From Bacteroidota bacterium (GTDB taxonomy: Bacteria > Bacteroidota > Bacteroidia > Chitinophagales > Chitinophagaceae), in assembly GCA_016868895.1 (NCBI GenBank), contig VGFK01000003.1:124001-188000 (forward strand): 64,000 nt of DNA, in the 5' to 3' direction. The first letter of the stretch is position 1, and every line of letters starts with the position of its first letter. Shown here piece after piece: positions 1-64,000 of the stretch. A program made the position numbers and the translations under genes. A model generated the notes under the pieces. That model made no database searches. It was given only the letters and a program-made list of their open reading frames with translations, and was not told the origin of the DNA.

Positions 1-2126
1 ACTATAAAAACGAGGAGCACTACGAAGATGTGAACGTAGACATCTGCGTTACACTGAAAAAAGAAGGCAAGGCGTTCAAGGTAGAAAAGTACGAACACAA
101 TTATCCGCACTGCTGGAGAACCGATAAGCCCATTTTATATTATCCGTTGGATGCCTGGTTCATCCGGACCACGGCATTGAAGGATCGTATGGTGGAACTC
201 AATACGACCATTAACTGGAAGCCCAAATCGACTGGCGAGGGCCGTTTCGGAAATTGGCTGGAGAACATGGTCGATTGGAACCTGAGTCGGAGCCGCTTCT
301 GGGGCACCCCGCTTCCCATCTGGAGATCGGAAGACGGAACCGAAGAGGTCTGTATCGGATCGTTGAACGAATTGAACGAGGGATTGAAAAAAGCGGCTGA
401 GCAGTTGGGAGGAGATACGAATGCATCGTTTCTGGTCAATGGCGTAAACGATTTGCACAAGCCCTACGTTGATGAAATGATTCTGGTTAGTCGTTCGGGT
501 AAGCCCATGCGTCGCGTTCCGGATCTGGTGGATGTGTGGTTCGACAGTGGGGCGATGCCCTATGCCCAATGGCACTATCCGTTCGAAGAACAGGCGATGA
601 TGGATGGGGGACAAGCATTCCCGGCTGATTTTATTGCTGAAGGAGTTGATCAGACCAGAGGATGGTTTTATACTCTACATGCATTGGGCGTTTTGCTTTT
701 TGATAGCGTAGCGTATAAAACAGTGGTGTCAAACGGACTGGTTTTGGATAAGACCGGCAATAAAATGAGCAAGCGGCTGGGCAATGTCGTGGATCCTTTT
801 GATACCATTGCCCGATTTGGCGCAGATGCAACCCGCTGGTACCTCATCACCAATGCATCGCCCTGGGATAATTTAAAATTTGATCTCGAAGGGATCAAAG
901 AAGTGCAGCGCAAGTTCTTTGGTACCTTGTACAATACCTATCAGTTTTTTGTCCTCTACGCCAATGTGGACGGATTCACGTACGCGGAAGCTGATTGTGC
1001 GTTTGAAAAGCGTCCAGAACTGGATCGTTGGATTCTCTCCAGTCTTCAATCGTTGATCAAAGAAGTGAATCGTCACATGGACGATTACGAGCCAACTCTG
1101 GCAGGCAGAGCCATCGATGAATTTGTGGATGAGCTGTTGAGCAACTGGTACGTGCGGTTGTCCAGACGTCGTTTTTGGAAAGGAGAATATGCCGAGGATA
1201 AAATTTCAGCCTACCAGACGCTGTATACGTGTTTGTCGACCATCATCAAACTTGCAGCTCCGCTTTCGCCATTCTTTACCGATTCACTCTTCAGAAATTT
1301 AAATGCGGTGACCGGTAAAGAGCAGGTTCAGTCGGTCCATCATGCCGAATTTTCGGTTGCCCAAGAAGCATGGATCGATCTGCTGCTAGAAGAACGCATG
1401 GCCATGGCACGCGAATATTCTTCACTGGTGTTATCCATTCGTAAGAAAGTAAATATTCGGGTGCGACAACCGCTTCAAAAAATGTTGATCCCCATTTCAA
1501 ATGCCCAGATGCACACGCAGCTGCAGCATGTCGAGGATCTGATCAAAGCGGAAGTGAACGTGAAAGAAATGGAATTTTTGCCGGCGGATAATGACTTTAT
1601 TAAAAAGCGCATCAAGCCCAATTTTGTGGTGCTGGGCAAAAAACTGGGAGCCCGCATGAAAGCTGCTGCAGCGGTCATTGCTGCCATGGGGCAGGAAGAA
1701 ATACGATCCCTGGAGCAATCCGGATCGATTCAGATCCGGGTGGAAGGAGAGAACATTTCCCTGTTGCGGGAGGAAGTGGACATCCAAAGCGAGGATGTTC
1801 AAGGCTGGATGGTTGCATCCCGGGGTGCTCATACAGTGGCCCTTGATGTAACGGTCACGCCTGTTCTGGAACAGGAGGGCAATGCCCGTGAGCTGGTCAA
1901 CCGAATTCAGAAAATACGAAAGGACATGGATCTGGAATTGACCGATCGGATTCAGGTTGAGGTGGCCTCGGATCCGGAATTGGATCAAGCGATTGAAGTA
2001 TTTAATGACTATATTTGCGCCGAAATTTTAGCTAACCAGATCCGGTCTCTACAGGATTTGGGAGTGGGAGTTGACACGGAGATAAGTGGCAAAACGCTGA
2101 AAATCAACGTAATAAAAAAAGAGTAG
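1..2126 (+). CDS. ileS: Isoleucyl-tRNA synthetase, 3' part (5' end outside window)
   Basis: Cytoplasmic class I synthetase that charges tRNA-Ile. The reading frame is open from base 3, so the GTG at 30 used by the ORF track is internal and the true start lies upstream. Visible marks are the catalytic-domain segment DVWFDSG (about residue 167 of the ORF), the KMSKR ATP-binding signature near residue 245 (NKMSKRLGN), then the helical anticodon-binding domain (SNWYVRLSRRRFW) and the C-terminal extension typical of Bacteroidota IleS. The HIGH motif and most of the editing domain are missing because of the window edge. It ends 4 nt before the DksA/TraR-like gene, so the two are probably cotranscribed. 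Confidence 0.97.
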   Translation, partial: YKNEEHYEDVNVDICVTLKKEGKAFKVEKYEHNYPHCWRTDKPILYYPLDAWFIRTTALKDRMVELNTTINWKPKSTGEGRFGNWLENMVDWNLSRSRFWGTPLPIWRSEDGTEEVCIGSLNELNEGLKKAAEQLGGDTNASFLVNGVNDLHKPYVDEMILVSRSGKPMRRVPDLVDVWFDSGAMPYAQWHYPFEEQAMMDGGQAFPADFIAEGVDQTRGWFYTLHALGVLLFDSVAYKTVVSNGLVLDKTGNKMSKRLGNVVDPFDTIARFGADATRWYLITNASPWDNLKFDLEGIKEVQRKFFGTLYNTYQFFVLYANVDGFTYAEADCAFEKRPELDRWILSSLQSLIKEVNRHMDDYEPTLAGRAIDEFVDELLSNWYVRLSRRRFWKGEYAEDKISAYQTLYTCLSTIIKLAAPLSPFFTDSLFRNLNAVTGKEQVQSVHHAEFSVAQEAWIDLLLEERMAMAREYSSLVLSIRKKVNIRVRQPLQKMLIPISNAQMHTQLQHVEDLIKAEVNVKEMEFLPADNDFIKKRIKPNFVVLGKKLGARMKAAAAVIAAMGQEEIRSLEQSGSIQIRVEGENISLLREEVDIQSEDVQGWMVASRGAHTVALDVTVTPVLEQEGNARELVNRIQKIRKDMDLELTDRIQVEVASDPELDQAIEVFNDYICAEILANQIRSLQDLGVGVDTEISGKTLKINVIKKE

Positions 2127-2130
2127 TAAC

Positions 2131-3249
2131 ATGGCAACGAAAAAACCTGCACCAAAGAAAAAAGCTGCTCCTGTCAAATCAAAGTCTTCTGTAAAAAAAT
2201 CGGTGCCTGTAAAAAAGGCGCCTGAAAAAAAAGCTGTTCCTTCCAAGAAAGCGGTACCCGCGAAAAAAGCAGCGCCTGTTAAAAAAGCAGCGATTAAGTC
2301 GGCCCCAGCTAAAAAAGCAGTTCCCGCGAAAAAAGGGGCTCCGAAGGTCGCTACCGTGAAAAAGGCAGTTCCGGCAAAAAAGCAGGCTCCTAAAGCGGCT
2401 CCGATTAAAAAGGCTGTTCCTTTAAAGAAGGAAGTCCCGGCAAAAAAACCAGCCCCAAAAGCCGCTGCACCCGCTCCCAAGTCAGCAGCCCCTGCTAAGA
2501 AAACAGCGCAGGTCCCTGTAAAATCGGCTGCAAAACCTGCGTCAAAGACCACACCGGCTGATAAATCCGTTCCTGCGCAAAAGCAGGTGCCTGCAAAAGG
2601 AGGCAAACCCAAGGCTCCGGCACCTGCTACAAAATCAGGCAAGAAAGTTCCGGTCATTTCACCCGAGACCCGGTTTGCTAAGACCAGCAAGACGGTAGCC
2701 AGCGCAGCAGAGATCCGTAAGGCCTTGCGTGCAAAAGAGTCGAAGAATGAGGTGAAGCCAATTGCCATCCCGAAAATCAGTACAAAAAGTTCCCGCAAAT
2801 ACGAACCGGAGTTCACGCGTTCGGTATTGGACAGTAAAGCAGAAGCAGCTCCTCCGGCACATTCTCAGCGGTATTCGGATGCCGATCTTGCAGAGTTTCG
2901 TGAATTGGTGCAAAACAAGCTCAGTGCTGCAAAGCAAGAGTTGACCTATCTGAATGGACTAATTACCCGCAAGGATTCCATGAGTGGTGAAGACTCCGAC
3001 AGTCGGTACATGACGATGGAGGATGGAAGCCTGAGCATGGAGCGAGAGCAGTTGAGTCAGATGGCCAGTCGACAAATCGATTTCATTGAGAAATTAGAAA
3101 AGGCCTTGATGCGCATTGAAAACAAGACCTATGGCATTTGCAGGGTTACCGGACGCCTTATTGATAAAGCGCGTTTGCGTGCTGTTCCGCATGCTACGTT
3201 GAGCATGGAGGCGAAGATGGGCATGAATCGACCTGGTTCTGGAAACTGA
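2131..3249 (+). CDS. DksA/TraR-family regulator with long histone-H1-like Lys/Ala/Pro tail
   Basis: The C-terminal ~120 residues (about 255-372) match the DksA/TraR fold: a coiled-coil segment (DLAEFRELVQNKLSAAKQEL) followed by the position of the C4 zinc finger, TYGICRVTGRLI...RLRAVPHAT. In this family the protein binds the RNA polymerase secondary channel. Only one of the expected four cysteines remains, so zinc binding is probably lost, as in other Bacteroidota members. Residues 1-185 are a low-complexity tail of repeated PAKKAVPAKK-like units, strongly basic and resembling eukaryotic H1 or chlamydial Hc1 tails. I infer, but cannot show, that the tail binds nucleic acid. ATG lies 4 nt after ileS. 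The antisense ORF 2049-2816 is only the mirror of the repeats. Confidence 0.85.
   Translation: MATKKPAPKKKAAPVKSKSSVKKSVPVKKAPEKKAVPSKKAVPAKKAAPVKKAAIKSAPAKKAVPAKKGAPKVATVKKAVPAKKQAPKAAPIKKAVPLKKEVPAKKPAPKAAAPAPKSAAPAKKTAQVPVKSAAKPASKTTPADKSVPAQKQVPAKGGKPKAPAPATKSGKKVPVISPETRFAKTSKTVASAAEIRKALRAKESKNEVKPIAIPKISTKSSRKYEPEFTRSVLDSKAEAAPPAHSQRYSDADLAEFRELVQNKLSAAKQELTYLNGLITRKDSMSGEDSDSRYMTMEDGSLSMEREQLSQMASRQIDFIEKLEKALMRIENKTYGICRVTGRLIDKARLRAVPHATLSMEAKMGMNRPGSGN
2137..2690 (+). repeat. Imperfect coding repeat encoding Lys/Ala/Pro-rich tail
   Basis: Degenerate tandem units of about 15-30 nt encode variants of VPAKKAAP and APVKKA inside the DksA/TraR-like gene. The units are related in protein sequence but vary in codons (AAA/AAG, GCA/GCG, CCT/CCC), which suggests selection on the protein pattern rather than recent DNA slippage. 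Repeat number could still vary between strains. Confidence 0.8.
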
Positions 3250-3250
3250 T

Positions 3251-5044
3251 TCATTTCATTTCCTGCATCGATACCAATCGACTGTATATTCTATTTACAG
3301 CCATGAGTTCTTCGTGCTTTCCCCGTTCTGCAATTTTTCCCTGATCCAAGACAATGATTTCGTCGGCATGCCGAACAGTAGATAAACGGTGTGCAATGAT
3401 GATGCTGGTTCTGTCCTTCATTAATTTACTGATGGCATCCTGCACCCATTTCTCGCTTTCCGTATCCAATGAAGAGGTAGCCTCATCCAGAATGAGGATG
3501 GGAGGATTTTTCAAGATGGCACGTGCGATGGTGATGCGCTGGCGTTCACCGCCGCTGAGTTTGGATCCTCGATCGCCAACCCTACTATCGTAACCTTCCT
3601 CTTTTCCGATGATGAACTCGTGTGCATTGGCAATCTTCGCTGCCGATACGATCGCCTCCCGCGAGGCAAAAGGATTTCCCAATGAGATGTTGGCAGCGAT
3701 GCTGTCATTGAACAGGATTGGTTCCTGTGTAACAATTCCCATGAGCGATCGGAGCTCTTTCATCTTGAGCAGTTTGATGTTGACTCCATCGATGCATACC
3801 TCACCGGAACTGGGATCGTGGAAACGGGGGATCAGGTCGACCAGCGTTGATTTACCCGAACCGGAGGAACCAACGATGGCAATGGTTTGTCCCTTTTTTA
3901 TGGTCAGGTCAATGGCATCCAGGATTACCCGATCGGCATATGCAAATGAAACGTTTTGGAGCTCTATACTGGAATTGAACTGTGTGATGGGTTGTGCGTT
4001 TGGGTCGTCCTGGATCGATTGTTCCTCCCGGATGAGTCGTTCAATCCGCTCAATGCTGGCCGCACCTTTACGAATGTTGTAACTCGCGGTACTAAAGGCT
4101 TTCAGGGGATTGATGATTTGGGTGAAGATCGCGATGAAGGTCAGGAAATCAGGTCCAGTCAGCGAGAAATCCTGGTTTAAAACCAGTGTGCCTCCATAAT
4201 ACAGCACACCGCTGACGGCCAATATCCCCAGGGTTTCTGAAACCGGCGAGGCGAGGTCGCGCCGACGAACCGCTTTGTTTTTGGTATGAAAGAGATCGCT
4301 GTTTTCTGCATTGAATTTTTCCAATTGTTGCGATTCCGCATTGAATGCCTTCACTACGCGGATGCCCCCGAGCGTTTCTTCAATGGTGCTGAGGATTTCA
4401 CCCAGCTTGACTTGAACGTCGTTGGAGACTTTTTTAAGTGAGCGACCAATACGGCCGATGATCAAACCCGAAACGGGAAGGAAGATCAACAGAAAGAGAG
4501 AGAGTTCGGGACTCAGATTGATCAGTGCGATGAGATAAATCGTGATGAGTACAGGTTCACGGAAAAAACTTTCCAGAAAACTCATCGTTGAAAACTCGAC
4601 GTCCTGCAAGTCGTTGGTCAATCGACTCATGATATCACCCTTGCGTTGGTCGTTGAAAAAACCAACGGGCAGCTGCAGAATCTTCTGAAACATATCGCTG
4701 CGCATATCGTTGATAATCGAGTGCCGGATGGGCGTGAGCAGAAAAAGTGCGCTGTAGAGAAATAAGTTTTTAAGCAGAATCGCCCCAACTACTATTGCAC
4801 AAATGATTCCCAGTGCTTCAATTTTTCCTTCCGGAGAGTGCATCAGTGCGGAGAGCCGATCAAACATTGGTAACCCGGCCATCCCTTTGTTTTCATTGCC
4901 TCCAAATATCAGGCTGAGGAAGGGGGCGAGCATGGCCAATGAGACCAGTGAAAACAGAGCAGAAAGCAGATTCATCAGCAGGTAGCCCGCAACCAGCTGA
5001 GGATAGCGCTTGATGTACTGGAAAATGACACGGAGGCTTTTCAT
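3251..5044 (-). CDS. MsbA-type ABC exporter (fused permease and ATPase)
   Basis: A 597-residue half-transporter: six-helix exporter domain over residues 1-330 and nucleotide-binding domain after about 355. Walker A is GSSGSGKST near residue 391, the signature is LSGGERQR, and Walker B is ILILDEATSSLD followed by the H-loop IIAHRLSTV. Length and order match the MsbA / lipid A or multidrug exporter family, which works as an inner-membrane homodimer. The substrate cannot be read from sequence. MsbA-like lipid A flipping is plausible because this is a Gram-negative with lpxH in the window. It is convergent with the DksA-like gene (1 nt gap) and divergent from rbfA (46 nt). Confidence 0.9.
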   Translation of the reverse strand: MKSLRVIFQYIKRYPQLVAGYLLMNLLSALFSLVSLAMLAPFLSLIFGGNENKGMAGLPMFDRLSALMHSPEGKIEALGIICAIVVGAILLKNLFLYSALFLLTPIRHSIINDMRSDMFQKILQLPVGFFNDQRKGDIMSRLTNDLQDVEFSTMSFLESFFREPVLITIYLIALINLSPELSLFLLIFLPVSGLIIGRIGRSLKKVSNDVQVKLGEILSTIEETLGGIRVVKAFNAESQQLEKFNAENSDLFHTKNKAVRRRDLASPVSETLGILAVSGVLYYGGTLVLNQDFSLTGPDFLTFIAIFTQIINPLKAFSTASYNIRKGAASIERIERLIREEQSIQDDPNAQPITQFNSSIELQNVSFAYADRVILDAIDLTIKKGQTIAIVGSSGSGKSTLVDLIPRFHDPSSGEVCIDGVNIKLLKMKELRSLMGIVTQEPILFNDSIAANISLGNPFASREAIVSAAKIANAHEFIIGKEEGYDSRVGDRGSKLSGGERQRITIARAILKNPPILILDEATSSLDTESEKWVQDAISKLMKDRTSIIIAHRLSTVRHADEIIVLDQGKIAERGKHEELMAVNRIYSRLVSMQEMK

Positions 5045-5090
5045 TTCGTGTGCACAAAGTAACTAATTTTACAGCTATCAGGGGGTTGAT

Positions 5091-5453
5091 ATGCAGGAAG
5101 GAAAACGACAGAAACAAGTTGCAGGAGTGATCCAAGAGGAGATGAACGGTATTTTTCTCCGGTTGGGACTGAACATGATGGATGGGGGCATGGTCTCCAT
5201 CTCTGCTGTGAAGGTGACTCCCGATTTACTGGAAGCCCGAATTTATCTCAGCCTTTTTCAGGTAACAGACCCTGAACTTACACTCAAGCGATTTGAAGAC
5301 CGCAAAGGGGAGATCAAGCGCGAGCTGGGTCTGAGGGTCAAACAACAGCTCAGAAGAATGCCAGAATTGAAATTTTTTCGTGACGATACCCTTGACCATG
5401 TCTTTCGCATGGAAGAGCTGTTCAAAAAGATCAATGAAGATCGAGACAAATGA
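5091..5453 (+). CDS. rbfA: Ribosome-binding factor A
   Basis: A 120-residue single KH-like domain protein that assists late 30S maturation at the 16S rRNA 5' helix. It starts MQEGKRQKQVAGVIQEEM and shows the family segment ISAVKVTPDLLEARIYLSLF and the C-terminal LKFFRDDTLDHVFRMEELF. Length is normal. Its TGA stop overlaps the next ATG (ATGA at 5450-5453), so translation is probably coupled to the LolC/E-type permease. Confidence 0.95.
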   Translation: MQEGKRQKQVAGVIQEEMNGIFLRLGLNMMDGGMVSISAVKVTPDLLEARIYLSLFQVTDPELTLKRFEDRKGEIKRELGLRVKQQLRRMPELKFFRDDTLDHVFRMEELFKKINEDRDK

Positions 5454-6685
5454 ATTCTTCCCACATCCTGAAATTTTCCTGGAGGTATTTCAGGGCGAAA
5501 AAGTCCACCAACGCCATCAACATCATCAGTTGGGTCAGTATGCTGGCCATGTTTTTTGGAACAGCTTCCTTGTTGGTCGTGTTGAGTGCCTTCAATGGAT
5601 TTGAAACATTGGTGCAATCACTCTACGGGTCATTCTACCCCGATATCAAAGTCAGTGCTTCACAAGGGAAAACCATTCAGATCCGTGCCGAACAGCTGCA
5701 GGCTATGCGGTCTATTTCCGGTATAGCAACGATCTCCCTGGTTGCGGAAGAAAAGGCGCTGCTTCAGAATGCTGATATGCAAACCATTGTCACCATCAAA
5801 GGGGTAGATACCGCATATGCGCAGGTCAATAACGTACCGGCTTTTCTATACAGAGGTACGTTTGAACTGGGAACGCCGGAGCAACCGGGACTGGTGATGG
5901 GCGTAGGAATTGAGCAGGCATTGGGATTGCTCTCGGATAGAACCATCTTTCCGGTTTCCGTTTACTTTCCCAAGAAAGGGGTACCTGACCTGAGCGATCC
6001 CAATGGTTCGCTTGCAGTGGGAAATGCACAGCCAACAGGAAGTTTTGCCATACAAAGTGAGTTTGACAATAAATATGTGCTCACGAATCTGGACTTTTTA
6101 CGGACCTATGCAGGGTATGGATCGAATGAGTATACGGCCCTGGAACTCAAGCTGTATCCCCATGCAGATCTGGCTTCCATTACTACTTTATTAAAAGAAC
6201 AGTTGGGAAGCGCTTACACAGTGGAGGATCGTTTCCAGCAGAACAGAACTTTATACACCACCATGCAATTGGAGAAGCTCGCCGTTTATGCCATCCTTAC
6301 GTTAATTCTGGCAGTGGCCGCGTTCAATATGGTCGGAGCCTTGAGCATGTTGGTGATGGAAAAGCGAAGAGACATTCAGGTATTGAAAGCAATGGGTGCA
6401 ACGGATCAAATGATCCAGAAGATATTTTTATCCCAGGGATTGCTGCTGTCATTGTTGGGTGCCGGGTGTGGGGTCCTGATCAGTCTATTGCTTTATTATC
6501 TGCAGGTTACGTATAAGATAGTACCGTTGCAGGGGACGACTTTCCTGATTGATTATTATCCCATTCAATTGCGTTGGATGGACTTTATGTGGGTGGCAGC
6601 GATTGTCGTTGTGATTGCTGTATTGGCGTCTTGGATACCTGCTCGAAGTGCTGCGGCATCAATTATTGATCTGAGGAATCAATAG
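5450..6685 (+). CDS. LolC/LolE-type ABC transporter permease (FtsX domain)
   Basis: A 411-residue inner-membrane permease. One N-terminal helix (ISWVSMLAMFFGTASLLVVL) is followed by a large periplasmic MacB-like domain and three C-terminal helices typical of FtsX-family permeases, with the conserved coupling region MEKRRDIQVLKAMGATDQMI. The family extracts lipoproteins from the inner membrane (LolCDE) or does related mechanotransmission work. No LolD-type ATPase is adjacent, so its partner must be encoded elsewhere. It starts inside the rbfA stop codon and ends overlapping the convergent transketolase gene by 7 nt. Confidence 0.88.
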   Translation: MNSSHILKFSWRYFRAKKSTNAINIISWVSMLAMFFGTASLLVVLSAFNGFETLVQSLYGSFYPDIKVSASQGKTIQIRAEQLQAMRSISGIATISLVAEEKALLQNADMQTIVTIKGVDTAYAQVNNVPAFLYRGTFELGTPEQPGLVMGVGIEQALGLLSDRTIFPVSVYFPKKGVPDLSDPNGSLAVGNAQPTGSFAIQSEFDNKYVLTNLDFLRTYAGYGSNEYTALELKLYPHADLASITTLLKEQLGSAYTVEDRFQQNRTLYTTMQLEKLAVYAILTLILAVAAFNMVGALSMLVMEKRRDIQVLKAMGATDQMIQKIFLSQGLLLSLLGAGCGVLISLLLYYLQVTYKIVPLQGTTFLIDYYPIQLRWMDFMWVAAIVVVIAVLASWIPARSAAASIIDLRNQ

Positions 6686-7512
6686 TCGCCAATGGTCTCC
6701 GGCAACTGTGCCAGTGCTTTACTCAATTGCTCGTCGTTTGGAGCGATGCCGTGCCAGCCGTGATCATTCTCCATGAAATCAACACCTTTTCCCATCAGGG
6801 TTTTCATGATGATGGCGATAGGCTTGCCTTTTCCGGTTGCTTGTTTGGCCAGTTCCAATACACGCAAAACATCATCCATGTCGTTTCCATTCATTTCGAG
6901 GGTGCTCCATCCAAAGGCCTCAAATTTCTCCCGTAGATTTCCAAGCGAGATCACCTTGTCGGTCGGACCATCGATTTGCTGTCCGTTCCAGTCGATGGTA
7001 GCAATGAGGTTATCGACTTTATGATGGGCGCCAAACAGAACGGCCTCCCAGATTTGACCTTCTTGCAGCTCGCCGTCGCCATGCAGCGAATACACCAAAT
7101 GGGAGTCATTGTTCAATTTTTTGGCCAGTGCCGCTCCCAGCGCTACACTCAGTCCCTGACCCAGCGAGCCCGATGCCATGCGAACCCCCTGAAGGTGTTC
7201 GTGCGTGGTGGGATGACCTTGAAGGCGAGAATTCAATTTGCGGAAGGTGGACAGTTCCTGAACCGGAAAATACCCCGATCGGGCCAGGCACGAATAGAAT
7301 ACGGGAGATATGTGACCGTTGGAAAGAAAGAAAAGGTCCTCTCCAATTCCATCCATCTGGAAGGCCGGATCATGCTTAATCACCTTGAAATACAGGGCCG
7401 TGAGGAAGTCTGTGCACCCCAGCGATCCTCCCGGATGACCACTCTGCACGGCATGCACCATTCTGACGATATCTCTTCTGATTTGCGTGGCGGTTTCTTG
7501 GAGGGAAGGCAT
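6679..7512 (-). CDS. Transketolase, N-terminal (TPP-binding) subunit
   Basis: A 277-residue N-terminal half of transketolase, from a split-gene form common in Bacteroidota. It carries the pyrophosphate-domain marks SGHPGGSLG, the thiamine diphosphate motif GDGELQEGQIWEA and IATIDWNGQQIDG. The enzyme transfers two-carbon units in the pentose phosphate pathway. I place the start at ATG 7512 (MPSLQETATQ) and not at the track's 7551, because a TAnnTTTG promoter box covers 7529-7536. The C-terminal subunit needed for activity is not adjacent on either side and is not in the window. Confidence 0.92.
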   Translation of the reverse strand: MPSLQETATQIRRDIVRMVHAVQSGHPGGSLGCTDFLTALYFKVIKHDPAFQMDGIGEDLFFLSNGHISPVFYSCLARSGYFPVQELSTFRKLNSRLQGHPTTHEHLQGVRMASGSLGQGLSVALGAALAKKLNNDSHLVYSLHGDGELQEGQIWEAVLFGAHHKVDNLIATIDWNGQQIDGPTDKVISLGNLREKFEAFGWSTLEMNGNDMDDVLRVLELAKQATGKGKPIAIIMKTLMGKGVDFMENDHGWHGIAPNDEQLSKALAQLPETIGDY

Positions 7513-7645
7513 GATTACTTGGTTTTGGCAAAAATAATTTTTTTCTCCCAATAGGGTACTTTGGTGGTAAAATAAGTGAAATGGATTTGCTCATTAATGT
7601 TGAAATTTGCCTTTATGCATACGTATACTATTGCTGAATAACTAA
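7513..7645. other. Divergent intergenic region, AT-rich
   Basis: 133 nt between the transketolase start and the broken sugar-phosphate transferase. The half next to transketolase contains its promoter box. The half next to the transferase contains small palindromes (TATGCATA, GTATAC) but no ORF and no clear TAnnTTTG box on the plus strand. Base composition changes visibly to AT-rich here. Confidence 0.5.
7529..7536 (-). promoter_or_regulatory. Bacteroidota -7 box before transketolase
   Basis: On the minus strand this reads TATTTTTG, an exact match to TAnnTTTG, 16 nt before ATG 7512. It rules out the longer ORF-track start. Confidence 0.6.
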
Positions 7646-8678
7646 ATGGGAAATCTTTTTTTTGTACCCTTGATTTCTTTTTTGATAACATTCTTAAGTA
7701 TTCCTATTGTTATTGCATTTTCAAATAAGTTTCAACTTTTTGATATACCTGTAGGAAGAAAACTTCATGCTACCCCTATCCCAACATTAGGGGGGATTTC
7801 AATTTTTGTGTCCGTTTTTTGACTATAATTTTTTCTAATTCTGTTTTTTGGCATCCGGGGATCCTGATAATCTTTTCTTGCGCAATAATTATTTTTTTAA
7901 TAGGGCTCCTTGATGATATTAAGGGGTTATCACCTTTGACTAAATTTTTAATTGAGTTCATTGTTATTTACATTATTGTAGAGTATGGGGGGATGCGAAT
8001 AGAATCGCTTCATGGGCTCTTTGGAATATTTGAAATAGCAGAAAATATACAAATTCTTATTACTTTGTTATTTATTTTGGCCTTAATTAATGCATTTAAT
8101 TTAATAGATGGAATAGATGGATTAGCTGCGACCCTTGGTACATGGGGTGCACTATTTTTTGGTTTTATTTTTTCGTATTGCGGTGAAATTTCATATGCTA
8201 TTATGGCATTTAGTCTAGGTGGGAGCCTTATTGGCTTTCTATCTTTCAATTCGTCTCCTGCTAAAATTTTATGGGGGATTCAGGGTCTTTGTTTATAGGT
8301 ATTGTGAATTCAATTTTTGCGATTCGCTTTATTAATTTCCAAAACCCTTTATTATTGAATTTAAATATTATTGAAACCTCGATAGTAGCGGTATCAATTT
8401 TTTATATTCCTCTTTTTGATGCAGTGAGAGTGTTTGTATTGAGAGCTCTTAAGGGAAGATCACCCTTTAGTGCGGATACAAATCATATCCATCATATTTT
8501 TTTAAGAAAGGGGCATTCTCACTACAGAATTTCATTGATTTTGTTGTTGATAAGTTTCTTAATTACATTTTTTGTCTGGCTTCTTCAACCAACGGGAATA
8601 AACCTCATAACAGCGGTTCTTGTATTATTCGGATTTTTTCTATCTATGTGTTTATCAAGCATGGATAAGAAGCTCTAA
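7646..8678 (+). pseudogene. WecA/MraY-family glycosyl-1-phosphate transferase, two frameshifts
   Basis: Three successive frames encode one membrane transferase of the family that moves a sugar-1-phosphate onto undecaprenyl phosphate. Segment 1 (7646-7820) has FDIPVGRKLHATPIPTLGG. Segment 2 (7819-8298) has GLLDDIKGLSPLTKF and NAFNLIDGIDGLAATLG. Segment 3 (8271-8678) has MGDSGSLFIG and SADTNHIHHIFLRKGHSH, the usual catalytic Asp/His positions. Frame changes fall in TTTTTT at 7815-7820 and in the TTTT run just before ATGGGGGATTC near 8268. Restoring one T at each gives an uninterrupted 344-residue protein of normal length. The gene is far more AT-rich than its neighbours, suggesting transfer. 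It may be a real pseudogene or a good gene with two sequencing errors. Confidence 0.8.
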
Positions 8679-8739
8679 TTGCAAAATGATCATCCATTTC
8701 CCCCTCTTTCCTTAAATTCGCAGACCAAATGTTCTGATT

Positions 8740-9303
8740 ATGTCTGAAGAATTGCAGCACGGTATTCAAACGGCTTCGGGATCCATGGAGAAAGCGATTG
8801 CGCACCTCGAGGCAGAACTGGTCAAGATCAGGGCGGGCCGGGCCAACCCGCAAATGTTTGACGGGTTGACAGTCGACTACTACGGTTCACCTACTCCCAT
8901 CAATCAAGTGGGAAATATATCCGTCGCGGATGCACGGACCCTCACCATCCAGCCTTGGGAAAAGAATATGCTGCAACCCATTGAGCGGTCCATCATCGCC
9001 GCCAACATGGGCGTGACTCCTCAAAACGACGGAACCATCATTCGGATCTTCCTTCCACCGCTGACGGAAGAGCGTAGAAAAGAGATTGTCAAGCGGCTAC
9101 AGGCAGAAGGCGAGCATTCCAAAGTAGCCATCCGAAACATTCGCAGGGATGCCATCGAGCAAGTAAAAAAGTTACAGAAGAATGGATTGAGCGAAGATGC
9201 TGCTCAGGACGGTGAAAAAGACATTCAGGAGCTTACCAACAAATACATTGCCCTGGTGGAGAAACACCTGGCTGCTAAAGAAAAAGAGATCATGAGCGTC
9301 TGA
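8740..9303 (+). CDS. frr: Ribosome recycling factor
   Basis: A 187-residue protein of exactly the usual length that splits post-termination ribosomes together with EF-G. Recognisable segments are HLEAELVKIRAGRANPQMFDGL, the domain II hinge VDYYGSPTPINQVGNISV, and the C-terminal helix with RRDAIEQVKKLQKNGLSEDA. It starts at ATG 8740, about 20 nt after TAAATTCG, a near match to the -7 consensus. It abuts the convergent EamA gene with no gap. Confidence 0.97.
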   Translation: MSEELQHGIQTASGSMEKAIAHLEAELVKIRAGRANPQMFDGLTVDYYGSPTPINQVGNISVADARTLTIQPWEKNMLQPIERSIIAANMGVTPQNDGTIIRIFLPPLTEERRKEIVKRLQAEGEHSKVAIRNIRRDAIEQVKKLQKNGLSEDAAQDGEKDIQELTNKYIALVEKHLAAKEKEIMSV

Positions 9304-10158
9304 TCATTTGTTCGCCAGCCGAACCCCGATCAGAATGATGACCAAGCCCACCCATTGTCCTGCCGTTATGCTTTCATTGGACGTTAATCCCCATCCTATG
9401 GCAACAAAGGGAATGCCATAGGTAACCGTTGACGCAAAAACGGGTCCTGCTTTTTTCATCAAGGAATAAAATAAAATCGAAGCAACGCCGGTACCGACCA
9501 ACCCCAATGTGCCTGCGGCCAGCGTTCCCTGATTCCAATCGCCATTGGCCAAATGCGGATCGGTAAAATACCCTGTTGCCATCAATACCACCAGTGTGGG
9601 TACAATCAATGAACTGAATGCCAGTGAGGCAATGTGCATGGGAGCAATATTCTGAATGTATTTGTTGACCATGTTCACATTCAGGCCATAACAAATGGTG
9701 GCTCCGATGACAAACAGTGAGTAGGCGATATGGTCGAGGTTGATTCCTTTTTCTCCGTTCAGCAAAAGAATCAGCATGCCTCCAAAACCAATGACCATGC
9801 CGGCCCATTTGATCCAGGTGACCCGCATCTGAAAGAAAAAGGTACCCATTGCAACCGTTGAAATCGGTGTGAGGGCATTCAGAATACCGGCCAGCGAACT
9901 ATCGATCTTGGTCTGGGCCATGCAGAAAAAATAGGCAGGAAAAAATGTACCCAGGAAACCAGAAAGGATGATGGACCACAGCGCCTCTTTGGGCACCTCC
10001 CGATAGGCCTTGAAAACGAAGGGCAGCATGAATACACCGGCACACAGTATGCGGATAGAAGCTACCTGGTAAGGACTCATCGTTTCCAGTCCCTCTTTCA
10101 TCAGGATAAACGAACTGCCCCAGATCAAACAAAGTGCTGCGTATAGGATCCATTTCAT
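9304..10158 (-). CDS. EamA-family (drug/metabolite transporter) permease
   Basis: About 284 residues with ten predicted helices in two EamA repeats, beginning MKWILYAALCLIWGSSFILM and with the second repeat near LAGILNALTPISTVAMGTFFF. The start is placed at ATG 10158. The upstream extension in the track (MEFLPTFTVQFFRI) is not hydrophobic in the way expected and overlaps the scpA leader. These inner-membrane carriers export amino acids, purines or other metabolites, and the substrate is not predictable here. A second EamA gene is at 16.9 kb. Confidence 0.88.
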   Translation of the reverse strand: MKWILYAALCLIWGSSFILMKEGLETMSPYQVASIRILCAGVFMLPFVFKAYREVPKEALWSIILSGFLGTFFPAYFFCMAQTKIDSSLAGILNALTPISTVAMGTFFFQMRVTWIKWAGMVIGFGGMLILLLNGEKGINLDHIAYSLFVIGATICYGLNVNMVNKYIQNIAPMHIASLAFSSLIVPTLVVLMATGYFTDPHLANGDWNQGTLAAGTLGLVGTGVASILFYSLMKKAGPVFASTVTYGIPFVAIGWGLTSNESITAGQWVGLVIILIGVRLANK

Positions 10159-10230
10159 GATGCGGAAAAATTGGACTGTAAATGTCGGTAAAAATTCCAC
10201 CCTGTACCCTTTTGATTAACTTCCAATCCA

Positions 10231-10238
10231 TAAATTTG
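10231..10238 (+). promoter_or_regulatory. -7 box before scpA
   Basis: TAAATTTG, an exact TAnnTTTG match, with a TTTG at 10211-10214 as a possible -33 element (16 nt spacing, a little short). It lies inside the N-terminal extension of the track's ORF, which supports the downstream start. Confidence 0.5.
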
Positions 10239-10265
10239 TCGTTCCGCTTCACCAAAACCACTCCC

Positions 10266-11045
10266 TTGAATACAGCGACTTATCAGATACAGCTTCCTCA
10301 GTTTGAAGGTCCATTTGACCTCCTGCTTTTCTTCATTGAACGCGACGAACTGGACATCTATAATATTCCAATCAAAAAGATCATCGATGATTTCCTGATC
10401 TTTATCAAGCAATCAGAGGAAGACAATATTGAACTCAGCAGTGAATTCATCCTGTTCATCTCCACCTTGATGCGCATCAAAGCCAAACTGCTCTTACCCA
10501 GAAAAGAATTGGACGAGCACGGCAATGAAATCGATCCGCGTCAGGAGCTGATCGATAAAATCCTCGAATACAAGCGGTTCAAAGAAGCATCCCTGAAACT
10601 GGCAGAGCTGGAAAAAGAACGCATGTTCATGTTCCGTCGCGGAAACCTGCAGCAGGATTTGAACTCTGTGGGGGAAGAAGCGTCAGAGGGGACCGAAATT
10701 CAATCGATTTCCCTGTTCAAGCTCATGAAGGTGTTTGAAAAAGTCATGCAGCGTCTACACGACCGACAAAATGCGCCGCAACACGTGGTCTATCAATACA
10801 ACTATACCATGGAGGAAACCCGTGAGTTTGTATTGGGTGTTTGCTCAAAAGAGAAGACCCTATCGTTTGAAAAAATGTTCGATACCTGCCAAGACCGTGT
10901 TCACGCTATTTTTATTTTCCTTTCTGTTCTGGAACTGGTCCAGCAGCGTTTCATGACCATCATCGTTGGAGAGGGACGCAATAACTTCATCCTTGAATAC
11001 AACGAACACCGTTTTGAAGAGGAGATAGAAGCGCCTACTGAATGA
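10266..11045 (+). CDS. scpA: Segregation and condensation protein A
   Basis: A kleisin that closes the SMC-ScpAB condensin ring in chromosome segregation. The N-terminal block QIQLPQFEGPFDLLLFFIER and the SMC-binding helix region are typical, as is the acidic linker and the winged-helix C-terminus (SVLELVQQRFMTIIVGE). I choose TTG 10266, giving 259 residues, because the extra 28 residues from ATG 10182 are not conserved-looking and a -7 box lies at 10231-10238. scpB and smc are not in the window. The 3' end overlaps the convergent dxs by 11 nt. Confidence 0.9.
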   Translation: MNTATYQIQLPQFEGPFDLLLFFIERDELDIYNIPIKKIIDDFLIFIKQSEEDNIELSSEFILFISTLMRIKAKLLLPRKELDEHGNEIDPRQELIDKILEYKRFKEASLKLAELEKERMFMFRRGNLQQDLNSVGEEASEGTEIQSISLFKLMKVFEKVMQRLHDRQNAPQHVVYQYNYTMEETREFVLGVCSKEKTLSFEKMFDTCQDRVHAIFIFLSVLELVQQRFMTIIVGEGRNNFILEYNEHRFEEEIEAPTE

Positions 11046-12957
11046 CGTTTACCGCATCTTTCATCATGGCAATGGCCGTTTCCGCTATGGCTTGCGCGTC
11101 GTAGTGACACTCGCGGTGCAGTTCTTTTTGGGATCCGTGCTCCACAATCCGATCAGGTATGCCCAAGATGGTTACCTCTGCATGGTAATGGTGTTGTGCC
11201 ATGAATTCCAATACGGCTGATCCACATCCACCCATCACAGTGCCATCTTCCACGGTGATGATTTTGCTGTAGGTGCTGAATACTTCGTGCAACAGTTCTT
11301 CGTCGATCGGTTTCACAAACCGCATGTCGTAATGCGCAGGATGTATGCCTTCGGTTCTCAGGTTGCGTATGGCGGTGGCTGCAAAGTTTCCGGGGTGACC
11401 AAAACTGAGGATGGCAATATCTTTTCCTTCCTTCAACCGCCTACCTTTTCCAATAACAACGGGGGTCATCTCAGTTTTCCACTCCGGCATTACGCCTTCT
11501 CCACGGGGATAACGGATCACAAACGGCAGATTTGTTGAGTCCAACTGAGCAGTGTACATCAGATTCCGCAATTCTGATTCATTCATCGGAGATGAGATGA
11601 TCATATTCGGGATGCAGCGCATATAGGCGATATCGTAAACCCCATGATGGGTAGGACCATCATCGCCCACCAAACCGGCACGGTCCAGGCAAAAAATCAC
11701 TGGAAGTTTCTGAATCGCCACATCGTGCACCACTTGATCATACGCGCGTTGCATGAACGAAGAGTAGATGTTGCAGAATACTTTCAATCCCATGGTGGCC
11801 ATACCCGCACTCAGCGTCACAGCATGTTGTTCGCAGATGCCTACATCGATGGCACGGTCAGGCATTTCTTCCATCATCAACTTCAGGGATGAACCCGAGG
11901 GCATGGCAGGAGTGATGCCAAAAATCTTTTCGTTGTTTTTTGCCAGTTCGATGATGGTCTTTCCAAATACATCCTGGTATTTTGGAGGCTGTGGTGTTTC
12001 AAAGGTTTTTTTATAAATCTCTCCGGTTACTTTATCAAATAGTCCCGGTGCATGCCATTTGGTCTGGTCTTTTTCGGCGAGGGCATATCCTTTGCCCTTT
12101 GTAGTGATGATGTGCAGCAGTTTAGGTCCTGGTATGTCGCGAAGGTCAGCCAGGGTATCGACGAGTTTGGAAATGTTGTGGCCGTCGATGGGTCCGAAAT
12201 ACCGGAGCTTCATCGACTCAAACAGGTTGCTGCTTTTGGTCACAAATCCTTTGATGCTGTGTTCTAGTTTGGAAGCCATTTCCCGGGAAAAATTTCCGCC
12301 CACCGGCAACTTGCCCAGGGTTTTCCAGATATCGTCTTTGATTTTGTTGTAGGTATGGGAGGTCGTGATATCGGTCAGGTATTCGCGGAGCGATCCCACA
12401 TTGGGATCGATGCTCATGTTGTTATCGTTCAGGATCACGAGCAGGTCGCAATCGGCAACACCTGCGTGGTTCATTGCTTCAAACGCCATCCCGGCCGTCA
12501 TGGCTCCGTCGCCGATCACCGCGACTGATTTTCGGTCGTGCTCTCCTTTGTGTTTGGCGGCCAATGCCATACCCAACGCAGCGGAAATGGAGGTAGAGGA
12601 ATGGCCAACGCCGAAAGCGTCGTAGGGACTTTCACTTCGTTTCGGAAAGCCGCTCAATCCTCCATATTTACGATTGGTGGGAAATTCATCTCTTCTTCCG
12701 GTCAGTATTTTGTGTCCATATGCTTGATGTCCTACGTCCCACACCAATTGATCATAGGGCGCATTATAGATGTAATGGAGCGCAACGGTGAGCTCCACAA
12801 CTCCAAGGCTGGCGCCAAAGTGACCACCGTGGACACTCACCACATCGATGATGTACTGACGCAGCTCGTCACATACCTTATGCAGGTCCTCTTTTCCCAG
12901 CCGTTTGAGGTCGGCGGGACCATTCAATTGCTTCAGCAATGCACCGGGTTCGATCAT
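11035..12957 (-). CDS. dxs: 1-deoxy-D-xylulose-5-phosphate synthase
   Basis: A 640-residue thiamine diphosphate enzyme that condenses pyruvate and glyceraldehyde 3-phosphate, the first step of the non-mevalonate isoprenoid pathway. It has the pyrophosphate-binding motif GDGAMTAGMAFEAMNHAG near residue 147 with ILNDNNMSID, the middle-domain signature DVGICEQHAVTLSAGMA, and YPRGEG in the C-terminal half. Length is normal. Its leader carries a terminator-like hairpin (see separate entry). Confidence 0.97.
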   Translation of the reverse strand: MIEPGALLKQLNGPADLKRLGKEDLHKVCDELRQYIIDVVSVHGGHFGASLGVVELTVALHYIYNAPYDQLVWDVGHQAYGHKILTGRRDEFPTNRKYGGLSGFPKRSESPYDAFGVGHSSTSISAALGMALAAKHKGEHDRKSVAVIGDGAMTAGMAFEAMNHAGVADCDLLVILNDNNMSIDPNVGSLREYLTDITTSHTYNKIKDDIWKTLGKLPVGGNFSREMASKLEHSIKGFVTKSSNLFESMKLRYFGPIDGHNISKLVDTLADLRDIPGPKLLHIITTKGKGYALAEKDQTKWHAPGLFDKVTGEIYKKTFETPQPPKYQDVFGKTIIELAKNNEKIFGITPAMPSGSSLKLMMEEMPDRAIDVGICEQHAVTLSAGMATMGLKVFCNIYSSFMQRAYDQVVHDVAIQKLPVIFCLDRAGLVGDDGPTHHGVYDIAYMRCIPNMIISSPMNESELRNLMYTAQLDSTNLPFVIRYPRGEGVMPEWKTEMTPVVIGKGRRLKEGKDIAILSFGHPGNFAATAIRNLRTEGIHPAHYDMRFVKPIDEELLHEVFSTYSKIITVEDGTVMGGCGSAVLEFMAQHHYHAEVTILGIPDRIVEHGSQKELHRECHYDAQAIAETAIAMMKDAVNVIQ

Positions 12958-12980
12958 AGAAAAGCCTTTGAATTACAAAC

Positions 12981-13010
12981 AAAAGGCCCGGTGAATTGTT
13001 CGAGCCTTTT
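12981..13010 (-). promoter_or_regulatory. Hairpin with T-rich tail in dxs leader
   Basis: Read on the minus strand, AAAAGGCTCG (13010-13001) pairs with CGGGCCTTTT (12990-12981): 10 bp with one G.U, and a 10-nt loop. It is followed by GTTTG and starts about 24 nt before the dxs ATG. A likely -7 variant TAACTTTA lies at 13026-13033, so the hairpin sits inside the predicted 5' leader. The gene upstream is divergent, so it is not the terminator of a preceding gene. On the plus strand it also ends in five T residues. Confidence 0.5.
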
Positions 13011-13105
13011 TGCTGAAAAGCGGTATAAAGTTAATCAAAATACCCGCCAATCAACCCGCCCACTGGCCTCTGGTCAAAAAAAAGGATGCTATATCAATCA
13101 TTGCT

Positions 13106-13113
13106 ATAGTTTT
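13106..13113 (+). promoter_or_regulatory. -7 box before the LytS-like kinase
   Basis: TAGTTTTG (TAnnTTTG) ends only 5 nt before ATG 13119, predicting a leaderless or nearly leaderless mRNA. Confidence 0.55.
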
Positions 13114-13118
13114 GAGCC

Positions 13119-14168
13119 ATGTACAACCGGTTCAACAGCATCTCCAAATACTGGCTGTTTCAGTCGCTAGGCTGGGGCGTCTTCATCGCCATCAACCTGT
13201 TTTTTGCCTTCACCTACAACACCATGGATGAGGTGAACGTATTGCGATTGGCGGTGTATGTTACGCTGGGCGTTTTGACTACCCATATCATGCGGATGGC
13301 CTATGGTGCAATCCGCTGGCTGAACAGGCCCATCAATCTTCAACTGATTGGGTTTGCATTGTTTTCCATTGCTTTTGGTTTGGGATTTGGACTTCTTGAT
13401 ATGTTGGCGGCTGTTGAATTGTCGCTGGAAACACCTCAGGAATTGAAGCTGAGTTTGTGGCAAAAGGTTTTTGCAAATGCATTCAATGCTATTTCAGTGA
13501 TCTTCGTGTGGAATGGTATTTATTTCATTTATCATTATGTAGCGCAGGCCCGCCAAAATCAACTCGATAATTTGAAATTAGAAGCACTGGTGAAGTCGCT
13601 CGAATTGAAAACGATCAAGTCCCATATTAATCCCCACTTCATTTTCAATGCACTCAATAGCATCCGAGCTTTGATCGATGAAGATCCTATCAGGGCCCGT
13701 AAAGCCATCACTGCGCTGAGCAACATCCTTCGCTCCAGCATGATTTCCGATCAACAGGAGCTGATTCCATTGGAAAAGGAAATGGACATTGTAAAGGATT
13801 ATCTTAACCTGGAATTGATTCGGTTTGAGGATCGGCTAAAGGTAACCTACGACATCGATGAAGAAACGCTGGATCATCCCATTCCTCCTATGATGCTGCA
13901 AACACTGGTGGAAAATGCAATCAAGCACGGCATCGGCAAGTCGGTCACCAGCGGTGAAATTCGCATTGCCTCTGCCGACCAGTTGCAGTCGTATCAGCTT
14001 TCCGTGACCAACACTGGAACGCTATTCAACAATGGAGATAAGGAAGGATTTGGTTTACAGAGCACATCCAATCGGCTCAGCCTCTTATTCGGCGAACGCG
14101 CGTCGTTTCGAATTGCGCAAAAAGACGATCAACACGTGGAGGCTCATTTGTCTATTCCCTTGAATTAA
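13119..14168 (+). CDS. LytS-type sensor histidine kinase (His_kinase family)
   Basis: A 349-residue membrane kinase. Four hydrophobic segments occupy residues 10-145 with short loops, followed by a coiled linker and the PF06580-type transfer region KSHINPHFIFNALNSI. Its phospho-acceptor His is near residue 168. The C-terminal ATPase has the N-box LVENAIKHGIGK and a glycine box GFGLQSTSNRL. The signal sensed is unknown. It is cotranscribed with the LytTR regulator 10 nt downstream, its obvious partner. Confidence 0.93.
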   Translation: MYNRFNSISKYWLFQSLGWGVFIAINLFFAFTYNTMDEVNVLRLAVYVTLGVLTTHIMRMAYGAIRWLNRPINLQLIGFALFSIAFGLGFGLLDMLAAVELSLETPQELKLSLWQKVFANAFNAISVIFVWNGIYFIYHYVAQARQNQLDNLKLEALVKSLELKTIKSHINPHFIFNALNSIRALIDEDPIRARKAITALSNILRSSMISDQQELIPLEKEMDIVKDYLNLELIRFEDRLKVTYDIDEETLDHPIPPMMLQTLVENAIKHGIGKSVTSGEIRIASADQLQSYQLSVTNTGTLFNNGDKEGFGLQSTSNRLSLLFGERASFRIAQKDDQHVEAHLSIPLN

Positions 14169-14177
14169 CATTGAACC

Positions 14178-14915
14178 ATGAGAAAACGGGCTATCATAAT
14201 CGACGACGAACGCCTAGCGCGCAATGAGTTAAAGAAATTACTCTCTGAATTTGATGAGATAGAAGTGATTGCAGAGGCTTCAAACGCCGATGAGGCCATT
14301 TGTCTGATTGAGTCGCATCAGCCGGATCTAATTTTCCTGGATATCCAGATGCCGGCAAAAACCGGATTTGAACTTCTTACCGAGCTGGAGCGTTCACCAC
14401 AGGTGATTTTCACCACAGCACACGATGAGTACGCGCTCAAGGCCTTTGAGGTAAATGCTTTGGATTATTTACTCAAGCCTATCGACCCCATACGCTTATC
14501 GGACGCAGTTCAAAAAATTCTCACGGTTGAAGAGCGGGAGGAGTTGGATGAAGGGATAAAAGAGGAGAACAGGGGAATTTTGAGTGATAACGACCAAGTG
14601 TTTGTGAAAGATGGCGAAAAATGCTGGTTTGTGAAATTATCGGATGTCCGATTGTTTGAGTCCGTTGGGAATTACGCCCGTCTATTTTTTGGTCCCAATC
14701 GTCCCCTGATATTAAAGTCGCTTAACTCGCTCGAAGAGCGCCTGGATACCAAGACCTTTTTCAGGGCCAACCGAAAGCACATTGTCAACATGAAAATGAT
14801 CGAAAAGGTGGAGCCGTTTTTTAACGGGGGACTCCTGTTGGAGATTCGGGGCGGCGAAAAGATTGAGGTCTCGCGCCGACAAACCGTTCGGTTCAAGGAA
14901 ATGATGAGCCTCTGA
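14178..14915 (+). CDS. LytTR-family response regulator
   Basis: 245 residues: receiver domain 1-120 with the acidic pair near the N-terminus (IIDDERLAR), phospho-acceptor Asp near residue 55 in LIFLDIQMPAKTGFELL and conserved Lys in YLLKPIDP. A LytTR DNA-binding domain covers residues 140-245 (FFRANRKHIVNMKMIEKV). Such regulators bind short direct repeats. It partners the kinase 10 nt upstream. Target genes cannot be told from the window. Confidence 0.94.
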   Translation: MRKRAIIIDDERLARNELKKLLSEFDEIEVIAEASNADEAICLIESHQPDLIFLDIQMPAKTGFELLTELERSPQVIFTTAHDEYALKAFEVNALDYLLKPIDPIRLSDAVQKILTVEEREELDEGIKEENRGILSDNDQVFVKDGEKCWFVKLSDVRLFESVGNYARLFFGPNRPLILKSLNSLEERLDTKTFFRANRKHIVNMKMIEKVEPFFNGGLLLEIRGGEKIEVSRRQTVRFKEMMSL

Positions 14916-14926
14916 TCCTTTTCGGT

Positions 14927-14934
14927 TATTTTTG
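14927..14934 (+). promoter_or_regulatory. -7 box before the DUF3109 gene
   Basis: TATTTTTG (TAnnTTTG) ends 14 nt before the GTG start at 14949, so this gene may have its own promoter after the two-component operon. Confidence 0.55.
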
Positions 14935-14948
14935 CAGAAAGAAGTAGG

Positions 14949-15539
14949 GTGATTGTAATTGACAACATACTGTTGAGTGATGACATTGTTGAGGAGCAGT
15001 TTGTCTGCGATCTCACCAAATGCAAAGGAGGATGCTGTAAAGACGGTGATGCGGGTGCCCCTTTGACAGAAGCCGAATTGGATGAAGTGCTGCGGGCATA
15101 TGAAAAAGTAAAACACCTGATGACCGAGGAAGGAATTGCAACAGTTGAAGCGGAAGGGAAATACCGTTACGATAAAGAATTTGGATGGGTTACACCTACG
15201 GTCAACAACACCATTTGCGCTTATGGATTTCGCGATAAGAAAGGAGTTATTCAATGTGCATTTGAAGTGGCATACACTGCTGGATTGATCAAGTGGAAAA
15301 AACCCATTTCCTGTCACCTTTATCCCATCAAAATGAAAAAGAGCCGGTATTCCGGTCATCATTTACTCAACTATGAACCGAGGGAAGACATGTGCAGTCC
15401 CGCTTGCGCACTGGGAGCCCAATTAAAAGTTCCGGTTTATTCATTTCTCAAAGAACCGTTGGTGCGTGCATTTGGAAAAGAGTTTTATTCGGCACTGGAG
15501 GCGGTTGCAAACGATTATACTACGGCACAGAAAAAATAA
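14949..15539 (+). CDS. DUF3109 family cysteine-rich protein
   Basis: 196 residues, GTG start. The cysteine pattern (CDLTKCKGGCCKDGDAG near residue 20, then single Cys at ICAYGF, IQCAF and SCHLYPIK, and CSPACALG) matches the Bacteroidota DUF3109 / YkgJ-like group thought to bind a metal or Fe-S cluster. The function is not established. It sits 33 nt after the LytTR gene and 18 nt before LutB, suggesting expression with the Fe-S protein. Confidence 0.85.
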   Translation: MIVIDNILLSDDIVEEQFVCDLTKCKGGCCKDGDAGAPLTEAELDEVLRAYEKVKHLMTEEGIATVEAEGKYRYDKEFGWVTPTVNNTICAYGFRDKKGVIQCAFEVAYTAGLIKWKKPISCHLYPIKMKKSRYSGHHLLNYEPREDMCSPACALGAQLKVPVYSFLKEPLVRAFGKEFYSALEAVANDYTTAQKK

Positions 15540-15557
15540 ATACAACCAATTCAAGCG

Positions 15558-16934
15558 ATGAGCGTATCTACCGTTTTCAAAGAAAAGAGTTTTGTAAAGG
15601 CCAAGGATTTGGACCACCGCAAGAAGATCAATTACAACATTGGTAAATACAATTCAGTAGTCCCCATCGGCAAGCGGCAGTTCAACAATGTGGATCTTGC
15701 CAGAGAGAAGGCAAAGAATGCCAAATGGAAAGCGCTGGATAATCTGGATGAACAACTCGAACGCTTTGAGCGAAACTTTTTGGCAAATGGTGGTAAAGTC
15801 ATTTGGGCTGCAACGGTCGAGCAGGCCTGTGAAGCGGTGTTGAGAATCTGCCGGGAAAAGCAATGCAAGACCTTGGTGAAGAGCAAGAGCATGGTGACGG
15901 AAGAGATTCTTCTCAATGATTTTCTGAAGCAGCACAACATTGAAAGCATTGAAACAGATTTAGGGGAGTACATTCAACAGTTGGATGATGAGCCTCCCTA
16001 TCATATTGTAACACCAGCCATGCACAAAAGCAAGGAGGATGTAGCTCGTGTTTTTCATGATCATTTGGGGACTCCCATGGATTTATCACCAGAGGAACTC
16101 ACTCTTGTGGCCCGGGAAAAGTTACGCAGAAAGTATGCGGAGGCAGAGGTAGGCATTACCGGCGCCAATTTTATCATCCCGGAAACCGGAAGCATAGCCA
16201 TCACAGAGAACGAGGGCAATGCGCGCCTCAGTGCGGCATGGCCCAAGACGCATATTGTAATTACCGGAATTGAAAAGGTGATTCCGCAGTTAAGCGATCT
16301 TTCGCTTTTTTGGCCCTTGCTGGCAACGTTTGGAACGGGTCAGCAGGTGACGGTCTACAATTCCATTGTCAGTGGTCCCCGTCGTGGATCGGAAGAAAAT
16401 GGTCCCGATGAAATGTACGTGATCTTATTGGACAATGGCCGCACCAACATCCTGAAGGATCCTACTGCCCGTGAAAGTTTGTATTGCATCCGTTGCGGAG
16501 CTTGTCTGAATGCTTGTCCCGTATATAAAAATGTAGGCGGTCACAATTATGGAACTACGTACAGTGGTCCCATTGGCAGTGTGATTACTCCCCACTTGCG
16601 TGAACTGGGGGAGTGGAAGCATTTGAGCCATGCTTCTTCGCTGTGTGGAAACTGTACAGAAGTGTGTGCAGTGAAAATTAACCTGCATGAACTGCTGTTG
16701 TATAATCGTAGGGAAGCTGTGCGAACCGGCAACGGTGAAATCCTGGAAAAAATGGCCTGGTCCATTTGGCAACAGGCCATGTTGTTCAGGCCATCCATGG
16801 ACCTGGGGAACAGCAAGGTAAAAAATTGGGTCGTGAACAAACTGTTCAAGGGCTGGGTTCGCAACCGAGCCGAACTCAAGTTTCCCGAAAAAACATTTCG
16901 TCAGCTATGGATGGAACAGCATCCTAGCGCTTAA
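15558..16934 (+). CDS. lutB: LutB-like LUD-domain iron-sulfur protein
   Basis: 458 residues. An N-terminal LUD domain (residues ~60-290, with the segment GITGANFIIPETGSIAITEN) is followed by two 4Fe-4S ferredoxin motifs, CIRCGACLNACP near 310 and CGNCTEVC near 361. In Bacillus, LutABC oxidises L-lactate, with LutB the electron-transfer subunit. A lutC-like gene is 40 kb away at 56.5 kb, and no lutA-type subunit is in the window. The 3' end overlaps the convergent EamA gene by 11 nt. Confidence 0.92.
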   Translation: MSVSTVFKEKSFVKAKDLDHRKKINYNIGKYNSVVPIGKRQFNNVDLAREKAKNAKWKALDNLDEQLERFERNFLANGGKVIWAATVEQACEAVLRICREKQCKTLVKSKSMVTEEILLNDFLKQHNIESIETDLGEYIQQLDDEPPYHIVTPAMHKSKEDVARVFHDHLGTPMDLSPEELTLVAREKLRRKYAEAEVGITGANFIIPETGSIAITENEGNARLSAAWPKTHIVITGIEKVIPQLSDLSLFWPLLATFGTGQQVTVYNSIVSGPRRGSEENGPDEMYVILLDNGRTNILKDPTARESLYCIRCGACLNACPVYKNVGGHNYGTTYSGPIGSVITPHLRELGEWKHLSHASSLCGNCTEVCAVKINLHELLLYNRREAVRTGNGEILEKMAWSIWQQAMLFRPSMDLGNSKVKNWVVNKLFKGWVRNRAELKFPEKTFRQLWMEQHPSA

Positions 16935-17829
16935 AGCTGGAATTAACCAGGTAGATACCGACCAGGGTGATCAAGGTTCCGGTTATGATATAGATCGTTA
17001 GTTTCTCGTGCATGAGCAAATCCCCCAACAGAATGGCAACGATGGGATTGATATAGGAGTGAATGGATACCAGTGTTGCAGGCAGCCGCTTCAACGCATA
17101 GATATACGCTCCAAAAGCGAGTACCGATCCGATGATGATCAAGTAGGCAATCGACAACCAGGCGTTTGCTGGAACGTTGTCGTACGATACAAACCGACCT
17201 GACGCATAAGATATTGTGTTGAGCAGCACTCCACTGATGAACATTTGCCAACCGAGTGAAAAATACGGATCGATGTGCTCCGATTGTTTTACAGTCAGCA
17301 GCGTTGCAATTGCCCAAGTGATGCTGGAGATTGAGCCAAATAGAATACCGAGCCACAGGTCGGTATCCATTATTTTTTGATAGAATTCAAAAAAGGTGAC
17401 CACAACACCTGCAAAACCCAGCACTATGCCGATGATGGTCAGGGGTTTAAAAATGGCCTTTTTTACAAAAACAAAGGAGAACACCACCACCCAGATCGGG
17501 CTCAATGCACCAACCACTGCTCCCAGTCCGCTGGGCATGTACACAATCGACAACACGCTGAGTCCATTGCTGAGTACGAACATGAGCACCGACATCCAAA
17601 TCAATCGGAACCAATGATTTCGTGTGGGAACCATGCGCTTGTACAGGAGAAAGAAGAGAACGTAGATGCCCCCACCGATCAAGTGACGCAGTCCTGATAA
17701 TTGCAATGCAGGAATATACTGCACCCCCACTTTCGAAGCCATCCAGGTTGTTCCCCAAAGAATGGACACCAGTCCCACAGCAATCAAGGCATTGGTTCTG
17801 GATGAAGGGGAAGAAGCGGAACCCTGCAC
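16924..17829 (-). CDS. EamA-family (drug/metabolite transporter) permease
   Basis: 301 residues with ten hydrophobic helices in two EamA repeats, beginning TNALIAVGLVSILWGTTWMA and with the second repeat near SSITWAIATLLTVKQ. It has a GTG start 10 nt after the purH stop, so it is the last gene of a comEC-purH-EamA run. The link to purine synthesis might hint at nucleobase or purine export, but that is a guess. Paralogue of the gene at 9.3 kb. Confidence 0.87.
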   Translation of the reverse strand: MQGSASSPSSRTNALIAVGLVSILWGTTWMASKVGVQYIPALQLSGLRHLIGGGIYVLFFLLYKRMVPTRNHWFRLIWMSVLMFVLSNGLSVLSIVYMPSGLGAVVGALSPIWVVVFSFVFVKKAIFKPLTIIGIVLGFAGVVVTFFEFYQKIMDTDLWLGILFGSISSITWAIATLLTVKQSEHIDPYFSLGWQMFISGVLLNTISYASGRFVSYDNVPANAWLSIAYLIIIGSVLAFGAYIYALKRLPATLVSIHSYINPIVAILLGDLLMHEKLTIYIITGTLITLVGIYLVNSSFKR

Positions 17830-17839
17830 GATGAGAACG

Positions 17840-19360
17840 TTAGTGTTTGAAATGTCGTTGACCAGTGATGACCATGCTCAGTCCATTTGCAAGACAATAT
17901 TGGATGGAATTCTTATCCCGAATTGAACCGCCGGGTTGAATGAATGCAGTTATTCCTTCCTGATGGCCCATCCGAACGCAATCGTCAAACGGGAAAAATG
18001 CATCGCTGGCCATTACGACTCCGTTCAGGTCGAACGAGAATTGCTTTGCTTTCTCAATGGCATGCCGAAGGGAATCGATTCGGGAAGTCTGACCGCATCC
18101 CTTGCCAATCAACTGGCTGTTTTTCACCAGTGCAATGGCATTGGATTTTAGGTGTTTGCAGACTTTGTTGGCAAACACGAGGTCGGTTTGTTCTTGTGGA
18201 CTGCTTGGGCGGGTTCCCATAAGCTCCCATTTCTCATGTGTTCCTTTATCGGTATCCTGAACCAGTATGCCGTTCAGCATGGAACGGTACTGCATTCCCG
18301 GCAGGGCAATTGAATGCGACTGCAGCAGAATTCTGTTTTTCTTCGATCTGAGGATTTCCAATGCTGGCTCATCGATATGCGGTGCAATCAGGACTTCAAA
18401 AAATAGTTCATTGATCAGGGTGGCTGTCGGGGTATCGATACTTCCGTTGCAGACCAGTACTCCACCAAAGGCGCTTTCGGGATCACCTTGCAGTGCATGT
18501 TTCCATGCCAATTCCACCGAATCCCGGGTAGCGATTCCGCATACGTTGGTGTGCTTGATGATGGCAAAGGTGCACTCTTTTCCGGCTTCGAATTCATGGA
18601 TCAACTGCAGTGCAGCATCAACATCCACTATATTATTGTACGAAAGTTCCTTGCCATGCAGCTGATTGAATAGCCGGTCAAGATTGCCATAAAAGACTCC
18701 TTGTTGGTGAGGATTTTCGCCATACCGTAGAACAGAGGGATGTCCCGCTGAAATCAACAACTGTTGCGGAATTTTTTCAGAAAAATAGCGGGATATGGCA
18801 ACATCGTAATGCGCAACGATATCGAAGGCCTTGGCCGCATAGGCTTTTCGCTGCTGCAATTCAGTTGCACAGGATTGTTCGCTCAGCATCCGAACGATGT
18901 CTGCGTAATCATGCTTGGAAGCCACCACAAGCAGATCGGAAAAATTTTTTGCCGCTGCGCGAATCATGGAAGGTCCACCAATATCAATTTTTTCAATGAT
19001 CAGTTTTTCTTCAGTGGTCTGTGCCACGGTTTCTTCAAAGGGGTAAAGATCCACCACCACCAAGTCGATTTCCGGGATCTCGTATTCTCTCATTTCTTTC
19101 AGGTCTTGTTCCAGTCCTCTTCGTCCCAGTATTCCACCAAAGATTTTGGGATGTAGGGTTTTTACCCTTCCTCCCAGGATGGAAGGGTAGTCGGTAACCG
19201 ACTCCACCGGGATGCATTCAATGCCCAGCTGTTCAATGAACTGTTGTGTTCCTCCGGTACTGTAAATGGTAACGTTATGCTCATGCAGCAATCGCACCAG
19301 TGGTTCCAATCCGTCTTTGTTGAATACTGAAATCAATGCAGAGTCAATCTTCTTTTGCAT
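17840..19360 (-). CDS. purH: Bifunctional AICAR formyltransferase / IMP cyclohydrolase
   Basis: A 506-residue enzyme for the last two steps of de novo IMP synthesis. The N-terminal cyclohydrolase, an MGS-like fold, shows TIYSTGGTQQFIEQLGI and GGRVKTLHPKIFGGIL. The formyltransferase part has KHTNVCGIA (Cys in place of the more common Pro-Cys context), GKGCGQTSRIDSLRHA and MASDAFFPFDD. Length is normal. It begins 3 nt after comEC on the same strand, so the two are cotranscribed. Confidence 0.97.
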   Translation of the reverse strand: MQKKIDSALISVFNKDGLEPLVRLLHEHNVTIYSTGGTQQFIEQLGIECIPVESVTDYPSILGGRVKTLHPKIFGGILGRRGLEQDLKEMREYEIPEIDLVVVDLYPFEETVAQTTEEKLIIEKIDIGGPSMIRAAAKNFSDLLVVASKHDYADIVRMLSEQSCATELQQRKAYAAKAFDIVAHYDVAISRYFSEKIPQQLLISAGHPSVLRYGENPHQQGVFYGNLDRLFNQLHGKELSYNNIVDVDAALQLIHEFEAGKECTFAIIKHTNVCGIATRDSVELAWKHALQGDPESAFGGVLVCNGSIDTPTATLINELFFEVLIAPHIDEPALEILRSKKNRILLQSHSIALPGMQYRSMLNGILVQDTDKGTHEKWELMGTRPSSPQEQTDLVFANKVCKHLKSNAIALVKNSQLIGKGCGQTSRIDSLRHAIEKAKQFSFDLNGVVMASDAFFPFDDCVRMGHQEGITAFIQPGGSIRDKNSIQYCLANGLSMVITGQRHFKH

Positions 19361-19363
19361 GCA

Positions 19364-21397
19364 TCATGGTTTTGGAAGGGCATCATGGAATGGGGTACAA
19401 TCCATAATGAGCGGGCCCTTTTGCGCAGTGAAATGAAGACGCAAATCTAGCGGTTGCAGAGCGCTTTTCCATTGGCTAATTTTCCACACTGGAACCGTTC
19501 CATCCAGCACCACGGCATCGTTTTTATGGAGGAAGTGTAACAATGGATGGGGAGGTAGCGCCGTTGGCCAACCGGATATCACGAATCGATTGCCAGATTC
19601 GGCGTCGCGTGAAACAAATTGAATGAGCAGCGGATCTGTGGAAAGTTCTTTTTGATTCCAATGTACAATGCCCAGCGTTGGTCCTGCTGTTTGGATGTAG
19701 CGTTGTGACCATTTATGTACAATGGTATCTGGACTGATGTTTAGCGTAGCGCTGGTGCCATGGCGATGGTAAATAGCGGTCGAGCCCCTAATGTAAAAAA
19801 TTCCAAGCTCTTTTTTTTGATGAATGCGGTAATGATCCATAGTACGCAATGCTCCCTGGATGAGCAGACTCACCAGTATGACTGTGCTTGAATGTGGCGA
19901 TGGTTGTTTTAGGAAGTAGTGTATGGCAGTAATGAGCAGAAACCAGCCACATAATGTGGCCATGGAAGAAGGAAGCAGAGGAATAGAAGCAAAGGGTACC
20001 CGAGACAGCACCGTTACAAAGTAATTTAGGAAGCTGATTAAGTCGCTCGTAACAGTGCCAATTGTTCCCGCTACCCATGGAACCCAGCTCACCGCACAGA
20101 GGACGATTTCCAGGATCAGTATGCAGCTGGATAAGGGGACTGCCACCATATTTGCGATTAAAAACAGTGTGGGAAACCGATTGAAGTGGTACAATACAAT
20201 AGGCGTTGTGAGGATTTGCGCACTGAGGGTAACTGCAACAAGCGACCAGATCATTTTTGCGCCCGGATGTTTAAGTGCAAGCAGTTGTTCAATGGGTTTT
20301 TGAAAAAGTAAAATGGATAATACTGCTGCATAACTGAGTTGAAACCCCAGGTCCTCTAATCGTTTGGGGTCATTGACCAGTAATAAAAAAGCCGAAGCAA
20401 AGAGAACATTGATGGTCAGGTTTTTCCGATGAAGAGCATTTCCAATGCCAATCAGTGTGAACATGACAACGCTTCTGAGGACCGAAGCAGAAGCTCCGGT
20501 GAGCAAAGCAAATAACCATAGAAAGGGAACGACAATGATCAGCGAGAGCAGTGCTTTTTTCCTGCCATAAACAACTAGCTGTACTGCCCGATCCAACAGC
20601 AAAAAAATCAGAGCTAGGTGCATGCCTGAAATGGCAATGATGTGAACGACTCCCGTTTGTGTGTAAGCGTTAAGTTGTTGCTGATCCAATTCATCCCGAT
20701 AGCCGATCAGCATTGCCTCTGCTAGTGGTCGGTTCGCAGGATGGGATATCCATTTCTGGATCACGCGGCGTGTCCAGCGATTCGCAGCCAATAAGAAGTT
20801 TTCAAGGATCGATTGTTCTATAGGGAAATGAACGAGTTGTTCCGATCGTGCGTATAGCGTGAAAGCAATGTTTTGTTTTCTTGCAAAAGCGTTAAAGTCA
20901 AATTCTCCCGGATGATGGAATGCATTGATGCTGAGGGGTTGTTCCAACGTAACCAATACATCTCCCTTTTTATAAAGTATAGGATTGGATGTGGTGTAAA
21001 GAAAAATGCGTTCTCCCTCTTGCATCAACCGGTTGTTGATGATCATTCGCTTTGCAATAAACCGCATGGATTTTCCTGATTTTTTTCCTTGATCCTGCAG
21101 GATCAAAACACTATTTCCATACTGTGGTGGATTTACGTGATCGGTAGTTCTTGCAGAAAAGGTGCACCATCCCATCATCAAGAGCAATAATGAAGTGTAC
21201 AGCGACCGTTGTATTTGGTGTTGAATGGTTCGGGGTGAGAAGAAGTATTCAAGACATATGCTGCTGGTCGCTCCCACTACAAGTGCTGCATGGCTGAACA
21301 GTACCGGTAATGCATACACCTTATGAAGGCAACCGCCGAGGATACATAGGGTAGTTATTCTGACAAAGGGGTACAACGATATCGGGGTACCGTTCAT
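19364..21397 (-). CDS. comEC: ComEC/Rec2-family DNA uptake channel, without MBL domain
   Basis: 677 residues. N-terminal helices and a DUF4131-type OB-like region are followed by the Competence domain, recognisable from GVVHIIAISGMHLALIF and GASASVLRSVVMFTLIG. In transformable bacteria ComEC carries single-stranded DNA across the inner membrane. The C-terminal ~130 residues do not contain the HxHxDH metallo-beta-lactamase motif found in longer ComEC proteins; the short form is usual in Bacteroidota. No other competence genes are in the window. It is followed 3 nt later by purH. Confidence 0.9.
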   Translation of the reverse strand: MNGTPISLYPFVRITTLCILGGCLHKVYALPVLFSHAALVVGATSSICLEYFFSPRTIQHQIQRSLYTSLLLLMMGWCTFSARTTDHVNPPQYGNSVLILQDQGKKSGKSMRFIAKRMIINNRLMQEGERIFLYTTSNPILYKKGDVLVTLEQPLSINAFHHPGEFDFNAFARKQNIAFTLYARSEQLVHFPIEQSILENFLLAANRWTRRVIQKWISHPANRPLAEAMLIGYRDELDQQQLNAYTQTGVVHIIAISGMHLALIFLLLDRAVQLVVYGRKKALLSLIIVVPFLWLFALLTGASASVLRSVVMFTLIGIGNALHRKNLTINVLFASAFLLLVNDPKRLEDLGFQLSYAAVLSILLFQKPIEQLLALKHPGAKMIWSLVAVTLSAQILTTPIVLYHFNRFPTLFLIANMVAVPLSSCILILEIVLCAVSWVPWVAGTIGTVTSDLISFLNYFVTVLSRVPFASIPLLPSSMATLCGWFLLITAIHYFLKQPSPHSSTVILVSLLIQGALRTMDHYRIHQKKELGIFYIRGSTAIYHRHGTSATLNISPDTIVHKWSQRYIQTAGPTLGIVHWNQKELSTDPLLIQFVSRDAESGNRFVISGWPTALPPHPLLHFLHKNDAVVLDGTVPVWKISQWKSALQPLDLRLHFTAQKGPLIMDCTPFHDALPKP

Positions 21398-21519
21398 CTG
21401 CTAAAACTCGGGACTGGAATACACTGTATAATGTCATTTTCACCGGATACGAAGCGAAAAGGGTGTTTCGATTAAGGGGTAAATAGTGTAAATTGACGTG
21501 TATTCACCTTTCTTGGATC

Positions 21520-22029
21520 ATGAAAAATTGTTGTATTCTAATTTTTCTCGTAGCTGTTAGTGTGTCGTGCAGTCCTACGCGTATTTATTTTGTTCGACAT
21601 GCCGAGAAATCGTTGGACGTGAAAGTCGACCCACCCCTTACTCCCGAGGGTGCTGCACGAGCCGCTGAACTTGCCAACATGCTCAAGGGGAAAGGGATCC
21701 GCAGCATCTATTCAACAAAAACAACCCGAACGGCCACCACTGCTCAGCCGCTGGCAGAAAAGTTAGGCATACCCATTCGTTTTTATTCGCATGATACCAT
21801 GCCTAGATTTTTATATACCCTATTGGCAAGCGGAGAGACGGCATTGGTGGTGGGGCACAGCAACACGGTATTGAAAATGATTTCAGAATTGGAACTATCG
21901 CCTAGTCAAAAAGAAATTCCTGATTCTGTATACGATAATTTGTACATCGTTTCTTTAAAGAACAGAAACAGCAGAAGCGGGTACCGTTTATTGTTAAAAG
22001 AAACAACATTTGGGAAGCCTTCCCGTTAG
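21520..22029 (+). CDS. Histidine phosphatase family protein, exported
   Basis: About 169 residues from ATG 21520. An N-terminal hydrophobic segment ends in VAVSVSCSPT, which may be a weak lipobox, so it is probably periplasmic. It is followed by the phosphoglycerate-mutase-type catalytic motif FVRHAEKS and the second conserved His in VVGHSNTV, a SixA-like short form. The substrate is unknown. The TTG start in the track (21493) adds nine residues ahead of the signal segment and is less likely. Confidence 0.85.
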   Translation: MKNCCILIFLVAVSVSCSPTRIYFVRHAEKSLDVKVDPPLTPEGAARAAELANMLKGKGIRSIYSTKTTRTATTAQPLAEKLGIPIRFYSHDTMPRFLYTLLASGETALVVGHSNTVLKMISELELSPSQKEIPDSVYDNLYIVSLKNRNSRSGYRLLLKETTFGKPSR

Positions 22030-22034
22030 GGGGT

Positions 22035-25000
22035 TTAGAAATCAAGTCCCAATGCAAAATACCAAATGGGTTTTCCACTGAAGAAACGTCCCATGGGCCA
22101 TCCCGCATCAACCCGTAAAAAGTATCCAAGCAGGGTGCTGCGTGCGCCGAATCCATAGCCGCCAACAAAGGGACCAATGCCGCCGGTGCGCATGATCACT
22201 TGGACGGGAGGGGCGCCATAGATTTCTGCTGGTCGTTGTGCTTTATTGAATTTACCATTCCAGGCGGTACCCAAATCGATGAATTGAATGATTTGGAGGT
22301 TGCGCAGGAAGGCATTGTTGACGGGTCGGTTGACAAAGGTAGAGAAGACGGGAAGCCTGAATTCTGAGTTGATGACCATATTGTTATTGCCGTTGGCGAT
22401 ATTCTGCTTGTGCCCCCTTAGGTTAAGGGCCAGCGTTTGATAGGTATAGTCTTGATCTGGAGCTGGTTGAATGGCATCGTTGAACTTAGGTGAGAGCCAT
22501 CCTTCCACTCCACCCAAGTAGTAAATCAGTTTTTGCGATCCCCAAGAGAAATCGGCTGCAGCACGCCCTGCCCAAATGAAATTTCGGTAGATGGGATAAT
22601 AGTAGCGTATATCAGCGCCAACATTGAACATGAATTTACCTGTGCTTTCAGCATTCACAAGTCGAGCATTTATATCGGAGTATACTTTATACCGGAGACC
22701 GTTATAAATATTCAATGATGGGTTGATGGTGTTATCGTGCACGTATTCCAGTCGAACGAGGGCATATTTCAGTATCGTATCCGACATACTGAGCGATGGT
22801 GGGAAGTTGGCATCCGAAAAAATGGCTACACGATCGCTTCGGTATCCCAATGTAGCACGTATGCTTTTTACTTCGTTGAACGGATAACTGACATTGAATT
22901 GATAGAGGTTTGACATCAACTTGTTGCGCAGCTGCGATTTGATGTCCCGGTAGTCGTAGATTGGATAATATTCCTGGTTACTTCTGAAGTAGGTGAGTCC
23001 CCAGTCAAATCTTCTTTTCAAATTCTGAAACGAGGCGAGGTAGTCGTTATCCCGTAAATTGGTTGCCAGTCGGAATCCGCCAATGAATTTTTTGTCTTCC
23101 ATCAGATCGGAAATCCCCATCCGCAGGATGCCATTCAGGTTATCGGAGTTGGATAAAAAAATGGGACCTGCTCCGCCTGCAAAGGGTTGGTAACGGTTCA
23201 CCAAAACCGAGTTATTGAATCCGGATACCACGTAGTCGGAGCCAAACTTCAATTTATAATCAAACAGCCTTGCTCGTTTGAGATAATCTTCGCGTTCGGG
23301 TGCGACCATCTCCTCTGCTATGGGAGGCGTACTGTCTTTTATTTCCTGATCGAACTCCGTCTGGAATAGCACATTTTTTTTCTCTCCGGGTGCAGGTGTT
23401 TTCTCTTCTTCGTAATAGACTGCCCGTGTTTTCCTCTTTCTCTCCTCGTTCATCAGTTGCTTGATGTAATCGGTAGGCGTTGCATTGACGTTGCGCTTCA
23501 ACAAAGCCGCTTCGTTGATCTTGAGTTTATAGAGAAATTTCAGATCACCTTCTTGTCGGGTTTCGCTGACTTGGTTGTTATCGCCGGATCCTCGTGTTTC
23601 CTGTAAGCTACTTTGGTAGTTGGTGATGGGGAATACATAGGTGCTATCGGACGTAATGGAAATATATCCAACGGAATCCGGAGTCGATTTCTCCCAGGCC
23701 TTTAAGGTAGAATCCAATTCTTTTTTATCGGGGTTGCGCAGCAGTTCATCCCCAATGCGGTAGATGGTATCCAGTCCTGCGCGTTGGGTGGTGAAAAATC
23801 CTGCATAGCGATTTCCAATGCCATTGGCGTCGCTGACAAAGGTGAAATGATTGACGTTGTATTGCAGTGGGAACCGTGCCTGACCGTAGGGCTGTTTGGT
23901 CAGCTGAGTGATTTGACGGAATTGGCTGTTGGTCCAATTATCTACTAGGAACACATTGAAATTGTTGCGAGAAGGAATGGCCGTGTCTGCTTTTGCAGCG
24001 TTGGCGGAAGGTCGGTTAGAAGAAAATAATATACCGGTTTTATTGGGGAAAGCAACAAAGGAGGCATCTACATCATCGTACACATCGTTGGTGATCTGAT
24101 CCAATTTGTCGTTTTTCAGGCTGTACACAAATACATCCGACTGTCCATTTTTCACTGCGCTGAATATGATGGTCTGGTGATCGAGCATGAACTTGACATC
24201 CTGGATCAACTGGAATTGATCCAGTACTCGTTTTTCAGTCTTGATGCGCGCAACGGCATCGTAAATGAACATTTTTATTTTCCCTTCTTCTGTATAGATG
24301 ACCAGCAAACGTGAACCTTTTGGATCCCAAGCCAGCATGGGATAATTGGGATTGATTTCGTCTTGCCGGTTCAGCACTCCTGCCTTGAGCAAAATTTTTC
24401 GTTTATCCGATAAGTCCTCCAGCACTACACGGTAAATGCCTCTTTTGAAATGGACCATCGCGTAGGAATTGTTCCGGGCAATGGGATTGGCTTGAAACCG
24501 ATAAAAGTCTTCGCCGTTCTTTTTTTCTTCTACCGCTACCACGTTTCCTTTTGGAAGATTTTTTCTTCCGCGGTTATCGGCCAGGTACTTATCGGATTCC
24601 TCCTGCATGAATTCTTCCAACAGCTCCTTGAATCGTTTCTTGGTGATCTTGAGACTGGCCGCGTTCAAGCTCTTGTAAATGCGGGAGAGATAGAGAAAAT
24701 AGGTGATATTGTCTTTTTTATAATTCTCCCCAATGAATTTCCAGAACGCATGCCCGGCCAGCAATGGTTCCGCAAAAGCAAACTGATAGAAGGTCCTGTA
24801 TTTTCCGGAGAGCAATGCGGATTTGAGCTGATCATCCAATGCGGGACTCCAATTTTCGCCTACGTACGCAACATAACCATCGGTCAGCCATTTGGGCATA
24901 TCCAGTAAGGCCTGATTGCTGGCAAACTCTCCCAGGTCATCGCCAAAAAGCATATTCTCTACCAATACTTGTGCGATACCTTGCCTCAGTTTTACGCGCA

Positions 25001-25409
25001 GCTCGTTGAGATTGCCGTTGTAGTAGAGTACGATCTTGTTGTTGACCAGCTTGGTAACGCCTCCGGTATTTTGCCAATCGATTCCCAATCCAATATTGGA
25101 CTGTTTATAGTCGGTAAAACTATTGTAGATCACGATGTTTGCTCTGCGCTGCAGTCCATATTCGATGAATTCCTCAATCGTATTCAGTTCTTCTTCTGCC
25201 ACTTGCGCTATGAATTTGCTCAGGGATAGTCCCCCTTCATGGTAATAGGTATTGAAATTGCGCGTCTGGTAATATTTCCAGCTGATCTTTTTGTATTGAA
25301 CCCTGTTTTTCCCAAAATCAACGGTGCTCACCTGGGCTAGTGTTTCGGTGTGAAACAGCAGACCAGTAGCCACTACAAAGAGAACGCGGTATATCAGCCT
25401 GCGATTCAA
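22035..25409 (-). CDS. Outer-membrane protein: protease-like domain, TolB-type propeller, BamA-like barrel
   Basis: About 1124 residues. A signal peptide (LIYRVLFVVATGLLFHTETLAQ) is followed by a region resembling MA-family gluzincin peptidases (residues ~30-290). At the expected HExxH position it reads RQGIAQVLVE, and at the distal Glu it reads KWLTDGYVAY, so the catalytic residues appear lost. Next comes a WD40/PD40-like propeller (AWDPKGSRLLVIY, GILFSSNRP) and a C-terminal ~390-residue barrel ending in aromatic LDF. Bacteroidota databases often call such proteins 'TolB-like', but their role is not established. I use TTG 25409 because the track start 25553 would overlap the divergent MBL gene and a -7 variant TAATTTTA lies at 25434-25441. 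Confidence 0.8.
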   Translation of the reverse strand: MNRRLIYRVLFVVATGLLFHTETLAQVSTVDFGKNRVQYKKISWKYYQTRNFNTYYHEGGLSLSKFIAQVAEEELNTIEEFIEYGLQRRANIVIYNSFTDYKQSNIGLGIDWQNTGGVTKLVNNKIVLYYNGNLNELRVKLRQGIAQVLVENMLFGDDLGEFASNQALLDMPKWLTDGYVAYVGENWSPALDDQLKSALLSGKYRTFYQFAFAEPLLAGHAFWKFIGENYKKDNITYFLYLSRIYKSLNAASLKITKKRFKELLEEFMQEESDKYLADNRGRKNLPKGNVVAVEEKKNGEDFYRFQANPIARNNSYAMVHFKRGIYRVVLEDLSDKRKILLKAGVLNRQDEINPNYPMLAWDPKGSRLLVIYTEEGKIKMFIYDAVARIKTEKRVLDQFQLIQDVKFMLDHQTIIFSAVKNGQSDVFVYSLKNDKLDQITNDVYDDVDASFVAFPNKTGILFSSNRPSANAAKADTAIPSRNNFNVFLVDNWTNSQFRQITQLTKQPYGQARFPLQYNVNHFTFVSDANGIGNRYAGFFTTQRAGLDTIYRIGDELLRNPDKKELDSTLKAWEKSTPDSVGYISITSDSTYVFPITNYQSSLQETRGSGDNNQVSETRQEGDLKFLYKLKINEAALLKRNVNATPTDYIKQLMNEERKRKTRAVYYEEEKTPAPGEKKNVLFQTEFDQEIKDSTPPIAEEMVAPEREDYLKRARLFDYKLKFGSDYVVSGFNNSVLVNRYQPFAGGAGPIFLSNSDNLNGILRMGISDLMEDKKFIGGFRLATNLRDNDYLASFQNLKRRFDWGLTYFRSNQEYYPIYDYRDIKSQLRNKLMSNLYQFNVSYPFNEVKSIRATLGYRSDRVAIFSDANFPPSLSMSDTILKYALVRLEYVHDNTINPSLNIYNGLRYKVYSDINARLVNAESTGKFMFNVGADIRYYYPIYRNFIWAGRAAADFSWGSQKLIYYLGGVEGWLSPKFNDAIQPAPDQDYTYQTLALNLRGHKQNIANGNNNMVINSEFRLPVFSTFVNRPVNNAFLRNLQIIQFIDLGTAWNGKFNKAQRPAEIYGAPPVQVIMRTGGIGPFVGGYGFGARSTLLGYFLRVDAGWPMGRFFSGKPIWYFALGLDF

Positions 25410-25458
25410 ATGAATAGGTACCTTTGTTTCGGCTAAAATTAAAGCTTTTGGCCTAGAA

Positions 25459-26109
25459 ATGGCGGTTATGCTAAACGTTAAAATTTTCCAGTTCAACCCC
25501 CTACAGGAGAACACGTATTTGGTGACAGACGACCAGAAAAATTGTTTAATCATTGACCCCGGCTGCTATTTTGATGCTGAGCGGGAAGAATTGGCGGGGT
25601 ACATTGATAAACATGCTCTCCAGCCTAAAATGCTGCTGAATACCCATTGCCATTTGGACCATGTTTTTGGGAATAAGTTTATCCATGAAACCTATGGATT
25701 GGACCTGCACCTGCACCGACTGGAAGAGCGCGTACTCGAACTTTCGCCCAGCATCGCACTGATGTGGAACCTGCCTTTTGATAATTATTGTGGGCCACTC
25801 CACTTTTTGAATCATACCTCAGAACTGAAATGGGGCGGACCCGCTTTTGAGATCCTTGAAACACCCGGTCACTCGCCCGGAAGCATTAGTTTTTATCAGC
25901 CCGAAGCAGGAATGCTGATTGCGGGCGACGTATTGTTCAGGGAAAGTGTAGGGAGAACGGATCTGCCCGGTGGGAACGCCGATCAATTATTGAAGACCAT
26001 CTCTACGGTGTTCTACGCACTGCCGGATGCGACCCATGTCTATTCCGGTCACGGAATGCCCACGACCATCGGTCATGAAAAACTGCATAATCCATTTGTA
26101 AAGGGCTAA
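25459..26109 (+). CDS. MBL-fold metallo-hydrolase (glyoxalase II-like)
   Basis: A 216-residue metallo-beta-lactamase-fold hydrolase with the metal motif THCHLDH, the downstream His in ETPGHSPGS, the bridging Asp in AGDVLFRESVGRTD and the last His in YSGHGMPT. These are the residues of the YcbL/glyoxalase II group, which hydrolyses thioesters. Translation may begin at ATG 25459 or ATG 25468 (MLNVKIFQ). The 3' end overlaps the convergent flippase by 4 nt. Confidence 0.92.
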   Translation: MAVMLNVKIFQFNPLQENTYLVTDDQKNCLIIDPGCYFDAEREELAGYIDKHALQPKMLLNTHCHLDHVFGNKFIHETYGLDLHLHRLEERVLELSPSIALMWNLPFDNYCGPLHFLNHTSELKWGGPAFEILETPGHSPGSISFYQPEAGMLIAGDVLFRESVGRTDLPGGNADQLLKTISTVFYALPDATHVYSGHGMPTTIGHEKLHNPFVKG

Positions 26110-27641
26110 CGATACATCCGGCTGAGCAAAGGAATTTTTCTCAGTTCCTCTTTTTCGGTTCGAACAACAACCAACAGATAGCCTGTCAATAACAGTACTC
26201 CGCTAACGTGAAGCCAGAAAACAGCTACACCGGACTGTCGAAGCAAAAGCTGAATCAAGCAAAGACCTGTGGCAGTCGACAAATGAAGGACAGCATTGCT
26301 GATATTATACGGAACAGGATAATGCTGTTGCCCCATTACATAACTGATTACCATCATGCTCCCGTAACATCCCACCGTTGCAACCGCACATCCCCAATAA
26401 CCAAAGCTCGGGATCAGGAAATAATTCAATACAATGGTGATCGCTGCACCGATAAGGGTAATGACTGCTCCTGTTTTTGTGCGGTTGGTGAGTTTGTACC
26501 AAATCGACAAATTGTAATAGATCCCTAAAAATAGTTTTGCCAGCATCAGCACCGGAACGATGAGCAGCCCTTCTGCATATTCCGGATGCCTTCCGATTCC
26601 CATAAAATATTTCCAGCCATCCAGAAACAATACCACCATCAGCAAACAGGCGCAACACATCACAATGAAAAGGCGCATCACCCGCGCGTAGATGATCGGA
26701 GCATTTTCAGAAGTGGATTGTTTGAAAAAAAACGGTTCAGCACCCATCCTGAAAGTTTGTATGAATAACACTATCACAACGGAAAGCTTATAGTTTGCGC
26801 TGTAAATACCGTTTGCGGTGCGTGCTGCTAATTCTGTTCCTTCGTACCGCAACACGATCATGAACCGGTCGATGGTTTCATTGATGATTCCCCCAAATCC
26901 AACAATGATCAATGGGGTTGAGTAAATCAGCATGTCGCTGATCAATGCCCTGCTGAATTGCAACCTGAATCCTATCCATTCTTTGTACAGCAGAATCAAG
27001 GTCAGGCTTGATGCAATCAGGTTCGAAACAAACACATATCCAATGCCCATTTCCGGATCATACAGTGACGCAAGCCAACTCTGTTTGCCTGCTTCGTAAT
27101 CTCCTTTGCACCAGTAGAGGAAAAAGATAACGAAAAACAGATTGGTCAGGATGTTGGTGATTTTGATCCATGCAAATTTTCGAGGGCGACCATCATTCCT
27201 AAGTTTGGCAAACGGAATCACCGCCACTGTATCGATGGCAACAATGGCTATGACCATCATCAACCATTCGGGATGGTTTTCCATTTTCAGCAGCGCAGCA
27301 AATTGATCAATGGGCATCAGTAACAATGCGCTGAACACAACCGTGGTGATCAACAAGATGGTCATGCTTGTATTGACTACGGTTTTCTCGTCTTCTTGTG
27401 CATGGAATCGGAAATAAGAAGTTTCCATTCCGTAGGTGTAGAGTACGTTTAAAAATGCAGCAATGGCAAACAAAATTGAAATGTCACCGTAATCCGATGC
27501 AGCAAAAATGTAGGTGAGCAGGGGAGTCAGCAGGTAGTTGATGAATCTTCCCACGATATTACTTACTCCGTACCATAAGGTCTGTGAAGCCAGCTGTCGG
27601 ATATCTGCCAAGGGATTCTTTTCAACAAATGTAAGGCCCAT
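26106..27641 (-). CDS. Polysaccharide flippase / MVF-type membrane protein
   Basis: 511 residues with 12-14 hydrophobic helices and the N-terminal pattern of Wzx/RfbX-type exporters (LASQTLWYGVSNIVGRFINYLLTPLLTYIF, then YGMETSYFRF). Such proteins flip lipid-linked saccharide units across the inner membrane. No glycosyltransferase cluster is adjacent, so the substrate is unknown. It could be part of a core Bacteroidota glycan pathway. Confidence 0.88.
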   Translation of the reverse strand: MGLTFVEKNPLADIRQLASQTLWYGVSNIVGRFINYLLTPLLTYIFAASDYGDISILFAIAAFLNVLYTYGMETSYFRFHAQEDEKTVVNTSMTILLITTVVFSALLLMPIDQFAALLKMENHPEWLMMVIAIVAIDTVAVIPFAKLRNDGRPRKFAWIKITNILTNLFFVIFFLYWCKGDYEAGKQSWLASLYDPEMGIGYVFVSNLIASSLTLILLYKEWIGFRLQFSRALISDMLIYSTPLIIVGFGGIINETIDRFMIVLRYEGTELAARTANGIYSANYKLSVVIVLFIQTFRMGAEPFFFKQSTSENAPIIYARVMRLFIVMCCACLLMVVLFLDGWKYFMGIGRHPEYAEGLLIVPVLMLAKLFLGIYYNLSIWYKLTNRTKTGAVITLIGAAITIVLNYFLIPSFGYWGCAVATVGCYGSMMVISYVMGQQHYPVPYNISNAVLHLSTATGLCLIQLLLRQSGVAVFWLHVSGVLLLTGYLLVVVRTEKEELRKIPLLSRMYR

Positions 27642-27670
27642 TTAATACATTTAGGGCTTAAACAACGTCT

Positions 27671-28123
27671 ATGCGTGCAGTCGTTCAGCGGGTTGCATCT
27701 GCTGCTGTTCATTCAGAAGGTGAATTGCTGGGAACCATCCGACAGGGATTGCTGGTTTTATTGGGTATTGAAGAAGCAGATGGAATGGATGATGTTTCAT
27801 GGCTGGCTCAAAAAATAGTTCACTTGCGCATCTTTAACGATCACGAGGGGGTCATGAATGTATCGGTGAACGATGTGGGGGGTGAGCTCTTGCTGGTGAG
27901 TCAGTTCACCTTGCATGCATCGACCAAAAAAGGGAACCGTCCTTCCTATATCCGTGCATCAAAACCCGGGCATGCTGTGCCCATGTTTGATGCCATGATT
28001 CGGTGTTTGACGCAAGAGCTGGGTCGACCCATTCAGACCGGTCGATTTGGAGCGGATATGCAGGTAAGTTTGGTCAACGATGGTCCCGTTACCATTTTAA
28101 TTGATACAAAAAACAAAGAATAA
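27671..28123 (+). CDS. dtd: D-aminoacyl-tRNA deacylase
   Basis: A 150-residue homodimeric enzyme that removes D-amino acids (and glycine) from mischarged tRNA. It begins MRAVVQRVASAAV and has the active-site signature SQFTLHASTKKGNRPSY and the C-terminal NDGPVTILID. Length is normal. Its TAA overlaps the next ATG by one base (TAATG), coupling it to the MazG-like gene. Confidence 0.97.
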   Translation: MRAVVQRVASAAVHSEGELLGTIRQGLLVLLGIEEADGMDDVSWLAQKIVHLRIFNDHEGVMNVSVNDVGGELLLVSQFTLHASTKKGNRPSYIRASKPGHAVPMFDAMIRCLTQELGRPIQTGRFGADMQVSLVNDGPVTILIDTKNKE

Positions 28124-28452
28124 TGACGATCAGAAATGCACAGGATCAGGTGGACCAGTGGATCAAGACAGTGGGAGTTCGGTATTTCAGCGAGCTGACC
28201 AATATGGCGTTGTTGACCGAAGAGGTGGGGGAGTTGGCGCGGATCATGGCCCGAACCTATGGGGATCAATCGTTCAAAGCGGGGGAGTCGCCCGACCAAC
28301 TCTCAGAGGAAATGGCCGATGTGCTATGGGTATTGATTTGCCTTGCCAACCAAACGGGTGTTGATCTCACTGCTGCCCTGGAGCGCAGCATCCAGAAAAA
28401 AACAGCACGCGACGCAGATCGGCATGCTCAGAATCCCAAATTGAACGGGTAG
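28123..28452 (+). CDS. MazG-like nucleotide pyrophosphohydrolase
   Basis: A 109-residue single-domain all-alpha NTP pyrophosphatase with the family metal-binding pattern: TEEVGELARIMARTYG in the first helix pair and LSEEMADVLWVLICLAN in the second (EExxE ... ExxD). It probably hydrolyses a non-canonical or damaged (d)NTP, and the exact substrate is not predictable. It starts within the dtd stop codon, so the pair forms a small quality-control operon. Confidence 0.9.
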   Translation: MTIRNAQDQVDQWIKTVGVRYFSELTNMALLTEEVGELARIMARTYGDQSFKAGESPDQLSEEMADVLWVLICLANQTGVDLTAALERSIQKKTARDADRHAQNPKLNG

Positions 28453-28465
28453 AGTCAGGCCTGTC

Positions 28466-28496
28466 TTGTCGCACCTTCTTCCTTTCATTATCTTTG
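28466..28496 (+). promoter_or_regulatory. Bacteroidota promoter before glyS
   Basis: TTG at 28466-28468 and TATCTTTG at 28489-28496 are 20 nt apart, a full match to the TTG-N19-21-TAnnTTTG consensus and the clearest promoter in the window. The box ends 6 nt before ATG 28503. Confidence 0.7.
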
Positions 28497-28502
28497 CGGC
28501 CT

Positions 28503-29945
28503 ATGACAGTAAACGATCAGAACCGTTTTCAAGCCATAATCTCTCATGCAAAAGAATATGGTTTTGTTTTTCCTTCCAGCGAGATTTACGATGGACTCAG
28601 CGCTGTTTATGATTATGGTCCGTGGGGGAGTGAATTAAAAAAGAATATCCGCGAATCGTGGTGGAATGCCATGACCCGCATGCACGATAACATTGTCGGT
28701 ATAGATGCAGCAATTTTCATGCATCCTACTACGTGGAAGGCTTCCGGACACGTTGATAATTTCAGCGATCCTATGATTGACAACAAGGATTCGAAAAAAC
28801 GATACCGTGTTGATCATCTCATAGAAGGGGCAGCCGAAGAACTTTCAAAGTCGGGAAAACAACAGGAGGCGGATGATCTTCTGCGTCAAATGGATGAAGG
28901 ACTAGCGGCCAATGATTTTACCGAATTAAAAAATCTGATCGATCGCAATGGCATCAAATGTTCGGTGAGCAATACATGCAATTGGACCGATGTGCGTCAG
29001 TTCAATTTGATGTTTTCAACCCAATTGGGTTCGGTTGCCGAAGATGCCAATGAAATTTACTTACGACCAGAAACTGCACAGGGAATATTTGTAAACTTTT
29101 TAAATGTGCAAAAAACTGCACGCATGAAAATTCCCTTTGGAATTGCACAGGTGGGTAAAGCGTTTCGCAATGAAATTGTAGCGCGACAATTTATTTTCCG
29201 GATGCGGGAATTTGAGCAAATGGAGATGCAATACTTTATTCGTCCCGGCTCTCAGAAGGAGTGGTATGAGTATTGGAAAACCGAGCGCATGAAATGGCAT
29301 ACTGCGATGGGTATCCCTAGCGAAAACTATCGTTTCCATGATCACGTTAAGTTGGCGCATTATGCCGATGCGGCTGTTGATATTGAATATGCTTTTCCAA
29401 TCGGCTGGAAAGAAGTTGAAGGAATTCATAGCCGAACCGATTTTGATCTGAAGAATCACCAGCAATTCAGCGGAAAGAAGCAGCAGTACTTTGACCCGGA
29501 AGTGAATCAGTCGCATGTGCCATACGTCATTGAAACTTCCATAGGACTAGATAGAATGTTTTTGCTGGTCTTGTGTCATGCCTACCAGGAGGAAAAGTGG
29601 ACAAAAGAAGATGGAAATGAAGATAGTCGCGTTGTGCTCAAGATTCCTCCCGCAATTGCTCCCATAAAATTAGCCGTACTGCCTTTGTTGAAAAAAGAGG
29701 GACTGCCGGAGATTGCTCGTGAAATTATGGCTTCCTGCAGAAATGAATTTTACTGTTTCTACGAAGAGAAAGATACCATTGGCAAGCGCTACAGAAGAAT
29801 GGATGCGTTGGGAACTCCCTTCTGTGTCACGGTCGATCACCAAACGAAAGAGGACCGAACGGTGACCATCCGCTATCGGGATACCATGAAGCAGGAGCGG
29901 ATTTCAATGGAGGGATTGGCCGCGTTCATCCGTTCAAAATTCTGA
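28503..29945 (+). CDS. glyS: Glycyl-tRNA synthetase (alpha2 type)
   Basis: About 480 residues. Class II synthetase of the dimeric GlyQS type rather than the alpha/beta type. Motif blocks include FPSSEIYDGLSAVYDYGPWG, the motif 2 region FRNEIVARQFIFRMREFEQME, and motif 3 VIETSIGLDRMFL. The anticodon-binding domain (PPAIAPIKLAVLPL) is at the C-terminus. The start at ATG 28503 is set by the promoter box ending at 28496; the TTG at 28494 lies within the box. Confidence 0.97.
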   Translation: MTVNDQNRFQAIISHAKEYGFVFPSSEIYDGLSAVYDYGPWGSELKKNIRESWWNAMTRMHDNIVGIDAAIFMHPTTWKASGHVDNFSDPMIDNKDSKKRYRVDHLIEGAAEELSKSGKQQEADDLLRQMDEGLAANDFTELKNLIDRNGIKCSVSNTCNWTDVRQFNLMFSTQLGSVAEDANEIYLRPETAQGIFVNFLNVQKTARMKIPFGIAQVGKAFRNEIVARQFIFRMREFEQMEMQYFIRPGSQKEWYEYWKTERMKWHTAMGIPSENYRFHDHVKLAHYADAAVDIEYAFPIGWKEVEGIHSRTDFDLKNHQQFSGKKQQYFDPEVNQSHVPYVIETSIGLDRMFLLVLCHAYQEEKWTKEDGNEDSRVVLKIPPAIAPIKLAVLPLLKKEGLPEIAREIMASCRNEFYCFYEEKDTIGKRYRRMDALGTPFCVTVDHQTKEDRTVTIRYRDTMKQERISMEGLAAFIRSKF

Positions 29946-29954
29946 TTGTCGGAG

Positions 29955-32954
29955 TTATCGTTTAAACACTTTTGAGGTGTGCTGGTATTTACCGTCACTG
30001 CTGGTGATCGTGATGATATACATGCCCGGAGGCTGGTGGCTCAAATCGATGGAGCCATCTTGATAGGAGGATTGTCGCCTGAGAATAACTTGTCCCCCGC
30101 TACCCGTTGCCTGAACCGTTAATTTGCGGATGGTGAACATGTCGCCAACTTTGTACTGTACCCGATCGGTGGTTGCGGTGGGGAATATCTTATAGATAAA
30201 TCCCGGATTGTTGCGGATGGGAGTAAACACAGCGGTGGTAACGGTAACTGGATTGCCAAGAGGCGGTGTGGCAAACATTCCATTGCCATGGGTTCCGATG
30301 ACCAGGGTGTTGTCGGACCAGCGACTGGCAAGCGAATTCACGATGGCTGCATTTAGCATTTGTGAGGAGGGGTCAGCTGAAGTACTGACTTCTCTAAGCC
30401 ATTCGGTAGAAGGGCCTGCTATTTTAGTAGTACTGAAAAGACCAATGGTTGTGCCCACATAGTATTCAACACCAGTAGTTTTGGCTATGATTTCGCAGGA
30501 ACGGATAGAAGGTGTTGTCAAGTTGCCTTCTATAAGCTCCCATGTAGGAGAAGCGGCGGTAGAATTTCCTGTTCAGAAAATACTCAATACATTATAATTG
30601 GAGACTACTGCCAAGAGGGTATCTTGGTTTCTTGGATTTACCGCTATGTCTTTTATCACAGCACCAGACGTTATACCCGGAGGCGTTATTTCAACAACTG
30701 GGCTAGATGGATTTTGTGGATTCCTGATTCGATAGAGGTGCCCATCTCCTGAACCGATGAAAAGATGGTTGAACGATGAATATGCTCCTCTGGTCGTCTC
30801 AAGTGAATAGATATCACCAATGACTTTTGGGTGTACTGAGTCCATTAATTTCCATGTACCAGCGGTAACCGTGGTCGATTGATTGGTGTTGAATAAACTA
30901 TCCTCCATGGCAAAGTAGAGCAAATCAGTATTGTCTGGATCTAGATGAAAATTAGTGACAAAAACACCTTCACCAGTATTATTGGGTTTTATTGACTTAT
31001 ACATATCCAACCGGGTGAAGGGTGGAAACAAGTTGGTTCTGAACAGTAGGCCATTTTGTGCTGCACCAAACAGATACTGCTTACCATTGGCGTCTTTTTT
31101 TGTCATACCAACCTGACACCCATCTCCACCTATGAGTAAATAATGATCGTTGGAATCAGGAAGTGCGCCTATTAGTCCATTTGCATCGCGAAACGTTGTT
31201 GAGTTATCCTGTGCTCCTCCGAAAAATGTTCTAGAACCAGGAGTTGGGTCAATTCCAACATGATAGTACTGTATTGTTTGGTAACGGCTGCTGGAAAGGG
31301 ACCAAGTAACGTTGGATTGAAGAACATCGTTGATCTGTGCAATTCCTCCATCGGAAGCGACGAGCAATCTATTTGGATTCACCGGGTCAAATGCAAACGC
31401 ATGAAAGTCGACGTGACTTGCATTATCTGGATCCGTAAATGTCAATGATTCAAGCCCTCCAATAAAGGTGTTGTTATTTTTTGTCAGGAATCCGTCAGTG
31501 GATTTAAAAAGGTTTACACCACCGGCCAGAACTAAATTGGGATTTGTAGGGTGAATCGCCAATAGCATATTGTACCCCTCTTGAAGCTCGATGGGGTTAT
31601 CCGTTATTTTGCCATAAACATTTCGTTTTGCAATCAAATTTGGCCCTAAACTTCGCTATGTAAATGGTGCAGTGGACATATCGCAACGGAATAAATCTGC
31701 CTCTGGAAGTCCCAATGAAGCCTGATCTGTATTTTCCACCATCACATAGAGAATATTTTGATTGGAGGGAGCAAGTGCCAATGCTACTCTTCCCCATCCG
31801 AAAAGGTAGTCGCCGAAAGGACTCGTTGTATTGTTCCATGCCCTCCACCCTAGCGGAGAGTTCAATCCTGCTCCTGCAATTCGGGTATAGGAACCAGCAT
31901 CCCCGGTTGTTGAGATCCATACTCCAGATAAATTTCGGTCCGCATTTCGGCCGGTCATGCCTACAATTATTTGCGTTCCATCCCGATTGATGATGATGTC
32001 ACAAATGACCTCCAGGGGGGTTGTTGGAACTGTGCTTTCAAAAACTGACTCCCAGGTTGATCCACCGTTAATAGAACGGACGATTCTTCTATGGATCGCT
32101 GCATACACGTGGCCGGTGACAGGATGAACTACTATTTTATGTATAAAATTCCATTGAGAAGTAAACAGAGTGGGGTCGGTGATATTTGTAGAACTTAATT
32201 TCGACCAGGTTAGTCCATTATCGGTTGATTTGAACATTCCTTCGCCAAAAACAAAGTTGTTTCCAATATCTGGATAGCCGGATGAAGCACCGATTATTTC
32301 ACCTGTTCCGGCATACCAGGTATTTTCAAAACCTGTACGTGTATCCTGCGCTAGTGTAGAAACGCTTCTGATTTGATCGGGTGGGTGAACGAAAACCCAA
32401 CTTGTGCCTCCATCAGTACTTCTGAAAATTCCACCATTAATTCCCGCTGCCAGTACGATTCGATTTGACGTACCATTGTATCGTTTATCGAAGACAATTG
32501 TTCTTGTCCTCCCTCCATTTTGACTCGGACCTGCAGCTATATACCTGTTCTGTATGCTTCCTGCTTCTGTGGCAAGAGTGCTATTGGTGGTGATCATTCC
32601 TTCATAAATACCATCTTTGCGAACAGGAAGAGTTTTGAGTAATTCCAGTTCTTTTTCACGAATACCTTTTGGAATCTTGTTGGTTTTTGGATCCCTCAAT
32701 AGGTACCATTCGAATTCCCACCTTTTTTTAGAGTTTTCAAATTCAAGTTCTGTTCCCTTTTCATCTTCTTCGTCCAAGAAGATCAGATGCCTCTTTTTGC
32801 TATTTGGTGGATCTGAGTCATGATTGTTCTTAAAAAAAATAGACCTATGGATAGGAGTAAAAGAGGAATTGTAAACCGGATGAGCGCTTTCATTGAAAGG
32901 GGGGTAGTGAGCCACAAAATAATCACTTTTTAGGCTCAGGTCATAATTTTTCAT
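29955..32954 (-). pseudogene. Large BNR/sortilin-like T9SS cargo gene with two in-frame stops
   Basis: The track's three ORFs (432, 354 and 188 aa) lie in one continuous frame of exactly 1000 codons. It is interrupted only by TAG at codon 433 (31656-31658) and TGA at codon 794 (30573-30575). The protein has repeated BNR/Asp-box units of a sortilin-like propeller (IFRSTDGGTSWVF, MFKSTDNGLTWSKL, SINGGSTWESVF) and ends in a type IX secretion sorting tail (IDLSHQPPGMYIITITSSDG). Both stops are one G-to-A change from Trp (TGG). The N-terminus (MKNYDLSLKSDYF) has no signal peptide, and the frame is closed upstream by TAA. Probably a decayed exported protein, although stop-codon readthrough or sequence error is possible. 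Confidence 0.8.
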
Positions 32955-32995
32955 GTCAGATTAATTTGACTAAAACCTGGATTAAAGTTTAATGG

Positions 32996-33003
32996 TATCT
33001 TTG
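32996..33003 (+). promoter_or_regulatory. -7 box before mfd
   Basis: TATCTTTG (TAnnTTTG) ends 15 nt before ATG 33019. The ATG at 32992 used by the track lies in front of the box and so cannot be the start of a transcript from this promoter. Confidence 0.6.
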
Positions 33004-33018
33004 CCCCGCGGCGCAGAC

Positions 33019-36000
33019 ATGAACCTGGAGCATCTTTTGGACCGCTATTCTTCCTCACCCCGCATTCAACAAATAGCGGAAGGAGTACTATTGTCCCCCT
33101 CTTCCCGTGTGGCTGTCAAAGGATTGAACGGTTCCTCCAAAGCACTGATTTTTTCTGCTTTATACAAACACGAACACGTTGCATCCTGTAACCACATCGT
33201 GGTATTGGAAGATGCTGAAGAAGCAGCCTATTTTCACAATGATCTTGAGCAACTACTGGGACCACTCGATCTTTTTTATTACCCCTCCTCATTTAAAAAC
33301 AATAAAAATTTTCAGCTGCAGAGCAGCAGCCATGTGATGCTCAGGACTGAAGCATTGACGCGGCTGGCCAGTGAGGGAAGAAAAAAAATCATCATCACCC
33401 ATCCTGAAGCCTTGATGGAAAAAGTGCCAGTGTCTCAACAACTTCTTTCACGGGTGGTTCAGGTGAAGGTGCACGATTCACTGAATACGGATGAATTGAT
33501 GGAGCAACTGGTGGGGTTTGGATTTGAACGAACGGACTTTGTGTTTGAACCGGGACAATTCGCCATGCGGGGAGGCATTTTTGATATTTACTCCTTTGCC
33601 AACGAGAAACCCTATCGCATCGAGCTTTTTGGAAACGAAGTCGACTCCATTCGAATTTTTGATCCGGAGTCGCAGTTGAGCGAACGTAAGCTCTTGCAGG
33701 TCAATATCATTCCCAATGCAGAAGCGCACACACCCGATGAACAAAAAATTAATTTCTTTGATGCACTTACCGGCACTTCTGTTTTGCATGTTTCAAATTG
33801 GCAAATCGTCAGTGATCGGTACCGGGATCATGAAGACCATCTTCACCTCTTCATTGCATCCAATAAAGATTCGTTTTCGGCTGCACCATTGGAACACTTC
33901 ACGTCTTTCCAGGAGTTCAGTTTCTCTATTGAGCAGATGCCGGTAGTCGAACTAGCATTGACCCCAACCCTTCCTGCACCTGATCTGACTATAGAATGGC
34001 GAACGACTCCTCAGCCGGCTTTCAATCGACGGTTTGATTTACTGATCAATGATCTGTCTGCGCATGAATCTGCACGTCGACCTGTTTATATATTTTCAGA
34101 AAATGCACGACAGCTTGAACGGCTATATTCCATTTTTGAAGACCTCAAAGCGCCCATCCATTTTGTCCCCATCCCTCATGCCATCCACCAGGGATATATG
34201 GATGTGGAATTGGGTAGTGTGCTGTATACCGATCATCAGATTTTTCAGCGGTATCACAAGTACAAAATCAAACAGGCCTATAATAAAAGCAAAGCGATCA
34301 CACTTCGTGCGCTCAAAGAATTGCAGCCCGGTGATTATGTCGTTCACATTGACCATGGAGTCGGAGTGTTCAGTGGGTTACAAAAAATACAAAACGGAGG
34401 ACAAACACAGGAAGCAGTTCGGATTATTTACCGCGACAATGACATCCTCTATGTAAACATCAATTCACTTCACAAAATTTCTAAGTATACCGGTAAAGAA
34501 GGGCATGTTCCGAAAGTCAACAAGCTCGGCAGTGATGCCTGGACCAAACTGAAAGAAAAGACGAAGGGAAAAGTCAAGGCCATTGCCTTTGATTTGATCA
34601 AATTGTATGCAGAACGAAAATCAGAAAAGGGATTTTCTCATACACCGGATAATTACCTGCAGACTGAATTGGAAGCCTCATTTATTTATGAAGATACCCT
34701 CGACCAAAGCCGCGCGATTGCCGACGTTAAAAAAGACATGCAAGAGCCGCATCCAATGGATCGACTGGTCTGCGGTGACGTAGGTTTTGGTAAAACAGAA
34801 GTAGCCATACGCGCGGCATTTAAAACCTGTACCGATGGCAAACAAGCCGCTGTTCTAGTGCCCACTACCATCTTGGCGTATCAGCACTTCAAGACGTTCA
34901 GCGATCGACTCAAAGATTTTCCCGTCACGGTGGATTTTATCAACCGCTTCAAATCAACCAAAGAACGCAAAGCAACCCTGCTCAATGTAAAAGAGGGCAA
35001 AGTTGACATCATCATCGGCACCCATGCCCTGCTATCAAAAGAAATTGAATTTAAAGACCTGGGATTATTGGTCATCGATGAAGAACAGAAGTTTGGCGTC
35101 GCACACAAGGAAAAAATTAAAACACTCAAAACAAATGTGGATTGCCTCACCTTGACTGCAACGCCCATTCCCCGAACACTTCAGTTCAGCCTCATGGGTG
35201 CGCGCGACCTCAGCATCATCAATACGCCACCTCCTAATCGACAACCCATTCAAACCGAGGTGTTGGTGTTCAACCACGATTTGATTCGCGATGCAGTGTA
35301 TTATGAAGTAGAGCGGGGTGGACAAGTATTTTTTATCCATAACCGGATCAACGGACTTCCTGAAATGAGTGAATTGATCCGATCGCTCTGCCCTGATCTC
35401 AGCATCGGATTTGCACATGGTCAAATGGAAGGGCATGACCTGGAGGAACGTATTTTTGACTTTATCCATAAGCGATACGATGTGCTGGTCTGCACCAATA
35501 TCGTAGAGAGTGGAGTCGATATTCCAAATGTCAATACCATCATCATCAACAATGCCCATCAGTTTGGGTCGAGTGATTTGCACCAGTTGAGAGGCCGAGT
35601 GGGCAGGAGCAACCGCAAAGCTTTCTGCTATTTGCTTGCGCCGCCGATGAGTACGTTGCCGGCTGACTCAAGAAAGCGGTTGCAGACGCTGGAACAGCAT
35701 GCTGAACTGGGAAGCGGATTTCAGATTGCCATGCGCGATTTGGACATCAGAGGAGCCGGTAACATGCTGGGGGGAGAACAAAGTGGTTTCATGCTGGAGA
35801 TTGGCTTTGAAATGTACCAGAAGATTCTAGACGAAGCGATTCGGGAATTGAAGCGGACCAGTTTCAGGGAAGTATTCAAAGATGAAATCAGCAAGCAAGA
35901 TGATTTTGTGCAGGACTGTACGATCGATACCGATCTGGAAATTCATATTCCGGATGGGTATGTAGAGCAGATTGCCGAGCGACTCTCACTGTACTCCCGA

Positions 36001-36402
36001 TTGGATAATTGTCGCGACGAAGAAGAGCTAACTGCCTTTCATGCAGAGATGGTGGACCGCTTCGGTCCTATGCCTTCATGTGTTCAAGATCTCTTTACCA
36101 CTGTTCGATGCAGGCGTTTGGCAGTTGACATTGGATTTGAGCGAATGGTTCTCAAACAACGCACCCTAAAATGTTTTTTTGTCAACAATCCTGACTCCCC
36201 TTATTTTCAGTCGCTTTCCTTCAATGCCCTCCTGCTTCACCTTCAAACAAAAACAAATAAAAGTCATCTGAAGCAAACCGGACGAAATTTCATGCTGATT
36301 ACCGATGGAGTAGATACTATGGATGGCATTCATGCACTGTTGCATGAATGGACGGCCACCATTCGAGAGGTGAAACTGCAAAACGGAATTACAGCTCCCT
36401 GA
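33019..36402 (+). CDS. mfd: Transcription-repair coupling factor
   Basis: About 1127 residues, full length. Mfd pushes RNA polymerase off DNA at lesions and recruits UvrA. The N-terminal UvrB-like module includes FAMRGGIFDIYSFANEKPYRIE. The RNAP-interacting Tudor domain includes GDYVVHIDHGVGVFSGL. The RecG-like motor has Walker A CGDVGFGKTEVAIRAAF near residue 588, VIDEEQKFGV as the DEEQ box and LTATPIPRTLQF, and the C-terminal TRCF domain follows. It overlaps the convergent DUF1080 gene by 14 nt. Confidence 0.97.
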   Translation: MNLEHLLDRYSSSPRIQQIAEGVLLSPSSRVAVKGLNGSSKALIFSALYKHEHVASCNHIVVLEDAEEAAYFHNDLEQLLGPLDLFYYPSSFKNNKNFQLQSSSHVMLRTEALTRLASEGRKKIIITHPEALMEKVPVSQQLLSRVVQVKVHDSLNTDELMEQLVGFGFERTDFVFEPGQFAMRGGIFDIYSFANEKPYRIELFGNEVDSIRIFDPESQLSERKLLQVNIIPNAEAHTPDEQKINFFDALTGTSVLHVSNWQIVSDRYRDHEDHLHLFIASNKDSFSAAPLEHFTSFQEFSFSIEQMPVVELALTPTLPAPDLTIEWRTTPQPAFNRRFDLLINDLSAHESARRPVYIFSENARQLERLYSIFEDLKAPIHFVPIPHAIHQGYMDVELGSVLYTDHQIFQRYHKYKIKQAYNKSKAITLRALKELQPGDYVVHIDHGVGVFSGLQKIQNGGQTQEAVRIIYRDNDILYVNINSLHKISKYTGKEGHVPKVNKLGSDAWTKLKEKTKGKVKAIAFDLIKLYAERKSEKGFSHTPDNYLQTELEASFIYEDTLDQSRAIADVKKDMQEPHPMDRLVCGDVGFGKTEVAIRAAFKTCTDGKQAAVLVPTTILAYQHFKTFSDRLKDFPVTVDFINRFKSTKERKATLLNVKEGKVDIIIGTHALLSKEIEFKDLGLLVIDEEQKFGVAHKEKIKTLKTNVDCLTLTATPIPRTLQFSLMGARDLSIINTPPPNRQPIQTEVLVFNHDLIRDAVYYEVERGGQVFFIHNRINGLPEMSELIRSLCPDLSIGFAHGQMEGHDLEERIFDFIHKRYDVLVCTNIVESGVDIPNVNTIIINNAHQFGSSDLHQLRGRVGRSNRKAFCYLLAPPMSTLPADSRKRLQTLEQHAELGSGFQIAMRDLDIRGAGNMLGGEQSGFMLEIGFEMYQKILDEAIRELKRTSFREVFKDEISKQDDFVQDCTIDTDLEIHIPDGYVEQIAERLSLYSRLDNCRDEEELTAFHAEMVDRFGPMPSCVQDLFTTVRCRRLAVDIGFERMVLKQRTLKCFFVNNPDSPYFQSLSFNALLLHLQTKTNKSHLKQTGRNFMLITDGVDTMDGIHALLHEWTATIREVKLQNGITAP

Positions 36403-37129
36403 TCCAGATATTTCTGAAACTCACCGCGTCACCATGATCCTGAAGCATCAGTGATTCTTTCATGCTGTGCGGGGTGTAATCGGGTATGCCAATGTACTCG
36501 GATCCCCCCCAAAGTGCAACATTGTTTTGCACCAGTACGCCGTTGTGCAAGACAGTGATGCGGGCTTGCGACTGTAAGCGGCCATCCGGCGCAAATCGGG
36601 GTGCAATAAAGATGATGTCATAGATCTGCCATTCACCCGGTCCGCGTGAAGCATTCACTAGGGGAATCAGTTGTTTATAAATGCTGGCGGCCTGACCGTT
36701 GGAATAGGTCTTATTATTGTAGCTGTCCAGCACCTGCAGCTCATACTGACCCATCAAGAAAATTCCGCTATTGCCCCGACCCTGTCCTTCTCCCTTCACT
36801 ACAGCCGGAGTTCTCCACTCAATGTGCAACTGGCAATCGCCAAAACCTTGACGCGTAGTGATTTCTCCTGTCCCTCCTTTGACCGTCATGGCTCCCTCTT
36901 CCAGCATCCACTCAATTTTCTTCCCATCTTTTCCTGTCCAGGCATTGAAATCTCTTCCATTGAAAAGCACAATGGCATCGGATGGGGCATCCTGGGAAGT
37001 CTTTCCGGGTGATACGATGGCGGGAACAGGATCCCAAGCTTCTGTCAGTTTAGGATCGCCCTTCCTGCCCTGAGCAAATGAGCATACAAAACCGATAATC
37101 AGAAGCGAGATAAGTAAGAACTTTTTCAT
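36389..37129 (-). CDS. DUF1080 / 3-keto-disaccharide hydrolase family secreted protein
   Basis: About 246 residues starting at ATG 37129, which begins a clean signal peptide (MKKFLLISLLIIGFVCSFAQ). The track's 18 extra residues are not part of it. The mature part is one concanavalin-like beta-sandwich with the family blocks IVLFNGRDFNAWTG, NSGIFLMGQYELQVLDSY and a C-terminal SFRNIWIREL. Family members act on glycosides through 3-keto intermediates or bind glycans. The substrate here is unknown, and no partner dehydrogenase is nearby. Confidence 0.87.
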   Translation of the reverse strand: MKKFLLISLLIIGFVCSFAQGRKGDPKLTEAWDPVPAIVSPGKTSQDAPSDAIVLFNGRDFNAWTGKDGKKIEWMLEEGAMTVKGGTGEITTRQGFGDCQLHIEWRTPAVVKGEGQGRGNSGIFLMGQYELQVLDSYNNKTYSNGQAASIYKQLIPLVNASRGPGEWQIYDIIFIAPRFAPDGRLQSQARITVLHNGVLVQNNVALWGGSEYIGIPDYTPHSMKESLMLQDHGDAVSFRNIWIREL

Positions 37130-37167
37130 GTGCTGCTTGTTATTGTAAAGGAAATGTACAAATTTTT

Positions 37168-37175
37168 TAAATTTG
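37168..37175 (+). promoter_or_regulatory. -7 box before apaG
   Basis: TAAATTTG (TAnnTTTG), 14 nt before ATG 37190, with a TTG at 37143-37145 (22 nt spacing) as a possible -33 element. Confidence 0.55.
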
Positions 37176-37189
37176 GTTAACATCCTACT

Positions 37190-37576
37190 ATGGTTTCAAA
37201 GGTTACCGAGGGAATCAAAATCAGTGTAGAACAATTCTATCAGCCGGATTATTCCAATCCTCTTCAATTGGAATACATGTTTGCATACAGGGTGACCATT
37301 CAGAACAATAATAATTTTCCGGTGCAATTGCTGCAGCGCCATTGGTTTATTTATGACAGCACTTCAGAAAAACGTGAAGTAGAAGGAGAGGGGGTAATCG
37401 GTATTCAACCGATTATCTCACCTAACGAACAATACCAATACATTTCAGGGTGCAACCTGAAATCTGAATTGGGCAAAATGGTTGGCCTGTACCTCATGGA
37501 AAATGTGCATACCCGTCAGCGCTTTGAAGTCAACATTCCGGTCTTTCACCTTGAGGCTCCATTCAAAAGAAATTAA
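37190..37576 (+). CDS. apaG: ApaG domain protein
   Basis: A 128-residue single fibronectin-III-like domain. It shows the conserved ApaG order: YRVTIQNNNNFPVQLLQRHW, then GVIGIQPIISPNEQYQYISGC and the C-terminal MVGLYLMEN. The family has been linked to Co2+/Mg2+ resistance in enterobacteria, and its biochemical role is not settled. Monocistronic by appearance, with its own promoter box. Confidence 0.93.
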   Translation: MVSKVTEGIKISVEQFYQPDYSNPLQLEYMFAYRVTIQNNNNFPVQLLQRHWFIYDSTSEKREVEGEGVIGIQPIISPNEQYQYISGCNLKSELGKMVGLYLMENVHTRQRFEVNIPVFHLEAPFKRN

Positions 37577-37628
37577 TGCTTTTTATCATTTAATGGGTGT
37601 AAATTTACCGTGCACCAAATGATGAAGC

Positions 37629-38711
37629 ATGGGCTATCGCGTGACGTTCAACAACAGCAACAGGGATTTTTTCAATACATTAAAATCAGAAGTCGATGCC
37701 TATTTTGAGAAAAACGGGCTCAAAAAAACCGGCAATTGGCGGTTGTATTTAAAAACAGCGATTCTATTGCCCTCGGCTATCGGACTTTACCTCCTCCTCA
37801 TGTTGGTGGATATGCCTTGGCTGCTCACGGCCTCTCTTTGGGTTGTTTTTGGATTGAACATGGCCGCAATCGGATTCAACATCATGCACGATGCCTGCCA
37901 TGGAAGCTTTTCCACACGGGGTTGGGTCAATGAGCTCTTCGGACTCACCAATAACTTTTTAGGTGGCAATGCATTCCTCTGGAAGCTCAAACACAATATC
38001 ATTCACCACACCTATACCAATGTAGACGGTGTGGATGACGACATCAACAACATGCCCTTTTTGCGGCAGTGTGCCACACAGCCGTTGAAGCCGGTTCATC
38101 GGTTTCAGGCGATTTATATGTTCTTCCTATATGGGTTTACATCTCTGTTCATGTTTTTCATGGATTACATCAAATATTTTTCTAAAAAAGTATACACCAC
38201 TCCACTGAAACCCATGGACGCGAAAGAGCATGTTTTGTTCTGGACAGGGAAGCTCTTTTTTATCGCTTTTTATATAGTAATGCCAATTCTACTGGTGGGT
38301 TGGAAGTGGTGGCTGGTTGGATTCATTTTGAGCCAGTTTACGTTGGGACTGACCCTGGCCGTTGTGTTTCAGTTGGCGCATGTAGTGGAACATGCCGAGT
38401 TTGAGGCCGCAGGAATGGATCCGGTAAAGATTGAAAACGAGTGGGCCATTCATCAGGTCAAGACCACAGCTAATTTTGCGTTTTCCAATCGCATCATTAC
38501 GTGGTTTGTTGGGGGCTTGAACTACCAGATTGAGCACCATCTTTTTCCACGGATCAGCCATATTCACTATCCTGCACTCAGTAGAATTGTACACGATACC
38601 TGCGAGAAATTTGGAATACAGTATTTGTATTTTCATTCCACCCGTGCCGCCATTGCTTCGCACGTTCGGTTCATGCATGCCATGGGCAGACCTGCTTACT
38701 TGGGCCGATAG
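37629..38711 (+). CDS. Membrane fatty-acid desaturase
   Basis: 360 residues. The three histidine boxes of the membrane di-iron desaturases are present: HDACHG near residue 86, HNIIHH near residue 122 and QIEHHLFP near residue 302, separated by paired hydrophobic segments. The Q-x-x-HH third box is the form seen in front-end (delta-5/6-like) desaturases, here without a cytochrome b5 domain. It probably introduces a double bond into membrane acyl chains; position and electron donor are unknown. It overlaps the convergent gldB-like gene by 16 nt, the longest such overlap in the window. Confidence 0.92.
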   Translation: MGYRVTFNNSNRDFFNTLKSEVDAYFEKNGLKKTGNWRLYLKTAILLPSAIGLYLLLMLVDMPWLLTASLWVVFGLNMAAIGFNIMHDACHGSFSTRGWVNELFGLTNNFLGGNAFLWKLKHNIIHHTYTNVDGVDDDINNMPFLRQCATQPLKPVHRFQAIYMFFLYGFTSLFMFFMDYIKYFSKKVYTTPLKPMDAKEHVLFWTGKLFFIAFYIVMPILLVGWKWWLVGFILSQFTLGLTLAVVFQLAHVVEHAEFEAAGMDPVKIENEWAIHQVKTTANFAFSNRIITWFVGGLNYQIEHHLFPRISHIHYPALSRIVHDTCEKFGIQYLYFHSTRAAIASHVRFMHAMGRPAYLGR

Positions 38712-39745
38712 CCCGAGCCTTTCAAAATGGTTTGAGCGTAAGTCGACAGCAGCTGCTGTACTGTAGTCTCAGGAAATTGATCCAAATAGGCTCGAATGAT
38801 TTGTCGACCGATGTACAACGAAGTAAATCCCGGTGAGCCTAATCCAAATTCAGCTGTCGAAGGTCCATCGCTGACAAATGAACGAATTTTCAGTACATCA
38901 TTTTCATACAGTAAATTATTCTCCTTGAAGTAATTCCAAATGAATCCTTCGTTTTCTTCCATGCCGTTTAATTGAACACGGGTATACCCGAGCTTCAGCG
39001 TGTCGGCTGCATCCGGTAGAAATAAGTCCAGCAGGTGCATCCTTTTCCCATGATCGATCAAGAGTTCCAGCAGATTGGATCCTCCATTCAGTGGAGGATA
39101 GATATCATCCACAATGGTTCTCATTGCATTGATCGGAATATAGTCGGGAGTAAATCGACGGGATAAATACGAAGGATACAGCTGCATGCCTTCATCGGTA
39201 TGATAGAGTTCAGCATTGGCACCGAGGTGCAGTTGGAGTCCGATGCCTATTGCTTCCGGTGTGATGATCTCTCCGCCGCCGCCGGTTTGGCCATAGGCAA
39301 ATGCATCGATGGGACCAATAAATGTGATCATTTTTTTGGGCAGTTCATAAGACGGAAAGTAATGTTTTACATACCGGAGTGCAGATCGGGTCTGAGAAAA
39401 TGCCTCTTCAATTTCCTTGTCTTGCATCTGCGTAATTTCAGCAACAGATCGATAGGTTGATATGAACTGCCTGATGGATGTTGGCCAAAGTGCAGAATCA
39501 ATGTTTTCCAAGCCGAGGATCTTGGTCAAAAAATCAACGGTGAAGGCTTGTTCTTTATTATACAGATTACTCAATGTTTCATCGAGCCGAGCGGTATCAA
39601 TTGCAAAAAATTGCTTTTCGTATCGAACCAATTCCAGCGGAATGTCAATGGAGCTGACATCGGGCGTATTGGCTTGCGATCCGCAGGACTGCAGTAAAAA
39701 ACCCATAAATAACAAGGTCGGATAAAACAGAATACGAGTATTCAT
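38696..39745 (-). CDS. GldB-like lipoprotein
   Basis: 349 residues. A lipoprotein signal with lipobox LLQSCGSQ is followed by the GldB-like block YVKHYFPSYELPKKMITFIGP and MQLYPSYLSRRFTPDYIP. GldB is an outer-envelope lipoprotein needed for gliding and type IX secretion in Flavobacterium, where it lies next to nadE and gldC. Here it is divergent from nadE with 55 nt between, which supports the call. No gldC is adjacent. A GGGG run (QTGGGGEI) is unusual but in frame. Confidence 0.82.
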   Translation of the reverse strand: MNTRILFYPTLLFMGFLLQSCGSQANTPDVSSIDIPLELVRYEKQFFAIDTARLDETLSNLYNKEQAFTVDFLTKILGLENIDSALWPTSIRQFISTYRSVAEITQMQDKEIEEAFSQTRSALRYVKHYFPSYELPKKMITFIGPIDAFAYGQTGGGGEIITPEAIGIGLQLHLGANAELYHTDEGMQLYPSYLSRRFTPDYIPINAMRTIVDDIYPPLNGGSNLLELLIDHGKRMHLLDLFLPDAADTLKLGYTRVQLNGMEENEGFIWNYFKENNLLYENDVLKIRSFVSDGPSTAEFGLGSPGFTSLYIGRQIIRAYLDQFPETTVQQLLSTYAQTILKGSGYRPK

Positions 39746-39800
39746 GCTGTAAAAATAGATAAACCTTAATTTTCTCGCCTTTATTCCTCAATTTTACCGC

Positions 39801-41510
39801 ATGAAAGTCCACCTTTCGCAGCAGAATTACCACATTGGAAATTTTCAACTGAATCGGGAAAAAATCCTGGTAGAGGTGGAATATGCCAAAAGCAATGGGG
39901 CCGACCTTGTTGTATTTTCTGAGCTCAGCGTGTGCGGGTATCCTGCACGTGATTTTCTGGAATTCGAAGATTTTGTAGTACAATGTGAATCGACTGTTCA
40001 GGAGATCGCCAATCGTGCTGTTGGAATTGGTGTTATCGTGGGTGCGCCAACCCGAAACCCTATTAAAGAGGGAAAAGACCTGTTCAATTCTGCGTTGTTG
40101 CTGCACGAAGGAAAAATTATCGGACAGGCCAACAAAACATTGCTTCCCAATTATGACGTATTTGATGAATACCGCTATTTTGAACCGGCCTATCAATGGA
40201 AAGTGGTTGAGTTCAAGGGTAAACGCATTGCATTGACCATTTGTGAGGACATCTGGAATCTGGGCGACAATCCTCTGTACCGTATTTGTCCCATGGACGA
40301 GCTCATGAAGCATTCCCCGGATCTGATGATCAATATTTCTGCTTCACCATTTGATTACGATCACGACGATGACCGTAAGGAAGTCATTCGCATGAACGTG
40401 CTAAAGTATCAACTCCCCATGCTCTATTGCAACGCAGTGGGTTCTCAAACGGAAATTGTTTTTGACGGCGGCAGTTTGGTGTATGCAGCATCGGGAGAAC
40501 TTAAATGCGAATTGAAGTATTTTGAAGAGGACAGCTGTTTGATCGATAGTGAAAGCCTGTATCCCGCCACACCTGCATCTGACAATTTTCCGATACGCGT
40601 TGGGAAAGACATGCGTGTTGCCAAGTCCAGCAATCCGGATCAAATCATCAACTATCTTACCAATGATCACAACATTGACCAAGTAAAATCGGCATTGGTG
40701 CTGGGGGTGAGGGATTATTTTCAAAAAATGGGATTTACCAAAGCTATTTTAGGAAGCAGCGGAGGCATTGATTCAGCGGTAGCATTATGTATTGCGGTGG
40801 AAGCACTGGGAGCAGAGAACGTGACGGCGATCCTCATGCCTTCCCAGTTTTCATCTGAACATTCTGTTTCGGATGCCATCGCGTTGAGCCGCGCGTTGGG
40901 TAACCCCTATCACGTCGTGCCCATAGCCGATATTTACGGTTCGTTTATGGATGCCTTGCAGCCGCTTTTTCAGAAAAGTCCCTTTGGTATTGCAGAAGAA
41001 AATATCCAAAGCCGTTCGCGTGGCAATGTGTTGATGGCAATAGCGAATAAATACGGGTATGTTTTGCTCAACACTTCAAATAAAAGTGAATTGGCTACCG
41101 GGTATGGAACGTTGTATGGGGATATGGCAGGTGGACTCAGCATCATAGGCGATTTGTATAAGTCGCAAGTGTATGCCCTTGCCCGGTTCATCAATTCCAA
41201 GCAACCGCTGATTCCCGAACCTATACTGAGCAAGCCACCCTCTGCTGAGTTACGACCCAATCAAAAGGATAGTGATAGTCTGCCCGACTATGTTGTATTG
41301 GATCGCATCCTGTACCTCTACATTGAACGCCGTAAAGGTCCACAGGAAATTATCCAATCTGGTTTTGATGCCGCACTGGTGATGCACGTACTCAAAATGG
41401 TGAATGTAAATGAATACAAGCGTAATCAATTTTGTCCGATCATTCGGGTAAGTACCAAAGCATTCGGAATCGGTCGCCGCATGCCAATTGTAGCACGCTA
41501 CCTCAGTTAA
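39801..41510 (+). CDS. nadE: Glutamine-dependent NAD+ synthetase
   Basis: 569 residues in two domains. The N-terminal nitrilase-type glutaminase has the triad Glu in FSELSVCGYPARD, Lys in NKTLLPNYDVFDEYR and Cys in TICEDIWNLG. The C-terminal synthetase has the PP-loop LGSSGGIDSAVAL near residue 317 and NKSELATGYGTLYGD. It amidates nicotinic acid adenine dinucleotide using glutamine and ATP. It is followed 8 nt later by rsgA on the same strand. Confidence 0.97.
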   Translation: MKVHLSQQNYHIGNFQLNREKILVEVEYAKSNGADLVVFSELSVCGYPARDFLEFEDFVVQCESTVQEIANRAVGIGVIVGAPTRNPIKEGKDLFNSALLLHEGKIIGQANKTLLPNYDVFDEYRYFEPAYQWKVVEFKGKRIALTICEDIWNLGDNPLYRICPMDELMKHSPDLMINISASPFDYDHDDDRKEVIRMNVLKYQLPMLYCNAVGSQTEIVFDGGSLVYAASGELKCELKYFEEDSCLIDSESLYPATPASDNFPIRVGKDMRVAKSSNPDQIINYLTNDHNIDQVKSALVLGVRDYFQKMGFTKAILGSSGGIDSAVALCIAVEALGAENVTAILMPSQFSSEHSVSDAIALSRALGNPYHVVPIADIYGSFMDALQPLFQKSPFGIAEENIQSRSRGNVLMAIANKYGYVLLNTSNKSELATGYGTLYGDMAGGLSIIGDLYKSQVYALARFINSKQPLIPEPILSKPPSAELRPNQKDSDSLPDYVVLDRILYLYIERRKGPQEIIQSGFDAALVMHVLKMVNVNEYKRNQFCPIIRVSTKAFGIGRRMPIVARYLS

Positions 41511-41518
41511 GGCATTCC

Positions 41519-42448
41519 ATGGGTAATCAAGGAACTATATATAAGTCGACGGGCAGCTGGTACACCCTCCATGATGCTCAGGATGCTGTCATACCCGCAC
41601 GATTAAAAGGTAAATTCAAAATCGAGGATATCACTTCCACCAATCCGATTGCTGTGGGGGATGAAGTGGATTTTGAAATGGAAGAAGGTGAATCCACAGC
41701 AATCATCACCGCATTGCATCCACGCAAAAATTATGTCAACCGGGTTTCACCTGCGAACAAGCGATTGCAACACATCATTGCATCTAACCTGGATCAGTCG
41801 ATGCTGATTGCCACACTTCGATCGCCCAAAACATCCATGGGGTTCATCGACCGATTCCTGGTCACCTGTGAAGCCTATCACATACCGGCCATACTCGTCT
41901 TCAACAAATATGATCTCTATAAAGAGCAAGACCTGGCCTTTTTTGAAGATCGGAAAAGGGTATATGCATCCATTGGCTATACCGTATTGCTGACATCGGT
42001 GGAGCACACCATTGGATTGGAAGAGTGCAAACAACACATGGTCAATAAAACCACATTGATCAGTGGCCATTCTGGGGTGGGGAAATCCAGCCTCATCAAT
42101 GCCATCATGAAAGACGCCAACATCAAAACGCAGGAGGTGAGTGATTGGAGCGGCAAAGGAATGCACACCACCACTTTTGCTGAAATGTATGATTTGCCTG
42201 GAGCGGGTAGATTAATTGACACTCCAGGAATGAGGGAATTTGCAATTGCAGGAATTGAGCGATGCGAATTGGCGCACTATTTTCCTGAAATGCTGCAACG
42301 GATGGAAGGTTGTCAATTCAATGATTGCATGCACATCAATGAGCCAGGTTGTTCCATAAAAAAGGCAGTGGTTGACGGACAAATAGATGAAGAACGCTAC
42401 ATCAGTTACTGCACAATTTTGGATTGTATTCCTGAAAAAGAGTGGTGA
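41519..42448 (+). CDS. rsgA: Small ribosomal subunit biogenesis GTPase
   Basis: About 309 residues from ATG 41519; the track start at 41432 lies inside nadE. It is a circularly permuted GTPase: OB-fold first, then G4 NKYDLY near residue 129, G1 GHSGVGKSSLINAI near residue 181 and G3 DTPGMRE, then a zinc knuckle (CQFNDCMHINEPGC). It checks late 30S assembly and releases RbfA, whose gene is also in this window. Its position after nadE (8 nt) suggests one transcript. Confidence 0.96.
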   Translation: MGNQGTIYKSTGSWYTLHDAQDAVIPARLKGKFKIEDITSTNPIAVGDEVDFEMEEGESTAIITALHPRKNYVNRVSPANKRLQHIIASNLDQSMLIATLRSPKTSMGFIDRFLVTCEAYHIPAILVFNKYDLYKEQDLAFFEDRKRVYASIGYTVLLTSVEHTIGLEECKQHMVNKTTLISGHSGVGKSSLINAIMKDANIKTQEVSDWSGKGMHTTTFAEMYDLPGAGRLIDTPGMREFAIAGIERCELAHYFPEMLQRMEGCQFNDCMHINEPGCSIKKAVVDGQIDEERYISYCTILDCIPEKEW

Positions 42449-42451
42449 GGA

Positions 42452-42967
42452 CTACTGACGAAACCAATCGCTGTAGCGAATATAATTGTTGGCAATGCGC
42501 TGAATTTCTCCACTGATTTTTTCCTGGGTGATCTCTTTTACTTTTTTGGCAGGAACACCTGCAAAAATTGAATCTTCTGGCACAATGGTTCCTTCCAACA
42601 CGACCGCACCCGCTGCTATGATTGAATTGCTGTGCACAACTGCTCCATCCATCACGATGGCCCCCATTCCAATCAGCACATCGTCGTGAATGGTGCATCC
42701 GTGAACAATCGCTGAATGACCGATGCTCACATTGTTGCCAATTGTTGTCGGGAAGCGTTGATGGGTGCAATGTATCACGGCATTGTCTTGCACATTGACT
42801 TTATTTCCCATGCGGATGTAATGGACGTCGCCCCGAATGACCGCATTGAACCAGACGCTGCAATCGTTTCCCATCACCACGTCCCCCACAAGGGTCGAAT
42901 TGGGAGCTAAAAAACAATTTTCACCGAATTGAGGAGACTTACCCTCCACAGGAAGAATGCAGGGCAT
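42452..42967 (-). CDS. Gamma-carbonic-anhydrase-like hexapeptide-repeat protein
   Basis: 171 residues made of left-handed beta-helix hexapeptide repeats (VVMGNDCSVWFNAVIRGD, IGNNVSIGHSAIVHGCTI, LIGMGAIVMDGAVV). The three metal-binding His positions of the gamma class are visible in VIHCTH and IGHSAIVHGC. Such YrdA/PaaY-type proteins are often annotated as carbonic anhydrases, but many show no activity. The coordinate end is 3 nt from the convergent rsgA. Confidence 0.9.
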   Translation of the reverse strand: MPCILPVEGKSPQFGENCFLAPNSTLVGDVVMGNDCSVWFNAVIRGDVHYIRMGNKVNVQDNAVIHCTHQRFPTTIGNNVSIGHSAIVHGCTIHDDVLIGMGAIVMDGAVVHSNSIIAAGAVVLEGTIVPEDSIFAGVPAKKVKEITQEKISGEIQRIANNYIRYSDWFRQ

Positions 42968-43008
42968 AATTTTTGGATAAAGTTATGCTTATTGTGCAAT
43001 TTTGAGGG

Positions 43009-44199
43009 ATGAATCAGCGTGAGCTTTTCTTGCGGCATGTGGGTCAGACCTCCGATGCGCCTATTGCATTGGAAATTGTCCGTGCAGAAGGATGCACCCT
43101 CTGGGACGCGCATGGAAAACAGTACCTGGATTTGATTGGCGGCATCAGTGTGTGCAACATGGGACATCGACATCCTGCTGTAGTAGCAGCAGCCAAGGAA
43201 CAGCTTGATGCATACCTCCATGTAATGGTCTATGGCGAATTGATTGAGTCCCCTCAGGTGCAATACGCCGCCTCATTGAGCAACTATCTGCCCGCTGCAT
43301 TGGATACCGTTTTTTTTACCAGCTCCGGAACGGAGGCGACTGAAGGAGCCATGAAATTGGCAAAACGGTATACGGGGAAACCCAAGATTGTTGCATTTGA
43401 TCAATCGTATCATGGATCCACTCAGGGTGCCTTAAGTGTAATGGGTAGTGAATACTGGCGCAATGCTTTTCGCCCTTTATTGCCGGGTATCGTGCATTTG
43501 CCGCATGGGGTGCTTGAAGTGCTGGATGCCATCGATGATCAAACAGCCTGCGTCATTGCCGAGCCCATTCAAGCGGAACGGGGAGTTGTGCGGCCGACCA
43601 ACGAGTGGATGCACCAGTTACGAAATCGGTGCGATGAAGTGGGTGCGTTATTGATTTTGGATGAGATTCAAACCGGAATGGGCAGAACCGGTTCCTTGTT
43701 TGCCTTTCAGCAAACCGGAATTGTTCCCGACATAGTATTATTAGGAAAGGCATTTGGTGCCGGTATGCCACTGGGGGCCTTTGTTGCGGCCCGAGAGAAA
43801 ATGTCGGTGTTGACACATGATCCTGTTTTGGGACATATCTCAACATTTGGGGGTCATCCTGTTTGTTGTGCGGCTGGAATGGCGGGTTTCCATGCGCTGC
43901 TAGCATCGGGCTGCATGGATCAGGTTACATACAAATCGCAACTATTCAAACATCGTCTTCGTCATTCGCTGATACACGAAGTACGGACTGCCGGACTGCT
44001 GATGGCCGTTGAATTTGAGTCCTGGGACATCAACAAGCGGGTCATTGACCGGTGCATAGAACTCGGGGTCTTCACCGATTGGTTTTTGTTTGCACAACAC
44101 TGCATGCGTCTTGCGCCTCCCTTGATCATCAGCGAGGAAGAGATTGCACATGCCTGTACCATCATTCTTCAGGCCTGCGATGAAATCGCGAACGCCTGA
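43009..44199 (+). CDS. Class III (ornithine-type) aminotransferase
   Basis: A 396-residue fold-type I PLP enzyme. The cofactor lysine is in LLGKAFGAGMPLGAF, with the upstream Asp in ILDEIQTGMGRTG and the phosphate loop TSSGTEATEGAMKLAK. The family includes acetylornithine, ornithine and 4-aminobutyrate aminotransferases. No arginine-synthesis genes are adjacent, so I leave the substrate open. It ends 1 nt from the convergent DUF5686 gene. Confidence 0.9.
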   Translation: MNQRELFLRHVGQTSDAPIALEIVRAEGCTLWDAHGKQYLDLIGGISVCNMGHRHPAVVAAAKEQLDAYLHVMVYGELIESPQVQYAASLSNYLPAALDTVFFTSSGTEATEGAMKLAKRYTGKPKIVAFDQSYHGSTQGALSVMGSEYWRNAFRPLLPGIVHLPHGVLEVLDAIDDQTACVIAEPIQAERGVVRPTNEWMHQLRNRCDEVGALLILDEIQTGMGRTGSLFAFQQTGIVPDIVLLGKAFGAGMPLGAFVAAREKMSVLTHDPVLGHISTFGGHPVCCAAGMAGFHALLASGCMDQVTYKSQLFKHRLRHSLIHEVRTAGLLMAVEFESWDINKRVIDRCIELGVFTDWFLFAQHCMRLAPPLIISEEEIAHACTIILQACDEIANA

Positions 44200-44200
44200 A

Positions 44201-46701
44201 TCAGAATGAAAAACGAAAGCTACCAAACACCCCAAAGCGCTTGTACTGTTCCACGGGTTGTGGTTGGGGAGAAACCCTCCAAACCAGATCCACTCTGAAA
44301 AACCGCAAGATATTGTCTACTCCTGTTCCCAACTCAATATAAGTTGTGTTGTTCAGTGTTGTAAACGGGAATCCACTTTGAATATTGAGTTTGGAGTTTG
44401 CTGTACTTAGGCTGCCCCAGAGCAATTTCGCGTTCCAAAATTGCCGCCACTTCAATTTGTTGTTTTTTGGAAGAAACCGCAATAGGCCTGCACCAATGTT
44501 ATGCTCGATGTTGAATCCTCCATATTGATCGAATACATATTCGTACCGATTCATGAGGTTGAAAGCATATTTATTGTAATAATAAATTTCATTTCCTGGC
44601 GCAATGTTCAGGAGCATATAGGGGACAGTCCCGTAGACTTTCCCTGCATAAAAATTATAGTACAGATTACCCAACGGCGGCAACTTGAGATAATCGCTCA
44701 AGCTGAACCGTAATTTAGTATAGCGGTACCCTCCTCCCAGAAGACCTTTCAGTCCCATGGTGAAATTCAATTCTACCACCGGATAATCGCTGCCCAGACT
44801 GGTTCTAAAAAAATCGTCCTGGAGAAACCGTTCCAGATAGGCAAACCGCAGTTTCAAGTTGAACTTTGTGTCGGTGAAATTTCCAGGAGGATCCGTATTT
44901 GAAAAATCTGCCTTGTCCGGTAAATTGAGAATTGGGGTATAGTGTTCACGTTGAAGGCTGGAAGTAAGCGAAAATCCCGCTTTCCATTCCTTGAAGTACT
45001 CGATCTTTTGCTCCTGGATCTGAATCAGTTTAATGGGGACAGCATTTTTTCGAACAGCAAGTGCAAACAGATTATCGTATCCTACCTCATCGTAATAAGT
45101 TTGACCATAATCGATATCGTCTTTGTAGAGCAGTCGAATGCTGCTGCGTGGATTTTTTCCCAACATGAAGAGCGACTCCAGTTTGCCCTTGAATTTTTGA
45201 TCTTTGGTGCCATAGGCAACATAAGAAGACAGATAAATATTCTTATTGAACCGATAGTTCGTGCCCAGATCAAAGCGCATGCGAAAGCCTTCATGCGTAT
45301 TGCCGCTGACCCAATTCATCCAGGGACCGATTTCATAATTTCCTACCAGACGGTATCCTGTACCGATGAATTTTAGCCACTCCGAATACTGCTCAAATGC
45401 AGGCAATGTAAGCAGCGTATCGGCCATTTTATAAAAATTTCTTTCATTGACATTCAATACCTCGTGTCTATTTTTTAACCAGAAATCATCGCTTCGCTCC
45501 ATTGCACTGTCGCTCACCTCAATGATCTCCGCCCGTTTATCCGAAAGCAGTTTTGCTCCCATGCCCGGAGGCGGTTGTTGCTGATCCACGCGTATGTTGC
45601 TGTAGGTGGCGGTTTTACGACCAATGAAGCTCAGGTTATTTTTACCGGTCAGTTTAATGTTGGTGACAAATTTATCTTTTGACAGAAACCAGATGCTATC
45701 GCCTACCAACTGGTATTCCTGTACCAGACTGATCCGTTCAATGAAATTCAAATTGGTTTCTTCGGTGACCTGCAGATTCATTTTCTGCACAGCAAAACTT
45801 GAATCGGCTATCCAGGCATCACCGTGAAATACATTGCCCACTTTTCGCTTGGGTTGGAAGACCAGATGAAAATAGCGCTTGCCTGCAATGTATTGGGTGT
45901 CGGGTACTTTATAGCTGTAATAGAGATCGCCATCATCGCTGATGGGACTCACAAAATCTTTATCGAATACCGGAATAAAATTTTTATAGATGTTGATGTT
46001 CTGGTAGGTACCTCCGAGAAATTTACTCACACTTTCATTTTGAATGCCAATTGATTTATTTGCCTTAATCACTTCCCGGGTTCGCAGGGGATCCTGCTCA
46101 ACATAATAGTCTGACAGCGTCTCGACCAGATAAATTGGCAGAATGGGTTTCTCTTCTGAAACGGTATCGATATTGTTCAAAAGAACTTAAATGGTTTTGG
46201 AGGCAAAAACCCTTTTTGCATTTTTTCAGCATTTACATTATTCAGATCGAGCTCCATCTTATTGTATAGCTCGTAGCTGAAATTTTTGAAATGCCTTCTA
46301 TCGTGCAGGTCTTTATTTTTTACAATTTTTCTCCACAGAATCAATCCTCGGTTTAATTTGCTGCGCACCACCACTCCTTCAACTTGTCTTTTTCGCTGCA
46401 TGCGAATTTCAATCATGATCTCGTGGCGGGAAGTATCCAGTCCAATGTGATTTTCTTCAAATCCGGCATAGGTGATCACCAGGGTATCCGAAGGCCATCG
46501 GAATAATCTGAATGTGGCTTTTCCTGCTGAGTCGGCTAATGTGGTGATGGGGGATCCTTTGAACTGAACTGTTGCGAAAGGCACAGCTTCATCCGAGTGA
46601 TCATCTTTGATGATGCACGTCAGTTTTTTTTGTTGTGCATGTACAGCATGAATGCCACCGAATACAAGCAACGACAGTAAGATCCCAATTCGGTAGTGCA
46701 T
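44201..46701 (-). pseudogene. DUF5686 family outer-membrane protein split by one frameshift
   Basis: Two track ORFs (46177-46701, then 44201-46180) encode one protein of about 833 residues. It has a signal peptide (IGILLSLLVFGGIHAVHAQ), a carboxypeptidase-regulatory-like domain (VPFATVQFKGSPITTLADS), the DUF5686 core (FEKPILPIYLVETLSDYYV-type region, KFLGGTYQNINIY) and a C-terminal beta-barrel. The first ORF ends KPFKFF-stop where the second begins NNIDTVSEEKPILP. Adding one T to TTCTTTTGA (minus strand, about 46178-46187) restores the frame and the expected family continuity. It may be a sequencing error; a real split with 4-nt overlap and coupled reinitiation is less likely. Function unknown, outer membrane. 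Confidence 0.78.
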
Positions 46702-46742
46702 ATTCAGGAATTGACAATAAGACGGCTTACCCGATCAGGGGT

Positions 46743-49565
46743 TTATTTACTCAGGTGCATGCTTCGTTCTTTGTAGAGTGTCCTGAAATATGGATCCCTC
46801 AGGTCTTTTACAAAGCGAATAGCCTCTCCGGTGGATTTCATTTCGGGTCCCAGTTCCTTGTTGACGCCCGGAAACTTATCAAAGCTAAAAACCGGTTCTT
46901 TGATGGCAAACCCTTCGAGTTTTTTCTCGTAGGTGAAATCGTTCAGCGTATGGGTGCCCATCATGATCTTGGTGGCAATATTCAAATACGGAATCTGATA
47001 GGCCTTGGCAATAAATGGAGTTGTACGGGATGCACGCGGGTTGGCTTCGATCACGAACACTTGTCCGTTTTTAATGGCGAACTGAATATTGATCAGTCCT
47101 TTGATATTCAAGGCTCTTGCAATTTTTTCGGCATAAAATTCCATGGTGGTCACTTCCATGGGTGTTAGGTTGAATGCAGGGAGAACCGCATTGCTATCGC
47201 CACTGTGAATTCCTGCGGGTTCAATGTGTTCCATCACGCCCATTACATGGAATTGATCACCATCGAAAATGGCATCTATTTCTGCCTCTTGGCAACGGTC
47301 GAGGAAGTGATCAATCAAAATTTTATTTCCGGGGATGTGCTTGAGCAGGCTGACGACCGCTGATTCGAGTTCTTCGTCGTTGATCACGATCCGCATGCGT
47401 TGCCCCCCCAGTACATAAGAAGGTCGAACCAGAACGGGGTAGCCTACTTGTTGGGCGGCTTCCACAGCATCGTCTACATTGTACGCTGTGCCGTAACGTG
47501 GATACGGAATCTCCAGGCTCTTCAGCATATCGCTGAACCGACCACGGTCCTCGGCAATATCCATGGAATCAAATGAAGTGCCAATGATCTTGATGCCTTT
47601 TTGGTGCAGCCGTTCCGCCAACTTGAGAGCGGTTTGTCCACCCAGTTGCACAATGACCCCTTCAGGTTGTTCAAATTCGATCAGTTCCCATAAATGTTCC
47701 CAATAGACCGGCTCGAAATAGAGCTTATCTGCCATGTCAAAATCCGTGGATACCGTTTCCGGATTGCAGTTGACCATAATGGCTTCGTAGCCGCATTCTT
47801 TGATGGCCAATAATCCGTGCACACAGCAATAGTCGAATTCAATTCCTTGTCCGATGCGATTGGGTCCTGAACCGAGAACGATAATCTTTTTTCTGTCAGT
47901 ACGTTTGCTTTCATTGGTGCCCCCGTTTTCAAAGCTGCTGTAGAAATAAGGAGTTTTTGCTTCGAACTCTGCAGAACAGGTGTCCACCATTTTGTATACA
48001 CGCGTAATGCCAGCTGCTTTCCGCTTTTCGTAGAGGGCATCTTCATTGCCGTCTTGCATGATGCGGCAAATTTGTTCGTCGCTGAACCCGTGCAGCTTGG
48101 CTTTTTTGATCAATTCGAGGGGGAGGGTATCAAATTTATACCGGGCAATTTCTTTTTCTATCTCAACTATTTTTTGAATCTCGTAGATGAACCAGCGGTC
48201 GATTCGCGTAGCCTGGCAAATGGTCTTGATACTGATCCCCATCATGAGAGCATCCTTGATGCGGAAAATTCTGTCCCACTTGGGCGTTTTGAGGTACTCC
48301 ACAATTTCATCGGCATGCATGAGGCTCTTGCCGTAGTATCCGAGTCCCACGGCATTGTTTTCCAAACTTTGACAGGCCTTTTGAATGGCTTCCGTAAAGC
48401 TCCTTCCAATGGCCATTACTTCTCCTACGGATTTCATCTGCAGACCCAGGGTATCGTTGGCGCCTTTGAACTTATCAAAGTTCCAGCGGGGTACTTTCAC
48501 GATTACATAATCAAGGGCTGGCTCAAAGTAGGCCGATGTTGTTTTGGTGATTTGGTTTTTGAGTTCATCGAGGCTGTAACCCAGTGCCAATTTTGCAGCG
48601 ATTTTTGCGATGGGGTATCCGGTAGCTTTGGATGCCAATGCTGAGGATCGGCTCACGCGCGGATTGATTTCGATGGCAATGATTTCTTCGGTATCAGGAT
48701 TGAGAGCAAATTGAATGTTGCATCCCCCTGCAAAGTTTCCCAGATCACGCATGATGCGTATAGCTGTGTTGCGCATCAATTGAAAGGCGGTGTCGCTGAG
48801 CGTCATCGCTGGGGCCACGGTGACAGAGTCGCCGGTATGTACCCCCATCGGATCGAAGTTCTCGACCGTACAAATGATGGCAACATTATCGTTTGCATCT
48901 CTCAGGAGTTCTAATTCAAATTCTTTCCAACCGAGTACAGCTTTTTCCACCAGTACTTCGTGTATGGGGGAAGCCGATAACCCGCGGTTGAGGGCTTCAT
49001 CCAAGAATTCTTTGCTGTGGACAAAACCTGCTCCGCCTCCACCCAGGGTAAAGGATGGTCGGATCACCAAAGGAAATCCAATTTCCTGTGCAAATTCTTT
49101 TCCTTCCAGGAAGGAGTTGGCAGTCCTAGCAGGAGCTACGGGGATACCCATTTGGATCATCCATTGACGAAATTTTTCCCGGTCCTCTGCTTTATCGATG
49201 GCTTTGATGTCCACGCCGATGAGTCGGATGTTGTACTTCTCCCAAATGCCCAATTCCTCTGCTTCTTTGGCCAGGTTCAATGCGGTTTGTCCACCCATGG
49301 TCGGCAAAACAGCATCAATTTCATTTTCCTGGAGGATCTGTTCGATGCTCTCAACGGTGAGTGGCAGCAAATAGACACGGTCGGCCATCATGGGGTCGGT
49401 CATGATGGTTGCGGGATTGGAATTGATCAAAATGACCTTAACTCCTTCTTCCCGAATACTCCTGGCCGCTTGGGAACCGGAATAGTCAAATTCGCAAGCT
49501 TGTCCGATGACGATGGGTCCGGACCCAATGATCAATACCGAGCGGATGGAGGTGTCTTTTGGCAT
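46743..49565 (-). CDS. carB: Carbamoyl-phosphate synthase large subunit, no allosteric domain
   Basis: 940 residues from ATG 49565 (MPKDTSIRSVLIIGSGPIVI). It carries two homologous ATP-grasp halves, GSGPIVIGQACEFDYSG and LGSGPNRIGQGIEFDYCC, and makes carbamoyl phosphate for pyrimidines and arginine with the CarA glutaminase, which is not in the window. It ends at the close of the second ATP-grasp half (YFRTLYKERSMHLSK), so the ~130-residue C-terminal MGS domain that binds UMP, IMP and ornithine in E. coli (1073 residues) is absent. Short CarB forms are usual in Bacteroidota as far as I know. The track start 49595 overlaps the leader hairpin tract and is less likely. Confidence 0.95.
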   Translation of the reverse strand: MPKDTSIRSVLIIGSGPIVIGQACEFDYSGSQAARSIREEGVKVILINSNPATIMTDPMMADRVYLLPLTVESIEQILQENEIDAVLPTMGGQTALNLAKEAEELGIWEKYNIRLIGVDIKAIDKAEDREKFRQWMIQMGIPVAPARTANSFLEGKEFAQEIGFPLVIRPSFTLGGGGAGFVHSKEFLDEALNRGLSASPIHEVLVEKAVLGWKEFELELLRDANDNVAIICTVENFDPMGVHTGDSVTVAPAMTLSDTAFQLMRNTAIRIMRDLGNFAGGCNIQFALNPDTEEIIAIEINPRVSRSSALASKATGYPIAKIAAKLALGYSLDELKNQITKTTSAYFEPALDYVIVKVPRWNFDKFKGANDTLGLQMKSVGEVMAIGRSFTEAIQKACQSLENNAVGLGYYGKSLMHADEIVEYLKTPKWDRIFRIKDALMMGISIKTICQATRIDRWFIYEIQKIVEIEKEIARYKFDTLPLELIKKAKLHGFSDEQICRIMQDGNEDALYEKRKAAGITRVYKMVDTCSAEFEAKTPYFYSSFENGGTNESKRTDRKKIIVLGSGPNRIGQGIEFDYCCVHGLLAIKECGYEAIMVNCNPETVSTDFDMADKLYFEPVYWEHLWELIEFEQPEGVIVQLGGQTALKLAERLHQKGIKIIGTSFDSMDIAEDRGRFSDMLKSLEIPYPRYGTAYNVDDAVEAAQQVGYPVLVRPSYVLGGQRMRIVINDEELESAVVSLLKHIPGNKILIDHFLDRCQEAEIDAIFDGDQFHVMGVMEHIEPAGIHSGDSNAVLPAFNLTPMEVTTMEFYAEKIARALNIKGLINIQFAIKNGQVFVIEANPRASRTTPFIAKAYQIPYLNIATKIMMGTHTLNDFTYEKKLEGFAIKEPVFSFDKFPGVNKELGPEMKSTGEAIRFVKDLRDPYFRTLYKERSMHLSK

Positions 49566-49595
49566 CTCGTGTTGCTTTTGTTGAGTAAAGGGCAC

Positions 49596-49617
49596 AAAAA
49601 AACCGGGTTGTACCCGG
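49596..49617 (-). promoter_or_regulatory. Terminator-like hairpin at the 5' end of the carB leader
   Basis: On the minus strand CCGGGT-ACA-ACCCGG (49617-49603) is directly followed by seven T residues. It begins only a few nt after the -7 box TACCTTTG (49629-49622), so the predicted carB mRNA starts with this hairpin, about 30 nt before the ATG. It could act as an attenuator, a 5' stabiliser, or the terminator of the small ORF upstream (stop 92 nt earlier). Confidence 0.55.
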
Positions 49618-49621
49618 GATG

Positions 49622-49629
49622 CAAAGGTA
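49622..49629 (-). promoter_or_regulatory. -7 box before carB
   Basis: TACCTTTG on the minus strand (TAnnTTTG), 56 nt before ATG 49565. No clear -33 element was seen. Confidence 0.5.
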
Positions 49630-49708
49630 ATGGATGGTAGGTACTTTCCTAACGGAAATTGAGCGGTTCAAGCAGCAAAACTGATTTTGTTGAAACTTGG
49701 TGGGAAAG

Positions 49709-49882
49709 TCAGGCCTGGTTGTGGTAGGCGGCCATCTCAAAGTCTTCCACGACAGAGGTGGAATTGCTGCCCGGGAAGACAATGGCATCATCCATTTCCT
49801 CTTTTCCTCTCTTTTTCTGTATCCCCAAAAGGGCTAGAAAAGAGGTGAAGACAATTATTATATGGGAGAAATTGCGTTTCAT
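49709..49882 (-). CDS. Small ORF, 57 residues, one hydrophobic segment
   Basis: Too short for the ORF track. ATG 49882 to TGA 49709. The product has a hydrophobic N-terminal stretch (FSHIIIVFTSFLALLGI, residues 5-21), a basic cluster (QKKRGKEE) and an acidic, polar tail ending AAYHNQA. It resembles a single-span membrane peptide. I do not recognise the family. It precedes carB on the same strand by about 140 nt. Support is moderate: it fills an otherwise empty gap and has a sensible signal-anchor arrangement, but the start has no strong promoter match. Confidence 0.4.
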   Translation of the reverse strand: MKRNFSHIIIVFTSFLALLGIQKKRGKEEMDDAIVFPGSNSTSVVEDFEMAAYHNQA

Positions 49883-49947
49883 TGGTGTCCACTATATAGA
49901 CAACGTAAGAATCTAAAAAGTTGTATGCGAGGGGCAGATTTTTTTTG
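49883..49947. other. Short non-coding stretch
   Basis: 65 nt between the 57-residue ORF and the DUF1254-type terminator. It probably holds the small ORF's promoter, although only a weak TACGTTGT-like sequence is seen on the minus strand. Confidence 0.35.
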
Positions 49948-49968
49948 AAAAAAGCCATTTACTGGCTT
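49948..49968 (-). terminator. Intrinsic terminator after the DUF1214/DUF1254 genes
   Basis: On the minus strand AAGCCA-GTAAA-TGGCTT forms a 6-bp hairpin running into TTTTTT, 13 nt past the stop of the DUF1254-like gene. It is the only classical gene-end terminator found; the gene downstream on that strand is in tandem, not convergent. Confidence 0.7.
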
Positions 49969-49980
49969 GAAGATGCAGGT

Positions 49981-50487
49981 TTATGGAAGTTGCTTAAGCA
50001 TGGAGCGTTGCTGAATCCGTTGGATATAGGCATGATCCTCTGCATTTCTGCGCATGTAGCGGACAATAACGGTACCTGATGTGCTGGGGGATTGAACATG
50101 AAGTTCTCCGCTTGACTGCGTAGGGGTATTTCCGTTCGTCAACCGAATCGTATATGTTTTTTCCTTGATGTCACGGGCCTTTACCAGCGCATAATGAAAA
50201 CTATTGGCGCCATAAAATGCAATGGAGAAATAATCAAGTTGCTCCGGTACATCACCGGTCAACAGCAGATCACCTTTGCTCAAATCATAAAATAAGGCAG
50301 AATAAAGGAAGTCGGGATTTGGCGTATCCGGTGTATCGGGGTTTGGAGCTTTGAGATGGAACAGCACATTTTTTTCTTTGCCTGATTTCCATTCAATGGC
50401 CAATTGGATGAAATAGGGATACATCGAGAAAGTGGCCCAGCAACTGGTCACCCCCAGAAAGACGGCTATGATCAATCGGATGTTCAT
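49981..50487 (-). CDS. DUF1254-like exported protein
   Basis: About 168 residues from ATG 50487, which starts a signal-like segment (MNIRLIIAVFLGVTSCWATF). The block NPDFLYSALFYDLSKGDLLLTG matches the DUF1254 core, in which large proteins show NPDTLYS... patterns. It lacks the companion DUF1214 domain, which is supplied by the gene directly upstream (ATGA overlap at 50484-50487). The pair together resembles one DUF1254-DUF1214 protein split in two. Function unknown. Confidence 0.75.
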   Translation of the reverse strand: MNIRLIIAVFLGVTSCWATFSMYPYFIQLAIEWKSGKEKNVLFHLKAPNPDTPDTPNPDFLYSALFYDLSKGDLLLTGDVPEQLDYFSIAFYGANSFHYALVKARDIKEKTYTIRLTNGNTPTQSSGELHVQSPSTSGTVIVRYMRRNAEDHAYIQRIQQRSMLKQLP

Positions 50488-51062
50488 AGTTTTTGTATGC
50501 GGGGTAATTGGCTTGCTTGGATGGGGAACGTTGATGCAGGGGGAAGGTAAATCCGGTAACACAGCACGATATTCCCTTTTTCTGGTGCCGGTAACCAGTA
50601 ATCGTTTTCCTCTTTTGAGCTGATGATAAAAGAATAAGGCTGACCTTGTTCGGTGTTCATCATAGAACCATTGATGTGATAGCGTTCCAGTGGGTTGGCC
50701 GATAAACGATGGTCGTCGTCATACAAGGTTATGCTCCAAATGCGGGTGAAGGGAGCATTGCCGCTGATTCGATAGCGATGACCTGCTTCCAGTCGATTTC
50801 CTTCTTCGTCGGTATTGGCCATGAAATAAACGACTTCTTCTTTCGGTAAGGCATAAATTCCTACTCCTGCACGAATGGCTTTCTGCAAAACAGATTCTCC
50901 GTCCGATCCGATATTCAAAAATGTTTTCCATGGCGAACCCTGCACCGTAGGTTGAGTGTTTCGGGCTATAAACAAAACCAGAATTCCAATACCGAACCCC
51001 ACACATGGTGCAGCAATGAGCAACCGAAATGAATTCTGTTTTAAAAAGGCGATCATTTTCAC
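50484..51062 (-). CDS. DUF1214-domain membrane-anchored protein
   Basis: 192 residues (GTG start 51062; ATG 51056 is an alternative). A transmembrane or signal segment (LLIAAPCVGFGIGILVLFIA) is followed by the DUF1214 core with ALPKEEVVYFMANTDEEGNRLEAGHRYRI, RIWSITLYDDDHRL and YWLPAPEKGNIVLCYRIYLP. The catalytic role, if any, is unknown. It is the first gene of a translationally coupled pair with the DUF1254-like gene. Confidence 0.82.
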   Translation of the reverse strand: MKMIAFLKQNSFRLLIAAPCVGFGIGILVLFIARNTQPTVQGSPWKTFLNIGSDGESVLQKAIRAGVGIYALPKEEVVYFMANTDEEGNRLEAGHRYRISGNAPFTRIWSITLYDDDHRLSANPLERYHINGSMMNTEQGQPYSFIISSKEENDYWLPAPEKGNIVLCYRIYLPPASTFPIQASQLPRIQKL

Positions 51063-51112
51063 ACTTCAATATACTGTTTATTGAGCTGTTTTTTTTCCTC
51101 AGGCTTTGCCAG

Positions 51113-51120
51113 TAGTTTTG
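51113..51120 (+). promoter_or_regulatory. -7 box before the M23 peptidase at 51 kb
   Basis: TAGTTTTG (TAnnTTTG) ends 4 nt before ATG 51125, predicting a leaderless mRNA. Confidence 0.55.
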
Positions 51121-51124
51121 CGTC

Positions 51125-52798
51125 ATGAAGCAAGTTCTTATTGCAGTGATGCTGATGTGTGCTTCTTCTGCTGTTGCTCAGAATGGTACGCCTTACTTTA
51201 GTTATCCGCTTTCAGTGCCCCCGCGGCTCAATGCTAATTTTGGAGAAATGCGTCCCAATCATTTTCACATGGGACTTGACCTGAATACCCTTTCGCAAGA
51301 AAACCTCCCGGTATATGCCCCCGCTGATGGATTCATCTCCCGCATGAAAATAGAAACCGGGGGTTTTGGCAGAGCCATCTACCTGGATCATCCCAATGGC
51401 ACCACCACGCTGTATGCGCACATGAACCGCTTCATCCCGGCGGCCGAGCGCTTCCTAGAAGACCAGCAGTATGCACAAAAGACCTGGAAAATCGATTTGA
51501 CCGTTCCCAAAGAAAAATTTCCCGTTAAAAAAGGACAGCTGATTGGGTACAGTGGCAATACCGGTGCATCTCAAGGACCGCATGTTCATTTTGAAATTCG
51601 GGACACCAAAACGGAGAACTGCTTAAACCCGCTGCGGTTCGATTTTCCTCCTCACGATCAAACTCCACCGGACCTGCACCGACTGATCTTCTATGACCGC
51701 AGCAAGAGCATCTATGAGCAAATGCCTTTTGTGTTTCACCTTATCAAAAAAGGCAGCGCCTATGTGCCATCTTCTCCTGTGGAGCTTCCGTTCGACAACA
51801 CCTTTATTGCCATACAGGCCACCGACCGCGTTACCGGCGCTCCCAATACAAATGGGATTTTCAAGGCACTCTTAACCAAGAATAACCAGCTCATCAATGG
51901 ATTTGAATTGGAAAATATCAGTTACGATAAAACCCGCTACCTCAACGGACACATCGATCATGCCCATAAATCCAGAGGGGGAGCTTACTTTCAGCTATTG
52001 TTCCCGCCAAAACAATTTGATCTTCCAATTTACAAGAACGACTCGCGATCCATTCCTGTTCCGCAAACCGCAACATCGTTTGAGATCGATGTGTACGATG
52101 CAGAAGAAAATAAATCGACCATTCAGTTTACCCTGAAAAAAAAGATAGGTCATGCTGCTTCGCATACTCATCCAGGAGCGGATTTTATTGCAGGTATGCT
52201 GAATGTGTATGAAGACGAAGAAGTGCAGCTGGTGTTTGACGAACATGCTTTTTACGACAACTTCCATTTTGAATTGAAAAAATACTATGCCCTTGGTCCC
52301 TCTGAACGTTCTTCTACGTTCCACGCATTACCGGAGTCCGTTCCCGTTCAGACCTATTTTTCGATGCGCATCAAACCCAATATCGCGCTAGCATTGGTCG
52401 ATACGAGTCGATTGGTCATCAAACGTCAACTCAAACACAAAACAGAAATCACCAAAGCAGTTATGGAAAAAGGATGGGCCACTGCTTCATTTCGGGAAAT
52501 GGGCTCTTTCCAGTTGCTGGAAGATCAAATTCCCCCTACGATTGGCACTGCACTGCGCGACGGTGCACGGTTGGTCAATGGCAGCCGGATATCTTTTTTT
52601 GTTACCGATAACCTCAAGGAAATCAGCTCGTTCAATGCGGAGGTCGATGGACAGTGGCTCTTGTTCAAACCTTCCGGTTCCACCTACAGCTATACGGTCG
52701 ACGAACATGTTCCCAATGGCGAACATCTGTTGACCGTTGTTGTTAATGATGAAGCGGGAAACGAAACAACCCGCTCGTATCGAATCATCAAAAACTAA
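51125..52798 (+). CDS. M23-family peptidase with C-terminal Ig-like regions
   Basis: 557 residues. Signal peptide MKQVLIAVMLMCASSAVAQ, then the LytM zinc domain (residues ~30-190) with the HxxxD-type motif HFHMGLDLNT and the HxH motif GPHVHFEI. The second half is long and beta-rich, with repeated segments (KNNQLINGFELENISYDKTRYL, SFNAEVDGQWLLFKPSGSTY), most likely Ig-like. Probably a periplasmic or cell-surface cell-wall endopeptidase. It is followed 3 nt later by bcp. Confidence 0.88.
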   Translation: MKQVLIAVMLMCASSAVAQNGTPYFSYPLSVPPRLNANFGEMRPNHFHMGLDLNTLSQENLPVYAPADGFISRMKIETGGFGRAIYLDHPNGTTTLYAHMNRFIPAAERFLEDQQYAQKTWKIDLTVPKEKFPVKKGQLIGYSGNTGASQGPHVHFEIRDTKTENCLNPLRFDFPPHDQTPPDLHRLIFYDRSKSIYEQMPFVFHLIKKGSAYVPSSPVELPFDNTFIAIQATDRVTGAPNTNGIFKALLTKNNQLINGFELENISYDKTRYLNGHIDHAHKSRGGAYFQLLFPPKQFDLPIYKNDSRSIPVPQTATSFEIDVYDAEENKSTIQFTLKKKIGHAASHTHPGADFIAGMLNVYEDEEVQLVFDEHAFYDNFHFELKKYYALGPSERSSTFHALPESVPVQTYFSMRIKPNIALALVDTSRLVIKRQLKHKTEITKAVMEKGWATASFREMGSFQLLEDQIPPTIGTALRDGARLVNGSRISFFVTDNLKEISSFNAEVDGQWLLFKPSGSTYSYTVDEHVPNGEHLLTVVVNDEAGNETTRSYRIIKN

Positions 52799-52801
52799 AG
52801 T

Positions 52802-53266
52802 ATGGCTGTACAGGAAGGAAAAAAAGCTCCTTCGTTCAAAGGAATCGATCAGGATGGAGCGCCCATTCAACTCGCTGATTTCAAAGGGAAAAAATTAGCC
52901 TTGTATTTCTATCCCAAAGACGATACCAGCACCTGTACCGTTCAGGCCTGTAATCTTCGAGACGGCTTCAAGTCGCTTGCAAAAAAAGGAATCGAAGTGA
53001 TTGGGGTAAGTCCGGACGATGAAACCTCGCACAAAAAGTTCATCTCTAAACACAAGCTTCCCTTCCGCATCATCGCCGATACTAAAAAAGCGGTCATCGA
53101 GAAATACGGGGTATGGGGGGAGAAACAACTCTATGGGAATAAATACATGGGGGTGTTCAGGACCACATTCCTGATTGATGAAACAGGAAAAATCATCAAA
53201 ATCATTACCAAGCCGAAAGTAAAGGAACACGCTGCAGAAATCGAGGCAGGATTTGGATTAAAGTAG
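52802..53266 (+). CDS. bcp: Thioredoxin-dependent peroxiredoxin, Bcp type
   Basis: 154 residues, the usual PrxQ/Bcp size. The peroxidatic cysteine is in DDTSTCTVQACNLRD, where TxxC is kept and a second Cys sits five residues on, as in atypical 2-Cys Bcp. It also has VIGVSPDDETSHKKF. It reduces organic and hydrogen peroxides. The 3' end overlaps the convergent birA by 9 nt. Confidence 0.96.
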   Translation: MAVQEGKKAPSFKGIDQDGAPIQLADFKGKKLALYFYPKDDTSTCTVQACNLRDGFKSLAKKGIEVIGVSPDDETSHKKFISKHKLPFRIIADTKKAVIEKYGVWGEKQLYGNKYMGVFRTTFLIDETGKIIKIITKPKVKEHAAEIEAGFGLK

Positions 53267-54001
53267 CCAGCTTACTTCTCCGTGCTGGAGGGCTTCCTCT
53301 TCTTCATGCCGGACCAGTAATTGTCCTGTTCGGTTCACTCCTAATATGTATGCCTCCTTTTTCCACCGCGGTGTTTGCAGCAGAACAGGTTGATCTTTTT
53401 TAAACAGAACGGAGGAGTACGCGTGTAAGATTTCCTGCTCACTGATGTGATCTTGTTGAGTTAAATGCTGATGCATCAGGGTGCAGAGTTCTTGGGCAAG
53501 CATTTGGGGTGCATAGGATTTCCCGGTAATCTGTTTGAGTGATACCGGTCGAACAGCCGTTGCATCAAATGCTGTTTGATTGATATTGATGCCAATGCCT
53601 ACAAAGGCGGCTTCCCAGATGCCATTTCGAACAGCATTCTCAATCAGGATTCCACCTGCCTTTCTGTCACGCCAATAAATATCGTTGGGCCACTTGATGG
53701 ATGTTTCATCGCCTGCGTAGGAATGAAAAAAATCGTAGCAGCAGCGTGCGATCTGGGCATTGAAAACAAAAGCATTGTGCGGGTCGCGTGCTCTGCAATC
53801 CACGATAACCGTGAGCACGATGTTGGCTCCTTTTTGACTTTGCCAGTTTCGATCCCGCTGACCCCTTCCCTGGGTTTGTTCTATCGCAAAAAATGCGGTT
53901 CCATATTCAGCCAACCCCATGCGAAACTGATCTTTGGCATGGTTATTGGAACTATCTACTGTGTCCAACTGTATAAATGGCTTTCCGATCATAGGGGACA
54001 T
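53258..54001 (-). CDS. birA: Biotin--[acetyl-CoA-carboxylase] ligase
   Basis: 247 residues containing the ligase domain (GRGQRDRNWQSQKGANIVLT for the biotinyl-AMP loop, and IKWPNDIYWRDRKAGGILIE) and a short SH3-like C-terminus. It has no N-terminal helix-turn-helix, so it is a monofunctional ligase, unlike the E. coli repressor. It attaches biotin to the acetyl-CoA carboxylase carrier. Confidence 0.94.
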   Translation of the reverse strand: MSPMIGKPFIQLDTVDSSNNHAKDQFRMGLAEYGTAFFAIEQTQGRGQRDRNWQSQKGANIVLTVIVDCRARDPHNAFVFNAQIARCCYDFFHSYAGDETSIKWPNDIYWRDRKAGGILIENAVRNGIWEAAFVGIGININQTAFDATAVRPVSLKQITGKSYAPQMLAQELCTLMHQHLTQQDHISEQEILHAYSSVLFKKDQPVLLQTPRWKKEAYILGVNRTGQLLVRHEEEEALQHGEVSWLL

Positions 54002-54023
54002 CCTTGAGGAGGAAAATTATCCT

Positions 54024-54031
54024 TATTTTTG
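54024..54031 (+). promoter_or_regulatory. -7 box before rsfS
   Basis: TATTTTTG (TAnnTTTG). It overlaps the track's TTG start (54029), so translation must begin further on, most likely at TTG 54065. Confidence 0.5.
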
Positions 54032-54064
54032 GGCAAGTTACAAAGGAACATAAAAAGCACCCAT

Positions 54065-54523
54065 TTGGCATCCCGCACCGAAGCAGCAACTCCTCCGAAA
54101 AAGATCGTCCGACTCAACAGGAATAGCAAAATCCTAAACGTAATCCTTGAAGCCATTCGGGATAAAAAAGGAGAAAAACTGGTATCCCTTGACTTGAGGA
54201 AGATTCCTGAGGCGGTGGCTGATTTTTTCGTGGTCTGTGAGGCCAGTTCTACCGTACAGGTGAAAGCCATCGCTGACCGGGTGGAAGAGGCGGTAAAGAA
54301 GGAGTGTGGCGAACTTCCGTATAAGCACGAAGGGCATGGAGCCAGTCAGTGGATTCTGGTGGACTTTGTGAACGTGGTGGTGCATGTTTTTCTGAGTGAG
54401 ACCCGGAAGTTTTACCGGCTGGAAGAGATGTGGGGCGACGGACTTTCCGATGAGGAGGAGGTGGAAGAACCAAAATCGCCTAAATCTGTTGTTAATCGTA
54501 AGAAAAAGGTTTCGAAAAAATAA
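54065..54523 (+). CDS. rsfS: Ribosome silencing factor
   Basis: About 152 residues if it starts at TTG 54065 (ASRTEAATPPKK). The RsfS/Iojap fold is clear: GEKLVSLDLRKIPEAVADFF, VCEASSTVQVKAIADRVEEAV, HEGHGASQWILVDFVNVVVHVFL and YRLEEMWGD. It binds L14 and blocks subunit joining when nutrients are scarce. It has a basic/acidic C-terminal tail (RKKKVSKK). It is followed 9 nt later by ftsH. Confidence 0.93.
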   Translation: MASRTEAATPPKKIVRLNRNSKILNVILEAIRDKKGEKLVSLDLRKIPEAVADFFVVCEASSTVQVKAIADRVEEAVKKECGELPYKHEGHGASQWILVDFVNVVVHVFLSETRKFYRLEEMWGDGLSDEEEVEEPKSPKSVVNRKKKVSKK

Positions 54524-54532
54524 AGTGAACGT

Positions 54533-56551
54533 ATGAGTCAGGAAGAGCAGCAAAACGAGAAGCGACAAAATCCATTCTCCCCATTTAAAAAGAAGGGAGA
54601 TGGCAATGGCCCTTCTCAGCGCGGACCCCGTTTCAGTTTCTATTGGATCTATGTAATTGCCGCAGTCGTGCTGATCGGTTATCAGGTCATGAGAGGGGTA
54701 AGTCCGGACGCCAGCACCATCACGGAGCTGGAATTCCGGCAAAAGATGCTCGATAAAAACCATGTTGAGAAACTGGAGCCGGTGAAGAACAAGGGAGTGG
54801 TCCGGGTATACATCAAAAGGGACAGCTTGGAAAACCCTGTTTACAAAGAACTGTTTGGCGCCAAGAAATTGGTCTATGCCAAGGCCTCAAAAGGACCGCA
54901 CTTTCAGTTCAGTTATTCAAAAGTGGACGATTATCAAGAAAATATTGATACGTATTTCAGTCAGCATCCTGAGGTGACACCGGTGAAAGTCGATCCCGTC
55001 AGCGATCCTGAATTTTTCGGTCCATTGGTGAATTTCCTGTTTCCGCTCCTCATGTTCGGGTTGTTGTTTGTGCTGATGATGCGAAAAATGGGCGGAGGTG
55101 CTGGTGGTGCCGGAGGTGGTGGAATTTTCAGCATTGGAAAATCAAAAGCACAACTCTTTGATAAAGGAACCCGTGTCAACATAACGTTTCAGGATGTAGC
55201 GGGGCTGGACGAGGCCAAGCAGGAGGTGATGGAGATTGTGGATTTCCTGAAGAATCCTAAAAAGTATACTGCACTCGGAGGAAAGATACCCAAGGGCGCC
55301 TTGTTGATTGGTCCGCCCGGGACTGGCAAAACCCTCCTAGCAAAAGCAATGGCGGGTGAAGCACAGGTACCCTTCTTTTCCATTTCCGGATCTGATTTCG
55401 TGGAGATGTTTGTGGGAGTGGGTGCCAGCCGTGTCCGTGATTTATTCAAGCAGGCCCGTGAAAAATCGCCCTGTATCATTTTCATCGACGAGATCGATGC
55501 AATTGGTCGTACCCGGGGAAAGAACGTAATGATGAGCAACGATGAACGCGAGAACACCCTGAATCAGTTGCTGGTGGAAATGGATGGTTTCGGTGGCGAC
55601 AGCGGCATCATCATTCTGGCGGCCACCAATCGCCCCGATGTACTCGACAGCGCCCTGCTGCGCCCCGGTCGATTCGATCGGCAAATCAGCATCGACAAAC
55701 CGGACGTCAAGGGGAGAGAAAGTATTTTTCATGTGCACCTCAAGCCCATCAAGCATTCTGAGAAATTGGATATCCATAAACTGGCTGAACAGACACCTGG
55801 ATTTGCAGGCGCCGATATTGCCAATGTCTGCAATGAAGCCGCCCTGATTGCTGCCCGGAAAGGCAAGGAGATGGTGGAGATGGATGATTTTCAGGACGCA
55901 ATTGATCGTGTGATCGGAGGACTGGAAAAGAAGAACAAAATAATTTTACCGGAGGAAAAAAAGATCATCGCCTATCATGAAGCGGGACATGCCGTTTGCG
56001 GCTGGTACCTGGAACACGCCTATCCGTTGCTGAAGGTCACCATTGTTCCCCGCGGAGTGGCCGCATTGGGGTACGCGCAGTATACTCCCAAAGAACAATA
56101 CCTCTACAATACGGAGCAATTGACGGATCAAATGTGCATGACCTTGGGCGGAAGGGCCAGCGAAGAAATCTTCTTTGGAAAAATTTCAACCGGTGCACAA
56201 AACGATCTGCAACAGGTCACCCGCATGTCCTATGCTATGGTGACGGTGTATGGCATGAGTGAAAAAGTAGGTAATGTAAGTTTTTACGATCCTCAACAGG
56301 AAAATACATTCACCAAGCCATACAGCGAGGAGACCGGTAAATTGATTGACGATGAGGTGAGGGTACTGGTCGACCGCGCCTACATCCGCACCCTGCAATT
56401 GCTCCAAGAGAAAAAAGAGGATGTTGAAAAGATTGCATTAGCACTTTTGGATCGTGAAGTATTGCACCAGCAAGACGTGGAAGATCTCATCGGGAAACGA
56501 CCCTACGGTGAAAAAAAGATCTTTGCTACGGATGAAGTCAATCCTGAATAA
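54533..56551 (+). CDS. ftsH: ATP-dependent zinc metalloprotease FtsH
   Basis: A 672-residue inner-membrane AAA+ protease that degrades damaged or unassembled membrane proteins. Two transmembrane segments ([15 protein letters not shown] and [19 protein letters not shown]) flank the periplasmic domain. A glycine-rich linker (GGGAGGAGGGG) follows. Walker A is GPPGTGKT near residue 260, Walker [12 protein letters not shown], and the second region of homology is [20 protein letters not shown]. The zinc motif HEAGH is near residue 481. Length and order are normal. Confidence 0.98.
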
Positions 56552-56553
56552 AC

Positions 56554-57189
56554 ATGGAGGCCTCTACCGGAAAAGAAACCATTCTCAAGAATATTCGTGC
56601 GGCCCTTACGCATGCCACGGATATTCCGTTTCCACATGTTGAGAGGACTGAGTTTTCGTTTGATGCTGCCTCAGATGATTTGGCGGTTTTATTTGCCGAA
56701 CGATTTACTTCGCTGCTAGGAAAATTCAGCATCTGTGAAAGCGAGCAGGATTTGGTTGTGCAATTGACGGACCTGGTGGAGCAGCAAGGGTGGAAAGAGA
56801 TGTACTGTACCGATGAAAATATACGAGCCGCGCTTGGTTCGTTTGGATTTGGTCCCTTCTCAGAAAAACCATTGGTGGATGCCGATGTATCCATTACCAT
56901 CTGTGAGGCGCTGGTTGCTCGAACCGGTACTCTGGTGTTGAGCAGTGCTGTTTCATCCGGAAGGACCACCAGTGTCTATGCCCCCGTCCATATCTGCATT
57001 GCCAAGGCCAGTCAGTTGGTCTATGATATCCACGATGCAATTGGAATGTTACAGCAGAAGTATGGCACACAATTGCCTTCGATGATCAGTTTTGCAACCG
57101 GACCCAGTCGCACGGCCGATATTGAAAAAACCCTTGTTGTAGGCGTTCATGGTCCCAAAGAGGTGTATTGTTTACTCTTGGATTCATAA
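56554..57189 (+). CDS. LutC-like LUD-domain protein
   Basis: 211 residues carrying a single LUD domain (segment VSITICEALVARTGTLVLSSA, then ISFATGPSRTADIEKTLVVGVHGPKEV). This is the LutC/YkgG subunit type of the lactate utilisation complex. It starts 2 nt after ftsH and is about 40 kb from lutB, so the Lut genes are dispersed here. Function as a lactate oxidase part is inferred from family only. Confidence 0.86.
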   Translation: MEASTGKETILKNIRAALTHATDIPFPHVERTEFSFDAASDDLAVLFAERFTSLLGKFSICESEQDLVVQLTDLVEQQGWKEMYCTDENIRAALGSFGFGPFSEKPLVDADVSITICEALVARTGTLVLSSAVSSGRTTSVYAPVHICIAKASQLVYDIHDAIGMLQQKYGTQLPSMISFATGPSRTADIEKTLVVGVHGPKEVYCLLLDS

Positions 57190-57214
57190 GATGCGTTTGC
57201 ACCCAATCCTGGAT

Positions 57215-57222
57215 TATATTTG
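57215..57222 (+). promoter_or_regulatory. -7 box before lpxH
   Basis: TATATTTG (TAnnTTTG) ends 3 nt before ATG 57226. TTTG at 57196-57199 is a possible -33, with a short 15-nt spacing. Confidence 0.5.
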
Positions 57223-57225
57223 ACT

Positions 57226-57984
57226 ATGCAAATTCCAGAGGGCAAGAAAGTATATTTCCTTTCTGATTTTCATTTAGGGGCTCCCGATTACCCGACTAGT
57301 TTAGTGCGGGAGAAACGAATTGTTCATTTTCTCGATTCCATTCGGCAGGATGCGGCGATGATCTTGGTGGTGGGCGACCTATTTGATTTTTGGTTTGAAT
57401 ACCGCTCTGTTGTTCCCAAGGGATTTGTTCGCATCTTGGGAAAACTCGCTGAGATTGCAGATGAAGGCATTCCAATCCATTTTTTTGTCGGCAACCACGA
57501 CATGTGGATGTCGGGTTATTTTGAAAAAGAACTGGGCATTGCCGTGCATCACCAACCCGTCTATTATCATTTTGGGCAAACATCGTTTCTGGTAGGTCAC
57601 GGAGACGGGCTAGGACACGGTGATCACGGGTACAAGCTGCTCAAAAAAATCTTCAGAAATCCTATCTGCCAATGGCTCTTTGGATTGATACCGCCACACA
57701 TCGGCATTTCGCTGGCCAATTATTTCAGCAAGCGAAGCAGGATCATGACGGGCACTACAGAAGATCAGTTTTTGGGTGAGGACAAAGAATGGCTGGTGCA
57801 CTATTGCCGAACCATTCTAAAACAGCAGCCGATCGATTTTTTTGTATTTGGACATCGCCATCTCCCCATCGACTATGCGCTTTCTCCAACAAGTCGTTAC
57901 ATCAACCTGGGAGATTGGGTTCGCTATAATTCTTACGCGGTATTTGATGGACAGCATCTTGAATTGAAAAACCATCCTGCATGA
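57226..57984 (+). CDS. lpxH: UDP-2,3-diacylglucosamine diphosphatase-like phosphoesterase
   Basis: About 252 residues. Calcineurin-type metallophosphoesterase with the five metal motifs: SDFHLGAPD, VVGDLFDFWFEY, VGNHDMWMSG, VGHGDGLGHGDHG and FGHRHLPID. Together with the GLIPPHIGISLANYF region this fits LpxH, which makes lipid X in lipid A synthesis. The start at 57226 (MQIPEGKKVYFLSDFHLG) is preferred over the TTG at 57220, which lies within the -7 box. ATGA overlap with the next gene. Confidence 0.9.
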   Translation: MQIPEGKKVYFLSDFHLGAPDYPTSLVREKRIVHFLDSIRQDAAMILVVGDLFDFWFEYRSVVPKGFVRILGKLAEIADEGIPIHFFVGNHDMWMSGYFEKELGIAVHHQPVYYHFGQTSFLVGHGDGLGHGDHGYKLLKKIFRNPICQWLFGLIPPHIGISLANYFSKRSRIMTGTTEDQFLGEDKEWLVHYCRTILKQQPIDFFVFGHRHLPIDYALSPTSRYINLGDWVRYNSYAVFDGQHLELKNHPA

Positions 57985-58787
57985 GATCGTTTTTTTTGGT
58001 TCTGCTTCAATTCTGTTGGATAACAGTTCACGCACAGTCCATAGAATGGAAGCCAACCAAGATCGTTTTAGGAAATTTTGAGATGATGGTCCCGGATGAA
58101 TCGGGAAATGTCTGTGCACTTACCAAAGACGGCCAACTTAAAAAATATGCACCGAGCATGGATTCCATGGGCGTATTCAATGATATCCGCCGGTACGGCA
58201 AGCTGTACAGCATATCGGCAGATAACCCGCTCAGGGCCTTGCTGTTTTTCCGCGATTTTAAAACAATCTTGGTCCTTGATCGGTTCCTGCAGGTGGTGAA
58301 CCGCATTGATGTGCGCAAGGCTGGAATATTTCAGGCTAAGGCGGTGGGACAGAGTTACGACAATAAGATTTGGATCTTTGATGAACAAGCAAGCAAGCTG
58401 AAAAAAATCGACAATGAGGGGAAAGTGGCTATGGAGACTGCCGACTTGCGACTCGCCTTGAATGAGACCATTGTGCCGACTGTACTCTTTGATCTCGGAG
58501 GACTCGTTTATGTATATGATCCGGAGAAAGGATTGTTTTCATTTGATTACTACGGAGCACTCAACAAACGAGTTGCTTTCCTGGGATGGGAGTCTGTCTA
58601 CCCATTGGGTAAGAATATTATCGGGTACAGCCATGGGAAATGGACCATCTATCGGCCCGGCACAATTGAAACACAGGAAATAGCGGTACCCAGCGGGTGG
58701 ACTGATTTTAAGCAGATTCGACTCATGTTGGGCTATGGTTGTGCTCTGAATGCCGATGGGTTAATTAAATTTGATTGGAAATACTAA
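57981..58787 (+). CDS. Exported protein of unknown function, propeller-like
   Basis: 268 residues, not recognised. It has a signal peptide (FFLVLLQFCWITVHAQ) and then four to six repeated beta-rich units (GNVCALTKDGQLKKYAP, NKIWIFDEQASKLKKIDNEG, GLVYVYDPEKGLFSFDYYG) that resemble blades of a beta-propeller. Its position between lpxH (4-nt overlap) and the MscS channel (3-nt gap) suggests it belongs to the same envelope operon. The name 'conserved Bacteroidota propeller' is descriptive only. Confidence 0.75.
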   Translation: MRSFFLVLLQFCWITVHAQSIEWKPTKIVLGNFEMMVPDESGNVCALTKDGQLKKYAPSMDSMGVFNDIRRYGKLYSISADNPLRALLFFRDFKTILVLDRFLQVVNRIDVRKAGIFQAKAVGQSYDNKIWIFDEQASKLKKIDNEGKVAMETADLRLALNETIVPTVLFDLGGLVYVYDPEKGLFSFDYYGALNKRVAFLGWESVYPLGKNIIGYSHGKWTIYRPGTIETQEIAVPSGWTDFKQIRLMLGYGCALNADGLIKFDWKY

Positions 58788-58790
58788 GCA

Positions 58791-59864
58791 ATGGGACCAC
58801 TGGATACCATCATTTGGGAAAATGCCATTTGGGAATATGCATTAATCACAGGCATTCTCTTGTTTGTCATCATCCTGAAACGAAGAGCCGGTAAGAAAAT
58901 AACACGGGTAGTATTTTACTTTTTCAGAAGAATGGGAAGGGTGATCGACGAAGAGCGGTTCCTTGAACTGGTGCTCCCTCCGTTGGAAAACTTTATTGTT
59001 GCACTCACAGCATTTATTTTATTGGATGAGCTGAACTTTCCCAGTGAGTTTAAATTTAAAATTTTACGGGTTGGCTCGGATGTCATTCTGGAGCGGATCG
59101 GCATTTGCATTTTGTTATTTCTGTTTTTTCAGACCTTACTCCGGGTGATCGATTACCTGGCGGTGATCATGGAAAAGAAAGCCAATCAGTCGCGCGACAT
59201 GACCGATGATCAGCTCATCATTTTTTTCAGGGAGTTCCTGAAAGCCATTCTGATCATCCTCTGTATTTTGTTGATGATTCGATTTGTATTCAATCAGGAC
59301 ATCACCAAGTTACTTGCGGGACTGAGCATTGTGGGTGCGGCTATCGCACTGGCCGCAAAGGAAAGCATTGAAAACCTCATCGCCTCATTCATCATCTTCT
59401 TTGATAAACCGTTCATGGTAGGCGACCTCTTAAAAGTGAATCAAATTACCGGAACAGTTGAGAAAATTGGATTGCGCAGTACGCGTATCCGCAGTACGGA
59501 TAAGTCGTATGTCACCATCCCCAACAAACAAATGGTAGACAGCATCGTCGATAACCTTTCCATGCGCGACAAGCGAAGAGTAGAAATTGTCCTGCAACTG
59601 GATCTGAAAACCGATCGCTCCAAGCTGGACCAGTTCATGCAAGAGCTCCGTGTTCGGCTAGCCGCACCCCGCATTCAAGATGCGTCAGTGCTCCTTTCCG
59701 ATATCCGCATCGATTCCTACGTAGTGACAGTCGAATACTATACTGAACCCATTGCGATAGGCGAATTCAATGAAGTGAAACAAGCCGTCAACCTATCCGT
59801 CATGGATCTTATCGAAACGAATGGAATAAGTGTTGCCGGGAAAAATCGACCGCTTTCGCTTTAG
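58791..59864 (+). CDS. MscS-family mechanosensitive channel
   Basis: 357 residues. Three to four helices occupy the N-terminal half (ITGILLFVIILK, LILCILLMIRFVFNQ). The pore-lining helix follows with the alternating Gly/Ala pattern LAGLSIVGAAIALAAKESIENL, then the beta domain DLLKVNQITGTVEKIGLRSTRIRSTD. It releases solutes on osmotic downshock. It overlaps the convergent MerR-type gene by 4 nt. Confidence 0.93.
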   Translation: MGPLDTIIWENAIWEYALITGILLFVIILKRRAGKKITRVVFYFFRRMGRVIDEERFLELVLPPLENFIVALTAFILLDELNFPSEFKFKILRVGSDVILERIGICILLFLFFQTLLRVIDYLAVIMEKKANQSRDMTDDQLIIFFREFLKAILIILCILLMIRFVFNQDITKLLAGLSIVGAAIALAAKESIENLIASFIIFFDKPFMVGDLLKVNQITGTVEKIGLRSTRIRSTDKSYVTIPNKQMVDSIVDNLSMRDKRRVEIVLQLDLKTDRSKLDQFMQELRVRLAAPRIQDASVLLSDIRIDSYVVTVEYYTEPIAIGEFNEVKQAVNLSVMDLIETNGISVAGKNRPLSL

Positions 59865-60283
59865 GATAGGGTAGACTTGAGTTCGAGCAGCATAGCTCTT
59901 ATGTTCTTCAGTACTTGTATGGTCTCAAAGGATTCGTTGACGTGTTTTCCTTTTTTGAGAAATGCTTTTGCACCTTTGATGGTGTATTTCTTTTCCTTGA
60001 GCAAAAAGTGAATCAGCTTCAGGTTACGAATGTCTTCCGGACGAAAAAGCCGATCTCCCTTTCTATTTTTTCTCGGTTTGAGGATGTCAAACTCTTTCTC
60101 CCAGAATCGGAGCAGGGAAATGTTGACGCCAAACATTTCTGCCACTTCGCCAATCGGATAATACTGTTTACTGTCCAGTGTAGCATCATCGGGAACATTC
60201 AAGTACAGTGAAGTAGAAGATGCTTCGGATTCAGAAACCGAATCGTTTTGATCGCGATGGAATATGTCCAGCTGATTGTACAT
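59861..60283 (-). CDS. MerR-family transcriptional regulator
   Basis: 140 residues with an N-terminal extension of about 40 and then the winged-helix signature YYPIGEVAEMFGVNISLLRFWEKEF and DIRNLKLIHFLLKEKKYTIKGAKAFLKKG. The C-terminal effector part is very short, so it may not bind a small ligand. This short form with the same sequence pattern is common in Bacteroidota; its target is unknown. Confidence 0.9.
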   Translation of the reverse strand: MYNQLDIFHRDQNDSVSESEASSTSLYLNVPDDATLDSKQYYPIGEVAEMFGVNISLLRFWEKEFDILKPRKNRKGDRLFRPEDIRNLKLIHFLLKEKKYTIKGAKAFLKKGKHVNESFETIQVLKNIRAMLLELKSTLS

Positions 60284-60339
60284 CTATACGAAAATAACCT
60301 GTTTACAGGATCTCCTGTGGTGGAGTTATGCACATTGGA

Positions 60340-61311
60340 TCAGTCGAACGACTGATTGCGGGAGGCAGCAAGTTTCAGGATGCGCTGGTACTGTTCCGGT
60401 GTAAGGTCGTTGTAAAAAAAGTAGATAGGGTCGAGGTGTTTTTTCCCCTTGATGACTTCATAGTGCAAGTGTGCGCCGGTTGATTTTCCGCTGTTGCCCA
60501 CATATCCTATGATTTCTCCTCGTTTAACGCGTTGTCCCTTTTTGGCTTTGATTCTGTACATGTGACCGTAGAGGGTTGAGTACGAGTAGCCGTGGCTGAT
60601 GACGACATGATTGCCGTATCCGTTACCCAAATTTCCAGCTGTTCGCACAACACCATCTGCTGTTGCGTAAATAGGGGTACCCTGCGGAGCACTGAAATCG
60701 AGTCCGGGGTGAAATTTTACCGTCTTGTAGAGCGGGTCAATGCGATAGCCAAATCCGGAGGATAACCGATTCAGCGTGCGGTTGCTGATGGGCTGAATGG
60801 CAGGTGTGCTGGCCAATAATTTTTCCTTGTTCCGGATCATGCCCTCTATTTCTTTATAGGAACGCTCTTGAACAGCCATCCGGTTGTAAACCGTACTCAG
60901 GGCATTATTGATGCCTTCTGCAATTTGTGCGTTATCCATGGAAGCCACGACTTGCAGTTCTTTCCGCTTTTCAATGTTTTTGGCACGGGCACTGTCGGGA
61001 ATGGGACGGGCTTCGAATACCGAACGATATACTTCATTGTCGCGCTGCTCCAATTGCTTTAAGCGGTCTTCAATATCCGAAAGTTTGGTGGTGTAGATGC
61101 GATTGTTTTCCTGAGCATTTTCAAGCTGTACTTTTAGGAGCTTTTCTTTTGGGGAATCGATGAATCGAAAGGCAATGGCCACGATGATCAACCCGGTAAC
61201 AATGGCAGTGGAAATGAAGGCAAATACCCGCAGGAGGGTGATCCTGAACGGGGTCACCGCTTTCTCGTAGCGAAGGGTCTGTGTGTTGTAATAATATTTG
61301 ACCTTTTTCAT
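60340..61311 (-). CDS. M23-family peptidase with coiled-coil region
   Basis: About 323 residues from ATG 61311 (MKKVKYYYNTQTLRYEKA); the track's extra 78 residues read through the alaS leader. One transmembrane helix (LLRVFAFISTAIVTGLIIVAI) is followed by a coiled coil (~residues 60-150, with ISDIEDRLKQLEQRDNEV-like heptads) and the LytM domain with KFHPGLDFSAPQGT, YGHMYRIKAKKGQRVKRGE and STGAHLHYEV. The full set of zinc ligands is present, so it is probably an active envelope endopeptidase, perhaps tied to cell division. Confidence 0.9.
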   Translation of the reverse strand: MKKVKYYYNTQTLRYEKAVTPFRITLLRVFAFISTAIVTGLIIVAIAFRFIDSPKEKLLKVQLENAQENNRIYTTKLSDIEDRLKQLEQRDNEVYRSVFEARPIPDSARAKNIEKRKELQVVASMDNAQIAEGINNALSTVYNRMAVQERSYKEIEGMIRNKEKLLASTPAIQPISNRTLNRLSSGFGYRIDPLYKTVKFHPGLDFSAPQGTPIYATADGVVRTAGNLGNGYGNHVVISHGYSYSTLYGHMYRIKAKKGQRVKRGEIIGYVGNSGKSTGAHLHYEVIKGKKHLDPIYFFYNDLTPEQYQRILKLAASRNQSFD

Positions 61312-61333
61312 CGGCTGTCCGTGCCTAATCGTG

Positions 61334-61341
61334 TATTTTTG
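61334..61341 (+). promoter_or_regulatory. -7 box before alaS
   Basis: TATTTTTG (TAnnTTTG), 67 nt before the alaS ATG at 61409. It lies 16 nt from the opposite-strand box for the M23 gene, so the two promoters overlap back to back. Confidence 0.5.
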
Positions 61342-61357
61342 CTCACCCCGGGAGGCA

Positions 61358-61365
61358 CAAATATA
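61358..61365 (-). promoter_or_regulatory. -7 box before the M23 peptidase at 60-61 kb
   Basis: TATATTTG on the minus strand (TAnnTTTG), about 46 nt before ATG 61311. A 6-bp inverted repeat (GTGCCT at 61321-61326, AGGCAC at 61353-61358) flanks the divergent promoter pair. Confidence 0.5.
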
Positions 61366-61408
61366 GCCTTTAGATCCTAAGAGAATTCTTAATAAATCGC
61401 TTAAACAG

Positions 61409-64000
61409 ATGACGTCCGCGGAGATCAGGAGCAGGTTTTTAACGTTTTTTGAGAGCAAGGGACATGTCATTGTCCCATCAGCCCCTATCGTTTTAAAAGA
61501 CGATCCTACCCTGTTGTTTACGAATGCGGGGATGAACCAGTTCAAGGACTATTTCCTGGGCAATAAAAAAGCACCGCATACCCGAGTGGTCGATACCCAA
61601 AAATGCCTGAGGGTCAGCGGCAAACACAACGATCTGGAAGAAGTAGGGGTCGATACCTACCACCATACCATGTTTGAAATGCTTGGTAACTGGAGCTTTG
61701 GTGATTACTTTAAAAAAGAGGCCATTCAGTGGAGCTGCGAATTATTGACTGAAGTGTATGGAATGGACAAAAGCCGACTCTATGCCACGGTGTTTGAGGG
61801 CGATTCAAAAGAGCAGCTTCCACCTTCTAAAATTGCATTGGAAGTATGGAAGGGGTTACTCCCTGAAGAACACATCGTGTTTGGAAATAAAAAAGACAAT
61901 TTTTGGGAGATGGGGGATACGGGTCCCTGCGGACCGTGCAGTGAAATCCACGTGGATTGCCGATCCGACGAAGAACGTGCTGCAACTCCCGGTCATCTCT
62001 TGGTGAACAAAGATCACCCACAGGTGATAGAAATTTGGAACAACGTATTCATTCAGTACAACCGCATGAAGGATGGAAGTCTTCAGCCGCTTGCTTCCAC
62101 GCATGTGGATACGGGTATGGGACTGGAACGACTGGTCCGGGTACTGCAAGGCAAGTCCTCGAACTACGACACGGATATTTTTTCAGGAACGATTTCTGCT
62201 GTTGAGAAAATTTCCGGGAAAAAATATGAAGGAACCGATGCAAAAAAAGATGTGGCATTCCGGGTGCTGGCCGATCATATTCGCGCCATTGCCTTTACCA
62301 TAGCCGACGGGCAGCTTCCTTCCAATACCGGCGCAGGGTATGTCATTCGTCGTATTCTTCGCAGGGCCGTACGGTATTATTACTCCTATCTGGAAGTCAA
62401 CAGTCCTATGCTGTATCAACTTCTACCGGGACTGGCATCGCAGTTCAGCGATGTATTTGGAGAACTGCAGGCGCAGTTGGCATTTGTTGAAAAGGTCGTA
62501 AAAGAAGAAGAAGAAACGTTCTTGAAGACTTTGGGTAAAGGATTGAAAAAAATTGAGGATGTCGTATCCACTGCCAGAACAACAGGCGTAATCGATGGTG
62601 TTGCTGCATTTGAGCTATACGACACTTATGGGTTTCCGATTGACTTAACCCGGCTCATTGCACAAGAGCAAGGACTGACGGTTGACGAAAAAGCATTTGA
62701 TGCAGAAATGGCTGCTCAAAAAAATCGCAGCAAAAAAGCAACTTCTTCTGACGTAGGCGATTGGATACAGGTGAGTTCAGCAGATGCACCCTCTTCTTTT
62801 ATCGGATATGATCACATCACAGCCACCACACAGTTACTTCGCTACCGAAAGGTAAGCGCAAAGGGACAATCGTATTATCAGCTGGTGCTTGCCCAAACTC
62901 CATTTTACGCAGAGAGCGGTGGACAGGTTGGAGATACCGGTACCCTCTCCATGAATGGTATAGTTTTGGAAATTACCGATACAAAAAAAGAAAACGATCT
63001 GTTTGTTCATTGTGTTGCTGAGCTTCCTGAACACATTGAGACGACGGTTGTTGCTGCTGTCAATGCAGCACGCAGGAAGGAAATTGCAGCGCATCACACC
63101 CTCACGCATTTGATCCATGCTGCATTGCGCCACATACTTGGAACGCATGTAGCGCAGAAGGGTTCCTTGGTGAATGAGGGGGGTACGCGATTTGATTTTT
63201 CTCATTTTGCAAAGATGACCGATGAGGAGATGATTGCAGTTGAGCACATGGTCAACCAAAAGATTCGCGAAAATATTCCTGTCGTGATTCGCACCATGCC
63301 CAAAGAAGAAGCACTTCAGCTGGGAGCCATGGCATTGTTTGGAGAGAAATATGGTGATCGGGTAAGAGTAGTAACCATTGACCCCACTTATTCCGTTGAA
63401 CTCTGCGGGGGCACGCATGTGATGTATACCGGCGAATTGGGTCAATGTCTGATTACTTCTGAATCGGGTATCGCAGCCGGAGTGCGCAGGATTGAAGCGG
63501 TATGCGCCGAAGCTGCTGAACAAGAAGTCGTCAATCAACGTCGCACTCTTAACACAATCAAGGAAGGGCTAAAGCATCCCCAAGACCTTGTTAAGGCGCT
63601 GGAGGGACAAGCGGAAGAACTCTTGGGTCTTCGCAAGCAGCTGGAATCGGCCGAAGCAAAAGCGTTGGTTCAATTAACACACGAATTATCTTCAGCCATA
63701 GAGATGCACAACGGTCGTGCATTCTTGGGCTCCATCATTGAAGTATCTTCCCCGGATGCATTAAAAAAATTGTGTAACGAACTGCGTACTGCCTCAGACA
63801 ATCGATTGGTGGTTCTTGCCACAGCGATTTCCGGTAAACCTTATGTAGCAGTCGGACTCTCCGATGCATTGCAACAATCATCTGGACTCGATGCGGGGCA
63901 ACTCATAAAATCAATTGTTGCTCCGATGATCAAGGGAGGTGGCGGTGGACAAAAAACATTGGCAACGGCAGGGGGGCAGGATACCGGCGGGCTACCATCG
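61409..64000 (+). CDS. alaS: Alanyl-tRNA synthetase, 5' part (3' end outside window)
   Basis: Not in the ORF track because no stop codon falls in the window. ATG 61409, 864 codons to the edge. It has the catalytic-domain block APIVLKDDPTLLFTNAGMNQF, then the class II motif GDTGPCGPCSEIH, the tRNA-recognition linker, the editing site HHTLTHLIHAALR (residue ~562) with distal CGGTH (~665), and part of the C-Ala domain. It charges tRNA-Ala and hydrolyses mischarged Ser/Gly-tRNA-Ala. It has a divergent promoter to the M23 gene. Confidence 0.97.
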   Translation, partial: MTSAEIRSRFLTFFESKGHVIVPSAPIVLKDDPTLLFTNAGMNQFKDYFLGNKKAPHTRVVDTQKCLRVSGKHNDLEEVGVDTYHHTMFEMLGNWSFGDYFKKEAIQWSCELLTEVYGMDKSRLYATVFEGDSKEQLPPSKIALEVWKGLLPEEHIVFGNKKDNFWEMGDTGPCGPCSEIHVDCRSDEERAATPGHLLVNKDHPQVIEIWNNVFIQYNRMKDGSLQPLASTHVDTGMGLERLVRVLQGKSSNYDTDIFSGTISAVEKISGKKYEGTDAKKDVAFRVLADHIRAIAFTIADGQLPSNTGAGYVIRRILRRAVRYYYSYLEVNSPMLYQLLPGLASQFSDVFGELQAQLAFVEKVVKEEEETFLKTLGKGLKKIEDVVSTARTTGVIDGVAAFELYDTYGFPIDLTRLIAQEQGLTVDEKAFDAEMAAQKNRSKKATSSDVGDWIQVSSADAPSSFIGYDHITATTQLLRYRKVSAKGQSYYQLVLAQTPFYAESGGQVGDTGTLSMNGIVLEITDTKKENDLFVHCVAELPEHIETTVVAAVNAARRKEIAAHHTLTHLIHAALRHILGTHVAQKGSLVNEGGTRFDFSHFAKMTDEEMIAVEHMVNQKIRENIPVVIRTMPKEEALQLGAMALFGEKYGDRVRVVTIDPTYSVELCGGTHVMYTGELGQCLITSESGIAAGVRRIEAVCAEAAEQEVVNQRRTLNTIKEGLKHPQDLVKALEGQAEELLGLRKQLESAEAKALVQLTHELSSAIEMHNGRAFLGSIIEVSSPDALKKLCNELRTASDNRLVVLATAISGKPYVAVGLSDALQQSSGLDAGQLIKSIVAPMIKGGGGGQKTLATAGGQDTGGLPS

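Follow-up and report, generated by a model that had tools for sequence, protein, structure and literature searches.

A gene in the window (the whole 64,000-nucleotide stretch of DNA analysed) encodes a protein in which a long, basic Lys/Ala/Pro tail precedes a complete DksA-like fold. We consider it fairly probable that this protein is a zinc-free DksA-type factor, tethered by its basic tail to nucleic acid near the polymerase. Three observations lead to the tether: the charge of the tail, its predicted disorder and the precedent of the Pseudomonas protein AlgP. The features on which the analysis is built are collected in Table 1.

Table 1. Coordinates of the features discussed, numbered from the first letter of the window.
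Feature	Position	Strand	Basis
ileS (isoleucyl-tRNA synthetase)	30..2126	+	ORF list; 5' part may extend beyond window
Tailed DksA/TraR-family protein, 372 aa	2131..3249	+	ORF list, translation, Pfam match, genome profile search
N-terminal Lys/Ala/Pro tail, residues 1-173, predicted disordered	2131..2649	+	Repeat comparison, composition, AlphaFold
A8, longest A-run of the tail, in frame in the window gene	2225..2232	+	Sequence, A-run count
Linker, residues 174-246 (about 73 residues)	2650..2868	+	Alignment of homologues
Conserved linker motif YEPEFTRSVLD, residues 224-234	2800..2832	+	Alignment of homologues
DksA-like core, residues 247-362	2869..3216	+	Pfam, AlphaFold fold match, alignment to E. 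coli DksA
C337, sole cysteine, aligned with C114 of E. coli DksA	3139..3141	+	Translation, alignment

Membership of the DksA/TraR family is indicated by the Pfam profile zf-dskA_traR (PF01258), which the protein matches at 30.1 bits (cut-off 24.9). For residues 171-372, AlphaFold predicts a structure that includes helical blocks at pLDDT >90; a PDB search with this model gave five hits at E<0.001, every one a DksA entry. A sequence-only reading of this DNA had assigned a DksA/TraR-type C-terminus. The family assignment stands, but the predicted core, about 125 residues long, is the whole DksA fold, a coiled coil plus a C-terminal globular module, and not merely its end. By TM-score normalised to target length it resembles DksA2 of Pseudomonas aeruginosa (PDB 4ijj, 0.75) and E. 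coli DksA (1tjl and 5vsw, 0.70-0.71); the fold of Chlamydia Dks (6ptg) is also alike. Unlike the window protein, these chains of 129-151 residues carry no long basic N-terminal tail. Since the NCBIfam equivalog cut-offs are missed (TIGR02420, 43.9 vs 115.5 bits; NF033459, 39.8 vs 105 bits), we call the core DksA-like and not DksA proper.

The same reading had counted one of the four zinc cysteines, which is correct: in the alignment to E. coli DksA, T340, S358 and A361 occupy the other three positions and the zinc site is incomplete. We do not count the missing cysteines among the peculiarities of the protein, because the single-cysteine form is also common to tail-less Bacteroidia orthologues, and DksA2 of P. 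aeruginosa works without zinc and is able to replace DksA1 (PMC9213440). Other E. coli features are incompletely conserved. A conserved sequence, MEDGS, is found where the acidic DxxDxA tip would be expected; E297 and D298 are invariant in 36 sequences, with the register of the tip uncertain in the alignment. Two ppGpp-contact residues of E. coli DksA have counterparts, K98 in K321 and K139 in K362, position 321 being His in many relatives. Dependence on ppGpp is doubtful because the equivalent of R129 is V352.

The open reading frame has an ATG start and begins 4 nt after ileS. The two genes are probably co-transcribed; of 168 homologous loci, 146 have ileS as the upstream neighbour, in most cases no more than about 25 nt away. 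A minus-strand ABC transporter gene converges on the frame and ends at 3251, a single base from its end, and no plus-strand terminator-like site was found at this 3249-3251 junction. Between 1900 and 3500 there were no promoter-like sites; terminator-like sites numbered four (2.5 expected), each of them on the minus strand. An Rfam search of positions 1-9000 of the window gave no match. An antisense open frame at 2049-2816 mirrors the tail and was set aside as a gene. The protein is the sole DksA/TraR profile match in the 1.75 Mb genome, which also encodes one RelA/SpoT protein, and we count both facts in favour of a DksA-type factor. The genome has two HU proteins, with open frames of just 100 and 111 codons.

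The Lys/Ala/Pro repeat tail reported by the sequence-only reading is real: in the first 177 residues the K+A+P fraction is 0.70 and the net charge +48. It is N-terminal and somewhat shorter than the 185 residues given to it: at about residue 173 the charged repeats give way to the linker. The repeat units are about 60-80% alike in DNA, with codons that differ between units. AlphaFold assigns the tail a pLDDT of about 44-53 and zero secondary structure. The tail has a Lys/Ala/Pro-rich, predicted disordered region as in histone H1-like proteins; the Hc2 profile (PF07382) found no match at E<=1 in the genome of the window. Chitinophagaceae share the YEPEFTRSVLD motif of the linker, although some groups have variants of it; its Y224 and P226 are invariant in 36 sequences. 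Elsewhere in this genome, a pattern search found one other KKAxPxKK site, a 41-aa peptide beginning MATAKKAKKAAPKKK and located downstream of rplU-rpmA (G000:C4:124480-124605, L202).

Judged by sequence comparison, the composition of the tail is under selection, as had been argued from the differing codons of the repeats. We conclude this because the K+A+P fraction is independent of local GC (rho -0.001 over 137 tails), third positions follow GC (tail GC3 tracks core GC3 with rho 0.84 in the same tails, whose sequences are related so that p-values are not independent), and dN is well below dS. The K:R ratio in these tails is about 46:1. Among close pairs where it could be computed, tail dN/dS is 0.07-0.37, mostly 0.07-0.27, values to be read with the caveat that synonymous sites are often saturated and that low-complexity alignment depresses dN. 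The core is the most constrained part, at 0.01-0.04 in close pairs. The gap-free pair L039/L114 has a tail value of 0.12 and a core value of 0.02. A set of 135 in-frame tails contains fewer A8 windows than synonymous shuffles of the same tails (0.31 vs 1.05).

Of 149 genomes of the order, 145 have the core, as do 247 of 248 of the phylum. In loci extracted with an HMM applied on all six frames, the tail was found on all intact Chitinophagaceae loci examined save L019/L161 (G020, same genus), in which it is shortened to a K-rich remnant with the linker motif kept. Within the order, several further families have it; it was also seen in some Bacteroidia beyond the order and in genomes outside the class, and is missing from Pedobacter and other sampled families. 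The expectation that relatives carry similar tails is thereby borne out, and among close relatives the tail is shared and its dN/dS low. Tail presence requires at least 11 changes on a tree of 104 cores, which is itself poorly resolved. We regard the tail as old and widespread in the phylum. Some single loci deserve mention. The start of the short tail at L161 (2756-3030) has no in-frame ATG. At locus L068 the apparent loss of the tail reflects masked sequence. The Chitinophagaceae-like records L100 and L102 have tails broken across several frames, a possible cause being sequencing errors in runs of A.

In some distant relatives the basic tail and the core appear to be joined by programmed poly-A slippage, while in the window gene the frame is continuous. 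The clearest layout is that of a family outside Bacteroidia, coded f43 (23 genomes, L212-L234); an assignment to green sulfur bacteria was rejected, FmoA being absent from the four genomes tested. An A10 tract (A11 in L212) stands at the start of the core open frame in all 23. A Lys/Ala/Pro frame runs through the tract in +1 relative to the core in 21 of them, the exceptions being L220, at a contig edge, and L225, outside the list of the ORF search. This basic frame stops 0-9 nt past the tract, and GAGGT or GGGGT shortly precedes its ATG in the 19 loci for which the start could be read. From tract to core the core frame stays open in 23/23 genomes; among the 22 loci away from an edge, 17 have it opening just 12-33 nt ahead of the tract. 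In these tails AAG is the usual lysine codon, and synonymous shuffling seldom produces an A10 (<=0.0082 per gene for 21 genes; 0.05 and 0.30 for the two truncated at an edge). The same two-frame layout is seen in two genomes of f41, with an A9 tract, and in one genome of f72, with an A10 tract and a sister that is in frame (loci L249, L251 and L254).

The argument that the tract-to-core stretch may be translated in f43 is based on the open frame in 23/23 genomes and on the tract, not on dN/dS or indels. In ten close pairs its pN/pS in the core frame is 0.98 (L215/L216), 0.83, 0.63, 0.27, 0.40, 0.36, 0.46, 0.33, 0.75 and 0.63, the two highest being close to neutral with few changes; the core gives 0.04-0.17 in the same pairs. 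Gap codons number 0 in five pairs and 1, 1, 12, 4 and 4 in the others, in a comparison of translated sequences that makes gaps whole codons by construction and is silent on indels in threes. Constraint on this stretch is weak and mixed, and it is not counted as support for translation. The tail in its own frame has a pN/pS of 0.00-0.30 in eight pairs; the other two, in which most of the tail is unaligned (64 and 54 gap codons), give 0.62-0.65. Between tract and core, one alignment column reads GTG in 18, ATG in 4 and GCG in 1 of the 23 genomes. With GTG or ATG in 22/23, against a GTG share of 34% among valine codons of the cores, this column suggests a conserved internal start; a weakness of this candidate is its short spacing from the GGAA that precedes it. 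Such a putative start, giving a tail-less product, would be the main alternative, or an addition, to slippage. A comparable case is dnaX (PMC3711429), a different gene, whose two frames are connected through a poly-A tract, as appears to happen in these distant relatives; the main text of that GeneTack survey mentions neither DksA nor TraR.

The closest precedents for the tail come from Pseudomonas. AlgP and PhaF, which are KPAA-repeat, histone H1-like proteins, have a disordered Lys/Ala/Pro region of similar length and charge, and the KPAA domain of AlgP binds DNA and determines the location of the protein (PMC9239181). Their basic region is C-terminal on unrelated helical domains, whereas that of the window protein is N-terminal on a DksA fold, and no homology is claimed. 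In the reading that we prefer, the zinc-free core would enter the secondary channel of RNA polymerase like DksA, as its modelled fold suggests. By analogy with AlgP, the disordered Lys-rich tail would bind nonspecifically to polyanions such as DNA or RNA, and it would hold the factor at high local concentration near the polymerase, either on the nucleoid or on nascent transcripts. The separate basic frame kept beside the f43 core is counted for this reading; counted against it are the missed NCBIfam cut-offs, V352 at the position of R129, the tail-less orthologues of many lineages and the shortened tail of G020.

The closest rival to the tether is RNA condensation as in Bacteroides Rho. The tail could chiefly drive RNA condensates, or organise polyphosphate or other granules, instead of tethering the factor to polymerase; we think this unlikely, though it is the rival we take most seriously. 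Rho of Bacteroides thetaiotaomicron, a transcription factor of the same phylum, has a charged disordered region acting with RNA and makes RNA-dependent condensates via such motifs (PMC13269538), the KPAA-domain protein AlgP is associated with polyphosphate granules (PMC9239181), and the composition and predicted disorder of our tail fit both. Rho is, however, a different protein with a K/E-rich region, and it is for Rho that condensation has been shown. Moreover, the tail sits on the fold of a polymerase factor, which fits local tethering at least equally well.

A functionless low-complexity expansion maintained by replication slippage would explain the repeats, the strong length variation between species, and a tail that is short in G020 and missing in many lineages. 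It is already disfavoured and quite improbable in our estimate, as the composition is constant across GC contents, tail dN/dS is well below 1, all intact family members but one have the tail, and in-frame tails avoid long A-runs. Less probable still is a chiefly histone-like nucleoid protein whose DksA fold no longer acts on polymerase. The incompletely matched ppGpp-contact and tip residues would agree with such a protein, as would the basic frame that in one family could be made alone, but a core that is under the strongest constraint and near-universal in the phylum, often tail-less, argues against it.

DksA of Bacteroidota appears to be little studied. A search of open-access literature on DksA in Chitinophaga and Bacteroidetes and on programmed frameshifting found no paper on the tail; subscription journals are mostly outside this search, so it is weak evidence of novelty. 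We put at about even the chance that, in much of Bacteroidota, a single regulated module combines a DksA-type factor with a basic peptide of histone-like type. The two would be fused in frame in some lineages, as in the window gene, and linked by two-frame slippage at A9-A11 in others, with a free basic peptide, a tailed DksA and possibly, from the conserved internal start, a tail-less DksA made from one gene. If these readings are correct, the selected histone-like tail would connect the global control of transcription in a simple way to the binding of RNA or the nucleoid, and the slippage layout would add a central regulator to the known cases of programmed frame change.
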